Origin: an uncultured Acidobacteriota bacterium
Lineage (GTDB): Bacteria > Acidobacteriota > Terriglobia > Terriglobales > Acidobacteriaceae
DNA: 64,000 nt
Assembly (NCBI GenBank): GCA_903832055.1
Contig: CAILAC010000013.1
Location: 186,001 to 250,000, forward strand
Direction of reading: 5' to 3'
How positions within the stretch are numbered: the stretch's first letter is position 1; each line of letters starts with the position of its first letter. The notes beneath the pieces were generated by a model that was not told the DNA's origin, ran no database searches, and saw only the letters and a program-made list of their open reading frames with translations. Shown piece by piece: positions 1-64,000 of the stretch. The position numbers were made by a program, and so were the translations under genes.

Positions 1-159
1 TGCCTTGGCTTGCGTCGTTCAGTTGCCTTAGAGGCAGCCTTGAAAGCGTTTACCAGCTCCAGCCGGCTCCTGTATATTGGGCATTTGCTCGCGGGCTTTG
101 CGCATGAGCCACACCCAATTCCGCGAGGAAGCAAACAGATTCTTCAAACGGGAGTTTCC

Positions 160-2664
160 ATGTCCATCGTCAGCCGCCGCGACCTGCTTCGTTCCACGCT
201 TGCCATCTCTGCCTCCTCTCTTCTGGCGCGCTCCGCCATGGCCCATGCAGAGTCACTGCTAGCCGCTTCGACTGCCACGGAACCAGCCCTCGCGCCCAGG
301 GAAAAGCTCCTCTTTGACTTCGATTGGAAGTTCCAGTTCGGCCACTCTTCTGATCCCGCCCGCGACCTGGGCTTTGGCAACAGTCAGGGAGACTTCGCCA
401 AGACCGGCGACTTCGACTTTGCCAAGATCAAGTTCGACGATTCCAAGTGGCGCTCGCTCAATCTACCCCACGACTGGGCCGTTGAACTGCCCTTCGTCAA
501 CGATGACGTTCAGAACTCCCACGGCTTCAAGCCGGTTGGCCGCCGCTATCCTGAAACCAGTGTTGGCTGGTACCGCCGCACCTTCGACATTCCCGCCTCT
601 GACCTCGGCCGGCGCATCTCGGTGGACTTCGACGGGGCCTTCCGCTCGGTCCTTGTATGGGTCAACGGCTGCTTCATTGGCCGCAATGACAATGGTTACG
701 CGCCGTTCCACTTTGACCTCACGGACTTTCTTACTTACGGCCAAAAGAACGTGATCGTAACCCGGGTTGACGCCAGCTTTGGCGACGGCTGGTTCTATGA
801 GGGGGCCGGTCTCTATCGCCATGTCTGGATCACCAAGACCGACGCAGTTCACCTCGGCAAATGGGAGAGCTACGCCCGCACAACTGTCAGTGGCACCACG
901 GCCACCGTCAGTCTCGGTACCGTCGTTCAAAACGACAGCGCAGCCGCCGCCTCGGCAAAGGTCAGCTGGAAGATTGTAGATTCCACAGGCAAGACGGTCG
1001 CAACGGCTGAGGCTGCTTCGCAGTCCATCGCATCTGACGGCACGGCAACCTACGCAGCCACGGCAAAAATTGCCAACCCAGCCCTCTGGTCCGTTGAGAG
1101 CCCAAATTTGTACTCGGCAATCGTCACCGTCGAATCCGGCGGCAAGGTTTCAGACGCTGAACGCTTCAACTTCGGCGCCCGCACGGTGGTCTTTGATGCC
1201 GATAAGGGCTTCTCTCTGAACGGCAAGCCGATGAAGATTCAAGGAACCTGCAATCACCAGGATCATGCCGGTGTAGGCGCAGCCCTGCCAGATCGCCTCC
1301 AGTACTTCCGTCTCGGAGTGCTGAAGGAAATGGGCAACAACGCTGTGCGCACTTCGCACAACGCTCCAACCCCTGAGTGGGTCGAGGGCTGTGATCGTCT
1401 TGGTGTCATGATGATGTGCGAAACCCGCCAGATGTCCTCCAATCCTGAAGGGCTGGCACAGCTCGAAGTGATGATCAAGCGCTTCCGAAATTCGCCGTCA
1501 ATCATCATCTGGTCGATCGGCAACGAAGAAGACGAACTGCAGGAAGCAATGGCAGAGCAGGGAGCCAAGATCGCTGCCACAATGGTTCGCCGCTGTCACG
1601 AACTCGATCCCACGCGCCCCGTCTCTGCGGCCGTCAATGACAGCAACGAGAAAGGCGTCTCCACGGCCTTTGACATTATCGGTTTCAACTACCACCTTGA
1701 GTTTCCCGACGGGTTCCATAAGACTCATCCAAAATTGGCGGTCTACGGATCGGAGACTTCGAGTGCCATTGCCACGCGCGGTGTCTACTCCACCGATCCG
1801 CTGCGCAATACGGTTGATTCCTATAAAGTTGCCGTTCCATGGGGCGAGACAGCCGAAGAGTGGTGGAAGTTCTTTGGAACGCGTGAATGGGCTTGTGGCG
1901 GCTTTGTCTGGACAGGCTTTGACTATCGTGGCGAACCAACTCCCTATGGGTGGCCCTCGATCAACTCGCAGTTTGGCGTCATCGACATGTGCGGCTTCCC
2001 CAAAGACACCTTCTACTACTACAAAGCCTGGTGGGGCACCGAGCCCGTCGTCCATCTTTTCCCTCACTGGAATTGGGAGGGCAGGGAAGGCGACGTCATC
2101 AAGGTCTGGGCCTATTCCAACTGTGATGAGGTCGAGTTGTTTGTGAATGGCGCAAGCCAGGGCAGCCAGAAAGTTCCGCACCTCGGCCATGTCGAATGGA
2201 CAGCCAAGTACGAACCTGGCTTCATCGAGGCCCGCGGCAGCAAGGGCGGAAAGGTGATTCTCACGGAAAAGCGCGAAACCACCGGGGCCCCTGTGACCAT
2301 TCGGCTTACCGTTGACCGCTCCGAGATCAACGCAGATGGGGAAGACATCGCGATCCTCAAGGTCGAAGCCCTCGACAAGGAAGGCCGGCTCGTTCCCACC
2401 GCCGGAAACCTGATCGGATTCAAAGTATCGGGCGTGGGCAAGCTCATTGGCGTTGGGAACGGCGACCCGAACTGCCAGGAATCTGACAAGGAACCAAGGC
2501 GCAGCCTCTTCAATGGCCTCGCGCAAGTCATCGTTCAATCGACCAAAGAACCCGGCGAAATCCACATCGAAGCAGCAAAGGAAGGCTGGGACGGTCCCGA
2601 ACTCACGCCCAGCAAACTCGTCGTCACAACCAAACCAGTGTCACTCCGACCCCAGGTCGGCTGA
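160..2664 (+). CDS. Exported glycoside hydrolase family 2 (beta-galactosidase type)
   Basis: This predicted 834-residue retaining glycosidase would remove beta-linked galactose or related sugars from oligosaccharides outside the cytoplasm. A Tat-like leader (SRRDLLRST, then a hydrophobic stretch) opens the protein. It is followed by a GH2 sugar-binding domain (about residues 50-230), an Ig-like domain, the TIM barrel (about 310-600) and C-terminal DUF4982/Ig-like domains. The acid/base is Glu456 in IGNEE and the likely nucleophile is Glu532 in YGSETSS. The frame is open back to position 10, but ATG 160 is chosen because GGAG lies just upstream and the Tat signal starts there. It converges on glnD. 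The family is secure; exact substrate specificity (galactosidase, glucuronidase or other) is not. Confidence 0.9.
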   Translation: MSIVSRRDLLRSTLAISASSLLARSAMAHAESLLAASTATEPALAPREKLLFDFDWKFQFGHSSDPARDLGFGNSQGDFAKTGDFDFAKIKFDDSKWRSLNLPHDWAVELPFVNDDVQNSHGFKPVGRRYPETSVGWYRRTFDIPASDLGRRISVDFDGAFRSVLVWVNGCFIGRNDNGYAPFHFDLTDFLTYGQKNVIVTRVDASFGDGWFYEGAGLYRHVWITKTDAVHLGKWESYARTTVSGTTATVSLGTVVQNDSAAAASAKVSWKIVDSTGKTVATAEAASQSIASDGTATYAATAKIANPALWSVESPNLYSAIVTVESGGKVSDAERFNFGARTVVFDADKGFSLNGKPMKIQGTCNHQDHAGVGAALPDRLQYFRLGVLKEMGNNAVRTSHNAPTPEWVEGCDRLGVMMMCETRQMSSNPEGLAQLEVMIKRFRNSPSIIIWSIGNEEDELQEAMAEQGAKIAATMVRRCHELDPTRPVSAAVNDSNEKGVSTAFDIIGFNYHLEFPDGFHKTHPKLAVYGSETSSAIATRGVYSTDPLRNTVDSYKVAVPWGETAEEWWKFFGTREWACGGFVWTGFDYRGEPTPYGWPSINSQFGVIDMCGFPKDTFYYYKAWWGTEPVVHLFPHWNWEGREGDVIKVWAYSNCDEVELFVNGASQGSQKVPHLGHVEWTAKYEPGFIEARGSKGGKVILTEKRETTGAPVTIRLTVDRSEINADGEDIAILKVEALDKEGRLVPTAGNLIGFKVSGVGKLIGVGNGDPNCQESDKEPRRSLFNGLAQVIVQSTKEPGEIHIEAAKEGWDGPELTPSKLVVTTKPVSLRPQVG

Positions 2665-2715
2665 CAGAAGTCGCGCACAGCCGAATTGCCCTGAGCAGGC
2701 TCTCTCCGAAACGGA

Positions 2716-5337
2716 TCAAGCCTGCGGCAGGATTCTATCCAACGCATTCTTCAGGTCTTTGACGAGATTGTCCTGCAACTGCGAGCCAAGTTTCTGGCCG
2801 TATTGCGTCAGATAAAAGACGTCGATTGCGGTCTCGCCCTCGGTGTCGATGAGGGCTACCTCGATGTTGCAGTCTTGAGCGTGCAGCACGAGAGCGATCT
2901 GACGCAGCAGTCCGGGGGTGTCCTGAGCCACCACCTGCAGCAGAGTGCTGTGGGTACTTGAAGCAGAGTCAAATTCGAGCCGTGTCGGCACTTCAACTTT
3001 GACCGTTCCGCTCCGCGTCCCCATGCGGCGATTGGCCAACAACTGCTCAATCTGGTCGCGCGTGCCGGTGATGCCCTGCGAAAGAATCTCCCGCACATTC
3101 GCGACGAAGCGGTCCTTCTCTTCAGGGTTCAGCTCCAGCGTGCGGAAGGTGTCGGTGAACTGAAAGCTGTCGACGATGACTCCGGCGTCGTTTGAAAATG
3201 CGTCGGCTTTGACAATGTTCATGCCCCAGGCCGCAAGTGCGCCTGCAACGTCTGCGAACAAACGGCTGCGGTCCCTGGCAATCACGGTCAGTTCCAGCAA
3301 CTGCCGGTTCGGCCGAAGTTCGAGTTGAATCGGCTCCCAGTCCAATTTTGTAGCCAGAAGGAAATGATTTCGGATCTGTTCCGGTAATCGAGTCTGCAGG
3401 TAGCGGTGTGGCAGACCTTCGAGGAACTGGCGAATCGCAGTTTCTCGTCCTGGAACCATCGATCCAATCCGGTAAAGGAGAGTCGGATCCAGATCCACGT
3501 GGTAGCGCACCTCATCCACGCTCCGGTCCATGAAATTGGCGGTCGACATATACAGCTGCCAGAGATTCTCTGCCTTCCAGGGTGTCAGAGCGTCCGGATG
3601 AACCGCTTTGATATCGGCATAGGTCATCAGCGTGAGCATTTTCAACAGCACCGGGCTGCCGATTTTCTCGCTGAGCAGGTGCACATTTTCGGTGTCAAAA
3701 ATATCCCGCCGCAGAGCATTCGACATCTCCAGATGGCTGCGAATCAGCTTGCGGACAATTTCGCGTTCTTCAATATCAAAATCCAGCCGAGCCAGGAAGC
3801 TGTCAGCCAACTCGACGCTCGCTGTGGTGTGGTCAGCGTTACGACGCGCCTTGCCAGTGTCATGCAGCAGCAGGGCAAGCAGCAGCAGGTCCAGCCGTTC
3901 GATCTCGGGCAACAACGTGCTCAGACGCTGCTCGTAATCGTGCAGCGGACGCTTGAGCGCCTGCACGTTGTCGATGGTCAGAAAGGTGTGTTCGTCCACC
4001 GTGTAGCGGTGATAGCTGTCTCGAATCACCAGCGCGTCAATGCCGTGAAACTCAGGCAGCAGCATCTCCAGTATTCCCAGGGCATGCATGGTGCGCAGGG
4101 CGTTTGCAGCGTGGGGGCCCAAAAGCACTTCACGTAAACAATTCCAGAGATAAGGCCCTTCAGGGATGTGGATGGCCAGCACGGGAAGCGCGTCTGTGAT
4201 GCGGTCTTCCGCCGCCTGGGTCAGGGTATAGCCATGGTTGCTGATGATGGCAAATACGCGCAGCAAAGCATCTGTATCGGTAAATTGTGCCGTCGGAGAG
4301 ATGTCGATGCGCCCCTGGTCCAGATGAAAATCCGTTCCGCTGATCGGAGTTCGGCGCTTGCGAAACTGCTTGTAGAAGCTCACTGGCGCGGGCAGATGCT
4401 CCATCAGCAACACTGCCCGGCGATAGTTGGTGCGGGCGTGGCGATAGTAGGTTCGCATCCAGTACGCCGGATCGGCGGTGCCGCGTGTTTCGAGGCCAAC
4501 ACTATTGGCGGCAGCTTCGTCTTGTGATTGCCAGTCGAGCGAATTGTCGTCCCGGTTGTGCCGGAAGTGCAGAAAGCAGCGTGTGGCGGCAAAAAAATCA
4601 AATGCCGCTTCAGCATCTCCGTGTGCCGATTGAAAAACGCTCCGCTGGCGCGGCCATTCCTTGTTCTCTTTCAGGTGAAACAGGAGCGCAAACCAGGGTG
4701 CCAGGTTGAAATCACGCAGCCCGCCCGGACACTCCTTCAAATTAGGCTCAAGGTGGAAAATTGTGTTTCCGTATTTGGCATGACGGGCCCGAGCCAACTC
4801 GCCCAGCTTCTGCGCAATGTCGTTCCACTCACTCAGAACGACGCCCGGAAAAATCTCATTGTGCAGCTTTTGATAGAGAACGAAGTTGCCCGCAAGAAAG
4901 CGATGGTCAAAGGTTGCCAGCGTAAATTCCAGGTTGTCCGGGTCAAAGCGCGAACACTCCTTGACGGTTCGCGAATTTGGACTGGCGCGCAAACCAATAT
5001 CCCACATCGCCTGAACAATCGCACGGACTGCGGGCCGCACGGTCCTCTCAGTATCCTCGTCTGCAAAGGCAAAAAGGACGTCGATATCCGAGCACGGAAA
5101 CAGGTCTTTCCGGCCATACCCTCCGAGAGCCAACATGGCTACTTTGGCATTCACATCGGTGCCAAACAGCGCTGATGCTCGCCGCCACAGCTCAATCAGA
5201 ATGCGATCAACGATTGAAGAGCGGCGGCGGATGGCGGCCGTACCGTCCCCAGTACGGTCAAAAGTCTGCCGCACCAGCGCCATTTGCTGGACATATTGGT
5301 CACGAAGATCTTCAAGAACGAGGGCAGTCGTTTCCAT
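2716..5337 (-). CDS. glnD: [Protein-PII] uridylyltransferase / uridylyl-removing enzyme
   Basis: GlnD senses glutamine and uridylylates or deuridylylates PII, linking nitrogen status to glutamine synthetase and transcription. The 873-residue length is normal. The nucleotidyltransferase motif [15 protein letters not shown] is at residues 72-86, with catalytic aspartates 84 and 86. An HD phosphohydrolase domain ([16 protein letters not shown]) lies in the middle, and two C-terminal ACT domains (about 690-770 and 795-870) should bind glutamine. ATG 5337 gives the expected N terminus. Its substrate PII is encoded about 1.2 kb upstream on the same strand, with a DUF429-like gene between. The 205-nt gap to that gene leaves room for a separate promoter. 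Confidence 0.95.
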
Positions 5338-5542
5338 GAATGCGTATAGGACTCAGATTAGGAAGATGAATGGAATTGTGAACGCAATGTTGCAGGGTCA
5401 TCTTGAGGATAAGCGATATTGCACTCAATTTTCAGCTATGGCCAAAGAAACCCGAGATTGACCCGGGCATTGCCCTTGCCGCACCGGTCTGCTGATTTCC
5501 GCTCCAAATCAGAGGCTGTGCGCTTGCCAACGTCAGGAAATC

Positions 5543-6490
5543 TTACAACTGACCCAAAATCCAGCCTTCGACCCCATTCTGTGCCGGATCAGGATGCTTG
5601 CCCTCGGGGCGTCGGCCCAGCAGCACGTCCAACATGCCAAACAATCCAATCACCGCATCAAATGCGTCGTCACTTCCAGTGGAGAAGCCAATCTCTATCT
5701 GCGCGGCAAGCTCCTGCGAAATTTCAAGATGCTGCGACCGAGCCTCCAGCCATTGCCCAATCGCCTGAGCCGCCCGAGCGCGCACGGCCTGATCCGTCTT
5801 CGAGCCGTCAAGTCCACCGAAAATGTCAGAGTAGTAGGCGGCAGGGTAGGTTTCGGCGATCACAGTCGATACAGGCTCAAGAAGGTCGCTGAGACTCCCC
5901 TCAAAGGGCCACAAAAGGCTCACTCCCTCACGCAACGCCGGCGCAATGACATCGCGCCAACCGGTGATCGCGCCTTTGCCGACTTGTTTCGCTCCCATGG
6001 TCCAAAACAAGGCCGCTGCCTCGCCCCGGCCGCCTCGTGCCTGCTCGCAAACCCGCAGCAATTGGTGAAATTCAATTCCCAATTTCTGCGTGAGATGGTC
6101 TCTCCTCTTGTCACCCGGCGCATGAGGATAGAACGGGCGTTGAAGGCAAATCTCATCTTTGTCGCGGCAAACCGTGAAAAAAGCCGATTCACGATCAAGC
6201 TGTCTCAGGAATGGGATGAACTCCGGGATCCCTGACTTTTCCGCGTAGGCTCGCGGAATGCCGATAGGGAAGTCAAATCCCAGCAACACGGACCGTCGGT
6301 CCTTTTGAGGCTCATCGCTGCCAAACTCACGCGCACGCTGAATCAGGCTGCTGAGGTCGCCAACGAGTACTGGAGCATCTACGCTGTAGTGCCTGTCACA
6401 CAAAACAGCCGTCGCCATCCAGCGCTTCGTTGGGTTATTGCTCCAGTCGCAGTTGGCAACAACCGCCGGCAGTTTGCGCAATGCAGCCAT
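5543..6490 (-). CDS. DUF429-like protein in the PII operon
   Basis: This 315-residue protein has no firmly recognised function. Its N terminus (ANCDWSNNPTKRWMATAV) and the later motifs GFDFPIGIPRAYA and AETYPAAYYS resemble the DUF429 group, which is predicted to have an RNase H-like fold. Asp15 of CDWS would be the first acidic residue of such a site. No signal peptide or membrane segment is evident. The start codon lies only 8 nt after the stop of glnB, so the two are very probably co-transcribed, and glnD follows 205 nt further on. A role in nitrogen signalling is suggested only by this context. Confidence 0.6.
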   Translation of the reverse strand: MAALRKLPAVVANCDWSNNPTKRWMATAVLCDRHYSVDAPVLVGDLSSLIQRAREFGSDEPQKDRRSVLLGFDFPIGIPRAYAEKSGIPEFIPFLRQLDRESAFFTVCRDKDEICLQRPFYPHAPGDKRRDHLTQKLGIEFHQLLRVCEQARGGRGEAAALFWTMGAKQVGKGAITGWRDVIAPALREGVSLLWPFEGSLSDLLEPVSTVIAETYPAAYYSDIFGGLDGSKTDQAVRARAAQAIGQWLEARSQHLEISQELAAQIEIGFSTGSDDAFDAVIGLFGMLDVLLGRRPEGKHPDPAQNGVEGWILGQL

Positions 6491-6498
6491 CAGTCTGT

Positions 6499-6837
6499 TT
6501 ACAGAGCAGATTCGCCGTGCTCGTCATTGCGAATGCGGATTGCTTCATCCACGCGGGTGACAAAAATCTTGCCATCGCCGATCTTTCCGGTGCGGGCAGC
6601 GCCAATGATGGCTTGCACTGTTTTGTCCTTCAGATCATCGGGGACGACGATCTCAATCTTGACCTTCGGAAGCAAATCGACCGTGTACTCCCGGCCACGG
6701 TAGAACTCCGTATGACCCTTCTGCCGGCCATGACCGCGCGCTTCGAGTATTGTCATGCCTTCAATGCCTGCTTCCAGCAGGGCATCTTTGACGGCATCCA
6801 GCTTGGAGGGCTGGAGGATGGCTTCTATCTTTTGCAT
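6499..6837 (-). CDS. glnB: Nitrogen regulatory protein P-II
   Basis: A trimeric PII signal protein that binds ATP/ADP and 2-oxoglutarate and is covalently modified by GlnD. The 112-residue length matches the family. The T-loop sequence GREYTVDLLPK carries the uridylylation target Tyr51, and the B-loop region TGKIGDGKIFV is intact. It is the first gene of a minus-strand group with the DUF429-like gene (8 nt downstream) and glnD. No ammonium transporter gene (amtB) is adjacent, so this is closer to a GlnB-type context than a GlnK-amtB one. GlnB and GlnK cannot be separated by sequence alone here. Confidence 0.95.
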   Translation of the reverse strand: MQKIEAILQPSKLDAVKDALLEAGIEGMTILEARGHGRQKGHTEFYRGREYTVDLLPKVKIEIVVPDDLKDKTVQAIIGAARTGKIGDGKIFVTRVDEAIRIRNDEHGESAL

Positions 6838-7153
6838 AAAACGGGGAACCTCTTGTGAAAACAGCTGCGTTGACAGCGTAACAGGTCCAGATGGGGCTTC
6901 AGGAATCCCACAACCGGAGGATGCCGTTGAGAACCCAGTTCGGCAACTCGCCCAAAAGTTGCAGGTCGCTCCAAATCCGCAAATTGATGGGCCGGAGCAT
7001 CAGAAGTCACCGGATCCACTGAAACCGGTGATGACCAGGAACCCTCAGCCGCACATGACACAGAATTCCTCGATTGAGCGTGAACCGATAATATCGGGAC
7101 TAGTTGTTTCCTTGCGCAACAGAGGCAATCCCATCAACAGGACGAGAAGCAAA
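6838..7153. other. Divergent intergenic region upstream of glnB and the exported unknown
   Basis: This 316-nt stretch separates the divergent genes glnB and the gene starting at 7154. The frame of the rightward gene stays open through it, but the encoded residues look non-coding and the signal peptide begins at 7154. It must hold both promoters. I found no convincing sigma-54 or sigma-70 promoter by eye. Confidence 0.4.
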
Positions 7154-8011
7154 ATGAAGGTTCAATCTGCAGCGCGGCCAGCGGAAAGCATCGAAGCGCG
7201 TTATTCTCCGCGTCTGTTCAGCGCCTGCCTGTTCGCTGTATTTTTTGCAATTTCAATGACCCATGGTGCAATCGCCCATGCGCAATCGTCCGCCGCAAAG
7301 CCTAAGACCTGCACAAGAGTTGTGCTCACCGGCGAGGTTGAAGCGAATCAGCAATGGCAGGCTCTCATGGGTGAAGGTTGGGTTTTCAGGCTGGTCCCAA
7401 TCCGCCCTGCCAGCGGAATTGACGGTCAATCCTACTCCGGTTGGGACCTCACCGTGGATCGGGTTCAAGAGCCTGAGAGCGGTTATCCGGATGCGCTTTT
7501 GCTGGGGACGCCTCCTTACGGGTCCCTCAACGAGCGCGAGATTGGTACTACTTTCGGGCTTCGCGCCCAGGACGCAATCGCCTGGGAGCCCCGCCACTTC
7601 CACTTCTTTACTTCAATGAATGATCTGCGCCGGGGCCGTGACTTGTACCGGCAACTGATGCCGCTCAAGACCGGAACAAAATCCCCGGATCAGCCCGAAT
7701 CTGTATCCAGAAACACGACAGAATTGCTGTCCCTCATCAGCAACCCGGCCCACGTGGGCGCAGGCACGTTTGCCATTCTTGACGCAAAATTCATCGCCGG
7801 CATCGCGGACCCGCCCCCGTATGCACAACAGTGGGCAACCCATCTGACTCGCGTTCCCCACACCACTCTGCAGAGTGCCGGACCATCCAGTCCGCTTGGA
7901 GAGATTCGCTGGATTCGCTTCACTGCGACCTTGTGGCTACCATCCCATTGGCAGCTTCCCGCCACGCCCCAGGCAGGCTTCCACTCCGATTCGGCAACCT
8001 GTGCACAATGA
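7154..8011 (+). CDS. Exported protein of unknown function
   Basis: A 285-residue protein with an N-terminal signal peptide (hydrophobic SACLFAVFFAISMTHGAIAHAQ, residues about 22-44, with an AHAQ cleavage site). The mature part contains CTRVVLTGEVEANQQWQALMG and GWVFRLVPI, a pattern seen in hypothetical exported acidobacterial proteins, but I cannot assign a domain. ATG 7154 is chosen over the upstream extension because the signal peptide begins there. Its neighbours (glnB divergent, nuoB downstream) do not suggest a role. It is probably periplasmic or a lipid-free envelope protein. Confidence 0.6.
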   Translation: MKVQSAARPAESIEARYSPRLFSACLFAVFFAISMTHGAIAHAQSSAAKPKTCTRVVLTGEVEANQQWQALMGEGWVFRLVPIRPASGIDGQSYSGWDLTVDRVQEPESGYPDALLLGTPPYGSLNEREIGTTFGLRAQDAIAWEPRHFHFFTSMNDLRRGRDLYRQLMPLKTGTKSPDQPESVSRNTTELLSLISNPAHVGAGTFAILDAKFIAGIADPPPYAQQWATHLTRVPHTTLQSAGPSSPLGEIRWIRFTATLWLPSHWQLPATPQAGFHSDSATCAQ

Positions 8012-8089
8012 AACACTTCCAACGGAAACACGCGTAATTTTGAAGCATGATTGTGTTTACGTGAGACCGCTGAGGGGTATACTGACCAT

Positions 8090-8719
8090 ATGTCTGAGGC
8101 TATGGGTACGGGCAATCCGGATAAGTATCTGGGCAGGGAATCGGGGGCAGAAGAGGCTGGCAAAGACCAGTACCTTTTCGGTTCGCTCGAAAGCAGCGCC
8201 AGAAACCGCGCAAAAGTACGCGAAGTCAGCTACGGCTTCGAGCAACCTGAAGGCGTTTTTCTCACTTCGCTTGATTTTGCAGTGAACTGGGTCCGTAAAA
8301 ATTCAGTTTGGCCCATGACTTTTGGACTGGCCTGCTGTGCCATCGAAATGATGTCGATGGGGGCGTCCCGCTTCGACCTCGCTCGCTTCGGGGCCGAGGT
8401 CTTTCGTCCGTCGCCTCGACAGTCTGACCTGATGGTCATTGCTGGCCGCGTCTCACAAAAGATGGCTCCGGTCATTCAACGTTTGTATGAGCAGATGCCC
8501 GAGCCAAAGTGGGTCATTTCTATGGGGGCATGCGCGACATCCGGCGGTGTCTTCAACAACTATGCGCTTGTGCAGGGCGTGAATCAGGTCATTCCGGTGG
8601 ACGTTTATGTGCCCGGCTGTCCTCCTCGTCCTGAGCAACTGCTTTATGCCATCACGCTGCTGCAGGAAAAAATCCAGCGAGAGCGCGGAAGCCTGATGAA
8701 AACCCTCAATATTGGATAG
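8090..8719 (+). CDS. nuoB: NADH-quinone oxidoreductase subunit B
   Basis: The complex I subunit that carries iron-sulfur cluster N2, the last electron carrier before quinone. All four ligand cysteines are visible: the CC pair at 82-83 (LACCAIEMM), Cys148 (MGACATSGG) and Cys177 (VPGCPPRPE). The 209-residue protein has an N-terminal extension of about 50 residues before the conserved core. ATG 8090 has AGGGG upstream and is preferred to a TTG at 8051. Unusually, no nuoA, nuoC or nuoD lies beside it; the next gene is an OmpA-like protein. It may complete a nuo operon elsewhere that lacks nuoB, or be a second copy. Confidence 0.92.
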
Positions 8720-8804
8720 TCGTCCAGTTGAATCACGCTGAGGTGGAGATGGTCGAAGTGAGCACGATATCGAACCCTGAGAGTGTCATATACGGCAACA
8801 TGCT

Positions 8805-8816
8805 CACAAATTTGTG
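8805..8816. promoter_or_regulatory. Perfect 12-bp palindrome upstream of the OmpA-like gene
   Basis: CACAAATTTGTG reads the same on both strands and lies in the AT-richer leader region, 163 nt before the OmpA-like start codon. It could be a dimeric regulator site. Nothing else supports this, and short palindromes do occur by chance. Confidence 0.25.
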
Positions 8817-8978
8817 TTCTGCTGATTTGAGCCTATGGTAATTTGAGATTGCTGTATTTTGTTGATGTCTGCACCTATCTTCAAGGAATCATTGCCCGCT
8901 CCAATGCGGGTGCCACAATTCACCAGTTGAATACTTGAAATGCCAGTTGCCTTTCAAGCATTGTTGCGGAGGAGACGT

Positions 8979-10649
8979 ATGAAACTTCTTGGAAACAGAT
9001 CTATGGTCCTGGCCCTTGCGGCGGCGGCCTGTTTTGTGCCTGCAGGTGCTTTTGCCCAGGACAAGCCAGCGGCTAAGCCTCCCGCGGACGCTTCGGCGTC
9101 GCGTTGGGACATTTTTGCCGGCTACAGCTACTTGGCGCCTCACGGCACCGTCAACGTGCTTCAACCCGATACCGGTAAGACAATCCCCGTCGATTACAAG
9201 TCGGTAACGGTTGGCGGCATCGGAAGCCTTGCGTACTACTTCAATCGTTACATCGGCGCGCAGGCTGAGGTCGGCGTTCACGAGTTCGGCGGGTCCAATT
9301 CGAATTCAAACAATGACGGCTTCACCACCGTCTCGGGCGGCTTGATTGCGCGCTACCCGACCTCTGACCTGACCCCGTTCGTCCATGGTCTTGTCGGTGG
9401 CGCACTCATCGGTGGCCCGCAGCACGAACCGAACACCTGGGGTCCAGTGCTCATCGCCGGCGGCGGCGTTGACTACAAGACGCCTTTCTTTGGCGGAAAG
9501 CTGGCTCTGCGCGTATTTCAAGCTGACTACGAATACATGCACGCCGACTTCGGCCCCAAGCCCTTCGGCGGACGCGCAAATATCAACGCTGTGCGCTTGA
9601 GCACCGGTCTGGTGTACCACATCGGCTCCATCGCACCTCCGCCCCCTGTCACCTTTGCTTGCTCGGTCAACCCCTCCTCGGTTTTCCCTGGTGAGCCTGT
9701 CACGGTTACCGGTGTCGCCGGCGATTTGAATCCCAAGATGAAGGCCGTCTATTCATGGACTGGTTCCGGCGTCACGGGTTCAGGGACGACGGCTTCAGTT
9801 GCCACCGGCGCTTTGGCTCCCGGCACCTACACCGTCAAGGGCAACGTAACTGAAGGCATCAAAGCTGGTCAGGCTGCTGATTGCACCTCGACCTTCACGG
9901 TCAAGGCCTTCGAGCCCCCGACCGTCAGCTGCTCGGCTAATCCCTCGACCATCAAGCCGGGTGGAACCAGCGCAATTTCTGCAACTGGTCTCAGCCCGCA
10001 GAACCGTCCTCTGACCTACAGCTACTCGGCGACTGCCGGTTCTGTCAGCGGATCCGGTCCTTCGGCCACCTACTCCTCCGCCGGCGCACCTACCGGTACA
10101 TCCACTGTCACCTGCTCGGTAACCGACGACAAGGGCCAGACCGCAACCGCGACCACCACGGTCACGATTGAGGCTCCCCCGATGCCGCCGCCGCCGCCGA
10201 CCGTTTCTGCCCTCTGCTCGATCAGCTTCGACAAGGACAAGAAGCGTACGACTCGCGTCGACAACGAAGCCAAGGCTTGCCTTGACGACATCGCTCTGAC
10301 CCTCAAGAGCAAGTCGGATGCAACCGCCGCCATCGTTGGCAATTCGACCGCAGCCGAGAAGGTTGTTCCCAAGAACAAGAAGAAGGCCAAGCTGTTCGTT
10401 GATCCGGCCGCAGAACGCGCTGCCAACACCAAGAATTACCTGGTTACCGAGAAGGGCATCGATGCTTCGCGCGTCGCTATCTATACCGGCACAGGCGATT
10501 CACAGAAGGTGGAAGACTACCTCATTCCTTCTGGCGCAACCTTCAGCGTAGCGGGCACCACGCCTGTCTCCGCCGAAGTCAAGGCTCAACCCCGCAAGCC
10601 CCTGGCCGCAAAGCACCACTCCAAAAAGGCCAAGAAGATGGCCATGTAA
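8979..10649 (+). CDS. OmpA-like outer-membrane protein with Ig-like repeats
   Basis: A 556-residue envelope protein. It has a classical signal peptide (ending AGAFAQ) and then an eight-strand-type beta-barrel region (about residues 30-215, starting WDIFAGYSYLAPHG). Two Ig/PKD-like domains (about 220-315 and 318-400) each begin with a Cys-Ser-x-Asn-Pro-Ser motif. A poly-proline linker leads to a divergent OmpA-like C-terminal domain (about 405-530), and the end is lysine-rich. GGAGGAG at 8968-8974 sets ATG 8979. It probably anchors the outer membrane to peptidoglycan and may form a small pore. It is monocistronic, ending in a strong terminator. Confidence 0.8.
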   Translation: MKLLGNRSMVLALAAAACFVPAGAFAQDKPAAKPPADASASRWDIFAGYSYLAPHGTVNVLQPDTGKTIPVDYKSVTVGGIGSLAYYFNRYIGAQAEVGVHEFGGSNSNSNNDGFTTVSGGLIARYPTSDLTPFVHGLVGGALIGGPQHEPNTWGPVLIAGGGVDYKTPFFGGKLALRVFQADYEYMHADFGPKPFGGRANINAVRLSTGLVYHIGSIAPPPPVTFACSVNPSSVFPGEPVTVTGVAGDLNPKMKAVYSWTGSGVTGSGTTASVATGALAPGTYTVKGNVTEGIKAGQAADCTSTFTVKAFEPPTVSCSANPSTIKPGGTSAISATGLSPQNRPLTYSYSATAGSVSGSGPSATYSSAGAPTGTSTVTCSVTDDKGQTATATTTVTIEAPPMPPPPPTVSALCSISFDKDKKRTTRVDNEAKACLDDIALTLKSKSDATAAIVGNSTAAEKVVPKNKKKAKLFVDPAAERAANTKNYLVTEKGIDASRVAIYTGTGDSQKVEDYLIPSGATFSVAGTTPVSAEVKAQPRKPLAAKHHSKKAKKMAM

Positions 10650-10656
10650 TCAGGAA

Positions 10657-10680
10657 GGGCAGAGAGTCAAATCTCTGCCC
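10657..10680 (+). terminator. Stem-loop after the OmpA-like gene
   Basis: GGGCAGAGA and TCTCTGCCC form a 9-bp stem around a 6-nt loop only 8 nt after the stop codon. No T-run follows, so it may protect the mRNA 3' end rather than terminate; the real terminator lies further on. Confidence 0.5.
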
Positions 10681-10723
10681 GCCTGAATGCAAGGTGCAAG
10701 CGGATCAAGTTTCAAAGTAACTG

Positions 10724-10764
10724 CCGGGGCTGACCGATTCTTCCGGTCAGCCCCGGTTCTTTTT
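10724..10764 (+). terminator. Rho-independent terminator
   Basis: CCGGGGCTGACCG pairs with CGGTCAGCCCCGG as a 13-bp perfect stem with a 7-nt loop, followed by TTCTTTTT. This is a very strong intrinsic terminator for the OmpA-like gene. It ends five bases before an ATG at 10769, which bears on where the next gene starts. Confidence 0.9.
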
Positions 10765-10801
10765 GCATATGCACTTCAAACTATCGATTTCCGGAGATTC
10801 T

Positions 10802-12844
10802 TTGTTCTCAGCGCGGTATTTCCCTGGCAGACTGCCGGCCAAGTCCCGGTGGCCCTTTCTTTTTCCGGCTCTTTTTTTGTGTGCGATCTCCGTAATTCAA
10901 GTATTTGCTCAAAGTGTATCTCCCATCTGGCAGTCCATCGGTCCCTTTGGCGGCGACGCCCGCTCCTTTGTTTCTGAACCAGGACAGCCCCAACATCTAT
11001 ACCTTGGCGGCACGAATACATGGATATTCGAGTCACTCGACGGCGGACAGTCCTGGTCGCGCCTGAGTAAAGTTGAAAGCTCAGATGACTTGATCGTTGA
11101 CGATATCGTCATCGATGCTGCTGACCATCAGACCCTGTATGCCGGCGTTTGGCGTGTAGACAGGCCCGACGGGGGTCTCTACGTCAGTCACGATGCTGGC
11201 AAAAGCTGGAAGGCCGTAGAGGCGCTAAAAGGCCAGTCTGTCCGCTCCCTTGCCCAGGCCCCCTCTAACCCCGCCATACTCGTCGCTGGGACCCTGGAAG
11301 GCGTCTACCGCAGCAAAGACCGCGGCGCGACGTGGGACCAGATCAGCCCCATTGGCAGCAAGGAAATTCACGAGGTTGAGTCTCTGGCTATCGACCCGCA
11401 CAACCCCGACATCATTTATGCGGGCACATGGCACCTGCCTTGGAAGACCAAGGACGGCGGCGTCACCTGGCACAACATCAAGCAGGGTGTCATCGATGAT
11501 TCTGATGTGTTTTCCATCATTGTTGACCCCGTTCGCCCGAGCATCGTCTATGCCAGTGCCTGCTCAGGCATTTACAAAAGTGAAAGCAGCGGTGAACTCT
11601 TCCACAAGGTCCAGGGGATCCCCGCCACCGCCCGGCGTACCCGCGTCCTGATGCAGGACCCTCACAACCGCGAAGTTGTCTACGCCGGTACTACCGAAGG
11701 CCTCTATCGAACCCGCGATGGTGGCCACAACTGGTCTGCCCTCACCGGCCCTGAAGTCATAATCAACGATATTTACCTCGATCCTGAGCATCAGGGCCAT
11801 ATTTTGCTGGCTACCGATCGCAGCGGCGTCCTGTCCAGTTCTGACAACGGTTCCACCTTTACTGAGTCGGATAAGGGCTTTTCCGCGCGCAAGGTTGAAG
11901 CTCTGGTTGCCGATGCCCACGATCCACGCCGCATCCTCGCCGGTGTCGTCAATGACAAAAATGATGGCGGAGTCTTCCTCACGGCTGATGGAGGTTCAAG
12001 CTGGACCCACCTTGCCAATGGCCTCGATGGACGCGACGTATTTACCCTCGCCCAGTCTCCCGGAGGTCCAGAGAGTGCTGGCACCATCCTCGCAGGCACC
12101 AGCCACGGCATCTTTGCCCTGGAAGCTGGTCAAGGACCCACCGACACCCACTGGGTCATGCGCAGCAGCATCGTCAATCACGGCACCCGCATCGTCACCA
12201 TCAACAATGCAGGTCACAAGGTCAATCGCGAAGAAGCCATCACTCTACCGGCGCGGCAAATGAGTTCTCGTGTTGCCTCCATTGACCTGTCTGGCCCTGT
12301 CTGGGTTGCGGCTACTGCAGAGGGCATCTTCACGAGCATTGACCAGGCAACTACCTGGCAGGGGGGCCTCGTCCTCGGATCGGCGGCCTACCACTCCGTT
12401 GCCGTATGGGATGGCGAAATCCTCGCAGCCCGCCGCGAAGGCGTAGTCTTCTCCCGTGACAAGGGCCAGACGTGGGCGCCCATGCGCATCCCATCACGCC
12501 TCAAAGACATTCGCCGCGTCGCATTCTCCAAACAGGGAGATCTCTGGGTTGGAGCCGGCGATGGCGTCTACCTCTCCCGCGACAAGGGCGAAACCTGGTT
12601 CTGGCTTGAAAAGGTCCCGGTACGCGACGTGGACGATCTCGCCTACGATGCCGATGCCGACCGAATGTTGGTTACTTCCCGCAGCAACCAGGTCCTCTAC
12701 TCCATCGACCCGGCAACATTTGCTTTCAGCCAGGCCCGCACTGGATATCGACTATTCCTGGCCCGCTCTGCCGGAGGCATCCGGCTTGCTGCGTCACTCC
12801 AGGACGGTGTGTTGATGGAGCCGCCAGTCCGAGCGCAGCGATAA
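10802..12844 (+). CDS. Exported BNR/sortilin-type beta-propeller protein
   Basis: About 680 residues, with a signal peptide (FLFPALFLCAISVIQVFAQ) and then many BNR-type repeats with S-x-D-x-G-x-T/S-W signatures such as SLDGGQSWS, SHDAGKSWK, SKDRGATWD and SRDKGETWF. These repeats build a multi-bladed propeller as in sialidases, VPS10/sortilin and YCF48-like proteins. No catalytic residues of a glycosidase can be assigned. Start choice: an ATG at 10769 sits directly on the upstream terminator and lacks a ribosome site, whereas TTG 10802 has GGAG five bases upstream, so I prefer it. A binding or scaffold role outside the cell is inferred. Confidence 0.75.
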   Translation: MFSARYFPGRLPAKSRWPFLFPALFLCAISVIQVFAQSVSPIWQSIGPFGGDARSFVSEPGQPQHLYLGGTNTWIFESLDGGQSWSRLSKVESSDDLIVDDIVIDAADHQTLYAGVWRVDRPDGGLYVSHDAGKSWKAVEALKGQSVRSLAQAPSNPAILVAGTLEGVYRSKDRGATWDQISPIGSKEIHEVESLAIDPHNPDIIYAGTWHLPWKTKDGGVTWHNIKQGVIDDSDVFSIIVDPVRPSIVYASACSGIYKSESSGELFHKVQGIPATARRTRVLMQDPHNREVVYAGTTEGLYRTRDGGHNWSALTGPEVIINDIYLDPEHQGHILLATDRSGVLSSSDNGSTFTESDKGFSARKVEALVADAHDPRRILAGVVNDKNDGGVFLTADGGSSWTHLANGLDGRDVFTLAQSPGGPESAGTILAGTSHGIFALEAGQGPTDTHWVMRSSIVNHGTRIVTINNAGHKVNREEAITLPARQMSSRVASIDLSGPVWVAATAEGIFTSIDQATTWQGGLVLGSAAYHSVAVWDGEILAARREGVVFSRDKGQTWAPMRIPSRLKDIRRVAFSKQGDLWVGAGDGVYLSRDKGETWFWLEKVPVRDVDDLAYDADADRMLVTSRSNQVLYSIDPATFAFSQARTGYRLFLARSAGGIRLAASLQDGVLMEPPVRAQR

Positions 12845-12923
12845 GCCACACGTTTTTGCACGACGAAGGTCAAAACCTGGGAGTCCGTCCAGTTTCCAGT
12901 ATCATCAAAGCAGGGGAGCACAT

Positions 12924-14084
12924 ATGCAGGCACTGACCCAGGCAACCCGCCAACCTTTTCGTACCCATGCTTTTCGTACCCACGACCCGCGCCTCCAGCC
13001 AATCGCCGAAAAGGTAATGGCAGGCGAGCGTCTCAATTTTGATGATGGCGTTGTCCTCTACGGCACCAGCGATGTGTTGGCCGTCGGATGGCTTGCCAAT
13101 ACCGTCCGCGAACGCCTCCATGGCGACATCACCTATTTCAACGTGAATCGCCACATCAATCCGACAAACGTTTGCGTCGCGCACTGCCGCCTTTGCGCCT
13201 TTGGTCGCACCAAGGGCGATGCAGCTGGATACACGATGGCGCTCGAAGAAGCCTTTGAAACAGCCGCCTCCGGGTATTCCGAAGCCGTAACAGAGTTCCA
13301 CATCGTTGGCGGTCTTCACCCTGACCTGCCCTTTGAATACTTCCTCGATCTCGTCAAAGGCCTCAAAGAGCGATTTCCCAAGGTCCACATCAAGGCATTC
13401 ACCATGGTCGAGGTCGCATTCCTCGCCCGTCGCGCCAAGCTCACCATCGACGAAACCCTGGTCAAAATGAAGCAAGCCGGAGTGGACTCGATGCCCGGCG
13501 GCGGCGCTGAAATCTTCGCGTCCCGCGTCCGCAGCATCATTTGCGACCACAAGATCGACGGCAGCGAATGGCTCAACACAGCCCGTCTGGCCCACAAGCA
13601 CGGCTTCCGCTCCAACGCGACCATGTTGTATGGGCACATTGAAAACAACGAAGACCGCGTCGACCACATGCTCAAGCTTCGCGAAGTGCAGGACGAAACC
13701 GGCGGCTTCCAGACCTTCATTCCGCTTGCATTCCACCCGGAGAACACGGCTCTCGACCACCTGCCCGTCACCACCGGCCTCACTGACATTCGCCAGGTCG
13801 CTGTAGGCCGCCTGTTGCTCGACAACTTTGCCCACATCAAGGCCTACTGGCAGATGCTGACCCCAAAAATCGCCCAGATCGCCTTACGCTTTGGCGCTGA
13901 CGACCTGGACGGTACCGTCATCGAAGAAAAGATCTACCACGACGCAGGCGCCACAACGCCGCAAGGGATGACGCGCAAGCAGCTCTGCCACCTCATCGAA
14001 GCCGCCGGCCGGGTTCCAGTGGAGCGAGACACCCTGTATCACTCCGTCACGCGCACCGAAGACAGCTTCGTCGTCGCGGTTTAA
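12924..14084 (+). CDS. mqnE: Aminofutalosine synthase (radical SAM)
   Basis: MqnE joins chorismate-derived 3-[(1-carboxyvinyl)oxy]benzoate to the adenosyl group of SAM in the futalosine route to menaquinone. The 386-residue protein carries the radical-SAM CxxxCxxC motif at Cys84, Cys88 and Cys91 (CVAHCRLC). The stretches HIVGGLHPDLPFEYF and DSMPGGGAEIF are typical of MqnE rather than MqnC. No other menaquinone genes lie in the window. Residues 11-20 contain an in-frame 15-bp tandem duplication (FRTHAFRTH). The following small membrane-protein gene starts 39 nt after its stop and is probably co-transcribed. Confidence 0.92.
   Translation: MQALTQATRQPFRTHAFRTHDPRLQPIAEKVMAGERLNFDDGVVLYGTSDVLAVGWLANTVRERLHGDITYFNVNRHINPTNVCVAHCRLCAFGRTKGDAAGYTMALEEAFETAASGYSEAVTEFHIVGGLHPDLPFEYFLDLVKGLKERFPKVHIKAFTMVEVAFLARRAKLTIDETLVKMKQAGVDSMPGGGAEIFASRVRSIICDHKIDGSEWLNTARLAHKHGFRSNATMLYGHIENNEDRVDHMLKLREVQDETGGFQTFIPLAFHPENTALDHLPVTTGLTDIRQVAVGRLLLDNFAHIKAYWQMLTPKIAQIALRFGADDLDGTVIEEKIYHDAGATTPQGMTRKQLCHLIEAAGRVPVERDTLYHSVTRTEDSFVVAV
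12955..12984 (+). repeat. 15-bp tandem duplication in the mqnE N terminus
   Basis: Two adjacent 15-bp copies (CTTTTCGTACCCATG and CTTTTCGTACCCACG, one difference) encode a repeated Phe-Arg-Thr-His segment before the conserved radical-SAM core. It looks like a recent in-frame slippage or duplication event. Confidence 0.8.
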
Positions 14085-14123
14085 CCAGTCTCAGGTCAGG
14101 TCATAGACGGAGGGCTCAGCTCG

Positions 14124-14333
14124 ATGGAAGTCTTCGGCTTCGCAGCCCTCTTCGGCCTCATCCTCGGCTTTATGTTCGGGGTGGGCTGCGCTGCCGCGGT
14201 GATCTATACCGTCTACATGGGCGGCTACCGCAAAGCCATCGAAGAATCCTTAGCAGAGGTACAGCTTCCTCGTTACGTGCAAAACCTAGAAAAGATCACC
14301 AACAAAATGCAAAGAAGCTCTCAGCCAAAATGA
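14124..14333 (+). CDS. Small membrane protein
   Basis: A 69-residue protein with one N-terminal transmembrane segment rich in glycine (about residues 4-32) and a charged, cytoplasm-facing tail that may be helical. GGAGGG at 14109-14114 gives a well-spaced ribosome site for ATG 14124. It follows mqnE by 39 nt and is probably in the same transcript. I recognise no family, and the function is unknown. Confidence 0.6.
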   Translation: MEVFGFAALFGLILGFMFGVGCAAAVIYTVYMGGYRKAIEESLAEVQLPRYVQNLEKITNKMQRSSQPK

Positions 14334-14453
14334 GATAGGATTTGGAAGCTCTTCGCCGGGTAGGAAGGCAGCACTACCCGTCATCCCAGACCAACGTCCT
14401 GTTTTATCTCATTGGCTATACCTGACGTAATATAGACTTCTGTTGACACGTCG

Positions 14454-15395
14454 ATGCGCATTTTTGTTGCCGTAACAGACAATGATTGGTTCTCACTGCA
14501 TGCCTCTCAAAAGAAGGTAGAGGAGGTCAATTTTTGGCGCCCATCATCCGAAGCAACCTTTAAGGCACTAGCGCCTGGCGAGCTACTTCTTTTTAAGCTT
14601 CACTCTCCGGACAATTTCATTGCTGGTGGAGGGTTCTTTACTAAGTTTTTGCAACTCCCAGTGAACTTGGCTTGGGACACCTTCAAGCAATCAAACGGAG
14701 TTCGATCGTTGACTGAGTTGCGCGGAAAGATCGCAGATCTTCGTCGAATTCCAATTTCCTCGTCAGACAATCCGACAATCGGTTGCATCATGCTGGCAGA
14801 GCCTTTCTTTTGGCCCCGTGAAGCGTGGATACCGATACCAAATGATTTCAAATTAAATACCGTTCAAGGCAAAGGCTATGACTCAGAATCCGGGGCGGGA
14901 AGCGAGCTTTGGGGCTCCATAGTAGAAAGGCTCGAAACATTGACACCATCGAACTTTGAGCCTGGAACAGCAACCGTTGCTGCTATTGATTCAAAGGGAT
15001 TCGGTAAACCGCAGATCATATTACCGAGGCTGGGGCAAGGATTGTTTCGTGCGCTGGTTACCGACATGTACGACAAGCGTTGTTCAATTACTGGCGAGCG
15101 TACTTTGCCGGTGCTCGACGCTGCCCACATTAAGCCTTATTCTATTGTCCAGCGCCACGAGCTCTCGAATGGCCTACTAATGCGGAGTGATCTCCATCGG
15201 CTATTTGAAGGCGGTTATCTGACGGTTGATCCAGCCAACTACCGCGTTGTGGTGAGCCAGCGAATTAGGACAGAATTCGAAAATGGAAAAGAGTACTACC
15301 GTCTGGAGGGTCAAGAAGTTAGGGCCCCCCGAGAGTCCTGGGCAAAGCCAAGCATAGAGAATCTTGAGTTTCATGCTTACAGTATTTTTCGATAG
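14454..15395 (+). CDS. HNH endonuclease with an extra N-terminal domain (candidate modification-dependent nuclease)
   Basis: A 313-residue protein. Residues about 200-262 form an HNH domain of the HNH_2 type, with AAHIKPYS (His225), the NGLLMRSDLHRLFE block (Asn239, His248) and a Cys-Ser-Ile-Thr-Gly turn before it. Residues 1-150 (FVAVTDNDWFSLHASQ, LLLFKLHSPDNFIAGGGFF) resemble PUA/EVE-like modules that read modified bases in single-chain restriction enzymes; this likeness is inferred from pattern, not proven. The gene is visibly AT-richer than its neighbours, has a weak ribosome site and stands alone without a methyltransferase. That pattern fits horizontal acquisition and a type IV-like defence role. 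Confidence 0.7.
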   Translation: MRIFVAVTDNDWFSLHASQKKVEEVNFWRPSSEATFKALAPGELLLFKLHSPDNFIAGGGFFTKFLQLPVNLAWDTFKQSNGVRSLTELRGKIADLRRIPISSSDNPTIGCIMLAEPFFWPREAWIPIPNDFKLNTVQGKGYDSESGAGSELWGSIVERLETLTPSNFEPGTATVAAIDSKGFGKPQIILPRLGQGLFRALVTDMYDKRCSITGERTLPVLDAAHIKPYSIVQRHELSNGLLMRSDLHRLFEGGYLTVDPANYRVVVSQRIRTEFENGKEYYRLEGQEVRAPRESWAKPSIENLEFHAYSIFR

Positions 15396-15410
15396 AGATC
15401 GGAAGTTTTC

Positions 15411-15426
15411 TTTCCACAGGTGGAAA
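15411..15426. promoter_or_regulatory. Inverted repeat after the HNH gene
   Basis: TTTCCAC and GTGGAAA are separated by only two bases, 16 nt after the HNH stop. The loop is too short for a good terminator and there is no T-run, so a protein-binding site for the downstream gene is possible. Confidence 0.3.
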
Positions 15427-15480
15427 CCTTACTGACCCATTTTGAGCCGGAAATGGTTGCGACAAAGAAAGCGCAACTCT

Positions 15481-15503
15481 AGATCAATTTGATCAAATGA
15501 TCT
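15481..15503. promoter_or_regulatory. Extended palindrome, operator candidate upstream of the DUF5054 gene
   Basis: A perfect 12-bp palindrome ATTTGATCAAAT (15487-15498) is flanked by AGATC on the left and GATCT on the right, offset by one base. The symmetric core plus flanks resembles a dimeric repressor site, 73 nt before the DUF5054 start codon. Confidence 0.4.
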
Positions 15504-15576
15504 TCGAAGCGATTTGTCGACCGGCAAGCATCAAACGATGCCGCCATTCGCCACAGGGCGTTACACTAAATCGTCT

Positions 15577-17703
15577 ATGACGAAACTCATCTCTAATGAC
15601 AGCCAAATGCTGCGCCGCCGCCTGCTCCAATCCATGACTGCCCTCGGCGCCGGCCTCATGCTTGATTCGGTCTCCCCGTTCGCGGCGTTGCACGCCCAAT
15701 CACCGACCGTTCCCGACAGCCAGATCAAGCGTGTACTGGTCATGTTCAAGTGTCATTTTGATGCCGGGTTCATCGATACGCAGACCAACGTCGTCCATCG
15801 CTACTTCAGCGAATATTTCCCGGCTGCTATCCAGACCGCCAGCGATTTGCGCGCCCAGGGCGGCCACCGCTACGTCTGGACCACCGGTTCCTGGCTGCTG
15901 TACGAATACCTTGAGCAGGCCTCCCCGGAGGACCGCAAGCGCATGGAGCATGCCATTGCCGTCGGTGATATTGCCTGGCACGCACTGCCCTTTACCTGGC
16001 AATCGGAGATGCTCGACCCATCGATGATTGCCGGAGCCCTTGCTATTTCTCAGTCACTCGACCGCCGTTTTGGCCGCGTTACTACCGGCGCCAAGATGAC
16101 CGATGTACCCGGCCATACGCGCGGCCTCATAGCTCCGCTTGCGGCCCACGGAGTCCAGTTTCTCGACATCGGTGTCAACGATGCCAGCACCCCGGCAGAG
16201 CTGCCGCCGATCTTTTTGTGGAAGGACCCCACCGGCGCATCGCTGCCCGTCATGTACCACCCGGGCTACGGCAGCGTTACCCATATCCCCGGCTCAAATA
16301 TTGCGATTGCCATTGTTGTTGGAGACGATAATATCGGCCCGCACAAGCCTGCCGAGATCGCCAAAATCTATGCCAATCTCACCAGCCGCTTTCCCAGCGC
16401 GGAGATTGTGGCAGGCAGCCTCACCGATATTGCGAACGCCCTGGCGCCCTTCCGCAGCCATCTGCCCGTCGTCACCGGCGAAATCGGCGATACCTGGATT
16501 CACGGCATCGCCAGCGACCCGCTCAAGGTGGCGCGCTATCGCGAAGTGGCGCGACTCCGCCAATCCTGGATCAAGCAGGGCAAAATCCATGTTGGAGACG
16601 CAACCGATCTGGCGCTGCTCCGCCGTCTTCTGCTTGAGGTCGAGCACACCTGGGGAACAGACACCAAGACGTGGCTCGACTTTAACAACCTGAAGCCAGA
16701 TGACCTCGACAAGATGATTGCCACCAAGAACTACCAGGTGGTCCAGTTCAGCTGGAAGGAGAAGCGCCAGGACCTGCTGGATGGCATCGCCACGCTGCCT
16801 GAACCGCTCAAAATAGAGGCGCAGCAAGCCATCGACCGGCTTAAACCAGTTGAGCCGCGACTCTCTGCCAATGCTCTTCAACACCCAGCAGCAAAGGTGA
16901 TCGAGACTCCCCACTTTCTGCTTGGCATGGATGCTCAAACCGGGGCAATCACGCGCCTGCGCAACAAGCGCACAGGCCACGAATGGGCGAGCGCGACAAA
17001 CCCTCTCGCGCTTTTTGTATACCAGACCCTCTCGCAGGCTGACTACGACCAGTTCTTCAAGGATTACCTGAAGAGCAGTGAAGACTGGGCTTTTAAAGAT
17101 TTCGGCAAGCCCAACATCGACAAACTCGGCGCTGAGAGCCGTGAATGGCTTCCGACGCTCTCTGATTTGCAGGTTCAAGAAACCGCCGAAGGTCACAAAG
17201 TCCTTGCGAGCTTGCAGATTACCGGACTCTCGCCGGCGCAGGCTGCGATCGCATCGCCGCCGCAGAAAATCTACCTTGAGCTCTTCCTTCCGGCCAATGA
17301 GCCGGTGATTTACATCAATCTTTCATGCTTTCAAAAGCGAGCCAATCGCATGCCTGAGGCGCTCTGGCTCACGTTCAACCCAATCGCCAGTGCGAGCCAA
17401 GGGTGGAGCCTGGAAAAAGCAGGCCAATCGGTCTCTCCTTTTGATGTCGTGGCCTCTGGCAATCGGCACATGCATGCGCTTTCCACAGGCTTTCATTACA
17501 AGCAAGCAGGGAACTCGCTGGCTGTCGAAACAGTGGACGCGCCGCTGGTCGCCCTCGGAGAGCGAACCTCGCTCAGCTTCAAGAACGCCCAGCCCGACAT
17601 GAGCAAAGGAGTGCACTGCAACCTGTATAACAACTCGTGGGGCACCAACTACATCATGTGGTACGACGAAGACATGCGCTTCCGCTTTGTGCTGCGCGCA
17701 TGA
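15577..17703 (+). CDS. DUF5054 protein, GH38-like exported glycosidase candidate
   Basis: About 708 residues with a Tat-like leader (LRRRLLQSMTALGAG). The body matches the DUF5054 pattern of soil bacteria, related to family 38 alpha-mannosidases. It shows CHFDAGFIDTQTNV near the start of the mature protein (the His-x-Asp metal-ligand position), HALPFTWQSEML, KMTDVPGHTRG and GEIGDTWIHGIASDP. The C-terminal half is beta-rich like the GH38 sugar-binding region. The likely function is hydrolysis of an alpha-linked sugar in the periplasm, but substrate and activity are unproven. ATG 15577 is chosen; TTG 15514 is a possible longer start. A palindromic operator candidate lies just upstream. Confidence 0.7.
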   Translation: MTKLISNDSQMLRRRLLQSMTALGAGLMLDSVSPFAALHAQSPTVPDSQIKRVLVMFKCHFDAGFIDTQTNVVHRYFSEYFPAAIQTASDLRAQGGHRYVWTTGSWLLYEYLEQASPEDRKRMEHAIAVGDIAWHALPFTWQSEMLDPSMIAGALAISQSLDRRFGRVTTGAKMTDVPGHTRGLIAPLAAHGVQFLDIGVNDASTPAELPPIFLWKDPTGASLPVMYHPGYGSVTHIPGSNIAIAIVVGDDNIGPHKPAEIAKIYANLTSRFPSAEIVAGSLTDIANALAPFRSHLPVVTGEIGDTWIHGIASDPLKVARYREVARLRQSWIKQGKIHVGDATDLALLRRLLLEVEHTWGTDTKTWLDFNNLKPDDLDKMIATKNYQVVQFSWKEKRQDLLDGIATLPEPLKIEAQQAIDRLKPVEPRLSANALQHPAAKVIETPHFLLGMDAQTGAITRLRNKRTGHEWASATNPLALFVYQTLSQADYDQFFKDYLKSSEDWAFKDFGKPNIDKLGAESREWLPTLSDLQVQETAEGHKVLASLQITGLSPAQAAIASPPQKIYLELFLPANEPVIYINLSCFQKRANRMPEALWLTFNPIASASQGWSLEKAGQSVSPFDVVASGNRHMHALSTGFHYKQAGNSLAVETVDAPLVALGERTSLSFKNAQPDMSKGVHCNLYNNSWGTNYIMWYDEDMRFRFVLRA

Positions 17704-17712
17704 ACAGGATCG

Positions 17713-18891
17713 CTAGAACGATGGAATTCCCGTTATCGCCTGGCCCATGATAAGTGCGTGAATGTCGTGGGTCCCCTCGTAGGTGATTACAGATTCCAGA
17801 TTCATCATGTGCCGCATGATTGGATAATCCTCGGTGATGCCGTTGCCGCCCAGAATCTGTCGTGCAATCCGGGCGCATTCGAGGGCCATCCAGACGTTGT
17901 TGCGCTTGGCGAGAGAAATCACCTCATGACCCAGCGTCCCGGCATCCTTCATGCGCCCCGCATGCAGCGACAGCAGTTGCGCCTTGGAAATCTCTGAGAT
18001 CATCCACACCAGCTTTTCCTGGATCAGCTGATGGCTGGCAATCGGTTCATTTCGAAACTGCTTGCGCATCTTCGCATACTGCAAGGCGGTGTCGTAGCAT
18101 GACATCGCCGCGCCAATGGCGCCCCAGCTGATGCCGTAACGCGCCTGGTTGAGGCACATCAGCGGGCTCTTCAGACCGCCTGTTCCTGGCAGCAGATTCG
18201 TGACAGGGATGCGCACCTCCTGCAATGCCAGCCCGGCGGTCACCGACGCCCTGAGCGACCACTTGCCATGCACCTCATCTGCCCGAAAGCCCGGCCGGTC
18301 TGTTTCCACCAGGAATCCGCGAACCCGGTCTTCTTCGTCCGTGACCTTGGCCCAGATGATGGCTACATCGGCAATCGTCCCGGAGGTGATCCACATCTTT
18401 TCGCCGGTCAAAACGTACTCGTCGCCATCCCTGGTCGCTCGCGTGGTCATCCCGCCTGGATTTGACCCGAAGCCCGGCTCGGTCAGCCCAAAGCATCCCA
18501 GCTTGCGCCCTGCCGCCAGTTCCGGCAGCCACTTGCGCTTCTGCTCCTCGGTTCCAAAGGTGTAGATGGGATACATCACCAGTGCGGACTGCACGCTCAC
18601 AAAGCTGCGAAATCCCGAGTCGCCGCGCTCAAACTCCTGCATGACCAGCCCATACTCGACATTGGACATACCGGCGCAGCCGTACCCCTGCAGGTTGGCT
18701 CCAAAGAAGCCCAACTCACCCATCATCGGTACCAGCTCACGTGGAAAACGCCCTTCGCGGAAGCAGTCCTCGATAATCGGAATGAGGTTGTCTTCGACAA
18801 ATGCGCGCGCCGTGTCACGCACCATCAGCTCGTCTTCATTGAGCAGAGAATCGAACTTGATAAAATCCACACCTTGAAACTTGAATCCCAT
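17713..18891 (-). CDS. gcdH: Glutaryl-CoA dehydrogenase (acyl-CoA dehydrogenase family)
   Basis: An FAD enzyme that oxidises and decarboxylates glutaryl-CoA to crotonyl-CoA in lysine and aromatic degradation. The 392 residues cover the whole acyl-CoA dehydrogenase fold. Family-specific marks are ERGDSGFRSFVSVQSALVM (with the arginine that binds the substrate carboxylate), FGLTEPGFGSNPGGM for FAD, ARYGISWGAIGAAM, and the catalytic base Glu372 in YEGTHDIH. AAGG lies 9 nt before ATG 18891. It converges on the DUF5054 gene with a 9-nt gap and follows mlaF on the same strand after 101 nt. Confidence 0.88.
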   Translation of the reverse strand: MGFKFQGVDFIKFDSLLNEDELMVRDTARAFVEDNLIPIIEDCFREGRFPRELVPMMGELGFFGANLQGYGCAGMSNVEYGLVMQEFERGDSGFRSFVSVQSALVMYPIYTFGTEEQKRKWLPELAAGRKLGCFGLTEPGFGSNPGGMTTRATRDGDEYVLTGEKMWITSGTIADVAIIWAKVTDEEDRVRGFLVETDRPGFRADEVHGKWSLRASVTAGLALQEVRIPVTNLLPGTGGLKSPLMCLNQARYGISWGAIGAAMSCYDTALQYAKMRKQFRNEPIASHQLIQEKLVWMISEISKAQLLSLHAGRMKDAGTLGHEVISLAKRNNVWMALECARIARQILGGNGITEDYPIMRHMMNLESVITYEGTHDIHALIMGQAITGIPSF

Positions 18892-18992
18892 GATAGCTAC
18901 CTTTCAAAACACTTGAGGTTACCAGATGGCAGGTAGAGTGGGAAAGATGGAGATATGGATTCGATTCAGTGACAGCACAGTGCACCAAACAC

Positions 18993-19835
18993 CTAAGCGA
19001 TAAATTCTCGGATAAATGGATCTTCGCTCGTCAGCAGCGCCTCGGTCGAGCCATCAAATATCAGCTTGCCCTCATGCAGCACCAGAAAGCTGGTGTTTGG
19101 CTCAATCTGACCATCAGGCAGCGGCACCATTTTCTCTTGCTCTTTGTCGTAGCGGTGCGTGGTCATTGTGAAGGCATCCTGCAAGCGATGCGTCACGAGT
19201 AGCGCCGGCGTGGCATAGACGTCGCGCTCCTTCACCACCAGTTCGTTGATCGTATGCGAGGTTACCGGGTCCAGTCCGCCCGTCGGAGAGTCATACAGCA
19301 GAAACTCAGGCTGGTCGATAATCGCCCGTGCAATGGCAACCCTCCTGCGCATACCGCCGGAAAGACTAGCTGGCAGCAGGTCGTAGGTATGTCCCAGTTC
19401 TACAAACTGTAACGCCTCCCGAACGCGCCGCGAAACTTCATCTTCAGGCAGATTGCGCTCCATCAACTGGTAGCCGACGTTGTCGCGAACCGTCAGGGAA
19501 TCAAACAGCGCACTTTCCTGAAATACCATGCCGGTGCGAATGCGCAGGCGCAGAAGCTCTTCCTCGCGCATGTGCGTTATCTCCTCGCCAAAGAGAAATA
19601 TCCGACCAGAATCAGGACGCAACAGGCCGTTTGCCAGTTTAAGCAGCACACTCTTGCCGACGCCCGCCGGTCCCAGCAAAATGCGCGTTTCGGCCTGACC
19701 AACCTGAAAGCTGACATTCTCTAAAACCGGAGGCCCATTGAAACGGATTGAGACATCCTCAAAGACGACCACGGGTGCGCTCACCTTCAAGGAAGGCCCT
19801 GCATCGGCTTGCAATGGTTCAATCTCTGTTGTCAT
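18993..19835 (-). CDS. mlaF: MlaF-type ABC transporter ATPase with altered Walker B
   Basis: The ATPase of a Mla-type phospholipid transporter, partner of the MlaE-like permease encoded 3 nt upstream. The 280-residue protein has Walker A GPAGVGKS (Lys61, Ser62), Q-loop Gln106, signature LSGGMRRR (158-165) and H-loop His216. The Walker B sequence reads LLYDSPTGGLDP, so the usual catalytic Glu after Asp182 is Ser183. The codon reads TCT plainly in the DNA. That change normally cripples ATP hydrolysis, so this subunit may be slow, use another base, or act with an unseen partner. No MlaD gene follows; gcdH is next. Confidence 0.88.
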   Translation of the reverse strand: MTTEIEPLQADAGPSLKVSAPVVVFEDVSIRFNGPPVLENVSFQVGQAETRILLGPAGVGKSVLLKLANGLLRPDSGRIFLFGEEITHMREEELLRLRIRTGMVFQESALFDSLTVRDNVGYQLMERNLPEDEVSRRVREALQFVELGHTYDLLPASLSGGMRRRVAIARAIIDQPEFLLYDSPTGGLDPVTSHTINELVVKERDVYATPALLVTHRLQDAFTMTTHRYDKEQEKMVPLPDGQIEPNTSFLVLHEGKLIFDGSTEALLTSEDPFIREFIA

Positions 19836-19838
19836 GAG

Positions 19839-20627
19839 CTAAACCGGTGGCAACAGCCAAAGCATCGCGCGGCTGAGAAGGAAGTCAGAAAAGATAATCA
19901 GTACAGAAGACACAACCACGGCCTCGGTCGTTGCGCGGCCAACGCCCTGTGTACCGCCCGTTGTCTTCATGCCAAAATAGCAGCCTACCGTCGCGATAAT
20001 GAAGCCGAAAAAGAGCGGTTTGGTGAGCCCTTGCGCAATATCCGCCCATACCAGCGCCTGGTAAGCAGAGGTGAAGTACTGTGTGCCGTTCTGGCCGCTG
20101 ATGAACACTGCCACAAAAGCACCGCCAGCTGTACCGACTGTGTCTGCAACAATTGTCAGTAGAAATAGCATCAATACCGTCGAAAGCATGCGCGGCGTTA
20201 CCAGCTTCTTCATAGGGTCAGTGCCCAGCGCTCGCATGGCGTCAATCTGTTCCGTTACAACCATTGAGCCCAGTTCGCTGGCCATACCGCTCGCGTTACG
20301 GCCACTAACCATCAGGCCGGTGAGCACCGGGGCCAATTCGCGGATCATTGAAAGCGAAACGAAGCGTCCCGTATATGCCTGCGCGCCAAACTGCGCCAGA
20401 GATGCCGCCGACTGCAAAGCCAGAACGCCGCCCGTGAAAAAGCCCGTCAGGACAACAATCGGCAGTGACCCTACGCCAATCAGATCCGCCTGCGTCAGAA
20501 TATCCGCAACATAGTGAGGCGCGCGGAAGAGATTGGTGACCGACTGCAGGCAGAAAAGGTAGTACTCCTGCACGGCCAGAATCTGGCGCTTGGCAATCGA
20601 TTCGAGCTGTTCAAGTGTCATTGGCAT
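19839..20627 (-). CDS. mlaE: MlaE-type lipid ABC transporter permease
   Basis: The integral-membrane permease of a Mla lipid transporter in the inner membrane. The 262 residues hold five or six hydrophobic segments, with the conserved family blocks TGFFTGGVLALQSAASLAQF, RELAPVLTGLMVSGRNASG and ELGSMVVTEQIDAMRALGTDP. It is the first gene of a two-gene unit with mlaF, separated by 3 nt. In Proteobacteria mlaD, mlaC and mlaB follow; none is visible here. The complex probably helps maintain outer-membrane asymmetry or lipid traffic. Family assignment is firm, direction of transport is not. Confidence 0.92.
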   Translation of the reverse strand: MPMTLEQLESIAKRQILAVQEYYLFCLQSVTNLFRAPHYVADILTQADLIGVGSLPIVVLTGFFTGGVLALQSAASLAQFGAQAYTGRFVSLSMIRELAPVLTGLMVSGRNASGMASELGSMVVTEQIDAMRALGTDPMKKLVTPRMLSTVLMLFLLTIVADTVGTAGGAFVAVFISGQNGTQYFTSAYQALVWADIAQGLTKPLFFGFIIATVGCYFGMKTTGGTQGVGRATTEAVVVSSVLIIFSDFLLSRAMLWLLPPV

Positions 20628-20801
20628 GGCAGAGAGTGGTCGGTCTTCAAAAGATTGCGGTCCCTGCCGTCAGAATAGCGTATTTGAGCGACTGACTGCG
20701 CCTTAAGAAGTCAATTGCGAACCGACCCAGGCCACAGCCTGAAAAATTCCCTGGCGACCATCGCCGAAGCAACTGTCGCCGAAGAAAACGTACCGATCGA
20801 T

Positions 20802-23678
20802 CTATTGTTTGAAGGCAGGATCGCTTTCCGCCCCCTGTCGTGCCTTCCACTTCAGCGAATAATATTCGCCTCTGTCCCGAGCCCACGGATCAAATGCATT
20901 CACCACATTGGCCAACTCCGGAGCGAGCTCTGGAATATTCCGGGTAAGGATTCGCTTGAGCGGTGAAATTGGCTGCTTGTGGCCGTTGGGTGTGCCATTC
21001 TCCATCTGCACCGGTCCTGGGCCATTGTGGACCACCCAGTCCACGCCCAGCTGCGTATAGAACTCCGGCCGGAAGCTCGACGTGAAGAACCGGTCGCTGA
21101 ACAAACGCCGCGAAGCATTCAGGATAAAGACAACAAACTGCGTCTCTGAGATTGCAAAGCCATGCGGGCGTGTGTATTCGGCCAGATAGCCGACGACTGT
21201 ATCCACATCTTCGATGTTGTCGATGACAGACCCGTTGGGATGGCCAAGGCAATCATTGATCGGAGTTTTGTCTTCGTTGAGCTGAGCATCGGTGATCACC
21301 TTTGACGCATCGCAAACGTGGGTTCCGTACACCTGGCGCAGTTCATTCACGGCCTGTTGCTGCTGCTTGTGAGCGTCAGAATCCACGGGGATGGTCTTGT
21401 CCATGAAGTCGTCAAAGCTGGTCAGTTGCCGCAGACCATACTGCCGGCGAAATTCATTAAACCGCGGCACACCATGTTCGCGATCACGAATAATGTCAAG
21501 CGCAGCCAGGTCAATCTGCTTGGTCGGGGAATCCAGCCGCGGTAGCGTGATGCTCTGCATGAACTGAGGGTGGTTGTGCAGCGTCAGGATGCCCAGGCGC
21601 TGCCGCCCAAGGCTCAGGCCCCAGTTCGCCATGCCGCCAGTCCGCATCGCATCCGTAGCCTTGCCTTCAAACGTATTGATCACCGGAATCTTTTGTGCGA
21701 TCTGGTTGGGGTCTTTGATCAAATCGCGGAAGTCGATCAGGTCAGGAATCAGCGGGTGGAGACGATAAACCGAGACAAACTCCTCAGGAAAATTGAATGG
21801 CGAACCAAAGTGATTGACCCCGCCGTTGATGCTGTCAGCATTGGCGATGCTGTAGTTCTTCACCTGGCTTCCCAGGCCAAAGATGCCCGGCCCTGACGAA
21901 AAGACCGAATACCAATCTGTAGCCTTGGTCACGTTGTGTGACCTGCCAAAATTCTTCGCAACAAGGTCCGAAAGAACCTTTGTCAACCCCGGGTCGCCCG
22001 TGCCCAGCAGCCCGTTCCAGTTGGCATTCATGCCCTTGTAGAGTGGTTCGTCATACAGCAGTTGTGGGGTCCATTCAATCGTGTGAATCTTGGCAATCTC
22101 CGCCGCCACCACCAGCCGCGCTGCGGCAAACAGCTCATCCGGAGTTACATCCTTGTAGCGAATGACGTGGCTGGGATTTGACGGGTTGCGCAGCCCGCAA
22201 TCCTTGTTTGGCGTGAGTGCAGCCTGCCGACGAAACTCCGTCACAAAGGAGTTATGTTCACGCACAAACAGGTTGTGCAGGAAGCTCATCCCGATCGTCC
22301 AGTTGTCGGGAAATGCCACCGCCTCCTGGCCGGCCCACTGCGGCTGAAATGGGTCGCCGGGCTGCAGTGAGGGCAGGTATCCCTGGCTGGGCGCTGGCGC
22401 CGTGGATGCCCCGTTGGCCGTCTGCATCAGCAGCTTCGCCGGGTCGGCCGGATCGCGCTTGACACGCTTGATCGAAGTTTCGTCGTAGCCATAGATCTGA
22501 GAAGCATCCCACCACGCCGTATTCGTGTTGCTAAATGTCTTGGCTGCTCGCGCCATGTACTGCTTGCCGTTAAAGGTAAAGCTCTCCGGCGTGCTGTCCT
22601 CAGCCACAAAAGTGTCATCAACCTTGTCATCCGGGCGGCAACCGAGCTGTTGAATGTCCTCCGCCGTCAGCGGCACCTCTACGTTGTTGACCAGCTTGAA
22701 CTTGCAGCCCACGTCAATATACTTGGGCGCATTGTGTCCATCCTCCATGTGCGAGAACCAGTCGTGCGTCATGAACTGGATCCAGTACGCCGCGAGCACA
22801 TTGAAGAAAGGCGCCTTCACGTAGTCACAGTTCGCTTCAGTCGAATTTCCCGGCAGCCCAAACCCTGCCTTGCACGCGTCAGGGTTGGTCTGGGGCCGCG
22901 TAAACAACACACGGCTGATCACCTGCGGGTCAGGCGTCATCAAACTCAGCCGACCGCCATGACGGTTACGCGTGAACTCATTGGCCCCCTGCTCCGGAAA
23001 GGCAGTCTCAAACTCAACATTGCGCGAAAACGGAGTTCCCGTTGAACCCATCAGCGGATTCTTGACGTCATTGCAGATACCCGTAAGATTGCGCCCGCGA
23101 ACAAGGTCGCCCTTGCAAACCTGTTCGCCAGCACCCCCGACCGCCTGGTAACTGGGATGGCTCTCGGGTAGCCGCATCTGTGGCCACGTCTTGAGCGCTT
23201 GCCCACCTATCCCGGTTCTGCCAGTAATGAAGTCCTTATACGTACCCGCATTGTCAAACAGGTTGAACTTGATCAACTCGATGCGTTGATACTCCAGGTC
23301 AAGCAGCGCTCCTGTCACGCCACGCAGCCCTGGCCCGCCTTTGAAGACCAGTCCCGGGGGCAGGGAATCCATATCCCCGGTTCCCCAGTACTGCGACCAG
23401 TCCACCCAGGGGGTATTCCTGAATTGCTGCGCCTTGTAGCCGCCGCGGCACATCGCAGTGTAGTCGGCAACCTTTCCTTCAAAACGCAGATTGCGCGTAT
23501 CGGCAATGGGCCTTAGCCCCTCGAAGACAGATTTGGCACAAGCCAGCAGCGCAGCTTCCTCCTCCTTCTTTTGCGCCGCTCTGTCATTAGCTGGGTTCTG
23601 AGAAAGGAGGCTGGCGGGCGCAAGCGAAACCAGCACCAGCACCATCAGGAGGAGAGTCTTCGGGGAAGGATTCTTCAT
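20802..23678 (-). CDS. Secreted animal-type haem peroxidase
   Basis: A 958-residue protein with a Sec signal (TLLLMVLVLVSLAPASLLSQ) and an animal haem-peroxidase-like catalytic domain. The distal histidine segment is YWIQFMTHDWFSHMED and the proximal histidine segment LHNLFVREHNSF, matching the arrangement in myeloperoxidase and cyclooxygenase-like enzymes. FGSPFNFPEEFVSVYRLHPL is also family-typical. Bacterial members are related to peroxinectin and alpha-dioxygenase groups, so it could oxidise halides, phenolics or fatty acids. It is exported, probably to the periplasm or outside. It stands alone: mlaE lies 174 nt downstream and gadB 61 nt upstream on the same strand. Confidence 0.82.
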   Translation of the reverse strand: MKNPSPKTLLLMVLVLVSLAPASLLSQNPANDRAAQKKEEEAALLACAKSVFEGLRPIADTRNLRFEGKVADYTAMCRGGYKAQQFRNTPWVDWSQYWGTGDMDSLPPGLVFKGGPGLRGVTGALLDLEYQRIELIKFNLFDNAGTYKDFITGRTGIGGQALKTWPQMRLPESHPSYQAVGGAGEQVCKGDLVRGRNLTGICNDVKNPLMGSTGTPFSRNVEFETAFPEQGANEFTRNRHGGRLSLMTPDPQVISRVLFTRPQTNPDACKAGFGLPGNSTEANCDYVKAPFFNVLAAYWIQFMTHDWFSHMEDGHNAPKYIDVGCKFKLVNNVEVPLTAEDIQQLGCRPDDKVDDTFVAEDSTPESFTFNGKQYMARAAKTFSNTNTAWWDASQIYGYDETSIKRVKRDPADPAKLLMQTANGASTAPAPSQGYLPSLQPGDPFQPQWAGQEAVAFPDNWTIGMSFLHNLFVREHNSFVTEFRRQAALTPNKDCGLRNPSNPSHVIRYKDVTPDELFAAARLVVAAEIAKIHTIEWTPQLLYDEPLYKGMNANWNGLLGTGDPGLTKVLSDLVAKNFGRSHNVTKATDWYSVFSSGPGIFGLGSQVKNYSIANADSINGGVNHFGSPFNFPEEFVSVYRLHPLIPDLIDFRDLIKDPNQIAQKIPVINTFEGKATDAMRTGGMANWGLSLGRQRLGILTLHNHPQFMQSITLPRLDSPTKQIDLAALDIIRDREHGVPRFNEFRRQYGLRQLTSFDDFMDKTIPVDSDAHKQQQQAVNELRQVYGTHVCDASKVITDAQLNEDKTPINDCLGHPNGSVIDNIEDVDTVVGYLAEYTRPHGFAISETQFVVFILNASRRLFSDRFFTSSFRPEFYTQLGVDWVVHNGPGPVQMENGTPNGHKQPISPLKRILTRNIPELAPELANVVNAFDPWARDRGEYYSLKWKARQGAESDPAFKQ

Positions 23679-23739
23679 GGGGAGCCAGATTGAACCCGAC
23701 TCCCCATGTTAGTCAAGCAGTTTTTTGTTACAACACCAG

Positions 23740-25137
23740 CTATCGCCCAGAGTGGTCGTGCCCGCCAGTTTCCGCTCCTGTAAGTGCCATATCGATCGGG
23801 CTTTCTTCGAAGTGCGCCAGGGCACTTTGCATTTCTGCTAACAACTCATCAGCCATGGCCCTCGTGAATCCATGCCTGATCAGGATGCGCTGAATGACCA
23901 GATCTTCCCGGTTTGGCGGTTGCGAATACGCCGGCACCAGCCAGCCACGTTCCCGCAATCGGTCCGCATAATCGTATAACGTGAAATTCGAACCCGCCGG
24001 GTCCTTCAACTCCCAGCAAAGCCCCGGAATCCCACCCTCCCCGTCATAGATGATCTTGAATGGCCCAAACTCCGCAATCCTTTCCGCAAGGTACCGCCCC
24101 AGTGCGGCGCACTCAGTTTGAATCTCTCGATAACCCTCTTTGCCAAGCCGTAAAAAGTTGTAGTACTGGCAAATGATCTCTCCGCCGGGCCGCGAAAAAT
24201 TAAGCGCAAACGTAGGCATGTTCCCGCCCAGATAGTTCACCTCAAAAATCAGCTCCTCCGGCAGATCCTGCTTCTCTCGCCAAAGCGCCCAGCCAACGCC
24301 AAGCGGAGCCAGACCAAACTTGTGTCCCGATGCGTTGATTGACTTCACCCGCGGCAGCCGGAAATCCCACAACAAGTCGGGCTGCGTAAAGGGCGCCAGA
24401 AACGCCCCGCTTGCTCCATCGACATGGATTGGCACATGCAGTCCCGTCTCCTCTTCCAACTTGTCCAGCGCCAGACTGATCGCATGTACGGGCTCGAACT
24501 GCAATGTAAAGGTCACCCCCAGCGTCACTACGACCCCGATCGTATTTTCGTCGCAGCGCTTCAACACCTCTTCAGCAGTAAGTAGCAGACTGTCGCCTTC
24601 CATCGGCACTTCGCGAATCTCGACGTCAAAGTATCGGCAAAACTTGTGCCAGCACACCTGCACCGGGCCCATGATCAGGTTGGGGGTGTCGATCGATTTC
24701 CCCGCAGCCTTGCGTCGCTTGCGCCAGTTCAACTTCAGCGCCAGGCCGCCCAGCATCGCTGCCTCACTTGAACCAGTCGTCGAGCACCCAATCGTTGTCG
24801 CCGCCTCTGGCGAGTTCCACAAGTCTGCCAGCATGTGCACGCAGCGCTCTTCGATGGCCGCCGTCTGCGGATATTCGTCCTTGTCGATCATGTTCTTGTC
24901 CGCACACTCTGCCATCAGTTGCTCGACTTCAGGCTCAATCCATGTCGTACAAAAAGTCGCAAGATTTTGCTGCGAATTCCCATCCAGCACGAGTTGCTGA
25001 TGAATGCATTCGTAGACCTGATGTGCATCCTGCTTCCGCTCTGGAAACAAATAGGTCTCCGCAGCCGCATCATGCGAGCAAGTCTCAACTGCGTGGGTAG
25101 GTGCCGCGGTCAGTTCTTCAGTTGTGTGCAGGGCCAT
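23740..25137 (-). CDS. gadB: Glutamate decarboxylase (PLP)
   Basis: Converts glutamate to GABA and CO2, consuming a proton, and so serves acid resistance or GABA metabolism. At 465 residues it matches E. coli GadB. The PLP-binding lysine is in [18 protein letters not shown], the conserved [16 protein letters not shown] is present, and HVDGASGAF gives the PLP-contacting aspartate. The C-terminal tail ends in a His-Asp-His segment, possibly the counterpart of the pH-sensing tail. GGAGA lies 6 nt before ATG 25137. No GadC antiporter gene is adjacent, so the physiological context is open. Confidence 0.93.
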
Positions 25138-25232
25138 GTTCTTCTCCGGTGAGCGTGAGAAGAGTGTAACGTCAGACTTATCGGAGAGGGGAAGAAATCT
25201 CGGTGAATCGCCCCGCGCAGCGTACCAGTTCG

Positions 25233-26675
25233 CTACTCCCGGCCCTTCTTTTTAATCTCGATCGTCAGCCGCTTGATTTTCTGGTTCAGAGTGCTCAGTG
25301 GAATATGAAACTGCTCCGCCGCATCCGTCTGGTTCCAGTTACACCGCTCCAGCTTTTCGAGAATGATCCGCCGCTCAATGTCTTCCAGAATGTCGAACAG
25401 GCTGGCGTTCGGGTTATGTTCGAGCAGCGCGTCCTGAAAAGTCCGGCCAGTAATATGGCCCGGCAGTAGCCCGGTACCAATGATCGGCGTACTCGAAAGC
25501 ACAACGCTGCGTTCGATAATATTTTCCAGTTCGCGCACATTCCCCGGCCAGTCGTAGTCCACCAGCGCGCGCATCGCATCAGGGGTCAGCTTGCGCGTTT
25601 CCAGATCATTCTCCTTTGAAAAATGGTCCAGGAACCGGTTGACCAGCAACGGGATATCCTCACGTCGGCTGCGGAGCGGTGGCAGGTCAATCGAAATCAC
25701 ATTCAGTCGATAAAACAAGTCATCTCTGAACTTACCCTCACGGACTGCCTGCCTCAGATTGACATTCGTAGCAGCCACGATCCGCACATCGACCTGAATC
25801 TCCTGGTTGCTCCCGACCGGCATGAATCGGCGATCCTGCAATACGCGCAGTATCTTCGCCTGCGTATCCATGCCCATGTTGCCAATTTCGTCCAGAAAAA
25901 GGGTGCCTCCGTTGGCTACTTCAAACAGGCCCTTTTTCGTTGCAATCGCCGAGGTAAATGCGCCCTTCACATGTCCAAATAGATTGGACTCCAGCAACTC
26001 CGAAGGCATTGACCCGGTATTCACCGGCACAAACGCCTTGTCCTTGCGTGGGGAATTGGCGTGCAGTGCCTTGGCGATCAACTCCTTGCCGGTGCCGCTC
26101 TCGCCCTCAATCAATACTGTCGATCGGCTGGGTGCCACCTGGCTGACCAAATCAAATATCCGCAGCATTACTTCCGATTTTCCGATGATGTTGTGGAAGT
26201 TATACCGCTGCTTCAGCGCCCGCTTCAGCTGAATATTCTCCGCCTCGGCCTTGTGCCGAGCAATCGCTGAACGAATGTCCGCCAAAAGCTTTTCATTATC
26301 CCACGGCTTCTGAACGAAGTTCTCAGCGCCTGCCCGTACCGCCTCGACAACATTGTCCACCGTCCCGTAGGCGGTGATCATGACCACTGGCAATTCCGGG
26401 TAGCGCTCGTGGATCTGCGGCAAAAGCTCCATCCCTGACTGGCCGGGCAGGGCAAGATCAAGCAGCACCAGATCGTAACTGTGCTGTTCAATCTTGAGCA
26501 GCCCCTCCTCGCCATCCATCGCCATTTCTACGGTGTAGCCCTCAAGCGTCAGTAGAACTTCAAGGGACTCGCGGATACCAGCTTCGTCGTCGATGACAAG
26601 GATCCGCCCTTCGGCGGCTACTTCGGATGTAGGAGTAAGACTTGACTGATTCAATGGCGTTAAGACCTCAGGCAT
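25233..26675 (-). CDS. Sigma-54-dependent response regulator (NtrC family, GAFTSA variant)
   Basis: A 480-residue enhancer-binding activator. It has a receiver domain (phospho-acceptor Asp73 in [10 protein letters not shown]), an AAA+ domain with Walker A GESGTGKE and Walker [12 protein letters not shown], an arginine-finger region, and a C-terminal Fis-type helix-turn-helix ([18 protein letters not shown]). The sigma-54 contact loop reads GAFTSA at 238-243 instead of the nearly invariant GAFTGA. The gene overlaps the 3' end of the upstream histidine kinase by 8 nt, so the two are translationally coupled partners. Expected to activate sigma-54 promoters; the target genes are not evident. Confidence 0.9.
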
Positions 26676-29550
26676 GAACAGAATTCCTTAAGAGCGGAAA
26701 CTCGAGATGAAATGTTGTGCCGGCACCCACCGTGCTCTCGACGTGAATCTTGCCGGCGTGTTCCTGGATGATGCCGTAACTTACCGACAGTCCAAGTCCG
26801 GTTCCGCGTCGCTCACCAGGTTTGGGTGCGGTTTTAGTGGTAAAAAACGGGTCATAAATGCGCTTGAGATACTCGGGCGCAATTCCCGCTCCCGAGTCAG
26901 CAATGATCGCTTCGACGTGCCCGTTGGCCGCTGTCCTCACCCGCAATTCACCACCCTGAGGCATGGCATCTTTGGCATTCAGCAACAGGTTCAAAAACAC
27001 CTGCTGCAACTTGCCAGGATTACCGTGAATACGAGGCAGCTGCTCGTCGAGATCGGTTTGCACAGCAATCCGCGCGGTCTTCATCTGGTGCTCAACAAGC
27101 GTCAACGTGTCACGAATCACCTGGTTCAGGTCAGTCTCGCGAAACTCTGTTGTACTTGTCCGGGAAAAATTCAACAGTCCATTGGCAATCTCAGATGCCC
27201 GGAAAGTCTGCTGAGTGATACGTTCCAGCAACGGAGTCAGCCGCGCATCGCCCTTCATCTGCTTGGTAAGCATCTGCGCATAGCTGCTGATTACCGCCAG
27301 GGGAGTGTTGATTTCATGCGCCACACCCGCCGCAAGCAACCCAATCGAGCTCAACTTGTCAGCCTGCGAGAGCTGCGCCTCCAGTGACACCCGCTCCGTG
27401 ATGTCATCGACCAGAACAATTCGCCCCACCGCCACGAAGTCCCGCGAAAGCAGTGGCGCCACCGCGATATTTGCAGTTCGCGACTCTCCCGCCATCGTCG
27501 TAAGCCTGAACTTGTAGAGATGATGCACACCAGATTCATTCCTGAATCGATCAAATGCCTCAATGAACTCAGTCGGGAAAACGGCTGCTAACGGCTGACC
27601 GATCGCTTCCTTCCGGCTCAGCGCGTACATTGCTTCCATTTGCGCGTTCCAGCTTTCGATGCGGTCTTCAAGGTCCACTGCAAGGATGCCGACATTGATC
27701 GATTCAACGATGTTTTCGTTGAATTCCTTGAGGCGTTCAAACTCTGCAACCTGGGCCTCAAGACGGGAGTACAGACTGGCACTGTGCAGAGCAATGCCGA
27801 TATAGCTTGCCAGCGACTCAAGCAGTTCAACATCTTCTGTCGATAGAAAATCCCCACCGATCGTGCGTCCCAATCCAATCACAGCGATCGTTCGCGTTCC
27901 ACCCGAAAGCGTATCCTGCACCCGGCACGGCAGATAGTAGTTAAGGTCAAGCAGCGCCGCAGTCCGCTGTTGATCCCCGGGAAGATGCAGCGTCTGTTGC
28001 GTGTTCTCCAGAAAAATATGAGGATGTCCGGCACTCTCATCAAACTCAAGAAAGCCCAGGTCGAGTCGTGGGGTATATTGCTCTCCGCTGAACGGCAGTC
28101 CGTGGCTTGCAGCCAGTCGAAAGCTCGCCGATTTCTCTGAGGAGTCGGAAAGAAACACTGCCACTTTCGCCACCAGCAGCGCCCTCGGAAGCCGATCCAC
28201 AATCGATCGCAAGAGTGCATTCAAATCCGTCTCAGAGCTCAGCCCTCGTCCAAAGTCAACCAGCGCCTTGCGATAGTCGTAGCGATGCCGGTCAAAGACC
28301 TGATCGATCCAGCCCTGGAAGCGACGCTTCAGCGGGTCAAAAAGCTGCGCCGTAATCAGAATCGTGACGACCAGGCCCCATTCGCGAACTGCCTCAGGCA
28401 ACCGCGTATGCACCTGTTCGGATATCAGCGCAACGACGCCAAAGTACGCTCCCACCAGGGTGCCCGTCGCCAGCGTATACGCTACCCCGCGCTTGAAAAT
28501 GAGGTCGGTGTCCATCAGCCGATAACGCACAATAGCCCAGCTGAATGTGAGCGGCAGGAACACCAGCGAAAGTCCCGCAATTTTCTGCAAGGTGAGCGAA
28601 ACGGGAAAGCCGGTAAGAAACGGAACTGCGAACAGCGTCGTATACGGCAAAACCGCCAGGAGTGTACCCAGGTTCAACCACTTCAGTTGCTGCCGCAACA
28701 GAGGCGTATTGGCCCTCACGTAGCTACGCAGAAAGAGCACAGCAGCGAGAACGAAGTAAGTCGCCACATACGCGGTGGCCACCTGGTCAAGCCGCAGCCT
28801 CAAGGCAAATGTGGCCTGCCAGAAAAACAGCGCAATCAACCGAACGGCGACCACACCGATTGCCGGGGCATACATCAGCGGCAACAGCCAGCGGCGATTC
28901 CACGTGCGCAGCCGCTCTTCTGGAAAGACCAATGCAAAGTGGAGAAACAGCGCCGGCTGCAAAGCCTCCGCAAGAATATTGCCCCCGTAGATTGTCCAAT
29001 CCAGCAAATCCAGTTTGCCGGTGTAGTGAAAAGTATTCAGCGCAAACGAAACCAGGCAAAAGACATAAAAATGCGTAGCACGGGGAGCGGTCCAGCGCCT
29101 GAACAGAACGTAAAGCCCAATGGCCAGGTAAACCATGCCAATGACACGCGTGAATTGCAGAAGACTCCGGTCGGCAGGAATCGGAATCACAACTACCGGC
29201 GTGTCCAGCGAAATCCCGCGGCGGATAATGCTGTAGTCCGCTTTACCGTAGACATCCGTGTGCTTGAGCTCTCGGTCCAGGTCAGAGCCGATCTCGATCG
29301 TATGGTCGCCAACTGCTGTGAGCAGGTCGCCCGGCTCGATACCAGCCTGGGCACCAGGTCCACCGGGCAGCACATGCACCGCAATCAGCCCCGGCAAAAC
29401 CTTGCTCTGCACTTCGGTCCACACAACGCCGTCATCCGGCTGCTGGTACAGACTCTCCTGCTGGAGATTAAAAACGGCAAACAACCCCAGGGCCACTGTA
29501 GCGATTGCCAGCAGCGTTGCAACAACCCGGTTGTAGAAATTCGTCTCCAT
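26668..29550 (-). CDS. Membrane sensor histidine kinase with PDZ, GAF and PAS domains
   Basis: A 960-residue kinase. An N-terminal membrane helix precedes a periplasmic PDZ domain (about 35-120, LPGGPGAQAGIEPGDLL), then about seven membrane segments (135-370), a GAF domain (about 400-590), a PAS domain (about 595-715), a HisKA domain with phospho-His745 (AGVAHEINTPLAV) and a HATPase domain with N, G1, F and G2 boxes (NLLLNAKDAMPQGGE, DSGAGIAPEY, GTGLGLSVSYG). The PDZ may read protein C termini or membrane-protein state. The response regulator gene overlaps its end by 8 nt. A sigma-54-like promoter lies just upstream. Confidence 0.9.
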   Translation of the reverse strand: METNFYNRVVATLLAIATVALGLFAVFNLQQESLYQQPDDGVVWTEVQSKVLPGLIAVHVLPGGPGAQAGIEPGDLLTAVGDHTIEIGSDLDRELKHTDVYGKADYSIIRRGISLDTPVVVIPIPADRSLLQFTRVIGMVYLAIGLYVLFRRWTAPRATHFYVFCLVSFALNTFHYTGKLDLLDWTIYGGNILAEALQPALFLHFALVFPEERLRTWNRRWLLPLMYAPAIGVVAVRLIALFFWQATFALRLRLDQVATAYVATYFVLAAVLFLRSYVRANTPLLRQQLKWLNLGTLLAVLPYTTLFAVPFLTGFPVSLTLQKIAGLSLVFLPLTFSWAIVRYRLMDTDLIFKRGVAYTLATGTLVGAYFGVVALISEQVHTRLPEAVREWGLVVTILITAQLFDPLKRRFQGWIDQVFDRHRYDYRKALVDFGRGLSSETDLNALLRSIVDRLPRALLVAKVAVFLSDSSEKSASFRLAASHGLPFSGEQYTPRLDLGFLEFDESAGHPHIFLENTQQTLHLPGDQQRTAALLDLNYYLPCRVQDTLSGGTRTIAVIGLGRTIGGDFLSTEDVELLESLASYIGIALHSASLYSRLEAQVAEFERLKEFNENIVESINVGILAVDLEDRIESWNAQMEAMYALSRKEAIGQPLAAVFPTEFIEAFDRFRNESGVHHLYKFRLTTMAGESRTANIAVAPLLSRDFVAVGRIVLVDDITERVSLEAQLSQADKLSSIGLLAAGVAHEINTPLAVISSYAQMLTKQMKGDARLTPLLERITQQTFRASEIANGLLNFSRTSTTEFRETDLNQVIRDTLTLVEHQMKTARIAVQTDLDEQLPRIHGNPGKLQQVFLNLLLNAKDAMPQGGELRVRTAANGHVEAIIADSGAGIAPEYLKRIYDPFFTTKTAPKPGERRGTGLGLSVSYGIIQEHAGKIHVESTVGAGTTFHLEFPLLRNSVHA

Positions 29551-29577
29551 TGGGGGGAGCCTTCATCCATCCCTGAT

Positions 29578-29592
29578 GCACGTTGAATGCCA
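29578..29592 (-). promoter_or_regulatory. Sigma-54-like promoter candidate before the histidine kinase
   Basis: On the minus strand TGGCATTCAACGTGC matches the sigma-54 pattern TGGCAC-N5-TTGC, with the invariant GG and GC correctly spaced. Transcription would start near 29566, leaving a short leader of about 16 nt before ATG 29550. The operon encodes a sigma-54 activator, so autoregulation is plausible. A chance match cannot be excluded. Confidence 0.35.
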
Positions 29593-29690
29593 TGTAGTCT
29601 GCGAACAATTTGCTGTTGAGTGCGTATTGTTCAAACTACTGAAAGGATTGCATATATAGACTTGTCGGGCTTCCAATGGTCGCTCACTGG

Positions 29691-29725
29691 CGCTGAAATT
29701 GTGTAAAAATTCCCACAATTCAGCG
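29691..29725. promoter_or_regulatory. Hairpin-forming inverted repeat between araD and the histidine kinase
   Basis: CGCTGAAATTGTG and CACAATTCAGCG pair over 12 bp with one bulged A and a 10-nt A/T-rich loop. It lies 121 nt downstream of araD and 140 nt upstream of the kinase start. It could terminate or stabilise araD mRNA, or be an enhancer site for the activator; no T-run is present on the minus strand. The rest of 29551-29846 contains no convincing gene. Confidence 0.35.
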
Positions 29726-29846
29726 GCGATAATATGAAGAATGGAATCGACCTATGGAATTACAGAACACCGCGAGAATACGTTATTCTGGCGCATTCTG
29801 GTGCAAGATGAGGTAGCCGCGACCGCACACGTATTCAATCGCAACA

Positions 29847-30581
29847 TCAGGACTTTGCGACATTCTTTTGCCCGTATGTCGCTTTGGGCCCATGCTTCCG
29901 CTGGTAGTGATGTTCACCCACGTACGCAGCCAGGCCCTCTGCGGGCCCACCCAGCACCACCGTGCGATAAGCCAGTCGAGCAATAAACTCCAGCAGATCA
30001 GCGTGTTCCACAGCCGCAGCCGGTGTTTTGCCCCATGCAAAGGGGGCATGCCCGGCCACCAGTACTCCGGGCACGGCGAGCGGGTTCAGTCCGCGCTCAC
30101 GGAACAGCCGCGCGATCACCGTTCCCGTGTTGAGCACATAAGCCTCCTCAACCTCCGCAGCCGTCAATGGCTCAGTGATGGGCACCTGGCCATGAAAGTA
30201 GTCAGCGTGTGTAGTTCCAAAGCAGGGAATTGGCTTGCATGCCTGTGCCCACGAAGTGGCAAATTCAGAGTGCGTATGGACCACGCCGCCGATCTGAGAA
30301 AACTCGCGGTACAAAAGAAGGTGCGTATCCAGGTCGCTTGAAGGATTCAAAGTGCCTTCGACGATCGAGCCATCCAACCTGGTCAGAACCAGATCTTCTG
30401 GCTTCATCGTGCCGTACGCCACACCGCTCGGTTTGATCGCCACCAGCGGCTCCGTTCCAGAGCCATCAAGACCGCCCCGGTCAATGCCGCTGACGTTTCC
30501 AAAGGTGTGTAGAGCAAGCCCACGACGGGCAATTTCCTGGTTGGCGTGCAGTACTTCTTCGCGAAGATTTTTGAGCAACAT
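29847..30581 (-). CDS. araD: L-ribulose-5-phosphate 4-epimerase
   Basis: The zinc-dependent epimerase that converts L-ribulose 5-phosphate to D-xylulose 5-phosphate, the last specific step of L-arabinose catabolism. The 244 residues are close to the usual 231. Visible marks are HTFGNVSGID, AIKPSGVAY, the zinc-ligand motif GGVVHTHSEFAT and the third-ligand region GVLVAGHAPFAWG. AAGGAA precedes ATG 30581. It is divergent from the GH127-like beta-L-arabinofuranosidase gene, which would supply free L-arabinose. The isomerase and kinase genes (araA, araB) are not in the window. Confidence 0.92.
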   Translation of the reverse strand: MLLKNLREEVLHANQEIARRGLALHTFGNVSGIDRGGLDGSGTEPLVAIKPSGVAYGTMKPEDLVLTRLDGSIVEGTLNPSSDLDTHLLLYREFSQIGGVVHTHSEFATSWAQACKPIPCFGTTHADYFHGQVPITEPLTAAEVEEAYVLNTGTVIARLFRERGLNPLAVPGVLVAGHAPFAWGKTPAAAVEHADLLEFIARLAYRTVVLGGPAEGLAAYVGEHHYQRKHGPKATYGQKNVAKS

Positions 30582-30756
30582 ATCCGGTTCCTTGCCGATA
30601 GGGCAGCGCAGTCGCCCTCGGAAATCGTTTTCCGAATCAGGATAACAGGTGTCCGCTTCTCCCGCACACGCCCAACTCCTCTTCCGATATCATTGGCTCC
30701 CACAGGCCGTCCATCGTTCCCACCATCAACCAGACTGCCTGTCCGTGAGGCTCCAA

Positions 30757-32553
30757 ATGAACCGCCGAAGTTTCGTCAAGTCCGTTACCCTGATGCCGCT
30801 TGCTGCGGGCCAGCTTGCAGTTGCCGCCACCGAGCCCGCTCCCGCCAAATCACAATCCCATCTCAACGTGGCTGAAGTGGGCAGCCTCCCCGCTTCGTCC
30901 AGGCCGCTTCGCAGCCGATACGGCCTCACCCTCCAGCGCGTCCTGGCAGGTGAATCGCCGGCCTACAGCGAAGAATTCCTGCTGGCAGATGTCCGCCCCA
31001 CGGCGGCGCGCCGCTTCACTGAATACAGCGGCGATGTCTCCGGTCGCTACATTGGCGCTCTTGCGACTGCTGCGCGCGTCTATCAACAGGACTTCCCAAA
31101 CCTTGACTCTCTCGTCGCCAAAGTAGTGGCCCTGCAAAAGCCTGAAGGTTACTTCGGCCGCTCCTTCGACGTCCTTCATCCCGGCGACCTCGACATGGCG
31201 CTCCTATGGGGCAACGGGCGCCTCCTTGTCGGTCTTCTGGAGTACTACCGCTACAAACCAGAGCCAGCGGTCCTTGCCGCATGCGTTCGTCTTGGAGATT
31301 TCCTCCTTCGCATCGCCCCGCTCATGCTTTCCAAAGAGATACGCGACAGCTTCGGCGCACAGCACTTTGCCTCAAGCTACATCTGCTGGACCCAGCAGAC
31401 CGAAGGCCTCGCCAACCTTTACATGGTCACCAACGACTCCCGCTATCGCCAACTCGCTGAACAGATTGCTGCCGTCACCGAGCGCCGCCCCAGCGATCAT
31501 GTTCACGGATACCTCACCAGTCTTCGAGGCTGGGTCGATCTCTTGCGCGTCACCCGGGATCAGGCACTTCTCTCAAAATGCGAAGCTGCGTGGGATGAAG
31601 TAGTCCAATCCAACGACCTCCTGATTACCGGCGGTGTTCCCGAGGGCTGGACCCCCAATAACCACCGCACCGAGGGTTGTGCCGAGGTTGACTGGCTGCG
31701 GCTTAATCTCGCCCTCGCTGAAGCCACCGGTAAGGCCAGGTATCTGGACATGGCTGAACGCACCGCCTTCAACGAATTCAGCTTCAACCAGTTTGCGACC
31801 GGCGACTTCGGCCACCGTGTCTATTCCGAAACGGGCCTTCCCGCTGCCGGAGCAGTCCGCGCCTGGTGGTGCTGCACCCTCCACGGCCTCCGCTGTTTCC
31901 CTGATCTACATGACAGCGTCTTCCGCCCCGGCGACCACCGCCTCGACTACAACCTCCCTCTCGATGCCCGCATTTCTTCCGATTCGCTCTCAGCCGTCTC
32001 CACTTCCACCCTCACCCATGACGGCAAATCACGCATCGTCATCACCGCAGCGCCCTCCAAAGCCCCCGTTTCTCTGAATATCCGCCAGCCAGCATGGGCC
32101 CGCACCCTGACAGTCCTGGTCAACGGGAACAGACAGTCCGCCTTATCCGCCAACGGCTACGCAACCATCACACGCGCCTGGAAATCCAACGATGTCGTCG
32201 AAATCCACTACGGCATGGAGCTCCGAACCCAGTCCGAAGCAAACAATCGCCAGTCGTACTGGTTTGGCCCGTGGCTCCTCGGCGCATCGGCTGCAGCAAA
32301 TCCCGTCTACTTCAATGAACTGACCCTCGACAACCGTCTTGCTGGCCACCCGGCAGCCGCTCAGGCTGCGAACTCTCCCAATCACTTTGCCGTTCCCGTC
32401 GCAACCCATACCGTTCAGTACATTCCCGCCGAGTTTTCTGCCTGGCCGGGCACGGTAATTCTTCAGCCCATCGCCGAGCAGGCCGGGGAACCCGTCACTT
32501 CGTGGGAACTCCGTTTTCTGACCGCCCCCTCAACTCGGAAAGACAATTCCTGA
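30757..32553 (+). CDS. GH127-like beta-L-arabinofuranosidase, Tat-exported
   Basis: A 598-residue protein with a Tat-type leader (MNRRSFVKSVTLMPLAAG). The middle region is an (alpha/alpha)6 barrel of the GH127/DUF1680 type. The zinc-site residues of that family are conserved: Glu306 and Cys308 (TEGCAEVDW) and the Cys372-Cys373 pair (WWCCTLHG), matching Glu338, Cys340, Cys417 and Cys418 of the Bifidobacterium enzyme. One of these cysteines acts as nucleophile in the known enzyme. ATG 30757 is fixed by the Tat signal. Its divergent neighbour araD supports L-arabinose release as the role, although GH127 relatives also act on other sugars. Confidence 0.82.
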   Translation: MNRRSFVKSVTLMPLAAGQLAVAATEPAPAKSQSHLNVAEVGSLPASSRPLRSRYGLTLQRVLAGESPAYSEEFLLADVRPTAARRFTEYSGDVSGRYIGALATAARVYQQDFPNLDSLVAKVVALQKPEGYFGRSFDVLHPGDLDMALLWGNGRLLVGLLEYYRYKPEPAVLAACVRLGDFLLRIAPLMLSKEIRDSFGAQHFASSYICWTQQTEGLANLYMVTNDSRYRQLAEQIAAVTERRPSDHVHGYLTSLRGWVDLLRVTRDQALLSKCEAAWDEVVQSNDLLITGGVPEGWTPNNHRTEGCAEVDWLRLNLALAEATGKARYLDMAERTAFNEFSFNQFATGDFGHRVYSETGLPAAGAVRAWWCCTLHGLRCFPDLHDSVFRPGDHRLDYNLPLDARISSDSLSAVSTSTLTHDGKSRIVITAAPSKAPVSLNIRQPAWARTLTVLVNGNRQSALSANGYATITRAWKSNDVVEIHYGMELRTQSEANNRQSYWFGPWLLGASAAANPVYFNELTLDNRLAGHPAAAQAANSPNHFAVPVATHTVQYIPAEFSAWPGTVILQPIAEQAGEPVTSWELRFLTAPSTRKDNS

Positions 32554-32653
32554 GCGCTCACACAGCGATGCCGTTCCATCCCCGCAAAAGGAATCACATC
32601 TTCGCACCCCCCCATGTAAACCCGCACTCACGGTTGCCGTCTACCTTGGTGTG

Positions 32654-33232
32654 ATGGCGACATTGACCACAGTTCTGGAGAGTATGGGCAAGCCAGTAGC
32701 AGCCATTCCCAACGCGGCGGAGTTTGCAGAGATCGCGGCGCAATACCGGCCTCAGATCTTCCGCTTCCTCCTCTCGTCTCTTCGGGACCCTGATGCAGCC
32801 GAGACTCTTACGCAGGATTGCTTGCTCAAGGCGCATCGCAACTGGAGCAGTTTTCGCGGGGAGTCCAATGTGCTCACCTGGCTGCTGCGCATCGCAATCA
32901 ACCTGCAGAAAGACGAGTGGCGCAGTCGGCGGCTGCAATTCTGGAAAACCACCAGCCGTAACGCTGTTGACGCTGCAGAGGCAGGTGCCTGGCTGCCCAG
33001 CGGCGAATCGTCACCCGAGCAGCAGGCCGTTGCCCGCGATCAGGTGCGGCTCGTCTGGCAGGCCGTCAAGGGCCTCAGCGAGCGTCAGCGAACAGTCTTT
33101 ATGTTGCGCCACGTCGAGGAGATGGAATTGCAGGAGATTGCCACCGCCATGGGTTTGAGTGAAGGCACAGTGAAAGCACACCTGTCGCGGGCAATGCTCC
33201 GCGTGCGGGCAGAGTTGGGAGGAAAACGATGA
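32654..33232 (+). CDS. ECF-type RNA polymerase sigma factor
   Basis: A 192-residue sigma-70 family factor of the extracytoplasmic-function class. Region 2 is seen at about residues 25-95 (LTQDCLLKAHRNWSSFRGES, WLLRIAINLQKDEWRSR) and region 4 at about 130-185 (GLSERQRTVFMLRHVEEM, IATAMGLSEGTVKAHLSRAM). The start is uncertain: GTG 32651, ATG 32654 and ATG 32684 are in frame, and the last has GGAG close by. Its stop overlaps the next gene's start in ATGA, so it is coupled to a membrane protein that may be its anti-sigma factor. Confidence 0.9.
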   Translation: MATLTTVLESMGKPVAAIPNAAEFAEIAAQYRPQIFRFLLSSLRDPDAAETLTQDCLLKAHRNWSSFRGESNVLTWLLRIAINLQKDEWRSRRLQFWKTTSRNAVDAAEAGAWLPSGESSPEQQAVARDQVRLVWQAVKGLSERQRTVFMLRHVEEMELQEIATAMGLSEGTVKAHLSRAMLRVRAELGGKR

Positions 33233-33669
33233 GCTTTGAAGACAACAAGCCAAAGATCGAAGATCAGCAGGTCGAGGAAGCATTGCGCAATTTCCGGGCC
33301 AGCGTCCATGTCTGGAGCGACAACGAATTTGCCCGGCCGCGTCAGCCGCAAAGCCGGTCACAATCGGCATGGCGGCATCTCCTGCAAATTGTCACCGGCC
33401 CTGTTACGTCGTGGTCGTTGGCCGCGCTGCTACTCGTTAGCGGAGTCACCGTACCCGTGGCCCTGCATCACCAGCAGCAGTTGGCCGCGGCTCAACAGGC
33501 CGCCGTCCGAGAGCAGCAGCGAATGGCTGCTGTCGCTTCAGAGCAACAACTCGCCAGCGCCATCAGTGATGAAGAACTACTGCGTCATGTCGACAGCGAT
33601 ATCGCCCGGGCAACCCCGGACGCGATGGAGCCACTCGCCAGCATGATGAGCGATTCAACCAGCAAATGA
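33229..33669 (+). CDS. Single-pass membrane protein, candidate anti-sigma factor
   Basis: A 146-residue protein with a short cytoplasmic N terminus (1-55), one membrane segment (about 60-80, SWSLAALLLVSGVTVPVAL) and a glutamine/alanine-rich extracytoplasmic coiled-coil region. No zinc-binding ZAS motif (HxxxCxxC) is present, so this is not a classical zinc anti-sigma factor. It overlaps the sigma-factor gene by 4 nt (ATGA) and its own stop overlaps an in-frame ATG of the next frame. The arrangement suggests regulation of the sigma factor, but function is inferred from position only. Confidence 0.65.
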   Translation: MSFEDNKPKIEDQQVEEALRNFRASVHVWSDNEFARPRQPQSRSQSAWRHLLQIVTGPVTSWSLAALLLVSGVTVPVALHHQQQLAAAQQAAVREQQRMAAVASEQQLASAISDEELLRHVDSDIARATPDAMEPLASMMSDSTSK

Positions 33670-33713
33670 TTCAACCGACCGGAAGACAGAATTCCGGCAC
33701 AAAGGGAGTGGAG

Positions 33714-34334
33714 ATGAAGATGAAATTGACACAGCTCGGCATGGGTTTCGCGGTAGCGGTCCTCGGATTAACAACGGTCGCAGCAGCCTGGGCGCAGGGC
33801 CCCGGCGGCATGGGGCCACATCACCCGCCAATGGAGCGAGCCATGGGCCCGCAGGGCGACCACGGCCGCTGGTGGAACGATCCCAAGGCCATCGAGAAAT
33901 TCAAGCTTTCAGAAACTCAGCGCAAGGCCATGGACGATATCTACCAGCAGCATCGCGTCACGCTGGTAGACCTGCACGCCACTCTTGAGAAGGCAGAACT
34001 GGCCCTCGAGCCGCTGATTCGAAGCGACGTTCCCGACGAGGGCAAGATCCTCGCCCAGATCGACCACGTCGCACAGGCCCGCGCCGAACTTGAAAAGGCC
34101 AACGCCCGCATGCTGCTCGGCATTCGCAAGCAGTTGACGCCTGAGCAGTGGAAACAGCTTGAAGCAGCCCGTGCAGCCCGCCATGAACGGGGCCCAGGCC
34201 GTGAAGACGATATGAATGGGCACAGACGAGGTCCCGGCATGGGTGGCATGGGGCACGACAAGCCCGGCCCGGATGCCCCCAGCGGCCCTGGCCCCAACGA
34301 CCCCGGAATCGGCGCACCAGGTGCAGACGAATAA
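33714..34334 (+). CDS. Spy/CpxP-like periplasmic protein with metal-binding-like tail
   Basis: A 206-residue exported protein: signal peptide (GMGFAVAVLGLTTVAAAWAQ), a Gly/Pro/Met/His-rich linker, then helical repeats with the LTxxQ-type motifs LSETQRKAMDDIYQQ and LTPEQWKQLEAARAA typical of Spy, CpxP and ZraP. The C terminus is rich in Gly, Pro, His and Met. Family members are periplasmic chaperones or metal-stress sensors. ATG 33714 has AAAGGGAG upstream; the frame is open back to 33666, where an ATG overlaps the preceding stop. With the ECF sigma and membrane protein this forms an envelope-stress operon. Confidence 0.8.
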   Translation: MKMKLTQLGMGFAVAVLGLTTVAAAWAQGPGGMGPHHPPMERAMGPQGDHGRWWNDPKAIEKFKLSETQRKAMDDIYQQHRVTLVDLHATLEKAELALEPLIRSDVPDEGKILAQIDHVAQARAELEKANARMLLGIRKQLTPEQWKQLEAARAARHERGPGREDDMNGHRRGPGMGGMGHDKPGPDAPSGPGPNDPGIGAPGADE

Positions 34335-34354
34335 GCCTGCACCACCTCCCGGGT

Positions 34355-34397
34355 TTGCCGTGCTGGCAATACTGAACATCAATTGCCGGCACGGCAA
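34355..34397 (+). repeat. Long hairpin downstream of the Spy-like gene
   Basis: Two 16-nt arms (TTGCCGTGCTGGCAAT and ATTGCCGGCACGGCAA) pair perfectly except for one G-U, around an 11-nt loop, 20 nt after the stop codon. There is no T-run, so it may act as a 3'-end stabiliser ahead of the terminator further on. Confidence 0.6.
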
Positions 34398-34460
34398 GGC
34401 GGGGCTCAGTTGAGGCCAAGATCTCAGGGAGTCCCAGCAGACAATCGAGCAGAGAGCATC

Positions 34461-34489
34461 GCGGTGGCTTTTCAGTCACCGCTTTTTTT
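34461..34489 (+). terminator. Rho-independent terminator of the ECF operon
   Basis: GCGGTG and CACCGC form a 6-bp GC-rich stem with a 10-nt loop, followed directly by seven T residues. It ends the sigma/membrane/Spy operon just before the convergent glycerate kinase gene. Confidence 0.8.
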
Positions 34490-34500
34490 ACCCTTCAGAC

Positions 34501-35955
34501 TCACCGGGGCTCAGCCATGAGCAACCGTAAATCGCGCAGATTGTGTCCGGTCGGCCCTGTCACAACCGAGTCGCCCAGCGCGGTAAACAGAGGGCACGCA
34601 TCAAACCGCGCCAGCGCTTCCTCTGGCGCATAACCAAACGCAAATGCCCGCCTGACAGTCGTTGGATCGGCAATTGCACCCGCCGCCCGCGTATTTCCGT
34701 CGATCCCGTCTGAGCCTGCGCTGAAAACCACCAACAACTCGTCAGGCGATTTTCCCAACTCCAGTGCGCATGCCAGCGCAAACTGCTGGTTGCGTCCCCC
34801 CGCTCCAGGCGTCCGATTCAGCGTCACCGTCACCTCTCCCCCTGAAATCAGGCAGCAACGCGGGTGCTCAGCCCGCAGTTCCGAAAATCGCTGCAGCAGA
34901 TAGCGCGCTGCCTCCGCATAGTCCCAGTCGTCGCATTGGTTATCCACTGCAACGAAATACCCCGCCTTTTCTGCCGCGATGCGTGCATTCTCAACCAGAT
35001 CCTGGCTGGACAGCAGCACCTCAATCATCGAATTTCGAAAGGCCTGCTCCTCGGTCCGCAAAGCAGCATCTGCCCCTGATTCCGCTTCCTTATCAACCCA
35101 GGGCAAGCGCTGGAACAAGGGCGCCAGTCGGCTCGTCTTGCCCGGAGACTCGGGCACATTACCGCGCTCAAAGAATCGCCGCACCGGCCCGGTAAACTTC
35201 TCCATCAGCTTGTACCGTTCAAGCAGTTCATGTACCTCGGCAACTGTGGAGTGGTCGGGCAGCGTCGGTCCGCTGGCCAGAGTGTCCAGGCTCCGCAAAG
35301 GCACGTCCGGCAGCAGAATCGAGAGCTTGGTCGCAGCAGCAGCCGCCAGCGCCAACCTACCGCCTTTCACCGCTGAAAAGTGCTTGCGAATCGTATTGAT
35401 CTCCGTAATTGGCGCTCCGCACCCAACCAGGGCCTGATGAAACACCACCGCGTCATCCACCGTGATCGCGGCATCCAGCGGAAGATCGAACAGCGCAGAC
35501 CCGCCCCCCGAAAGTAGAAAAATCACCAGAGAATCCTGCTTCGCATTGCGCAACAGGCTCAAAGTCGCTTTCGCCGCGGCAAATGAATCCTCGTTCGGCA
35601 GTGGATGCCCACCGGCAAAGTACCGTATACGCCAATTCCGCTTCTCCGGCACTTCTGTCGAACAACAAATGCCGCGCAAACCGCTGCGCCGCTTCATCCG
35701 GCTCAGCAGCGTATCCAGCATCGGTACAGCCGCCTTGCCGATTGCCACCACAAAAATCTGGCGGAAATCCTTGAGGTTCAGGTCCCCTGAAGCCTCCTCG
35801 CCGCGACTTTCTCCAAGCGGACGGCGCAACAAATTGCCCTCGAAGTGAATATGCCTCTCAAACGCCGACTCGATGCTGCAAGCTTCCAAAGCGTTCCGGA
35901 ACAGGGAGTTCGCCCCTGCATGGAGAGCTTCCAACGCACGTTCACTCGTTGTCAT
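34501..35955 (-). CDS. Glycerate 2-kinase (GckA/MOFRL family)
   Basis: Phosphorylates D-glycerate to 2-phosphoglycerate, feeding serine-cycle, tartrate or Entner-Doudoroff-type intermediates into lower glycolysis. The 484 residues contain the DUF4147 domain (VVAIGKAAVPMLDTLLSRM, AGGHPLPNEDS, LLSGGGSALFDLP, LASGPTLPDHST) and the C-terminal MOFRL domain (GRNQQFALACALELG, SAGSDGIDGNTRAAGAI). Its start ATG overlaps the stop of the upstream alpha/beta hydrolase gene (ATGA), so translation is coupled. It is distinct from the GarK-type glycerate kinases. Confidence in family is high. Confidence 0.9.
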   Translation of the reverse strand: MTTSERALEALHAGANSLFRNALEACSIESAFERHIHFEGNLLRRPLGESRGEEASGDLNLKDFRQIFVVAIGKAAVPMLDTLLSRMKRRSGLRGICCSTEVPEKRNWRIRYFAGGHPLPNEDSFAAAKATLSLLRNAKQDSLVIFLLSGGGSALFDLPLDAAITVDDAVVFHQALVGCGAPITEINTIRKHFSAVKGGRLALAAAAATKLSILLPDVPLRSLDTLASGPTLPDHSTVAEVHELLERYKLMEKFTGPVRRFFERGNVPESPGKTSRLAPLFQRLPWVDKEAESGADAALRTEEQAFRNSMIEVLLSSQDLVENARIAAEKAGYFVAVDNQCDDWDYAEAARYLLQRFSELRAEHPRCCLISGGEVTVTLNRTPGAGGRNQQFALACALELGKSPDELLVVFSAGSDGIDGNTRAAGAIADPTTVRRAFAFGYAPEEALARFDACPLFTALGDSVVTGPTGHNLRDLRLLMAEPR

Positions 35956-36728
35956 GGTATGTATCTCGCTAAATTGGGGTTCGGTGGAAACGTCGTGTTC
36001 AACCAGTTTCCCAATGCCGCCTGCATCTCCGGCAGACGCCCGGTAAAGAAGTGTTCAGCTCCTGGAATCAGCACGAGAGTCTTTGGCTCACTTGCAGCAT
36101 TCGCCACCTGATGAAGCTGTTCTTCAGGCCCGTACTGGTCGCGGTCACCGCTCAGAAAGAGCTTCGGCAATTTGCATGAGTGCAGAAACGGATAGCTGTA
36201 GACCCTGCCCGGTGCATGCGTTGGCAGCCCCAGCGCGGCGAATCCCTTGACGGTCGGACCTTGCCCCGAATGCAGTCGGCAACACGCTTGCAGCCCCATC
36301 GCCGCGCCAAATGAAAATCCCGCGGCAACAATCGGCTTGCTGAACGCCCGCGCAAGCCACTCCAGCCCGGCCTCCACGTCCCCAACTTCTGCCCGTCCAT
36401 CGTGAACGCCTTCACTCAAACCCGTTCCGCGAAAGTTGAAGCGCAACACGGGCCATCCAAGGGCTGAAAACACCTTTGCTGCGTGATACACCACCTTGTT
36501 GTTCATCGTGCCCCCGCCCGAGGGGTGAGGGTGGCAGATCATGGCAGAATAGGGAGCGTCGCGGTCACCTGCATTCAAAAGAGCCTCAAGCCGCCCAGCA
36601 GGACCATCCAGGAAGAAACTGATCAGGGCGCCGGGTGCAGCCGCGCGCGCCACAGACAACGAATCAGCCATCGCCCCATTGCGGGGAGATGGCTCGGAAC
36701 CAGGCGCTTTGTCAGCGGATCCCACCAT
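35952..36728 (-). CDS. Alpha/beta hydrolase
   Basis: A predicted cytoplasmic hydrolase of about 258 residues. It shows the CHPHPSGGGTMNNKVV loop, FNFRGTGLSEG, the nucleophile elbow GFSFGA, the acid segment SGDRDQYG and the terminal histidine in GAEHFF, so the Ser-Asp-His triad is complete. The frame is open to a TTG at 36776 with in-frame ATGs at 36764, 36752, 36740 and 36728. I prefer 36728, which has AAGG at good spacing. The upstream part is a 12-bp tandem repeat encoding Met-Lys-Arg-Lys. It is coupled to the glycerate kinase by a 4-nt overlap; substrate unknown. Confidence 0.75.
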   Translation of the reverse strand: MVGSADKAPGSEPSPRNGAMADSLSVARAAAPGALISFFLDGPAGRLEALLNAGDRDAPYSAMICHPHPSGGGTMNNKVVYHAAKVFSALGWPVLRFNFRGTGLSEGVHDGRAEVGDVEAGLEWLARAFSKPIVAAGFSFGAAMGLQACCRLHSGQGPTVKGFAALGLPTHAPGRVYSYPFLHSCKLPKLFLSGDRDQYGPEEQLHQVANAASEPKTLVLIPGAEHFFTGRLPEMQAALGNWLNTTFPPNPNLARYIP

Positions 36729-37205
36729 ACCAGCCTTCATTCTATGCGCCATTTTTCGCTTCATTTTTCGCTTCAAGTACGGGCTTCAGGGCAAAGCCAT
36801 CCTGAGCAGGCCGTCCACCACCCTCTGCGCCCCGGTCCACATGCTCTGACAATCAACTCGAAACAGTGTTCGCGCCACGCCATTTGCCTCGATTGCCGCT
36901 TGCGTAGAATTACACTCCTTCGGAATACACTGGAAAAAAGTCGGGTAGATGTATCCCCGCTTGCCTCGGCAGGCCATGAAAAATTGTCACAAAACAGCCC
37001 ATTTTGCGCCTGGTAACCACCACGCAACTCCCTCGCAATCAACGATGTACATCTCATTTTTGCCAAAAACACCCCACCCCCCCTTTATGTCGAAAAATGG
37101 CAAAAGTGGGGCGCATTGTCGCTTCCGTAATCGCACAACCTGGTTTTCGCATCAGCTTCGCCTGATGGATGCAATTCCGATAATGTCGGGTATTCTGGCA
37201 GTACG
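36729..37205. other. Divergent intergenic region with small repeats
   Basis: Between the alpha/beta hydrolase and the M20 peptidase gene. It contains a 12-bp tandem repeat (CATTTTTCGCTT twice, 36750-36773), a C-run near 37071-37083, and an 8-bp inverted repeat TTTTGCCA / TGGCAAAA at 37058-37065 and 37098-37105. Small open frames here have no ribosome sites or recognisable products. Promoters for both flanking genes must lie here. Confidence 0.4.
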
Positions 37206-38273
37206 ATGTCCTCTGAGATGAACAACACCGCCAGCGCTTCAGCATCACTTGAAGCAATTGACCCCATCGCTCTGACCCGGTCTCTCGTATCCATCGATTC
37301 CACGACCTACCACGAAGGCGCAGCCGGTGACTTCCTCGCCGGTTTTCTGGCCCAGCGCGGCTGGCAGGTAGAGAAGACACCAGTGCCGCAGCCCGCAGAA
37401 AGCGGTAATCAGGACGCACGTTGGAATGTCTACGCCGGCCCATCGTCCGGTTCGCCCGACCTGGTTTTCTCCACCCATATCGATACTGTCCCGCCCTACA
37501 TCCCCTTCACCGAAGATGAAGAATTCATGTATGGCCGAGGCGTCTCAGATGCCAAAGGCATAGTCGCCGCGCAGGTAGCTGCGGCAGAGAAATTACGCGC
37601 GCTCGGCTACAGGGTCGGGCTGCTGTTCGTCGCCGGAGAGGAGCGCGATTCGGCTGGCGCGAAGGTCGCAAACCAAGCCCCCAAAGGCAGTCGCTATCTC
37701 ATCAACGGCGAACCGACGGACAACCGCCTGGCCCTCGCATCGAAAGGCGCGCTCCGCGCCGTACTCACTGCCAAAGGCAAGATGGGTCACTCAGCCTACC
37801 CTGAACTCGGTGACTCCGCAGTCCACAAGCTCGTAGATGCACTGGCAAAAATACGCGCCCTCGAACTGCCAGTCCTTGAAGACGTAGGCCCAAGTACTCT
37901 CAACATCGGTCAGATTGAGGGTGGCCGCGCTCCCAACGTTATTGCCGACCACGCTCAGGCGCAGATACTGATTCGCCTCGTAGGCGACTCCGCCAGCACC
38001 CGCGCAGCGATTCTTGAGGCTGCCAACGGTCTCGCCGAAGTCCAATTTGTCCTTGAAATTCCCTTTGTCCGGCTTCGTGCATTACCTGGATTTCCCACGA
38101 TGGTCGCCAAGTTCACCACCGATATTCCGGAGCTGAGCCAATGGGGCGAACCTCTCCTCCTCGGCCCCGGCTCAATCCACGTAGCCCACACACCCTATGA
38201 AAAGCTCGCCAAGAAAGAACTCTTCGAGGCTGTCGATCTCTATGTCCAGGTGGCTCAGCAACTTCTGAACTGA
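37206..38273 (+). CDS. M20 family metallopeptidase/deacylase
   Basis: A 355-residue two-zinc amidohydrolase of the ArgE/DapE/CPG2 group. The metal-binding pattern is present: STHIDTVPPY (first His and Asp), RGVSDAKGIVA (bridging Asp), FVAGEERDSAGA (Glu-Glu pair), and INGEPTDNRL. KGKMGHSAYPELGDSA marks the dimerisation-domain histidine, and HVAHTPYEKL near the end carries the last ligand. It may remove N-acyl groups from amino acids (ornithine, citrulline or diaminopimelate type); the exact substrate cannot be read from sequence. It stands at the head of a plus-strand group with the YyaL-like gene 70 nt on. Confidence 0.85.
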   Translation: MSSEMNNTASASASLEAIDPIALTRSLVSIDSTTYHEGAAGDFLAGFLAQRGWQVEKTPVPQPAESGNQDARWNVYAGPSSGSPDLVFSTHIDTVPPYIPFTEDEEFMYGRGVSDAKGIVAAQVAAAEKLRALGYRVGLLFVAGEERDSAGAKVANQAPKGSRYLINGEPTDNRLALASKGALRAVLTAKGKMGHSAYPELGDSAVHKLVDALAKIRALELPVLEDVGPSTLNIGQIEGGRAPNVIADHAQAQILIRLVGDSASTRAAILEAANGLAEVQFVLEIPFVRLRALPGFPTMVAKFTTDIPELSQWGEPLLLGPGSIHVAHTPYEKLAKKELFEAVDLYVQVAQQLLN

Positions 38274-38343
38274 ACTTGAAGCAAATTTGAATCACGAGCG
38301 ATCCACCCAGCAAGTGCTGTTCCCACTTTTCAGTACCGCGCCG

Positions 38344-40491
38344 ATGTATCCTCTCAGAATGGCCAGCCACGATCCTCACGCCAATCGTCTCGACCAATCG
38401 GCCTCTTCCTACCTTCGATCAGCGCGCCATCAGCCGGTCCAATGGCATCCCTGGGCAGCTGAAGCCTTTGCCCGAGCCGAGGCTGAAGACAAGCTGATCC
38501 TCCTCGACATTGGAGCCGTGTGGTGCCACTGGTGCCACGTCATGGACCGTGAATCATACGAGAATCCTGAGTTGGCCGCTATCCTCAATGAGCACTTCGT
38601 TGCCATCAAGGTTGATCGTGACGAGCGTCCAGACGTCGACGCTCGCTATCAGGCCGCCATCTCTTCCATCAGCGGACAAGGGGGCTGGCCCCTCACCGCC
38701 TTTCTCACCCCCACCGGGCATCCATTTTTCGGTGGAACATATTTTCCCGCCGACGACCGCTACGGCCGCCCAGGTTTCAAGCGGGTGCTGCTGACCATGG
38801 CGGATGCCTGGCGCAACCGGCGGGAAGAAGCCCTTGAATCCGCCGCAAGTGTCATGGCTGCCATTGAGGAAAATGAAAATTTCTCCGGCAGGGGAGGGGA
38901 ACTGACCCTTCGCCTTGTCGACAAACTCGTGGATTCCATCCTCAAGCAATTTGACCCGCGCAATGGCGGATTTGGCTCGCAGCCGAAATTCCCACATTCA
39001 AGTGCGCTCGATCTACTTATTGAAAATGCCACGCGCAACGGTAACGAGGCGGCACGCGATGCCGCGATTCTGACCCTGCTCAAAATGAGCAAGGGTGGAG
39101 TCTATGACCAGCTGGCGGGTGGATTCCACCGCTATTCAGTGGACGAGCGATGGGTGGTTCCGCATTTCGAAAAAATGCTATATGACAACACCGAGCTACT
39201 GCGGAACTATATTCACGGGTACCAGAGCTTTGTCCGTCCAGAGTTTGCCCAGACCGCCCATGAAATCATCCACTGGCTCGACACCTCAATGACTGATCGC
39301 CAACGCGGTGGTTTCTACGGTTCGCAGGATGCCGATATTGACCTCGACGATGACGGCGACTACTTCACATGGACCAAAGTCGAAGCTCAGAGTGCATTGA
39401 GCCCCGAAGAATGGTCTGTTGCAAGCCGTTACTGGGATATCGGTGATCTCGGCGACATGCACCATAATCCCCAGAAAAACGTCCTTCACATCCGCCTGAG
39501 CGTGGCTGAAGTAGCCCGCGAAGCCGGCATTTCGCCTGAGGATGCCCAAGCCCGCCTCACTTCTGCCCAAAGAACTCTTCTCCAGGCCCGCAATGCCCGG
39601 CCAACCCCTTTCATCGACCGCACCCTCTACACAAGCTGGAATGCGATGGCCATTACCGCCTACCTCGAGGCTGCCCGCGTACTTCGTCTGGATTCGGCAA
39701 GGGAGTTTGCGCTCCAGACCCTCGATCGACTTCTCATTCAGGCCTGGGATGCGGATGCAGAACTCGCCCACGTCATCGCCTATCCTGACGATCGTTCTCC
39801 CGCAGAACGCGTTGCCGGCACCCTCGACGACTACGCATTCACCGTTCATGCCTGTGTTGAGGCCTGGTTGGCAACCGGCAAGATGGCATATTTCCGCGCT
39901 GCGCTCAAACTCGGATCAGTCATGATCGAGAGATTCTACGATCGGGATTCCGGCGCATTTGTTGACATCGCCCTGACGAACGATGAAACCCTCCAGTTTG
40001 GCGCACTGAAGGCTCACCGCAAGCCCCTGCAGGATGCACCGACACCAGCCGGCAACCCCACAGCAGCATCCGCTCTTTTACGCCTCGAGGCCCTCTCCAA
40101 TCGAACGGAGTTTCGCGCAATTGCGGAGGAGACCCTCGCGTCATTCGCCGGCGTTGTGGAGCATTTTGGTCTCTACGCAGGCAGCTACGCACTTGCTCTC
40201 AATCGACTACTGCTCGATCCGGTGCAAATCGTCGTCGTTGGTACAGGACAGGAGGCAAGTCGTTTTGAAGCCCTGGCAACTGCGCGTTTTGCAGCCAACA
40301 AGACCGTCATCAGGCTCCAGCAAGACCAGATAATGGCAAACGAGTTACCAGAAGCGCTCGCTGAAACCCTCACCCGGATCCCTCCGCCCGAAGGAGTCAA
40401 TGCCTGGGTGCTCATCTGCCGCCACCGCTCCTGCCTGCCCCCCATCACCAATTCAGAAGCCCTGCTCGAAGCACTGGAATCCATTGTCTAG
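38344..40491 (+). CDS. YyaL-like thioredoxin/glycosidase-fold protein (DUF255)
   Basis: A 715-residue member of the YyaL/spermatogenesis-associated protein 20 family. The N-terminal thioredoxin-like domain (residues about 10-170) has GAVWCHWCHVMDRESYEN with the CxxC pair, then KVDRDERPDVD and GGWPLTAFLTPTGHPFFGGTYFP. The rest is an (alpha/alpha)6-barrel like family 15/127-type toroids (GGVYDQLAGGFHRYSVDE, WVVPHFEKMLYDNT). Its biochemical role is unknown in any organism I can name with confidence. ATG 38344 or 38359 is likely; the frame is open to TTG 38287. Confidence 0.88.
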   Translation: MYPLRMASHDPHANRLDQSASSYLRSARHQPVQWHPWAAEAFARAEAEDKLILLDIGAVWCHWCHVMDRESYENPELAAILNEHFVAIKVDRDERPDVDARYQAAISSISGQGGWPLTAFLTPTGHPFFGGTYFPADDRYGRPGFKRVLLTMADAWRNRREEALESAASVMAAIEENENFSGRGGELTLRLVDKLVDSILKQFDPRNGGFGSQPKFPHSSALDLLIENATRNGNEAARDAAILTLLKMSKGGVYDQLAGGFHRYSVDERWVVPHFEKMLYDNTELLRNYIHGYQSFVRPEFAQTAHEIIHWLDTSMTDRQRGGFYGSQDADIDLDDDGDYFTWTKVEAQSALSPEEWSVASRYWDIGDLGDMHHNPQKNVLHIRLSVAEVAREAGISPEDAQARLTSAQRTLLQARNARPTPFIDRTLYTSWNAMAITAYLEAARVLRLDSAREFALQTLDRLLIQAWDADAELAHVIAYPDDRSPAERVAGTLDDYAFTVHACVEAWLATGKMAYFRAALKLGSVMIERFYDRDSGAFVDIALTNDETLQFGALKAHRKPLQDAPTPAGNPTAASALLRLEALSNRTEFRAIAEETLASFAGVVEHFGLYAGSYALALNRLLLDPVQIVVVGTGQEASRFEALATARFAANKTVIRLQQDQIMANELPEALAETLTRIPPPEGVNAWVLICRHRSCLPPITNSEALLEALESIV

Positions 40492-40530
40492 TCAGTTCAT
40501 CCGGAAACCGGGCCCTTAGCGTTTGATCCT

Positions 40531-41481
40531 TTAGTTGTTCTCGGAGTTTGCATCATCGGTATCCCTCGCAACGGATACCGCTCCTGGAAATCCGGTCAAA
40601 ACCCTGTAGGGGTCGCCCGGCAGGAGCCGCTTTGCTTCCAGCGCCAGCCTTACACGCCGCTTAAATTCCCGAACTGGCGCAAACTGCCTGGTCGCGTGCG
40701 TCCGAAAGGTTACCGAATAGACAACTTCTGATCCCTTGATCGAATCCACCCCAAGCACTTGGGGGTCGCTCAGGAAAACGTCCGCGTATGCCGGATCGTT
40801 TCGCACTGCAAGCGCGATCTCTGTCAGCAACGGCACTACCATCTCGGGGGACGCCGAAAAGTCTACCGAAACATGCACCGTGGCGAGCGAATACTCTCGG
40901 CTCAGATTCGCCACGGTTGCGATCTGGGAGTTCGGAACGACATAAAGCGTGCCGTCGTTATCTCGGATCTCTGTCCGCCGCAGTGTCATCGCCTCAACCT
41001 TCCCAGACATCGTTCCCAGCCTGACTGAGTCACCCACTGCAAACTGGTCCTCGATAATAATCAACATCCCGTTCAAGATATCCTTCACAATCGTCTGCGC
41101 TGCCAGACCGATGGCGATGCCTGCGACCCCCGCAGACGCAAGCAGAGGTCCCAGATTGACTCCAAGAATCATCAGGAACTGCAACGCAGTCAGCGACCAG
41201 AGCACCGAGTGAAGAGTCGTCCTTAGAACTCCGGCAAAGGTCTTTAATTGCGAATTGCGGCCGGGCCTGGAATTCTCACGGTCTGCCAGCACCATCATGC
41301 GATGCGTTCCGACGCTGATAATGCGGCCCAGCACAAGGGCAATCAAAACCACGACGATCAAATGCGGCAGCTTGGCATGCACGAACTCCTGCATGTCCCC
41401 AATCCACTGATCGAGTACCTTACCCAGGAATCGCCCTTCCGCAAAAATCCCGGTCCGTGAAGCCAACAAAAAAGGATGCAT
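40531..41481 (-). CDS. MscS-type mechanosensitive channel
   Basis: A 316-residue small-conductance channel that opens under membrane tension to release solutes. Three membrane segments precede the pore-lining helix, seen in LLASAGVAGIAIGLAAQTIV, and the beta domain follows (EDQFAVGDSVRLGTMSGKVEAM, YVVPNSQIATVANLS). The C terminus is the usual alpha/beta domain. GAGGAGAG precedes ATG 41481. It converges on the YyaL-like gene (39-nt gap) and is divergent from the small paralogous exported proteins. Ionic selectivity cannot be predicted. Confidence 0.92.
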   Translation of the reverse strand: MHPFLLASRTGIFAEGRFLGKVLDQWIGDMQEFVHAKLPHLIVVVLIALVLGRIISVGTHRMMVLADRENSRPGRNSQLKTFAGVLRTTLHSVLWSLTALQFLMILGVNLGPLLASAGVAGIAIGLAAQTIVKDILNGMLIIIEDQFAVGDSVRLGTMSGKVEAMTLRRTEIRDNDGTLYVVPNSQIATVANLSREYSLATVHVSVDFSASPEMVVPLLTEIALAVRNDPAYADVFLSDPQVLGVDSIKGSEVVYSVTFRTHATRQFAPVREFKRRVRLALEAKRLLPGDPYRVLTGFPGAVSVARDTDDANSENN

Positions 41482-41602
41482 ACGAACTCTCCTCTTTCTA
41501 TCTATACTGTGCGCAGCAGGGGCACACGGTCCGGAATATCCAACCCAACCAGATTTTCCGTTGAGTCCGGCAATTGAAACGCCCTAGACTGGAGTTCACC
41601 CG

Positions 41603-42064
41603 ATGCGGCTATTGATGAAGCAAATGCCTGCTTTTCGTCTCTCAATCCCATTCATCTCGCACCCTGACATGCCCAGGCTTCGAAAACGGGGCTGGCTTTC
41701 CCTGCTGGCCTTCGCGGCTTTTGCGATGCCTGGGCATTCCGGCCAGGAGATCCCGAAACCAATGATGAATTATGACAAGCCTTATCTGCTTCCGGCGACC
41801 AACCGCATCCCTGATGCGAACGACAAGATGCAGATGCAGGATCAGCAGGCCAAGGAAAAGAACTTCACAGCGGCAAATATCGAACGCAAAAAGCAGATTG
41901 CTGATGACAGTGCCAGACTGCTGAAACTGGCTACCGACTTGAAAACTGAGGTCGACAAGACCAACAAAGACACCCTGTCGGTATCAGTGATTCGCAAAGC
42001 TGACGAAATCGAGCGGCTGGCACACGCGGTCCGCGAAAAGATGAGAGCTTCGATTGGCAACTAG
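41603..42064 (+). CDS. Small exported helical protein, paralogue A
   Basis: A 153-residue protein with a signal peptide-like stretch (RGWLSLLAFAAFAMPGHSGQ) and a charged helical C-terminal half (about 85-150, ARLLKLATDLKTEVDKTNKD, DEIERLAHAVREKM). The second half is clearly similar to the product of the next gene, indicating a tandem duplication. Several in-frame ATGs (41603, 41615, 41624, 41669) could start it. No known domain; a periplasmic coiled-coil role is inferred. Confidence 0.65.
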   Translation: MRLLMKQMPAFRLSIPFISHPDMPRLRKRGWLSLLAFAAFAMPGHSGQEIPKPMMNYDKPYLLPATNRIPDANDKMQMQDQQAKEKNFTAANIERKKQIADDSARLLKLATDLKTEVDKTNKDTLSVSVIRKADEIERLAHAVREKMRASIGN

Positions 42065-42083
42065 CCACTTTCTTCGGCTTTGG

Positions 42084-42491
42084 ATGAGTCCAGCTCGCCC
42101 GCTGTATTGTGTCGTACTCGTGTGCCTGACGCTGGCCGTCAGCCTGGTTGAGTCGCGTACTGCGAAGGCTGCACTCCAGATAGCGCCTCAAAACCCCAGC
42201 CATCTCGATCGCACCGTACATTCGCGGGAGTACCCACCGCCCCTTGAGCCCGACGAATTGCGCCGCATGTCGAGGCAGTTAAACATCCAGAGACAGAAAG
42301 ACCTGACCCGCGATACGGCAAAACTGCTCGAATTGACGCAGGCTTTCAAGTCCGAGGCTGATTCAGGCAACGAAGCCTTCTCTGCCGCAGTCACCTTGCG
42401 CAAGATCGAGCAGATCGAAAAGCTCGCACACAAGATTCGAGAAGAGATGGTGATTACACCGGGGCCGCAAGTCCCTATCACCATCAACTGA
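42084..42491 (+). CDS. Small exported helical protein, paralogue B
   Basis: A 135-residue exported protein (signal YCVVLVCLTLAVSLVESRTAKA) whose helical region TAKLLELTQAFKSEADSGNE and IEQIEKLAHKIREEM aligns with paralogue A just upstream. ATG 42084 gives a clean signal peptide. A TTG at 42054 would overlap the stop of paralogue A and is an alternative. No known domain. The gene ends before a very strong bidirectional terminator. Confidence 0.65.
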   Translation: MSPARPLYCVVLVCLTLAVSLVESRTAKAALQIAPQNPSHLDRTVHSREYPPPLEPDELRRMSRQLNIQRQKDLTRDTAKLLELTQAFKSEADSGNEAFSAAVTLRKIEQIEKLAHKIREEMVITPGPQVPITIN

Positions 42492-42555
42492 AACAAACAG
42501 AGATTGTGCGGACACCTGGCTCGGCAACTTCATCAATCGCTGCACTCAACAAAGG

Positions 42556-42605
42556 AAAGAGGCACTTTGCGCAGGCACTGAACCTGCGTAAAGTGCCTCT
42601 TTCTC
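42556..42605. terminator. Bidirectional rho-independent terminator
   Basis: Two 20-nt arms, 42556-42575 and 42583-42602, pair along their whole length with a single G-U, around a 7-nt loop. T-rich sequence follows on the plus side (TTTCTCT) and the stem's A-rich foot gives a T-run on the minus side. It serves both the paralogue pair (plus) and hppA (minus), which converge here. Confidence 0.9.
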
Positions 42606-42624
42606 TGGTCAATCCGTTCCATTC

Positions 42625-44946
42625 CTAGACGAACAATGGCGCCAGCACGAGTGTCACTGTAGCGAGCAGCTTGATCAGCACATGGAGGCTCGGTCCCGCT
42701 GTGTCCTTAAAGGGATCGCCAACGGTATCGCCAACCACAGCTGCCTTGTGAGCCTCTGAGCCTTTCCCGCCGAACTTGCCAGTCTCGATCAGCTTCTTGG
42801 CATTGTCCCAGGCACCGCCGCCGTTGTTCATCAGCATCGCCAGCAGGATTCCACTGATTGTTCCTACCATCAGGAACGACGCAACCGCTTCAGCTCCAGA
42901 GAGATTGACGATGTTGCCAAAGCTTGCCGGCAGGTCTGTGCTGCTCTTCAGGTGAAAGCGGGTGCTCAAGTGCCGGAAAAGAATTCCAATCGACACCGGC
43001 ATCAGTACCGCTAGCGCTCCCGGCAGTACCATCTCCTTGAGCGCAGCACCTGTCACGATGTTCACGCAGCGCGCATAGTCCGGTTTGCTCGTCCCGCTCA
43101 TGATGCCGGGGTTCTCTTTGAATTGCGCTCGCACATCCTCGATGACCTTTTCTGCAGCACGGCCGACGGCGCTGATGGCCATCGAAGAGAAAAGATACGT
43201 CAGCATCGCCCCCAGCAGCGCTCCCACAAACACCGGGACGCTCGCCAGGTTGATATTGGAGAAGCTCCAGCCAACGGGCAGCACGAAGCCCGCCGCTTCT
43301 ACCCTATGCTTCACAATGTCGTGAATTGTTTCGAGGTACGCCGAGAACAGCAGAAACGCTGCCAGCGACGCCGATCCGATTGCATAGCCCTTGGTGAGCG
43401 CTTTGGTTGTATTGCCCGCCGCGTCGAGACGGTCGGTGCGGTCACGCACTTCGTGGGGCTGGTTACTCATCTCTGCGATGCCGCCGGCATTGTCTGTAAT
43501 CGGTCCAAAGGTATCCATCGCCAGAATGTAGGCCGCGCTCGAAAGCATGCCCATGGTCGCAATCGCCGTTCCGTAGATGCCCTTGGCGTAATCAGCGACG
43601 CCAGTCGCATCCTCGAGGCCTCGCACCCCAAAGTAGTAGCTCAGCAGCAGGGCTCCGCTGATTACCAGGGCAGGAAGAGCCGGTGTCTGCATTCCAACCG
43701 CGAGGCCGGTAATGATATTGGTAGCCGCACCGGTATTGCAGGCCTCGGCGATCGATTGCACTGGCCTGTAGCGGGTTTCCGTGTAGTACTCCGTAATCGA
43801 CACAAAGAGGAACGAAGTGACAATGCCCACGATGCCCGCGGCCAGCAGCCACCAGCGATCCTGTAGCAGAAAATGTACCGCCGCTGCAAAACCACCCAGA
43901 GCGAGGAAACTCGTGATGTAGAAGCCCCGGTTCAGCGAATGCATCGGGTCGTCGGTCTCTTTGCTGTGCACCGACAATACGCCAGCAATCGATGCCACGA
44001 TGTTCACCGCATGCACGATCAGTGGGAACAGAATCCCCTTGATGCCAAACACCGGGAATAACGCGGCACCCAGAATCATCGCTCCGACGCTCTCTGCCGC
44101 ACTTGATTCAAACAAATCGGCTCCACGACCCGCGCAGTCGCCTACGTTGTCACCAACGAGGTCGGCAATGACTGCCGGGTTGCGCGGATCATCCTCTGGA
44201 ATTCCCGCCTCAACCTTGCCAACCAGGTCTGCTCCCACGTCCGCTGCTTTGGTGTAGATTCCGCCGCCGAGTTGAGCAAACAGGGCCACCAGCGAAGCAC
44301 CAAAACCAAAGCCCACCAGCTGGTAGGGAACCGTTTCAGGACTGTCGAGGCCGCCGAACAACAGGAAAAGGATCCCAATGCCCAGCAGCGCCAGACCCAC
44401 AACAATCAGACCTGTCACCGCACCGCCTCGCAGCGCCAGCTTCAATGCGCCTGCAAGGCTCGAACGCGCCGCAGCAGCGGTTCGCAGATTTGCTCGAATT
44501 GAGACAAACATCCCGGTGTAGCCCGAAAAACCCGAGCACGCCGCACCCACCAGGAAGCTGAAAACGACCTTCGTAGCCAATGGAGCCGTCAGGGGATAAA
44601 TGCGATAGCCGGCGTAGAGTACAGCGGCCAGCACCACCGCCATAATTGCGATCGTCTTGTATTGTCGGCCCATAAAGGCCTGCGCTCCCACTCGAATCGC
44701 TGATGCGATCTCCTGCATCTCAGGCGTGCCCTGGTCCGCAGATAAAACATTCCGCGCAAAAAGCAGCGCCGCTGCCAGAGCCAGTACGCCTGCTCCGATG
44801 GCAATCCAAAGATAGATGCTGTCGCCTGCGCCGCTCGGGGCGAGTGGGTTTTCCAGCATGGCAAGCAGTCTACCCGTCATCGGGCCTGTCTTTAGGCTGG
44901 TTTGTGGGCTTGTGAGTGCGCCCATTGCTGCTGTCATCAAAAACAT
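42625..44946 (-). CDS. hppA: Membrane-bound H+-translocating pyrophosphatase, K+-independent type
   Basis: Hydrolyses PPi to pump protons across the cytoplasmic membrane, saving energy from biosynthesis. The 773 residues contain about 16 hydrophobic segments. The PPi-binding signatures are present: [40 protein letters not shown] and the late [16 protein letters not shown]. The motif [10 protein letters not shown] has lysine where K+-dependent enzymes have alanine, which indicates a K+-independent enzyme. AGGAGG precedes ATG 44946 by 11 nt, supporting the full N terminus, although ATG 44859 would give a more typical start of the first helix. Confidence 0.93.
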
Positions 44947-45304
44947 GCGGGGGTCTTCCTCCTGAAATCAAAACCGCCTCGAAACCCCGCAATCGCAGCA
45001 CCCACTCATGAAGCCGGGGAACGCCCCGTTCTCCAAAGTGGAAACCTCCGCAGATTTCGGTCTTCAAGGTACGTCGAATAGAAACACGGCAGCAATTCAA
45101 TCGTCAATAACCAGACCGGACCACCCCCTCAAGCAGGTCTCCAGAAAGGCATCTTTCCCACCACGCGCCGGGTTGTTACAATCAAGTGGATTTAGCTGTT
45201 GCCCAAGGGGTGCGGCTTGAGTGCGGCGAGTCTCGCAAATATCCTCGCCACAACAGACTTCAGATCAGAATGACGGCGGTAGTGTTGCCAGGGAGGTTGC
45301 ACAC
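44947..45304. other. Divergent intergenic region between hppA and the E1 gene
   Basis: 358 nt holding the promoters of hppA (minus) and the fused E1 gene (plus). A small GC-rich hairpin (CGGGG-AACG-CCCCG, 45015-45028) and the hppA ribosome site AGGAGG are visible. I see no gene or recognisable riboswitch. Confidence 0.4.
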
Positions 45305-47551
45305 ATGGCTCGAGTGGCTTCCGATGCAAAAGATGCCGTGCTTGCCGAATCGACGGCAGCACTGAACGCGGTTTCCCCTCACGCCGAACTTCCCGCATTT
45401 CAGTCCGAGTCCGAATCTGGCGCTCTAAGCGCGCATCAGTTGGTAGAGTTCTATCGGCTTATGTACAATTCGCGGCGGATTGACGACCGCGAGATCATGC
45501 TGAAGCGGCAACAGAAGGTTTTCTTTCAGATTTCTGCCGCTGGCCACGAAGCATTCCAGGTCGCAGCGGCCCTTGCAACTCGCCCCGGCTACGATTGGTA
45601 CGTCCCTTACTATCGTGACCGCGCCCTTTGCTTTGCTCTGGGCGTTACCGCTGAAGAAATGCTGCTGCAATCCGTCGGCGCCGCAGACGACCCCGCAAGC
45701 GGCGGGCGGCAGATGCCCACGCACTGGAGCAGCCCCAGCCTCCACATCGTCAGCACTTCCTCCTCTACGGCGACCCAGGTTCTCCATGCCGTTGGCGTCG
45801 CCGAGGCTGGCCGCTACTATGGCCGTTTTCCTGATGCCTCAAAGAAATCCGCGCCGGGGGAAAGCGTCGACTACCGCGCCTTCCACAACGTCAGCTTTGC
45901 CGCCGACGAAGTAGTCCTCACCTGTATTGGCGAGGGCGCCACATCCCAGGGTGAGTTCTGGGAGGCCCTCAATACCGCTTCCAACCAGAAGCTCCCCGTA
46001 GTCTTCTGTGTTGAAGACAACGGTTATGCCATCTCCGTTCCTGTCGAGGTCAATACTCCAGGTGGCAACATCTCCCGTCTGGTCGCAAATTTCCCCAACT
46101 TCCATTTCGCTGAAGTCGATGGCACTGACCCGGAAGCCAGCTATAGGGCGCTTGTGGAGGCGGTGGCCTACTGCCGTGCCGGCAAGGGACCTGCCCTGGT
46201 TCATGGCCACTGCGTTCGCATCTACTCGCATTCCTTCTCTGACGACGACCGCAACTATCGCTCCCATGAAGAGCGCGAAGCCGACGCAATGCGGGATCCG
46301 CTCCACAAGCTCCAAATGCGCCTCCTCCGTGAAGGCATTCTGAGCACAGGCGAATTGAACGAGATGGAGCAGGGAATTGATGAACAGATCGCCGCAGCCG
46401 CCGTCAGAGCTGTCGAATCGCCTCTTCCGCCAGTCTCAAGCATCACCCGCCATATCTATTCAGAGGATTACGACCCGACTCGCGCCTCTCTCGCTACCAA
46501 GCCTCAGCATGTTGATGAGAAGGCCGTTGATAAGACGATGGCTGACCTGATCAACGTCTGTCTCCGCGACGAAATGCGCCGTGATCCGCGCATCCTCGTT
46601 TACGGTGAAGACGTTGCCGACTCCAGTCGGGAAGAGGCTCTCAAGGAAGTGAAGGGAAAGGGCGGCGTATTCAAGCTGACACACGGACTCCAGACAGAGT
46701 TCGGCTCTGCACGTGTGTTCAATTCGCCTCTGGCTGAGGCCAATATCGTCGGCCGCGCAATCGGCTACGCCGTTCGGGGGCTCAAACCGGTCGTTGAAAT
46801 TCAGTTCTTCGACTACATCTGGCCTGCGATGCATCAGATGCGCAACGAACTCGCGCTCATGCGCTGGCGCTCGAACGGCGGTTTCAGCGCTCCCCTCGTG
46901 ATGCGCGTCCCCATCGGCGGCTACCTGACAGGTGGCTCGATCTATCACTCCCAGTCAGGGGAATCCATCTTTACTCACCTGCCAGGCCTCCGTGTTGTTT
47001 TTCCATCGAACGCGCTTGACGCCAACGGCCTGCTGCGCACCGCCATTCGCTGCGATGATCCAGTCCTTTTTCTGGAGCACAAGCGGCTCTATCGCGAACC
47101 CTACGGCCGCGCGCCCTACCCCGGCCCGGACTACATGGTCCCGTTCGGCAAGGCTTCTGTGGTCCGCCCAGGAACAGACGTCACCATCGTTACTTACGGG
47201 GCACTCGTGCCCAGGTCGCTGCAGGCAGCGCAGCGTGCCGAGCGCGAACACGGTATTCAAGCCGAGGTCATCGACCTTCGCACCCTCAACCCATACGACT
47301 GGGATGCCATTGCCACCTCCGTCAAAAAGACCAGTCGCGTCATCGTCGCCTACGAAGATATGAAGAGCTGGGGTTACGGCGCTGAAATCGCTGCCCGCAT
47401 TGCCGACGAACTTTTTGAATACCTCGATGCTCCAGTGAAGCGGGTCGCAGCCATGGACACCTTTGTCGCCTACCAGCCCGTACTGGAAGACGCGATCCTG
47501 CCTCAGCCAGAGGATCTGCTGCGCACAATCTTGGAGTTGCGGGCATTTTGA
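45305..47551 (+). CDS. Fused alpha-beta E1 of a branched-chain 2-oxoacid (or pyruvate-type) dehydrogenase
   Basis: One 748-residue chain carries both thiamine-diphosphate E1 subunits. The alpha part (about 45-400) has [19 protein letters not shown], the TPP motif [17 protein letters not shown]...EDNGYAI, and the phosphorylation-loop-like [15 protein letters not shown]. The beta part (about 420-748) has [30 protein letters not shown] and [17 protein letters not shown]. Such fusions are known for 2-oxoisovalerate dehydrogenase. No E2 or E3 gene is nearby. GGGAGG precedes ATG 45305; the frame is open to GTG 45221. Its stop overlaps the TTG start of the glycosyltransferase gene. Confidence 0.88.
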
Positions 47552-48732
47552 GTCTTCCTCCCGGATCGGCAGCAAAGCGGTTGCCAAGGCGAATCCTGCT
47601 GGTCGGCAACTACGAGCCGGATGAACAGCAGAGCATGCAGCGCTACAGCCGATGGCTGCTTCACGCCCTTCGTGCGAAGGGCTGCACGGTGGTTCTGATT
47701 CGTCCAGTGCCCTTCGTCTCAAGATTGGCTAGAGGGCCGTTCCGGCGCCCGGCTGTGGTCAAATATCTCGGCTATTTCGATAAATTCTTCTTCTTTCCCA
47801 AACAGCTCAAAGCCGCAGCCAGGTCATTCGACCTGGTACACATCTGCGACCACTCGAACTCGATGTACGTAAGTGCCACCGGTGGAGTACCAACTGTCAT
47901 CACCTGCCACGATGTGCTGGCGATTCGATCCGCTCAGGGAGAGTTCCCAATTAACAGGACCGGCTGGTCCGGTCGATGGCTCCAGTCCTGGATTCTGCGA
48001 GGTTTGCGTCGCGCCGCCCATGTCATTTGCGTCTCGGCCAAAACGGCCGAAGATTTGCAGAGACTTACGGGCGACCCAGGGAAGCGCAATCCCGACAAGA
48101 ACGTTCGAGTCATCTTCAATCCATTGAACTGGCCCTACAAGCCGCAGCCAAAGATGCCAGAACAGTTGCTTCAGCGGCTTGCCTTGAGACCTGATGCGCC
48201 TTACTTCCTTCATGTCGGCGGAAATCAGTGGTATAAAAACCGCGCCGCCGTTTTAAGGATATTTCGTGAACTTGCCGTCAAGCCTGAGTTTGCGGCCTCA
48301 AAGCTGGTAATGGCTGGCAAGCCGCTACCTGCAAATCTGGCAGCCCTCCTCGACGAGAGTGGGCTGCGCGATCGGGTGATCTCGGTGACTGGAACTACGA
48401 ACGATGAGTTGGAGGCGCTCTACAGCCACGCCCTGGCTTTGGTGTTTCCTTCGCTTGAGGAAGGCTTCGGATGGCCGATCGCAGAGGCGCAGGCTTGCGG
48501 CTGTCCGGTCGCTGTTACTGGTCGACCACCGATGACTGAGGTCGCGGGCGATGCGGCCATCTTCTTTGATCCAGCGGACGCTGCTGGCGCTGCTGAGGCA
48601 ATCTGCCAAGGGCTCGCCCAACGCGAATCTTTGCGCGAAGCCGGATTCCGGAATCTGGCCCGGTTCAGCGAAGACAAAATAGTCTCTGAATATCTAGCCT
48701 TCTACGCAGACATCTACAACGTAGAGAATTAG
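47548..48732 (+). CDS. GT4-type glycosyltransferase
   Basis: A 394-residue GT-B glycosyltransferase of family 4. The N-terminal domain begins [20 protein letters not shown] and the C-terminal nucleotide-sugar domain has [20 protein letters not shown] and the EX7E motif in [20 protein letters not shown]. It starts with TTG overlapping the TGA of the E1 gene by 4 nt, so it is translationally coupled to an unrelated metabolic enzyme. No other polysaccharide genes are adjacent, so the acceptor is unknown. It converges on the alpha/beta hydrolase-like gene, overlapping by 4 nt. Confidence 0.88.
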
Positions 48733-49709
48733 CGCGGTTGGCTCTTCTCGCCCGGCAAATCGTCAAGCCACCTCTGAAGCGATTCACTGAAGTGCGGGTC
48801 TTGAGTTGATGGCACCGTGAGCCAAGCCATCGTCTTCTGGACTTGAGCCGATTGATACGCATCAGGAGGGGTTCCAGGCTGACCGGTTGGTGGCTGGCTC
48901 AAAAGCCACAGGGTTGGAACGTGCATCTTCTGTACCGCCTCAATGAGGTCATAGCGGTCCTTTACCAGCCAGTGCGCGGGGACAAGCCGGCTCCGGCTGT
49001 CATTCAGGATTGTCGAAACGGCATTCTGCTGTGGTGCATCGAGTACGACGCCGGAAAGCTCAGGATGATCCGCCGCCAATTCAGCGGCAATGGTCGCCCC
49101 TAGACCAGTGCCCCAAAGGACAATGCTTTTCGCCGGAACGCCATGCGTGAGCGTTAGCCAGGTCAACCCCCATTCAGCATCTTGACGTAGATGCTTCTCG
49201 CTCGGTTTGCCACCTTCGTTGATAGGCTGACTTTGACCATATCCGCGGTAATCAATCGCGAAAACGCTGAGGTGATCTCTGTGCAATTGGGCAAGAGCAT
49301 CGACGCTATCGGAGAGGTTCCCATCAGCACCGTGGAGGTAGAGAACCGTGAAGCGGGAACTCTCGGCAGGCAGCCACCAACCCGTGAGCTGAGCCGTGCC
49401 GGTCTCGGTCACTGCAAATTTGATGGATTCAAATGGCAAGCCGACACTTGCCGGCGTTCGGGTAGTTTCCGTTTTAGGGTGGTAGAGAAGCTGCCAAGAG
49501 CCTTGCCAATACAGAAAACAAAGCGCACCCCATCCCAGACAGCAAGCCGCCAGAATCGCAACAGCGGCGGCCGAAAGCAACCAGCGCGGAGACACAAGAG
49601 GAAACGCAGTGGTCGGTTGGCGCAGCTCATTTGCAGCCCTCTCAAAGGCTGAAATACGTTTGGCCGCAGGAGGCTGCTGTGCTGGACGGGATGGTTTTGC
49701 TTGAGGCAT
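48729..49709 (-). CDS. Membrane-anchored alpha/beta hydrolase-like protein lacking the nucleophile serine
   Basis: A 326-residue protein with a basic, proline-rich cytoplasmic N terminus, one membrane helix (about 43-67) and an extracytoplasmic alpha/beta hydrolase domain of the BEM46/YtmA type (LYLHGADGNLSD, AIDYRGYGQS). The nucleophile elbow reads LWGTGLGAT, so Gly202 replaces the serine expected in GxSxG. The expected acid segment (near HVPTLWLLSQPP) also lacks an aspartate. The codon is plain in the DNA (GGT). It therefore looks like a pseudo-enzyme or binding protein rather than an active esterase. It overlaps the glycosyltransferase gene tail by 4 nt. Confidence 0.75.
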   Translation of the reverse strand: MPQAKPSRPAQQPPAAKRISAFERAANELRQPTTAFPLVSPRWLLSAAAVAILAACCLGWGALCFLYWQGSWQLLYHPKTETTRTPASVGLPFESIKFAVTETGTAQLTGWWLPAESSRFTVLYLHGADGNLSDSVDALAQLHRDHLSVFAIDYRGYGQSQPINEGGKPSEKHLRQDAEWGLTWLTLTHGVPAKSIVLWGTGLGATIAAELAADHPELSGVVLDAPQQNAVSTILNDSRSRLVPAHWLVKDRYDLIEAVQKMHVPTLWLLSQPPTGQPGTPPDAYQSAQVQKTMAWLTVPSTQDPHFSESLQRWLDDLPGEKSQPR

Positions 49710-49761
49710 GTTTATTCAGGCTTCTCTGATGGTAGCGCGTGGCGGAGGTCTGCAATGAAGA

Positions 49762-51174
49762 TCAGGGTTTGGGACAGGAATCGAGTGGACCGAGGTCTGA
49801 ACCCAATGCCTTCATTTTGACGCGCAGCCGTGCTTCGACCTCAGCAAACGGACCGTTGGGGAGGGCGGCGGAGTTGAGGGCCTTCTCAGTACCGCAAAGG
49901 CGCAGCGCCTCGGTGGCGATGCCGAGAGAATGGAGTAACTTGGGATCACCGTAGACCGGAGTGCCGTCGATGACGACCATGTCAATCTCCGTGATTGCTT
50001 TGACGAGAATTGCATCGTAAAAGTCACTGGCAGGCCCGTCGGGAGTGTCGTGGACGAGAAAAAAATCTGCCTTCATTCCTGGTGCGAGCGTTCCTACCTT
50101 GTCATCGATGCGAGCCACCCGCGCTGGTACGCTCGAAGCCATTTCGAACAATTGCCGTGTACTGAAGAGTCCGTCAAGCTTGTGCCCGCTTACATCCCAG
50201 GCGTACTGAATCTCCTCCCATATGTTGTCGCTGCCGGAGGGCGACCAGTCCGGTGCGAGCGAAATCGTCACCCCTGCCCGGAAGGCAGCGGCGACGTTGG
50301 CTGTTTCTCCGTATAGTTCGAAGTTGGAGCGGGGCGACCAGACGATTGAGGCACCCGCCTTGTGTACGCGGGCCATCTGCGCGGGGGACAGTCCAACCGA
50401 ATGGACGAGTGCCGTGTGCGCTGTCAGCAGGCCATGAGCCTCCAGCATATCGAGTTCCTGGGCGGATTCAACATCCGTTGGCAAGCCCTCGGCAATATGA
50501 ATGGCCAGCAGGTCGAGCGAGCCATCGGCGATTCCTTGTGCAAAGCGGGCTCCAGTGGAGGCATCCATATCACGCGCGGTAATGCCAATCGAGTTGGCGA
50601 TTCTTTCCTGGTCCGTTTCATGGCCGTAGAAGCCGGTGTAGTGGTCGAGGTTGCGCACCAGGCCGCGGAGACAATCCGGGGAGGCCTTGGCGGCGTGGCC
50701 CGGCTGGTTGTTGTCGCCAATGCCGATGATCGAGGTAGTTCCGCCGATGAGGGCCTTCACTTCGACATACTCATCGATGTCGCAGAAGTTTGCCGGGTCG
50801 CCGATCAGGGCATAGCCTTTGCTTTCCAGTTGCTGCTGGTATACGAGCCAGTCGCGCCAGGCATAGCGATTGGGGAACTTGTGTGGAGGAGTCCAGCGGG
50901 GGAAGACGTTGAATGTGGGATGGTTGTGCAGGTCGATGAAGCCGGGAAAGATGAGGTCGTCGGTTTCGAGCACCTGAGCGCCGGGAATTTCTGGGCGTTC
51001 ACGCTCCACATGCAGAATGTATCCGCCAGCAATGTCTAGCCAGCCATGAGAGATGACGCCATCAGGGGTGACGATGTTGCCCTTGAGCAGGAGATGCTTC
51101 TGGGCCTGCGCCAGAGTTGGCAGCGTCAGTGAGAGGAAGAAGGCGAAATGGCAAGATAATCGGATCAGCTTCAC
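49762..51174 (-). CDS. Exported amidohydrolase family protein
   Basis: A 470-residue metal-dependent hydrolase with a signal peptide (CHFAFFLSLTLPTLAQAQ). The amidohydrolase motifs are present: PGFIDLHNHPTFN (the HxH pair), HIAEGLPTDVESAQELD, LVHSVGLSPAQ, SLAPDWSPSGSDN (metal-binding Asp) and the C-terminal strand VGTLAPGMKADFFLVHD. It resembles chlorohydrolase/guanine-deaminase-like enzymes but acts outside the cytoplasm. The start is GTG 51174, with GGAG upstream. It follows tpiA by 48 nt on the same strand. Substrate unknown, perhaps a cyclic amide or peptide derivative. Confidence 0.83.
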   Translation of the reverse strand: MKLIRLSCHFAFFLSLTLPTLAQAQKHLLLKGNIVTPDGVISHGWLDIAGGYILHVERERPEIPGAQVLETDDLIFPGFIDLHNHPTFNVFPRWTPPHKFPNRYAWRDWLVYQQQLESKGYALIGDPANFCDIDEYVEVKALIGGTTSIIGIGDNNQPGHAAKASPDCLRGLVRNLDHYTGFYGHETDQERIANSIGITARDMDASTGARFAQGIADGSLDLLAIHIAEGLPTDVESAQELDMLEAHGLLTAHTALVHSVGLSPAQMARVHKAGASIVWSPRSNFELYGETANVAAAFRAGVTISLAPDWSPSGSDNIWEEIQYAWDVSGHKLDGLFSTRQLFEMASSVPARVARIDDKVGTLAPGMKADFFLVHDTPDGPASDFYDAILVKAITEIDMVVIDGTPVYGDPKLLHSLGIATEALRLCGTEKALNSAALPNGPFAEVEARLRVKMKALGSDLGPLDSCPKP

Positions 51175-51222
51175 GGTGTCTCCGGAAAGGGTGTTCCGTT
51201 ATCTTGCCACAGAGTCGCAGAC

Positions 51223-51975
51223 TTAGTACTTGACGATAGCGGCAAAGGAATCAGCCTTGAGGCTGGCTCCACCGACGAGGGCTCCGTCAATCTCTTCTTC
51301 GCCGAGCAGGGCAGTCGCGTTCTCAGGCTTGACCGAACCGCCGTAGAGGATGCGGACGGCTGCGGCAACATCGGCGCCGAGCAGCTTGGCTACTTCTGCG
51401 CGGACAATCTTGTGAGCTTCGACAGCCATTTCGGGTGTCGCGGTCTTGCCGGTGCCGATGGCCCACACGGGCTCGTAGGCGATGACGATGGGTGCGGCGG
51501 CTTCGGCGGTGATGCCGACGAAGGCTCCGGCGATCTGGGTCTTCAGCACTTCGGCAGTCAGACCACCTTCACGCTCGGCGAGCACTTCACCGATGCAGAC
51601 GACAGGGATGATGCCGTGCTTGAGCGCGGTATGCAGCTTCTTGTTGACGACTTCGTCGGTCTCGTTGAAGTACTGGCGGCGTTCGGAGTGACCAATGAGG
51701 GTGTGCGTCGCTCCGACGGCGAGCAACATGCTCGCGGAGGTTTCGCCGGTGTAGGCGCCTTCCTCGGCGAAGTGCATGTTCTGCAGGCCAGCAGAGACGT
51801 TCGAGCCAGCAACTGCGGCTACGACGGTGGCGAGAGACGTTACAGACGGGAAAAGAGCAATCTCGTCGCGGTCATGACCGGCAACGAGCGACAGAAAGGC
51901 ATCGGTAAAGGCTTTGGCTTCGGCGGGAGTCTTGTACATCTTCCAGTTGGCGGCGATCAATGACTTGCGGGGCAT
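51223..51975 (-). CDS. tpiA: Triosephosphate isomerase
   Basis: Interconverts dihydroxyacetone phosphate and glyceraldehyde 3-phosphate. The 250-residue protein is full length, with the N-terminal lysine in AANWKMYK, the catalytic His in LIGHSERRQYFNE, the catalytic Glu in AYEPVWAIGTGKTA and the phosphate loop in YGGSVKPENA. The frame is open to 52044, but ATG 51975 gives the family's usual start (MPRKSLIAANWKM). It belongs with pgk and gap further upstream on the same strand, separated from them by the toxin-antitoxin pair. Confidence 0.97.
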   Translation of the reverse strand: MPRKSLIAANWKMYKTPAEAKAFTDAFLSLVAGHDRDEIALFPSVTSLATVVAAVAGSNVSAGLQNMHFAEEGAYTGETSASMLLAVGATHTLIGHSERRQYFNETDEVVNKKLHTALKHGIIPVVCIGEVLAEREGGLTAEVLKTQIAGAFVGITAEAAAPIVIAYEPVWAIGTGKTATPEMAVEAHKIVRAEVAKLLGADVAAAVRILYGGSVKPENATALLGEEEIDGALVGGASLKADSFAAIVKY

Positions 51976-52326
51976 AATGTTTTGTATCCTCAACACCATT
52001 TTAGGCGATTGAATTGAGGGAAAGCGTGCGTATTTGCTGTTCAAAGACGCAAGTCGGTGATCTGCAGGGCTAAAAATCAGCGAATTAATCGGCAGTTTTA
52101 AAAAATAAATAGGGGGGGAGGGGGGGGGGTACTTTTTCTTAACCCGTGATTGCAGATTGCCAGATTCGCGTCAGCTTCCCCTCCCGCATGGGGTGAGGGG
52201 AGCATCGAGCTTGGTACGGACCGATCACATCTCTGCAATTTCAGACCGGGTGCTTCACCGGGAAGCTTCGAATGCTGGATTTTTATTGTGTGGGAAAGGA
52301 TTGAAATTATCGGCAACTGATGGCGA
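51976..52326. other. Intergenic region upstream of tpiA with a long G-run
   Basis: 351 nt between tpiA and the PIN toxin. It is AT-rich around 52080-52111 and then has G7-A-G10 at 52112-52130, read as a pyrimidine run on the tpiA transcript strand. A small minus-strand open frame across this run is low complexity and not credible. Confidence 0.5.
52112..52130 (+). repeat. Homopolymeric G-run
   Basis: Seven G, one A, then ten G, next to an A/T-rich stretch and upstream of tpiA. It is prone to slippage and to sequencing error. On the coding strand of tpiA it is a C-run. Confidence 0.8.
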
Positions 52327-52743
52327 CTATCGCAGGACCTGGCCGCAGAATTCTCGTGCCGTGAAGATTCTGGTTCGACCTAGACTTTGCAGAGCAAGGA
52401 TTCCGGAACGATGATCGCCGGTGACCGCATAGTCGGGTTGCGCGGCCTCGATCAGGTTGAGCAGATAGCTATCGGTAGGGTCGCTGGCCTGGTGTTTCTG
52501 GGGCAAGGGCTTGTCCCAGACGGTCGCGCGGTGGAGATTGTTGATCATCTTGCCTATCCGATGCGGCTGCAGTATAGTTCGGAGCTTTGGGTGCCTGCTC
52601 GCGGAACGAATCTCCCGGATTTGCTCCGGGCAGGTGAGTAATTCGAATCGCCCATAGATCCAAGCGGAGTAGATCGTATCTGGAGCACCGCCTGGGGAGA
52701 TCAAGGCGCTCCAAAAGATGTTGCTATCGAGCAGGACGAGCAT
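52327..52743 (-). CDS. PIN-domain toxin (VapC-like)
   Basis: A 138-residue PIN-domain ribonuclease of the toxin type. The acidic residues are seen in LLDSNIFWSALIS (first Asp near residue 6), the mid-protein Glu of EQIREIRSAS, SDPTDSYLLNLIEAA and YAVTGDHRSGIL (late Asp). It is encoded 1 nt overlapping the antitoxin gene (TGATG), the classical toxin-antitoxin arrangement. PIN toxins cleave tRNA or mRNA and are inhibited by their partner. It lies between pgk and tpiA, splitting the glycolytic genes. Confidence 0.85.
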   Translation of the reverse strand: MLVLLDSNIFWSALISPGGAPDTIYSAWIYGRFELLTCPEQIREIRSASRHPKLRTILQPHRIGKMINNLHRATVWDKPLPQKHQASDPTDSYLLNLIEAAQPDYAVTGDHRSGILALQSLGRTRIFTAREFCGQVLR

Positions 52744-52988
52744 CAGCGATTACGCGCCCATGCAAGTGCTTCCTCGATGGCTTGGTCGATGACTTCCTGA
52801 GGTACATTTTTGTTTTGTTCCTTCGCCGCTCTGGCTGTTTCAAGAAAGATGCTCTTACGGACAGCTTCTTCAACGAATTTGGAGAGGTCACCTTTGCGGC
52901 CACCACCGGAGTCGGCGAGGTGCTGGCGGAGAGCTTGGTCGGTTTCTGCCGAGACGACTAGATTCCAGCGGGTTGCGTTGGTGGCCAT
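52743..52988 (-). CDS. Ribbon-helix-helix antitoxin
   Basis: An 81-residue protein with an N-terminal ribbon-helix-helix DNA-binding region (WNLVVSAETDQALRQHLAD, GDLSKFVEEAVRKSIF) and an acidic, helical C terminus that should wrap the PIN toxin. ATG 52988 has GGAG six bases upstream; an earlier ATG at 53000 is also in frame. The stop overlaps the toxin start by one base. RHH antitoxins normally repress their own promoter, probably just upstream near 53000-53040. Confidence 0.83.
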   Translation of the reverse strand: MATNATRWNLVVSAETDQALRQHLADSGGGRKGDLSKFVEEAVRKSIFLETARAAKEQNKNVPQEVIDQAIEEALAWARNR

Positions 52989-53206
52989 TTCGTACTCCAT
53001 TACTCCTATAAAGCAAGTATACAGATATGCAGATAAACACCCAACGCGACCTCAAATTGCTGACAACGCTATTGAATTAAGGCCTTGGGCTTGCTTGAAT
53101 CTACGTCGATTCGATCGGGCTCGCATTCCAAGGTTTAACTTTGATGCTTTGATCGCTTTCCCGCCCGTTCGCCTTTTCAGATTTGTTGCGCCAAATCAAG
53201 GAATTT

Positions 53207-53401
53207 CTACCCGATATTTGACCTTATGCGGATTATCTTCTGTACCAAGCCCACAAGGCTGGCAATGAATAGCGAAAGTATAAGAAGCAGAAACGATGCT
53301 GCGAATATGTATGCCGTGATTTCTTTCCCTGTCGCTTCAGGGTTCCAGTGAATGTCTGCGCCTACACTTCCAAGCAAAAAGCCGCTGATCATCAACAGCA
53401 A
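53207..53401 (-). CDS. Possible small membrane protein
   Basis: A 64-residue open frame with two hydrophobic segments (MLLMISGFLLGSVGADI and AYIFAASFLLLILSLFIASL), between the toxin-antitoxin pair and pgk. The composition is typical of a real membrane protein, but the ribosome site is poor and I recognise no relatives. The surrounding 53001-53602 holds nothing else convincing. It may be a remnant of inserted DNA. Confidence 0.35.
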   Translation of the reverse strand: MLLMISGFLLGSVGADIHWNPEATGKEITAYIFAASFLLLILSLFIASLVGLVQKIIRIRSNIG

Positions 53402-53602
53402 TAGCGAAGTAGCGGATGGGCATACCTAACAAGCAGCTCTGCAGGCAAAATTATTGAGAAGTCTGATGACCCCGCTCAACCAATACGCAGCCGACGTTGC
53501 GAGGCGAGTGGGAACAGCCAGACCGATCAACAAAAGCATCCATTTTCCTCCTGCGCGAGGGACAGGTTTGGTCTGACTTGAGTCAGACCAAACCAAAAGT
53601 CG

Positions 53603-54826
53603 CTACTTCTCCGTCAGCGCTTCCACACCTGGCAGCTTCTTGCCTTCGAGGAATTCGAGGCTTGCGCCGCCGCCGGTGCTGATGTGGGTGATCTTGTCTG
53701 CCACGCCGGCCTGGTTGATGGCACTTACCGAATCACCGCCGCCAATGATGCTGATGGCTTCAGTATTGGCTGCAACCGCATGTGCGATAGCGTTGGTGCC
53801 GATGGCAAAGGCAGGGAACTCGAATACGCCGGCGGGGCCGTTCCAGAGGATGGTGCGGGCCTTGCTGACGACATCAACGATGAGGGCGACAGTTTTAGGA
53901 CCAATGTCCAGACCCTGCCAGTCGGCGGGGAAGTTCACTGAGGAATCCCATGGCTGAGTGTTGGCGTCCGGGGCGAAGCTGTCGGCGAGAATGTTGTCGA
54001 CGGGCAGCAGCAGTTCAACGCCGTTGGCCTTGGCCTTGGCGAGTGCTTCGCGGGCGACCTCGATCTTGTCTTCTTCGACGAGCGACTTGCCGGTGGTGAC
54101 GCCAAGAGCGCGCTGGAAGGTGTAAGCCATGCCGCCAACGATGACCAGCGTATTGACCTTGTCAAGAAGATTGTCGATCACGTCAATCTTTCCTGAAATC
54201 TTGCTGCCGCCAATGATGGCGACGAAGGGTTTCTCGGGCGCTTCGAGGGCCTTGCCGAGGTAGGTCAGTTCTTTTTCCATGAGCAGGCCTGCGGCGGCGG
54301 GTTTCAGAAAATGTGTAATGCCTTCCGTGGAGGCGTGCGCGCGGTGGGCCGAGCCAAAGGCGTCGTTGACGTAGATTTCGCCAAGCGAAGCAAGCGCCGA
54401 GCTGAACTGCGGGTCGTTAGCCTCTTCTGCGGCGTGGTAGCGCAGGTTTTCGAGCAGCAGCACCTGGCCGGATTCCAGTTGGCGGGCGAGTTCGCTGGCA
54501 ACTTCGCCGACGCAGTCAGGCGAGAAGGCGACATTGATGGAGCGGCTGAGCTCGGCGTCGAGCAGTTCACGCAGACGGTCAACAACCGGGCGCAAAGAGT
54601 ACTTGGGATTGGGCTTACCCTTGGGGCGGCCGAGGTGCGACGCGAGAATGACCTTGGCGTGGTGCTTGAGCGCGTAGACGATGGTGGGCAGTGTGGCGCG
54701 GATGCGGGTGTCGTCCGTAATGGCGGTGCCGTCTTCGGTCAGGGGCACGTTGAAATCGACGCGGATAAAGACGCGCTTGTTATTCAGATCGAGATCGCGA
54801 ATGGAGAGCTTTGCCATGGAATTCAC
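53603..54826 (-). CDS. pgk: Phosphoglycerate kinase
   Basis: Makes ATP from 1,3-bisphosphoglycerate. The 407-residue enzyme shows RVFIRVDFNVPLTEDG, SHLGRPKGKPNPKYSL, FGSAHRAHASTEGI and the nucleotide loop ISIIGGGDSVSAINQAG. GTG 54826 overlaps the ridA stop (GTGA) with AGAAGG just upstream, so coupled translation from GTG is likely; ATG 54817 is the alternative. The order gap-ridA-pgk on the minus strand points to one operon. Confidence 0.97.
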   Translation of the reverse strand: MNSMAKLSIRDLDLNNKRVFIRVDFNVPLTEDGTAITDDTRIRATLPTIVYALKHHAKVILASHLGRPKGKPNPKYSLRPVVDRLRELLDAELSRSINVAFSPDCVGEVASELARQLESGQVLLLENLRYHAAEEANDPQFSSALASLGEIYVNDAFGSAHRAHASTEGITHFLKPAAAGLLMEKELTYLGKALEAPEKPFVAIIGGSKISGKIDVIDNLLDKVNTLVIVGGMAYTFQRALGVTTGKSLVEEDKIEVAREALAKAKANGVELLLPVDNILADSFAPDANTQPWDSSVNFPADWQGLDIGPKTVALIVDVVSKARTILWNGPAGVFEFPAFAIGTNAIAHAVAANTEAISIIGGGDSVSAINQAGVADKITHISTGGGASLEFLEGKKLPGVEALTEK

Positions 54827-55215
54827 TTGCCTTCTGCGGTGGTGTCCGATGCGATGACGGCATCGAATTCAATTTCCACGCGCCATTTTGGATTGAGGAG
54901 GGCTGCCACGACGACCATGGTAGCGGCAGGACGAATGTGCTGGAAAAACTCGCCGTGAACTCGGCCGACGGCTTCCCAGTCAGCAGCCTCGGTGAGGTAC
55001 ATGCGGGTGCGGACAACGTCGCTGAGCGAAGCACCGCCGCGTTCGAGGATTTCTTTGGCAATCAGGATGATCTGGCGCGTCTGCGCGGCCACATCGGCAT
55101 CGTCAGCGCCAACCGGGCCGGTTCCCGCGACGTGGATTGCGTTGCCTACGCGGACAGCGCGGGAAAAGCCGATGATCGGCTCGTAGGGCGAAGTTCCTGG
55201 GAGATTCTGGCGCAT
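54823..55215 (-). CDS. RidA/YjgF-family protein
   Basis: A 130-residue trimeric protein of the RidA family, which deaminates reactive enamine/imine intermediates from PLP enzymes. Marks are VRVGNAIHVAGTGPVG, QIILIAKEILERGGASLSDV and the substrate-binding arginine in VRTRMYLTE. The acid residue of the RidA subfamily near the C terminus sits in VEIEFDAV. It lies between gap and pgk and overlaps pgk by 4 nt. Its position inside a glycolytic operon is unusual. Confidence 0.9.
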   Translation of the reverse strand: MRQNLPGTSPYEPIIGFSRAVRVGNAIHVAGTGPVGADDADVAAQTRQIILIAKEILERGGASLSDVVRTRMYLTEAADWEAVGRVHGEFFQHIRPAATMVVVAALLNPKWRVEIEFDAVIASDTTAEGK

Positions 55216-55238
55216 AGAGTTTTCAGAGGACAGACTTC

Positions 55239-55313
55239 AGGGATCGGGTTTCAGGGATCAGGCTTCAGTCCGGAAGCATGCCACGAACTGAACCCTGAAC
55301 CCTGATCCCTGAC
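55239..55313. repeat. Imperfect inverted/direct repeats between gap and ridA
   Basis: A left block (TTCAGGGATC repeated twice within 55237-55260) and a right block (CTGAACCCTGAACCCTGATC, 55288-55307) are reverse-complementary over much of their length. They could fold as a long hairpin in the gap-ridA transcript. The CCCTGAA-type unit looks like a dispersed intergenic repeat. Confidence 0.55.
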
Positions 55314-55321
55314 AACTTCGG

Positions 55322-56326
<1,005 letters not shown>

Positions 56327-56675
56327 GTGTAGTCTCTCCTTAAGAGTCGTGCTTGCGGTCTGCTATCGCATTGAAAAGACGAAGTCAGCCGGTACTTGCC
56401 GTGCGTGCTTGCCTATACGCTCGGCGATTGCAGATTCGATTCCGGGCAAGCTCTTTCACCAAACTCATCAGATTACCACCCTTGTCAACCAGATGAAAAC
56501 GAAAACGCTTTGAATTCCGGATTGCACAGTAGTTTTTTGAGGGAGAAGTCGGTTCCGGGCATGACCGTGCCTGCAAATGGTAGTAACCGGAAATGCACTG
56601 GTTCAAGTGCATTCAGGCAGGTATGCTAGGGATGAGTGTGATAATCGGAAATTGAAACAGACAGAGCCCAAAAGC
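56327..56675. other. Divergent intergenic region between gap and the P-loop kinase
   Basis: 349 nt holding the gap promoter (minus) and that of the P-loop kinase (plus). The only clear structure is the inverted repeat at 56592-56613. Short open frames across it overlap each other and look non-coding. Confidence 0.4.
56592..56613. promoter_or_regulatory. Inverted repeat, operator candidate
   Basis: AATGCACT and AGTGCATT are perfect 8-nt inverted arms with a 6-nt spacer, 62 nt before the P-loop kinase start. The symmetry and position suit a dimeric repressor or activator site. Confidence 0.4.
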
Positions 56676-57479
56676 ATGAGAAGACGTTCAAAGCGAGAGC
56701 CAAACACCTCAGAGTCGACCGGCCGTATCGGTCATGAATTGCCCACCAACCAGCCGCGCCCACTGGTGCCGAACTACCCCGAGGACTCAGCACCGCGCAC
56801 TCCTCCACCGCCACCGCCGCGGCTTGTACCCCAGGTGGTGAACAGACCAGAAGCGCGACCTATTGAGGCAAAACACACGCAGCGACCTCAGAGGCACGCT
56901 CCGGCCGCCCCTCGGTATGCCGATGAAGATTCGGCATTGGGACGGCTTGAGGTGGAGACACAGCCTGATTTTCCCGCACTTCCACCCCAGGAAAATGAGG
57001 CCGCCGGACGCACCGCACAGGATCCCAAAGGATTTGTGGTGCTGACGATTGGGCTGCCGGGTTCGGGCAAGACGACGTGGTTCAAGCGTCGCGGTGTTAC
57101 ACCCCTGTCGAGCGACATGCTGCGGACGATCTTGTTTGACGACATTACGGAGCAGCGCTACCAGGGGCTGGTGTTTTCGACGCTGCGCTCGCTGCTGCGC
57201 GCGCGCTTGATCGCGAGGATGCCGTGGAACTACGTTGACGCGACCAACCTTTCGCCGCACGAGCGTCGGCAGTGGATCAAGATGGCGGCAAGCTTTGGCT
57301 ATGAAGTGCAAGCGGTCTTCTTTGATGTGCCGCTGGAGGTTTGCCTGGAGCGTAACGCCAAGCGCGACCGCCCGGTAAGCGACGAAGTGATGCAGAAGAT
57401 GGCGGAGCGGTTGAAGGCTCCGGCGTTTGATGAGGGATTCAGCAAGATCACCGTGGTGCGGGTTAAGAGCACAATCTAA
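56676..57479 (+). CDS. P-loop kinase-like ATPase with a disordered N-terminal half
   Basis: A 267-residue protein. Residues 1-115 are rich in Pro, Arg and charged residues (including a run of prolines) and look unstructured. Residues about 118-267 form a compact P-loop domain of the AAA_33/polynucleotide-kinase type, with GLPGSGKTTWFKRRG (Walker A), SSDMLRTILFDD, YVDATNLSPHERRQWIK (Walker B-like Asp) and the LID arginines in ERNAKRDRPVSDE. Relatives phosphorylate nucleic-acid ends or small molecules. The DinB-family gene follows 10 nt on and is probably co-transcribed. Substrate unknown. Confidence 0.8.
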   Translation: MRRRSKREPNTSESTGRIGHELPTNQPRPLVPNYPEDSAPRTPPPPPPRLVPQVVNRPEARPIEAKHTQRPQRHAPAAPRYADEDSALGRLEVETQPDFPALPPQENEAAGRTAQDPKGFVVLTIGLPGSGKTTWFKRRGVTPLSSDMLRTILFDDITEQRYQGLVFSTLRSLLRARLIARMPWNYVDATNLSPHERRQWIKMAASFGYEVQAVFFDVPLEVCLERNAKRDRPVSDEVMQKMAERLKAPAFDEGFSKITVVRVKSTI

Positions 57480-57489
57480 GAGGGAATCG

Positions 57490-58014
57490 ATGGGCACTTC
57501 TGCAATACCCGCAGCGTACGTGGAGCCCTGGCTGCGCGGAACGCACACCGATGTTCCGGCTGTGGGCCGGGCAGTACTGCATGCGCTGGAACTGGCACTT
57601 GACGACCTGACCAAGTGGACGGCCGGGCTGACCGATGCTGAGGTGCACACGCAGCCGCTGGGGCTGCCGTCGGTAGCCTTTCATCTGCGGCATATTGCCC
57701 GCAGCGTTGACCGCATTCTTGGGTATGCCGAGGGGAACCAGATAACTTCCGAACAATTGGCTTTGCTAAAAGCTGAGCAGGCTGGCGAAGAACCGCTCGC
57801 CGAGTTGCTGGCCGAAGTTGAGGCTTCGTTTTCGAATGCCGCCGGACGAGTGCGGAATCTAGCGGGGGCCGACTTCGAGACGTTTCGCGGAGTAGGGCGG
57901 AAGCAGTTGCCGACTTCGATTGGCGGGGCGCTCATCCACGTTGCTGACCACACGCAGCGGCATGTAGGGCAGGTTGTCACGACAGCCAAAGTCTTACTGG
58001 CTTTGCGCAGCTAG
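57490..58014 (+). CDS. DinB-family protein
   Basis: A 174-residue four-helix-bundle protein of the DinB/YfiT group. The three metal-ligand histidines are placed as in the family: SVAFHLRHIARSVDRILG (His in the first block) and HVADHTQRHVGQVVT near the C terminus. Members include thiol-transferases using bacillithiol or mycothiol, and unknowns. GAGGGA lies 5-8 nt before ATG 57490. It follows the P-loop kinase and overlaps the convergent thrC gene by 4 nt. Confidence 0.85.
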   Translation: MGTSAIPAAYVEPWLRGTHTDVPAVGRAVLHALELALDDLTKWTAGLTDAEVHTQPLGLPSVAFHLRHIARSVDRILGYAEGNQITSEQLALLKAEQAGEEPLAELLAEVEASFSNAAGRVRNLAGADFETFRGVGRKQLPTSIGGALIHVADHTQRHVGQVVTTAKVLLALRS

Positions 58015-59198
58015 TTTGGTCGCATTCCCAGTGCCAGAGCGACCACATCTGTGTATTTGTTTCCTGAGCCGGTGTTGAAGAGCACAACTCTGTCATTGCG
58101 GCTGAGGAAGCCAGTGCCGAGCAGATGGTCATAGGCGGCGGTGGCGGCTGCGCCTTCAGGGGAAAGAAAGAGCCCCTCCTGGCTGGCCCAATCGCGCAGC
58201 GAGGCAAAGATCTGCTCGTCTGAAAGCGCGACAACGGTGCCGCCGGATTCTCGCACGATATCCAGAATCAGATAGTCGCCGTAGGGCTTGGGCACGCGGA
58301 GGCCGCTGGCGAAGGTGGCTGCATTTTCATACATACGGCTGACGGGCTGATGTTCGTCCCAGGCGCGGGCAATCGGCGCGCAGCCAGCGGCCTGGATGGC
58401 GATCATTTTGGGGCGCTTACCGGTCACCCAGCCGAGCGCTTCCATTTCTTCAAAAGCCTTCCACATCCCGATCAGACCGACGCCACCGCCGGTGGGGTAG
58501 AAGACGGCGTCGGGGTAGGTCCAGCCCAGTTGCTCGACAAGTTCGTAGCCCATGGTCTTTTTGCCCTCGATGCGGAAGGGCTCTTTGAGCGTGGAGAGGT
58601 CAAACCATCCCTCGGCCTGTTTGCGCTCGGCAACGATGCGGGCACAGTCTGAGATGAGCCCATCGACAAGGGTCATGTGCGCTCCATAGGCGAGGCATTC
58701 GACCTGGTTGGCGAGGGGCACGTCTTTGGGCATGAAGATATAGGCTTCGATGCCTGCTGCGGCGGCGTAGGCTGCGGCGGCTCCTCCGGCGTTGCCAGCA
58801 GATGGAACGGCAATTTTCCTGATGCCGTAGTGGCGCGCCATGGTCATGGCCAGGGCAAGGCCGCGCGCCTTGAATGTGCCGGTCGGGTTGGCGCCCTCTT
58901 CCTTGAGAAAGACATTGGGATTGCGGCGGCTGGGGAGCATCGGTGTCCAACCCTCGCCCAGGGTGACGGGATAGTCGCGGTACACGTCAGGCAGGACTGC
59001 GTTGTAGCGGGCCATGCCGAGCGATGTGCGGTCCTGGGGAGAATTGCTGATGGAGTCGCGAACCGCCGTTCCCCGAGCTAGGGAGAGATCGTAGCGGACG
59101 TACAGTGCTCCGGCGCATTGCAGACAGACCGTCTGGGGCAGGGAGGCATCAAGTTGAGCGCGGCAGCGGGAGCATTCAAGATGGGCAATGGGCGGCAT
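58011..59198 (-). CDS. thrC: Threonine synthase
   Basis: A PLP enzyme converting O-phosphohomoserine to threonine. About 395 residues: an N-terminal zinc-ribbon-like segment with two Cys-x-x-Cys pairs (ECSRCRAQ, VCLQCAGAL) and the fold-type II domain. The PLP lysine lies in NPTGTFKARGLAL, the ligand loop is SAGNAGGAAAAYAA, and the phosphate-binding glycine loop is YPTGGGVGLIGMW. ATG 59198 fits the start of the ribbon; the frame is open to 59288. It is divergent from the symporter gene, with 49 nt between. Confidence 0.88.
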   Translation of the reverse strand: MPPIAHLECSRCRAQLDASLPQTVCLQCAGALYVRYDLSLARGTAVRDSISNSPQDRTSLGMARYNAVLPDVYRDYPVTLGEGWTPMLPSRRNPNVFLKEEGANPTGTFKARGLALAMTMARHYGIRKIAVPSAGNAGGAAAAYAAAAGIEAYIFMPKDVPLANQVECLAYGAHMTLVDGLISDCARIVAERKQAEGWFDLSTLKEPFRIEGKKTMGYELVEQLGWTYPDAVFYPTGGGVGLIGMWKAFEEMEALGWVTGKRPKMIAIQAAGCAPIARAWDEHQPVSRMYENAATFASGLRVPKPYGDYLILDIVRESGGTVVALSDEQIFASLRDWASQEGLFLSPEGAAATAAYDHLLGTGFLSRNDRVVLFNTGSGNKYTDVVALALGMRPN

Positions 59199-59247
59199 AG
59201 GAGATAGGATAAGGTGCATTGCCGCCAGGGTGATAGTGTGAGGAACT

Positions 59248-60633
59248 TTGAGCAACATTGAAGCGCAATCATATTTCAGGAATCGCACGGGACTTCCGAG
59301 GCTGTGGATCGTTGTGGCAATCGCCGGTGTGCTGGTCTATCTCGGAGGCTTTTTCCTTGCCGGTGCAGCCGGGATTGGGGTTCGCGGCACGGGCCTAGCG
59401 CTTCTTGCTGTGGTTGCGGCAAAGCGGCGTTCGCTGACCACCTGGACCTTTTTTGCGATTGTGGCGGGTGCTGAACTGGGTGCAGACGCACCTGGCGTCG
59501 CCGTCAACCTGCATGTGCTGGCAGAGATATTTCTGCGCCTTGTCAAAGTGATTGTGGCGCCGCTGATTCTGGGTACGCTGACGACGGGCATTGCCGGCCA
59601 TGGGCAGCTCAGAAGCCTGGGCCGCGTGGCGCTCAAGACGCTGGTCTACTTTGAGGTAGTGACGACCCTTGCCTTGCTGCTGGGCGCGGTGGCCATCAAC
59701 CTGACGCATGCAGGCGAGGGTGTAACTGTTCCGGCGGCACTGCAGGCCCAGGGCGGAATGGCTGCACCCGGTTCTCATGTGGGGTTTGAGAGCTTCCTGC
59801 TCAATGTGTTTCCAGAGAACCTGGTTTCTGCAATTGGTCAGAACCAGATCTTGCAGGTCGCTGTGTTTTCCATTCTGCTGGGAACCGCGCTCGCGCTGCT
59901 GCCGCGGGAGAAGAGTCAGCCGCTACTGACCGTGCTGCATTCGATGACGGCCGCGATGTTTCAATTTACAAAGATCATCATGTACATGGCACCGGTAGCT
60001 GCGGGTGCGGCGCTGGCCTATACGGTGGGCAGTATGGGGATTGGGACGCTGTTGCCGCTGGCCCGGCTGCTGGGTACGTTTTACGGCTCGATTGTGGCCT
60101 TTGCGCTGCTGGTGTTTTTGCCGATCCTGCTGCTGACAAGGGTGCCGGTACGGGGATTTCTGAAGGCTGTGAGTGAGCCGGCTGCGATTGGCTTTGCTAC
60201 CAGCGCTTCAGAGAGCGCGCTGCCGCTGGCAATGGAACGGATGGAGCAGTTTGGTGTACCGCGCTGGGTGGTTTCGTTTGTGATTCCGCTGGGCTACAGC
60301 TTCAATATGGATGGCGGTAGTCTCTACCTGTCAGTGGCGGCAATCTTTGTGGCGCAGGTGGCCGGGATTCATCTGACGTTCGGCGAGCAGGCGGTGATGC
60401 TGCTGACCCTGATGCTGACCAGCAAGGGGATTGCCGGGGTGCCGCGTGCGGCGATGGTCATTCTGATGGGTACGGCAGCTTCGTTTCATTTGCCGACAGC
60501 TCCGATCCTGATGGTGCTGGGTGTGGATGCGCTGATGGATATGGGCCGTACTGCGATGAACGTGACCGGCAACTGCCTGGCGGCGGCGGTGATTGGGCGC
60601 TGGGAATCGGCGCGGAACGCTCCGGCAGAATAG
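59248..60633 (+). CDS. Dicarboxylate/amino acid:cation symporter (DAACS family)
   Basis: A 461-residue inner-membrane carrier of the GltP/DctA family with about eight membrane helices and two hairpins. The family motifs are VKVIVAPLILGTLTTGI (early helix), GFATSASESALPLAME (equivalent to the serine-rich hairpin) and SFNMDGGSLYLSVAA (NMDG motif with Gly in place of the usual Thr). It uses a TTG start at 59248 with AGGA just upstream. It probably imports C4-dicarboxylates or glutamate with protons or sodium. Confidence 0.9.
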   Translation: MSNIEAQSYFRNRTGLPRLWIVVAIAGVLVYLGGFFLAGAAGIGVRGTGLALLAVVAAKRRSLTTWTFFAIVAGAELGADAPGVAVNLHVLAEIFLRLVKVIVAPLILGTLTTGIAGHGQLRSLGRVALKTLVYFEVVTTLALLLGAVAINLTHAGEGVTVPAALQAQGGMAAPGSHVGFESFLLNVFPENLVSAIGQNQILQVAVFSILLGTALALLPREKSQPLLTVLHSMTAAMFQFTKIIMYMAPVAAGAALAYTVGSMGIGTLLPLARLLGTFYGSIVAFALLVFLPILLLTRVPVRGFLKAVSEPAAIGFATSASESALPLAMERMEQFGVPRWVVSFVIPLGYSFNMDGGSLYLSVAAIFVAQVAGIHLTFGEQAVMLLTLMLTSKGIAGVPRAAMVILMGTAASFHLPTAPILMVLGVDALMDMGRTAMNVTGNCLAAAVIGRWESARNAPAE

Positions 60634-60708
60634 AGAGCACGGTGGCAGACAGGGCCTGCAGCGCGCGTGTATGCTCTTCGGGTGAATTCGCCCACTTCAA
60701 GATTGCTC

Positions 60709-63051
60709 ATGAAACGCAGCCTGACTGCGTCGCTTTTCGCTTGTTTGGCTCTCGCAGGTTCTTGCCGCTGCGTCGTTGCGCAGGAGGCGGAGAAGCCGTT
60801 TTATCTCCATGACGGCGACAGGGTTGTTTTCTACGGAGACAGCATTACCGAGCAGCGCATGTACACCTATTGGACCGAGGTGTACACGGCGACACGCTTT
60901 CCCAGCATGCGGGTTGAGTTTTTTGCCGCGGGCATCGGCGGAGACCGGGTTTCAGGCGGCATCGCCGGACCAGTCGATGTGCGTCTGCCGCGCGACGTAT
61001 TTGCGCAGAAGCCAACCGTTGTCACCATCATGCTTGGGATGAACGATGGTGCCTATCAGCCGCTGAACAAGGACATCGAAAAAACCTATACCGATGGCTA
61101 TGAACACATTTTGACGTCAATTCACGAGCACCTGCCCGGAGCGCGGTTGACGCTGCTGGGGCCGTCGCCGTATGACGAGGTAACGCGAAATCCAGAGCTG
61201 GTTGGCTACAACGAAACCATGGTGCGCTTTTCTGAAATTGACCGTGAGTTGGCGACCAAGCACGGCGGCACGTTTGTAGATTTCAACGCGCCCTTTGTGG
61301 CGGCGCTCAAGCGGGGCATGGCGCTCAATCCTCTGGCAACGCAGTTGCTCGTGCCAGACCGTGTGCACCCGGAGGCGCTGGCGCACTGGTTTATGGCTTC
61401 AGCGCTGCTCAAGGGTTGGAACGCGCCGGCGCTGGTGGCCTCGACCGCGATTGACGCCGCCAAGGGAACGCTGATTGAAACGCGCAACAGCCACGTTTCA
61501 AACCTGACCGCAACCGCAGACAGTGTGCGCTGGACCGAACTGGACGACGCACTGCCGCTGCCACTGGACGATCACCACGTCGGCAATCACTTTTTGCGCT
61601 CGCTGATTCCCATTGACGAGGAGCTGAACCAGGAACCGCTGCGCATCACTGGCTTGCAGCCAGGCAGCTTCCAGTTGAAAATCGATGCTGCTGTCGTCGG
61701 TACCTTCAGCTCGGCGGAATTGGCAAAGGGCATCAACCTCGCCCTCTACAACACGCCTATGCGTGGACAGGCTTACCAGGTAGGCTGGCAGGTGCGCGAC
61801 CGCGACGAAACCCACTTCGTTCGTATGCGCATGCTCATGAACGAGCAGAACACCGGCCTTTCCGCTGAGCCGGGCGCGACCGACCTGGCAGCCTTCGAAC
61901 GCGTGCAGCAGAAGAAGATTGATGAGGCGGCGCAGCCCAGGCCGCATGATTTTGAGCTGAAGGCCTTACCCACGCAGCAGACAGTGGTGACCCCACCCTC
62001 GATTGGGGATGCTCCAGCAGATGCAGGACCACTGGCAACCGATCTTTCGAGCAATTTCGACAGAAAAGATGTAGCGCATGCACTGCGCAAAGTCGCCGAC
62101 TGGCAATTGGCGCGGATGCCCGGCAACCTTACCCAGGATTGGACGGCGGCTGCTCTGTACGCTGGCTTCATGGCAGTACCGGATGCGGTAAACGGCGATG
62201 CATACCGAAAGGCGATGCGGGCGATGGGTGAACAGTTCGCGTGGCAACTGGGGCCGCGCGCCTACCATGCCGATGACCACGCAATCGGGCAAACCTATCT
62301 GGAACTCTACGAATCAGCCCATGATTCGGCGATGCTGGCTCCCACGCGGACCAGCATGGATGCTCTTATGAAGCGGTCCGACGACCCGGCAAAGCCGCTC
62401 TGGTGGTGGTGCGATGCGCTCTTCATGGCTCCGCCTGTACTGGCCCGGTTGAGCAAGATAACGGGCGACCCAAGGTATCTGGATTACATGAACCGGGAGT
62501 GGTGGATCACTTCCAAACTGCTGTACGACCCGGCGCTTCACCTGTATGCCCGCGACGCGACGTATCTTGAAAAGCATGAGGCGAATGGAGCCAGGCTCTT
62601 CTGGTCGCGGGGCAATGGATGGGTGATGGCCGGGCTGGTTCGGGTGCTTGAAACGATGCCAACGAACTACGCTTCGCGGCCTCGCTACGTTGCGCAATTC
62701 AAGGAAATGGCCAAGGCTGTCGCGGCCCTGCAAGGCGCCGACGGCCTGTGGCGGCCGGGGCTGCTCGATGCCGCTGCTTATCCGCTCCCCGAGGTTTCCG
62801 GTTCAGCCTTCTTTACCTGCGCGCTGGCCTGGGGAGTCAGAACCGGTCTCCTCGACCGGAAAGAGTATCTGCCCGTCGTGAAGCGAGCATGGACGGGCCT
62901 GCTCGCGCACATTTATCAGGATGGCCGACTCGGATCGATTCAGCCGATCGGGGCCGCTCCGGATCAATACGGCGTGTCGGCTAGCTACGTCTATGGCGTG
63001 GGCGCATTTTTGCTGGCGGGCTCAGAAGCGCACAATTTGGCTGCTCACTAA
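60709..63051 (+). CDS. Fusion of a GDSL/SGNH hydrolase and a GH105 unsaturated rhamnogalacturonyl hydrolase
   Basis: A 780-residue exported protein (signal LTASLFACLALAGSCRCVVAQ). The N-terminal SGNH domain (about 28-265) has FYGDSITEQ (Ser45), GIGGDRVSGG, MLGMNDG and DRVHPEA (Asp217, His220), a full esterase triad. After a linker region, residues about 430-770 form an (alpha/alpha)6 GH105 barrel with DDHAIGQTYLELYE, WWWCDALFMAPPVL (Asp569, likely catalytic) and WSRGNGWVMAGLVRVLE. It would deacetylate and hydrolyse unsaturated rhamnogalacturonan oligomers in one chain. A DUF4861 gene starts 9 nt after its stop. Confidence 0.88.
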   Translation: MKRSLTASLFACLALAGSCRCVVAQEAEKPFYLHDGDRVVFYGDSITEQRMYTYWTEVYTATRFPSMRVEFFAAGIGGDRVSGGIAGPVDVRLPRDVFAQKPTVVTIMLGMNDGAYQPLNKDIEKTYTDGYEHILTSIHEHLPGARLTLLGPSPYDEVTRNPELVGYNETMVRFSEIDRELATKHGGTFVDFNAPFVAALKRGMALNPLATQLLVPDRVHPEALAHWFMASALLKGWNAPALVASTAIDAAKGTLIETRNSHVSNLTATADSVRWTELDDALPLPLDDHHVGNHFLRSLIPIDEELNQEPLRITGLQPGSFQLKIDAAVVGTFSSAELAKGINLALYNTPMRGQAYQVGWQVRDRDETHFVRMRMLMNEQNTGLSAEPGATDLAAFERVQQKKIDEAAQPRPHDFELKALPTQQTVVTPPSIGDAPADAGPLATDLSSNFDRKDVAHALRKVADWQLARMPGNLTQDWTAAALYAGFMAVPDAVNGDAYRKAMRAMGEQFAWQLGPRAYHADDHAIGQTYLELYESAHDSAMLAPTRTSMDALMKRSDDPAKPLWWWCDALFMAPPVLARLSKITGDPRYLDYMNREWWITSKLLYDPALHLYARDATYLEKHEANGARLFWSRGNGWVMAGLVRVLETMPTNYASRPRYVAQFKEMAKAVAALQGADGLWRPGLLDAAAYPLPEVSGSAFFTCALAWGVRTGLLDRKEYLPVVKRAWTGLLAHIYQDGRLGSIQPIGAAPDQYGVSASYVYGVGAFLLAGSEAHNLAAH

Positions 63052-63060
63052 GGAGCTTGG

Positions 63061-64000
63061 ATGACGGCAGTGACACAACCGAAGAAGCGTCAGGCAATGG
63101 TTCTGCTGAATCTGGCCGTATCGGTTCTGTCTGTCGGAGTTGCTCAATCCCACGCGCAACGGTTGGTCGTCGTAAGCCCTCGCCACCATGCCCGGCTTGC
63201 CGAGGTACTGGAAATACCAATCGAGGACATCCGCAAAAGCATCCCTGATGTTGAACATTTCAGTGCAGTCAACGCAGCGACGAACGAAACGATCACAACT
63301 CAGATTTACTCCAACCCCGATCGCCCTGCACATGACATGCTGCTGCTCGCGATTCAAATGCCAGTCGGAGGCAGGCTGGCAATAGACTTCATCCCGTCCG
63401 GCGATTCGCAACAGAATGCGCTTGTTTTTGGCCGCGAAGCTCCCGAGCGCAAAGATGACTTTGCCTGGGAAAACAAGTTTGTCGCCTACCGTGTTTACGG
63501 TCCGGCACTTGAAGCAACCGGCGAAATCACCTCGGGCATCGACGTATGGTCAAAGCGCGTGCCAAATTTTGTCATTGACAGCTTTTACCGGCACGATGCC
63601 GAGGGCGCGCGCACGCACAACCCGGCCCTCTCGTATCACAAGGATGACGGCGTCGGACTCGACTCCTATCTTGTGGGCCCCTCGCGTGGGTGCGGTGGTA
63701 CTGGAGTCGTAAGCGACGGCAAGCTTTGGGTTTCAAAGAACTACGCCCATCTGCGACAAATCGCCTCCGGTCCGGTACGTTTTGAGTTTGAATTAACCTA
63801 CGCGCCCTGGAATGCCGACGGCATTCAGGTGACTGAAACTAAACGCATCACGCTCGATGCCGGAACCCACATGAACCGGATTCAATCCACCTTTACGTTT
63901 GCCGGTCCTACGACAATCGACGTTGCCGCAGGCCTCGCGATTCACCCAGGAGCTGACTTTGTGTCGCTCAACAGTGACCACATCCTTGCCGTTTGGGACA
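63061..64000 (+). CDS. DUF4861 protein (partial, runs off the window)
   Basis: The open frame from ATG 63061 runs to the window end without a stop, giving at least 313 residues. It has AAGGAG just upstream and a signal-like N terminus (MVLLNLAVSVLSVGVAQSHAQ). The stretch DDFAWENKFVAYRVYGPAL and the later HKDDGVGLDSYLVGPSRGCG are hallmarks of DUF4861, a family found in pectin-degradation loci. It is tightly linked to the GDSL-GH105 gene (9-nt gap). Its enzymatic role is not established; an uncharacterised polysaccharide lyase or hydrolase is possible. Confidence 0.8.
   Translation, partial: MTAVTQPKKRQAMVLLNLAVSVLSVGVAQSHAQRLVVVSPRHHARLAEVLEIPIEDIRKSIPDVEHFSAVNAATNETITTQIYSNPDRPAHDMLLLAIQMPVGGRLAIDFIPSGDSQQNALVFGREAPERKDDFAWENKFVAYRVYGPALEATGEITSGIDVWSKRVPNFVIDSFYRHDAEGARTHNPALSYHKDDGVGLDSYLVGPSRGCGGTGVVSDGKLWVSKNYAHLRQIASGPVRFEFELTYAPWNADGIQVTETKRITLDAGTHMNRIQSTFTFAGPTTIDVAAGLAIHPGADFVSLNSDHILAVWD

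Follow-up and report, generated by a model that had tools for sequence, protein, structure and literature searches.

The stretch of DNA analysed here (the window, 64,000 nucleotides from an uncultured Acidobacteriota bacterium) encodes an HNH nuclease (Table 1) that probably acts alone as a modification-dependent (type IV-like) restriction endonuclease. As such it would probably protect the cell, as a single protein, from viruses whose DNA is chemically altered. The analysis shows the two-domain anatomy of the protein, a predicted PUA-superfamily fold of its N-terminal domain, its HNH residues and the kinship of its HNH half to that of VcaM4I; it also shows that the gene is patchily distributed, that its site is empty in a close relative and that several relatives have restriction-type neighbours. 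In the mechanism that we infer, the N-terminal domain would flip a modified base of foreign DNA, the target mark, into a conserved aromatic pocket, and the C-terminal HNH domain would then cleave the DNA close by; H225 would activate the water and H248 and E252 would bind a metal ion, with phage defence as the outcome. A partner methyltransferase would not be needed, as in VcaM4I, because the mark would not occur in the relevant context in host DNA, and the gene could therefore move singly.

Table 1. Coordinates of the nuclease gene, its parts and its insertion segment within the window
Feature	Position	Strand	Description
HNH nuclease gene	14454..15395	+	313 aa, ATG start, stop codon counted in
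N-terminal sensor-like domain, residues 1-153	14454..14912	+	predicted PUA-superfamily fold; no Pfam family
N-F-W-R-P, residues 26-30	14529..14543	+	N26, F27, W28 and P30 identical in 36/36 rows
Linker	14892..15023	+	helix 147-162 and low-confidence stretch (block pLDDT 61-69, residues 161-190)
HNH_2 nuclease core, residues 210-259	15081..15230	+	H225 15126-15128, N239 15168-15170, H248 15195-15197, E252 15207-15209
Segment with no detected counterpart in relative G011	14334..15553		insert and its small flanks

The nuclease half and the N-terminal domain

The HNH core that the initial annotation had called clear (His225, Asn239, His248) is borne out by a match to Pfam HNH_2 (PF13391; E 3e-10, 40.2 bits, cut-off 21) and by the invariance of all three residues in 36/36 aligned rows, the window row counted. 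The other 35 rows come from 48 loci encoding relatives, after removal of fragments, of copies that are broken or lie at a contig end, and of matches to the HNH half alone. Position 252 is D in 34/36 rows and E in 2/36, the window protein being one of the latter. Residues 173-312 also fit two HNH models of PADLOC (E 4.2e-18 and 7.5e-16). VcaM4I (6yex) is the only solved structure with significant sequence relatedness, which lies in the HNH half (E 3.8e-9, or 9.9e-14 with the family profile), and in the alignment the active-site places correspond to H224, N241, D250 and D254 of VcaM4I.

The N-terminus had been described as PUA/EVE-like. The AlphaFold model of residues 1-153 has a mean pLDDT of 94.9 and a pTM of 0.87, and a predicted strand at 139-143 follows the domain core. 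In a Foldseek search with this model, AF2351 (E 2.0e-5), which we take to be an ASCH protein, and then ZmASCH (5.6e-5) came out on top, nine chains of these two proteins falling between E 2e-5 and 1.7e-4. The best VIA match is likewise the Zymomonas ASCH protein ZmASCH (5guq; Z 12.9 over 130 residues at 2.8 Å), followed by AF2351 (10.8), TTHA0113 (9.1), the McrB sensor (8.4), EVE 2eve (8.3), YqfB (8.2), THYN1 (8.0) and, at 7.5 each, the VcaM4I EVE domain, YTHDC2 and the TRIP4 ASCH domain, where rows no more than 1 Z apart count as ties and a Z below 8 alone may reflect just a common arrangement. Among the 50 VIA entries listed, those that could be assigned all belong to the PUA superfamily (ASCH, EVE, YTH, McrB sensor, YqfB), and absence of an entry from the list rules out nothing. 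From the Foldseek and VIA match lists, residues 1-153 are therefore predicted to adopt a PUA-superfamily fold, so that the comparison with EVE, YTH and ASCH folds proposed by the initial annotation returned PUA-superfamily matches with ZmASCH at their head, and not a non-DNA-binding fold. ZmASCH scores about 4.5 Z above EVE, yet YqfB and the TRIP4 ASCH domain are level with EVE and YTH; the domain thus appears nearest to one ASCH protein, and the term ASCH-like would draw mainly on ZmASCH and AF2351.

Sequence comparison gave no link to either family. Pfam over 28 N-domains yielded just three single matches, at E 0.058 or worse, and none to EVE (PF01878) or ASCH (PF04266). Comparison of the N-domain profile by hhalign gave a probability of 1.1% against 17 EVE domains, 0.6% against the EVE domain of a VcaM4I homologue and 0.1% against 8 ASCH domains, the last alignment being small and poor, and a PDB search with the same profile produced no match up to E 10. 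EVE was set aside as the exact label, since ZmASCH scores so much higher and neither Pfam nor profile comparison provides a sequence link; the PUA part of the earlier description stands. The sensor is a family that Pfam does not hold.

Twelve N-domain residues are invariant across the 36 rows (T8, W12, N26, F27, W28, P30, F47, G58, W74, F77, N81 and G82), a set that fits a putative conserved aromatic pocket. By position, the N-F-W-R-P motif resembles W22-x-P24 of VcaM4I, in which, as described in passages of PMC7897488, the P24 side chain and the W22 carbonyl contact the flipped base, and the two may be equivalent. By the order of the elements, W28-x-P30 and a PGE turn would likewise resemble the W-x-P and PGD of VcaM4I-type proteins.

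The N-domain also occurs as a separate module: in genome G143 it stands alone in a 172-codon frame with no HNH (L063 1456-1971, - strand), between genes that by eye resemble prmC and asnS. In genome G375 the first half of the domain is continued in frame by a C-terminal part that appears unrelated (L191 979-1725, - strand, 249 aa), either a fusion or a decayed copy.

Taken whole, the protein combines a PUA-superfamily domain and an HNH domain in one chain, as in VcaM4I-type enzymes, according to the predicted structure and the profiles. Foldseek with the full model places two VcaM4I chains on top (E 7.5e-10 and 3.9e-9). VIA aligns 232 residues with VcaM4I at Z 13.0 and an rmsd of 16.6 Å, a value that suggests another relative arrangement of the two domains than in VcaM4I. 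TagI (6ghs) aligns at Z 13.8 over 107 residues (2.4 Å, in the model range 72-313), this part presumably being the HNH domain.

Insertion site, relatives and neighbours

The gene differs in composition from its neighbours, as had been claimed: its GC of 0.488 is the lowest among the 43 non-overlapping ORFs in the window that reach 150 aa (mean GC 0.577, sd 0.028), and its GC3 is the second lowest, so that the epithet AT-rich holds relative to the window ORFs, for a gene of 49% GC. Elsewhere in the window, a 152-aa ORF at 52810-53265 (GC 0.49, no Pfam match) has the lowest GC3 of the 43 and is possibly another insert.

In the genus mate G011 the same flanking genes are 66 nt apart, as against 1243 nt in the window (measured to the ATG at 15577). 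The order of MqnE, a small 69-aa gene and a DUF5054 gene is kept, and MqnE of G011 is 92-94% identical to that of the window. The window gene is therefore read as inserted, in agreement with the initial description of a lone gene with its own small flanking regions. The full gene is found in 2/15 genus genomes, the window's own counted (2/8 of those at least 90% complete); the second carrier, G001, holds a 69% identical copy on another contig, not adjoining MqnE. The presence/absence comparison that had been suggested thus gave an empty site and a second copy elsewhere, and not a gene of normal composition at one place in all relatives. The setting is one of housekeeping genes (MqnE, the small gene, the DUF5054 protein, an acyl-CoA dehydrogenase, ABC/MlaE transport genes and others). 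As initially noted, no methyltransferase adjoins the gene: a Pfam scan of 11 flanking genes, two with no Pfam match of any kind, found no such domain, and no second HNH or MazG-like gene was seen among the same 11.

Six short peptides, used to scan 84,980 species genomes by a method that misses distant relatives, returned 77 stretches; relatives are encoded in 48 of these. The 36 aligned rows fall into 11 phylum-level groups (e.g. Acidobacteriota, Chloroflexota, Bacteroidota, Pseudomonadota and Bacillota), within which relatives are patchy; they are also present on plasmids and in viral-type contigs. Profile matches occur in 31/200 family genomes; in 11/200 they span the model, most of the other 20 covering the HNH half only. 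Among 396 genomes of the phylum, 43 have N-domain matches, and in 38 the match covers at least 140 of the 153 positions. Of 72,556 plasmid records 1253 match, four covering at least 80% (one of these in two pieces), whereas 0/50,697 phage records cover 80% of the query, nine showing partial HNH-side matches. In a viral collection, six of the 16 loci found span the protein, two of which (L100 and L101) have alike surroundings. GC is lower than in the surroundings by at least 0.014 in 10 of 14 relatives, about equal in three (L002, L005, L008) and higher in one (L134). A tree of the 36 rows groups them by phylum and places the window row next to Occallatibacter (Acidobacteriaceae), so that a recent transfer from another phylum is not supported.

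Twenty neighbours of relatives were picked, mainly large co-directional genes, and are thus a non-random sample. Restriction- or nuclease-type genes among them encode type I R-like subunits (L006, L024), Mrr (L042), a NucS-like protein (L005), an HNH protein (L098) and a helicase with ResIII (L008), with a weak, sub-cut-off HNH match in L002; AbiEii and HipA also occur. In Mesorhizobium amorphae (L139) a Type ISP methylase-specificity protein is encoded immediately upstream of the homologue, with a gap of 113 bases. Many of the 20 are housekeeping genes or have no assignment; those outside the restriction and nuclease types include UvrB, ParA, a molybdopterin-binding enzyme, a mannosyltransferase and a peptidase, and some have no match. 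Occallatibacter savannae (L002 6001-9353) carries a 74% identical relative and, about 1.4 kb away, a VcaM4I homologue (6yex E 2.5e-88), and hence two HNH enzymes with different sensors within 3.4 kb. The window genome has no full-length VcaM4I homologue, the sole match being the HNH part of the window gene.

An all-against-all comparison of neighbours (two per side, 49 loci) returned one MazG-like cluster of four and otherwise pairs, not all of which were identified, and no fixed partner gene, methyltransferase included, was found among the relatives' neighbours. The proposed pattern of a single-protein restriction system is consistent with a solitary, inserted and patchily distributed gene of VcaM4I-like architecture, but a few relatives do adjoin restriction-modification genes. 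At eight loci counted as distinct, a second HNH protein stands in tandem (L098; L079 and L080 of one genus; L089, L090, L094, L095 and L185 of another), and such a gene also adjoins the partial copy L191. This second protein has a different N-terminus, with the motif GIFKPRQM (L098 4965-6852; L180, L184, L185; L079, L080, L090, L094); together with the family member it possibly makes up a two-nuclease cassette. Genes for MazG-like nucleotide pyrophosphohydrolases lie within 150 bases of 7/83 distinct relatives from several phyla (L028 1092-1421, L043 6936-7265, L022, L023, L025, L032, L083), 46 of the 83 having at least 1.4 kb on both sides.

Candidate marks and alternative functions

Genes for C5 methyltransferases are present in 15/38 carriers and 142/358 non-carriers of the phylum (Fisher p = 1; 16/43 when the five partial N-domain matches otherwise left out of the carrier count, G375, G543, G346, G469 and G413, are included), and those for N6/N4 methyltransferases in 28/38 and 264/358 (cross-counted by hand), so that neither class is depleted in carriers. 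The host genome itself has one C5 methyltransferase match (a 378-aa frame) and two N6/N4 matches. With such genes as common in carriers and present in the host, the protein appears unlikely to be a blanket cutter of C5 or N6/N4 marks, and, their frequency being equal in carriers and non-carriers, genomic avoidance gave no signal from which a target base could be deduced. Modified cytosine, the mark named in the phage test that the initial annotation proposed, finds no support here as the target. The sequence context of the mark could reconcile host methyltransferase genes with modification-dependent cutting.

A more specific proposal is rather doubtful. The N-domain would represent an undescribed ASCH-like class of DNA-mark readers, flipping a base with a mark other than plain 5mC (e.g. 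N4- or N6-modified bases or phage hypermodification), and would be the first ASCH-type restriction sensor, while the MazG-like proteins encoded beside some relatives would purge the nucleotide pool of the attacked base and so keep it out of host DNA. ASCH domains have been proposed as readers of 6mA, without proof, and passages of PMC11037411 treat DNA modified-base reading by these domains as still to be confirmed. A compact single-protein nuclease of similar fold offers a direct test, as the base recognised would be evident from the substrate that triggers cutting, and if an unusual mark is read, the protein would also be a reagent with which to map it.

It is unlikely that the enzyme reads unmodified sequence, either with host methylation as the safeguard or as the nuclease component of distinct restriction-modification systems. 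The placement of the M. amorphae homologue and of the L006 and L024 relatives, which come after the type I R-like subunits, would agree with such a role, as would the N6/N4 methyltransferase genes of carriers, but the latter are at the background rate, the neighbour comparison and the window flanks supply no recurrent methyltransferase, and the predicted sensor fold is that of modified-base readers.

An abortive-type defence nuclease, in which sensing of RNA, of a modified nucleotide or of a damaged base by the N-domain would allow the HNH domain to cut host or invader DNA, is quite unlikely. It draws on ZmASCH, described in passages of PMC5615036 as a ribonuclease that binds and cuts single-stranded RNA, on YqfB, which is described as acting on N4-acetylcytidine, and on the MazG-like genes and the lone N-domain of L063; the architecture and the HNH kin nevertheless indicate VcaM4I-type DNA enzymes, and MazG was not seen beside 76/83 relatives, a set in which 46 have 1.4 kb or more on both sides. 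HNH genes are often selfish, and the window gene is inserted and patchy, but a homing-type or mobile-element gene kept by its own mobility, with no defence role, is very improbable, since 14240-15640 contains no direct or inverted repeats of at least 12 bases, the insert carries no further ORF that reaches 150 aa, the N-domain aromatics are invariant across phyla, and several relatives have restriction-type neighbours.

A modification-dependent restriction endonuclease thus appears the best explanation. Against it stands the closest predicted N-domain fold, that of an RNA-cutting enzyme and not of a reader of DNA marks, as do the lack of EVE or ASCH sequence kinship, the undepleted methyltransferase genes of carriers, the many housekeeping or unassigned genes among the 20 picked neighbours of relatives, the housekeeping surroundings of the window gene itself, and the PUA domain of HhiV4I, which in passages of PMC11037411 appears not to be the sensor of that enzyme.

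Comparison with known systems

The design of a sensor and an HNH domain in one protein was already known; new here is a single-protein, probably restrictive HNH enzyme whose sensor family is absent from Pfam. The listings, abstracts and passages returned by a literature search contained no recognised description of this HNH family. The phosphorothioate-dependent HNH enzymes (NCBIfam NF045808) align with the C-terminal HNH part (42.4 bits, residues 197-313), but this is far under the family cut-off of 180 bits, and membership is not supported. TagI is likewise a single protein with a close structural match, whereas its sensor is described, in the passages available, as SRA and the sequences are weakly alike (E 0.52 in a search with the family profile). 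Among ASCH proteins, ZmASCH provides the best fold match of residues 1-153 and YqfB a lower one, yet the window protein has no Pfam ASCH match and is fused to an HNH domain, while ZmASCH and YqfB are reported as enzymes alone. The predicted EVE-nuclease fusions, as described in parts of PMC7641849, share the joining of a base-reader domain and a nuclease in one chain and a predicted role in type IV restriction; their sensor is EVE, which that of the window protein is not by Pfam or profile. VcaM4I, according to passages of PMC7897488, is a proven EVE-HNH enzyme that cuts 5mC and 5hmC DNA, its sensor flipping either base into a pocket, with H224, D250 and D254 required for full cutting. It differs from the window protein, whose N-domain has no detectable sequence kinship to EVE and fits the VcaM4I EVE fold less well than that of ZmASCH, and which has H248 and E252 at the places of D250 and D254. 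The two nevertheless share a length of about 310 aa, an N-terminal PUA-superfamily domain followed by HNH, sequence kinship of the HNH halves and the corresponding H, N and two metal-ligand places.
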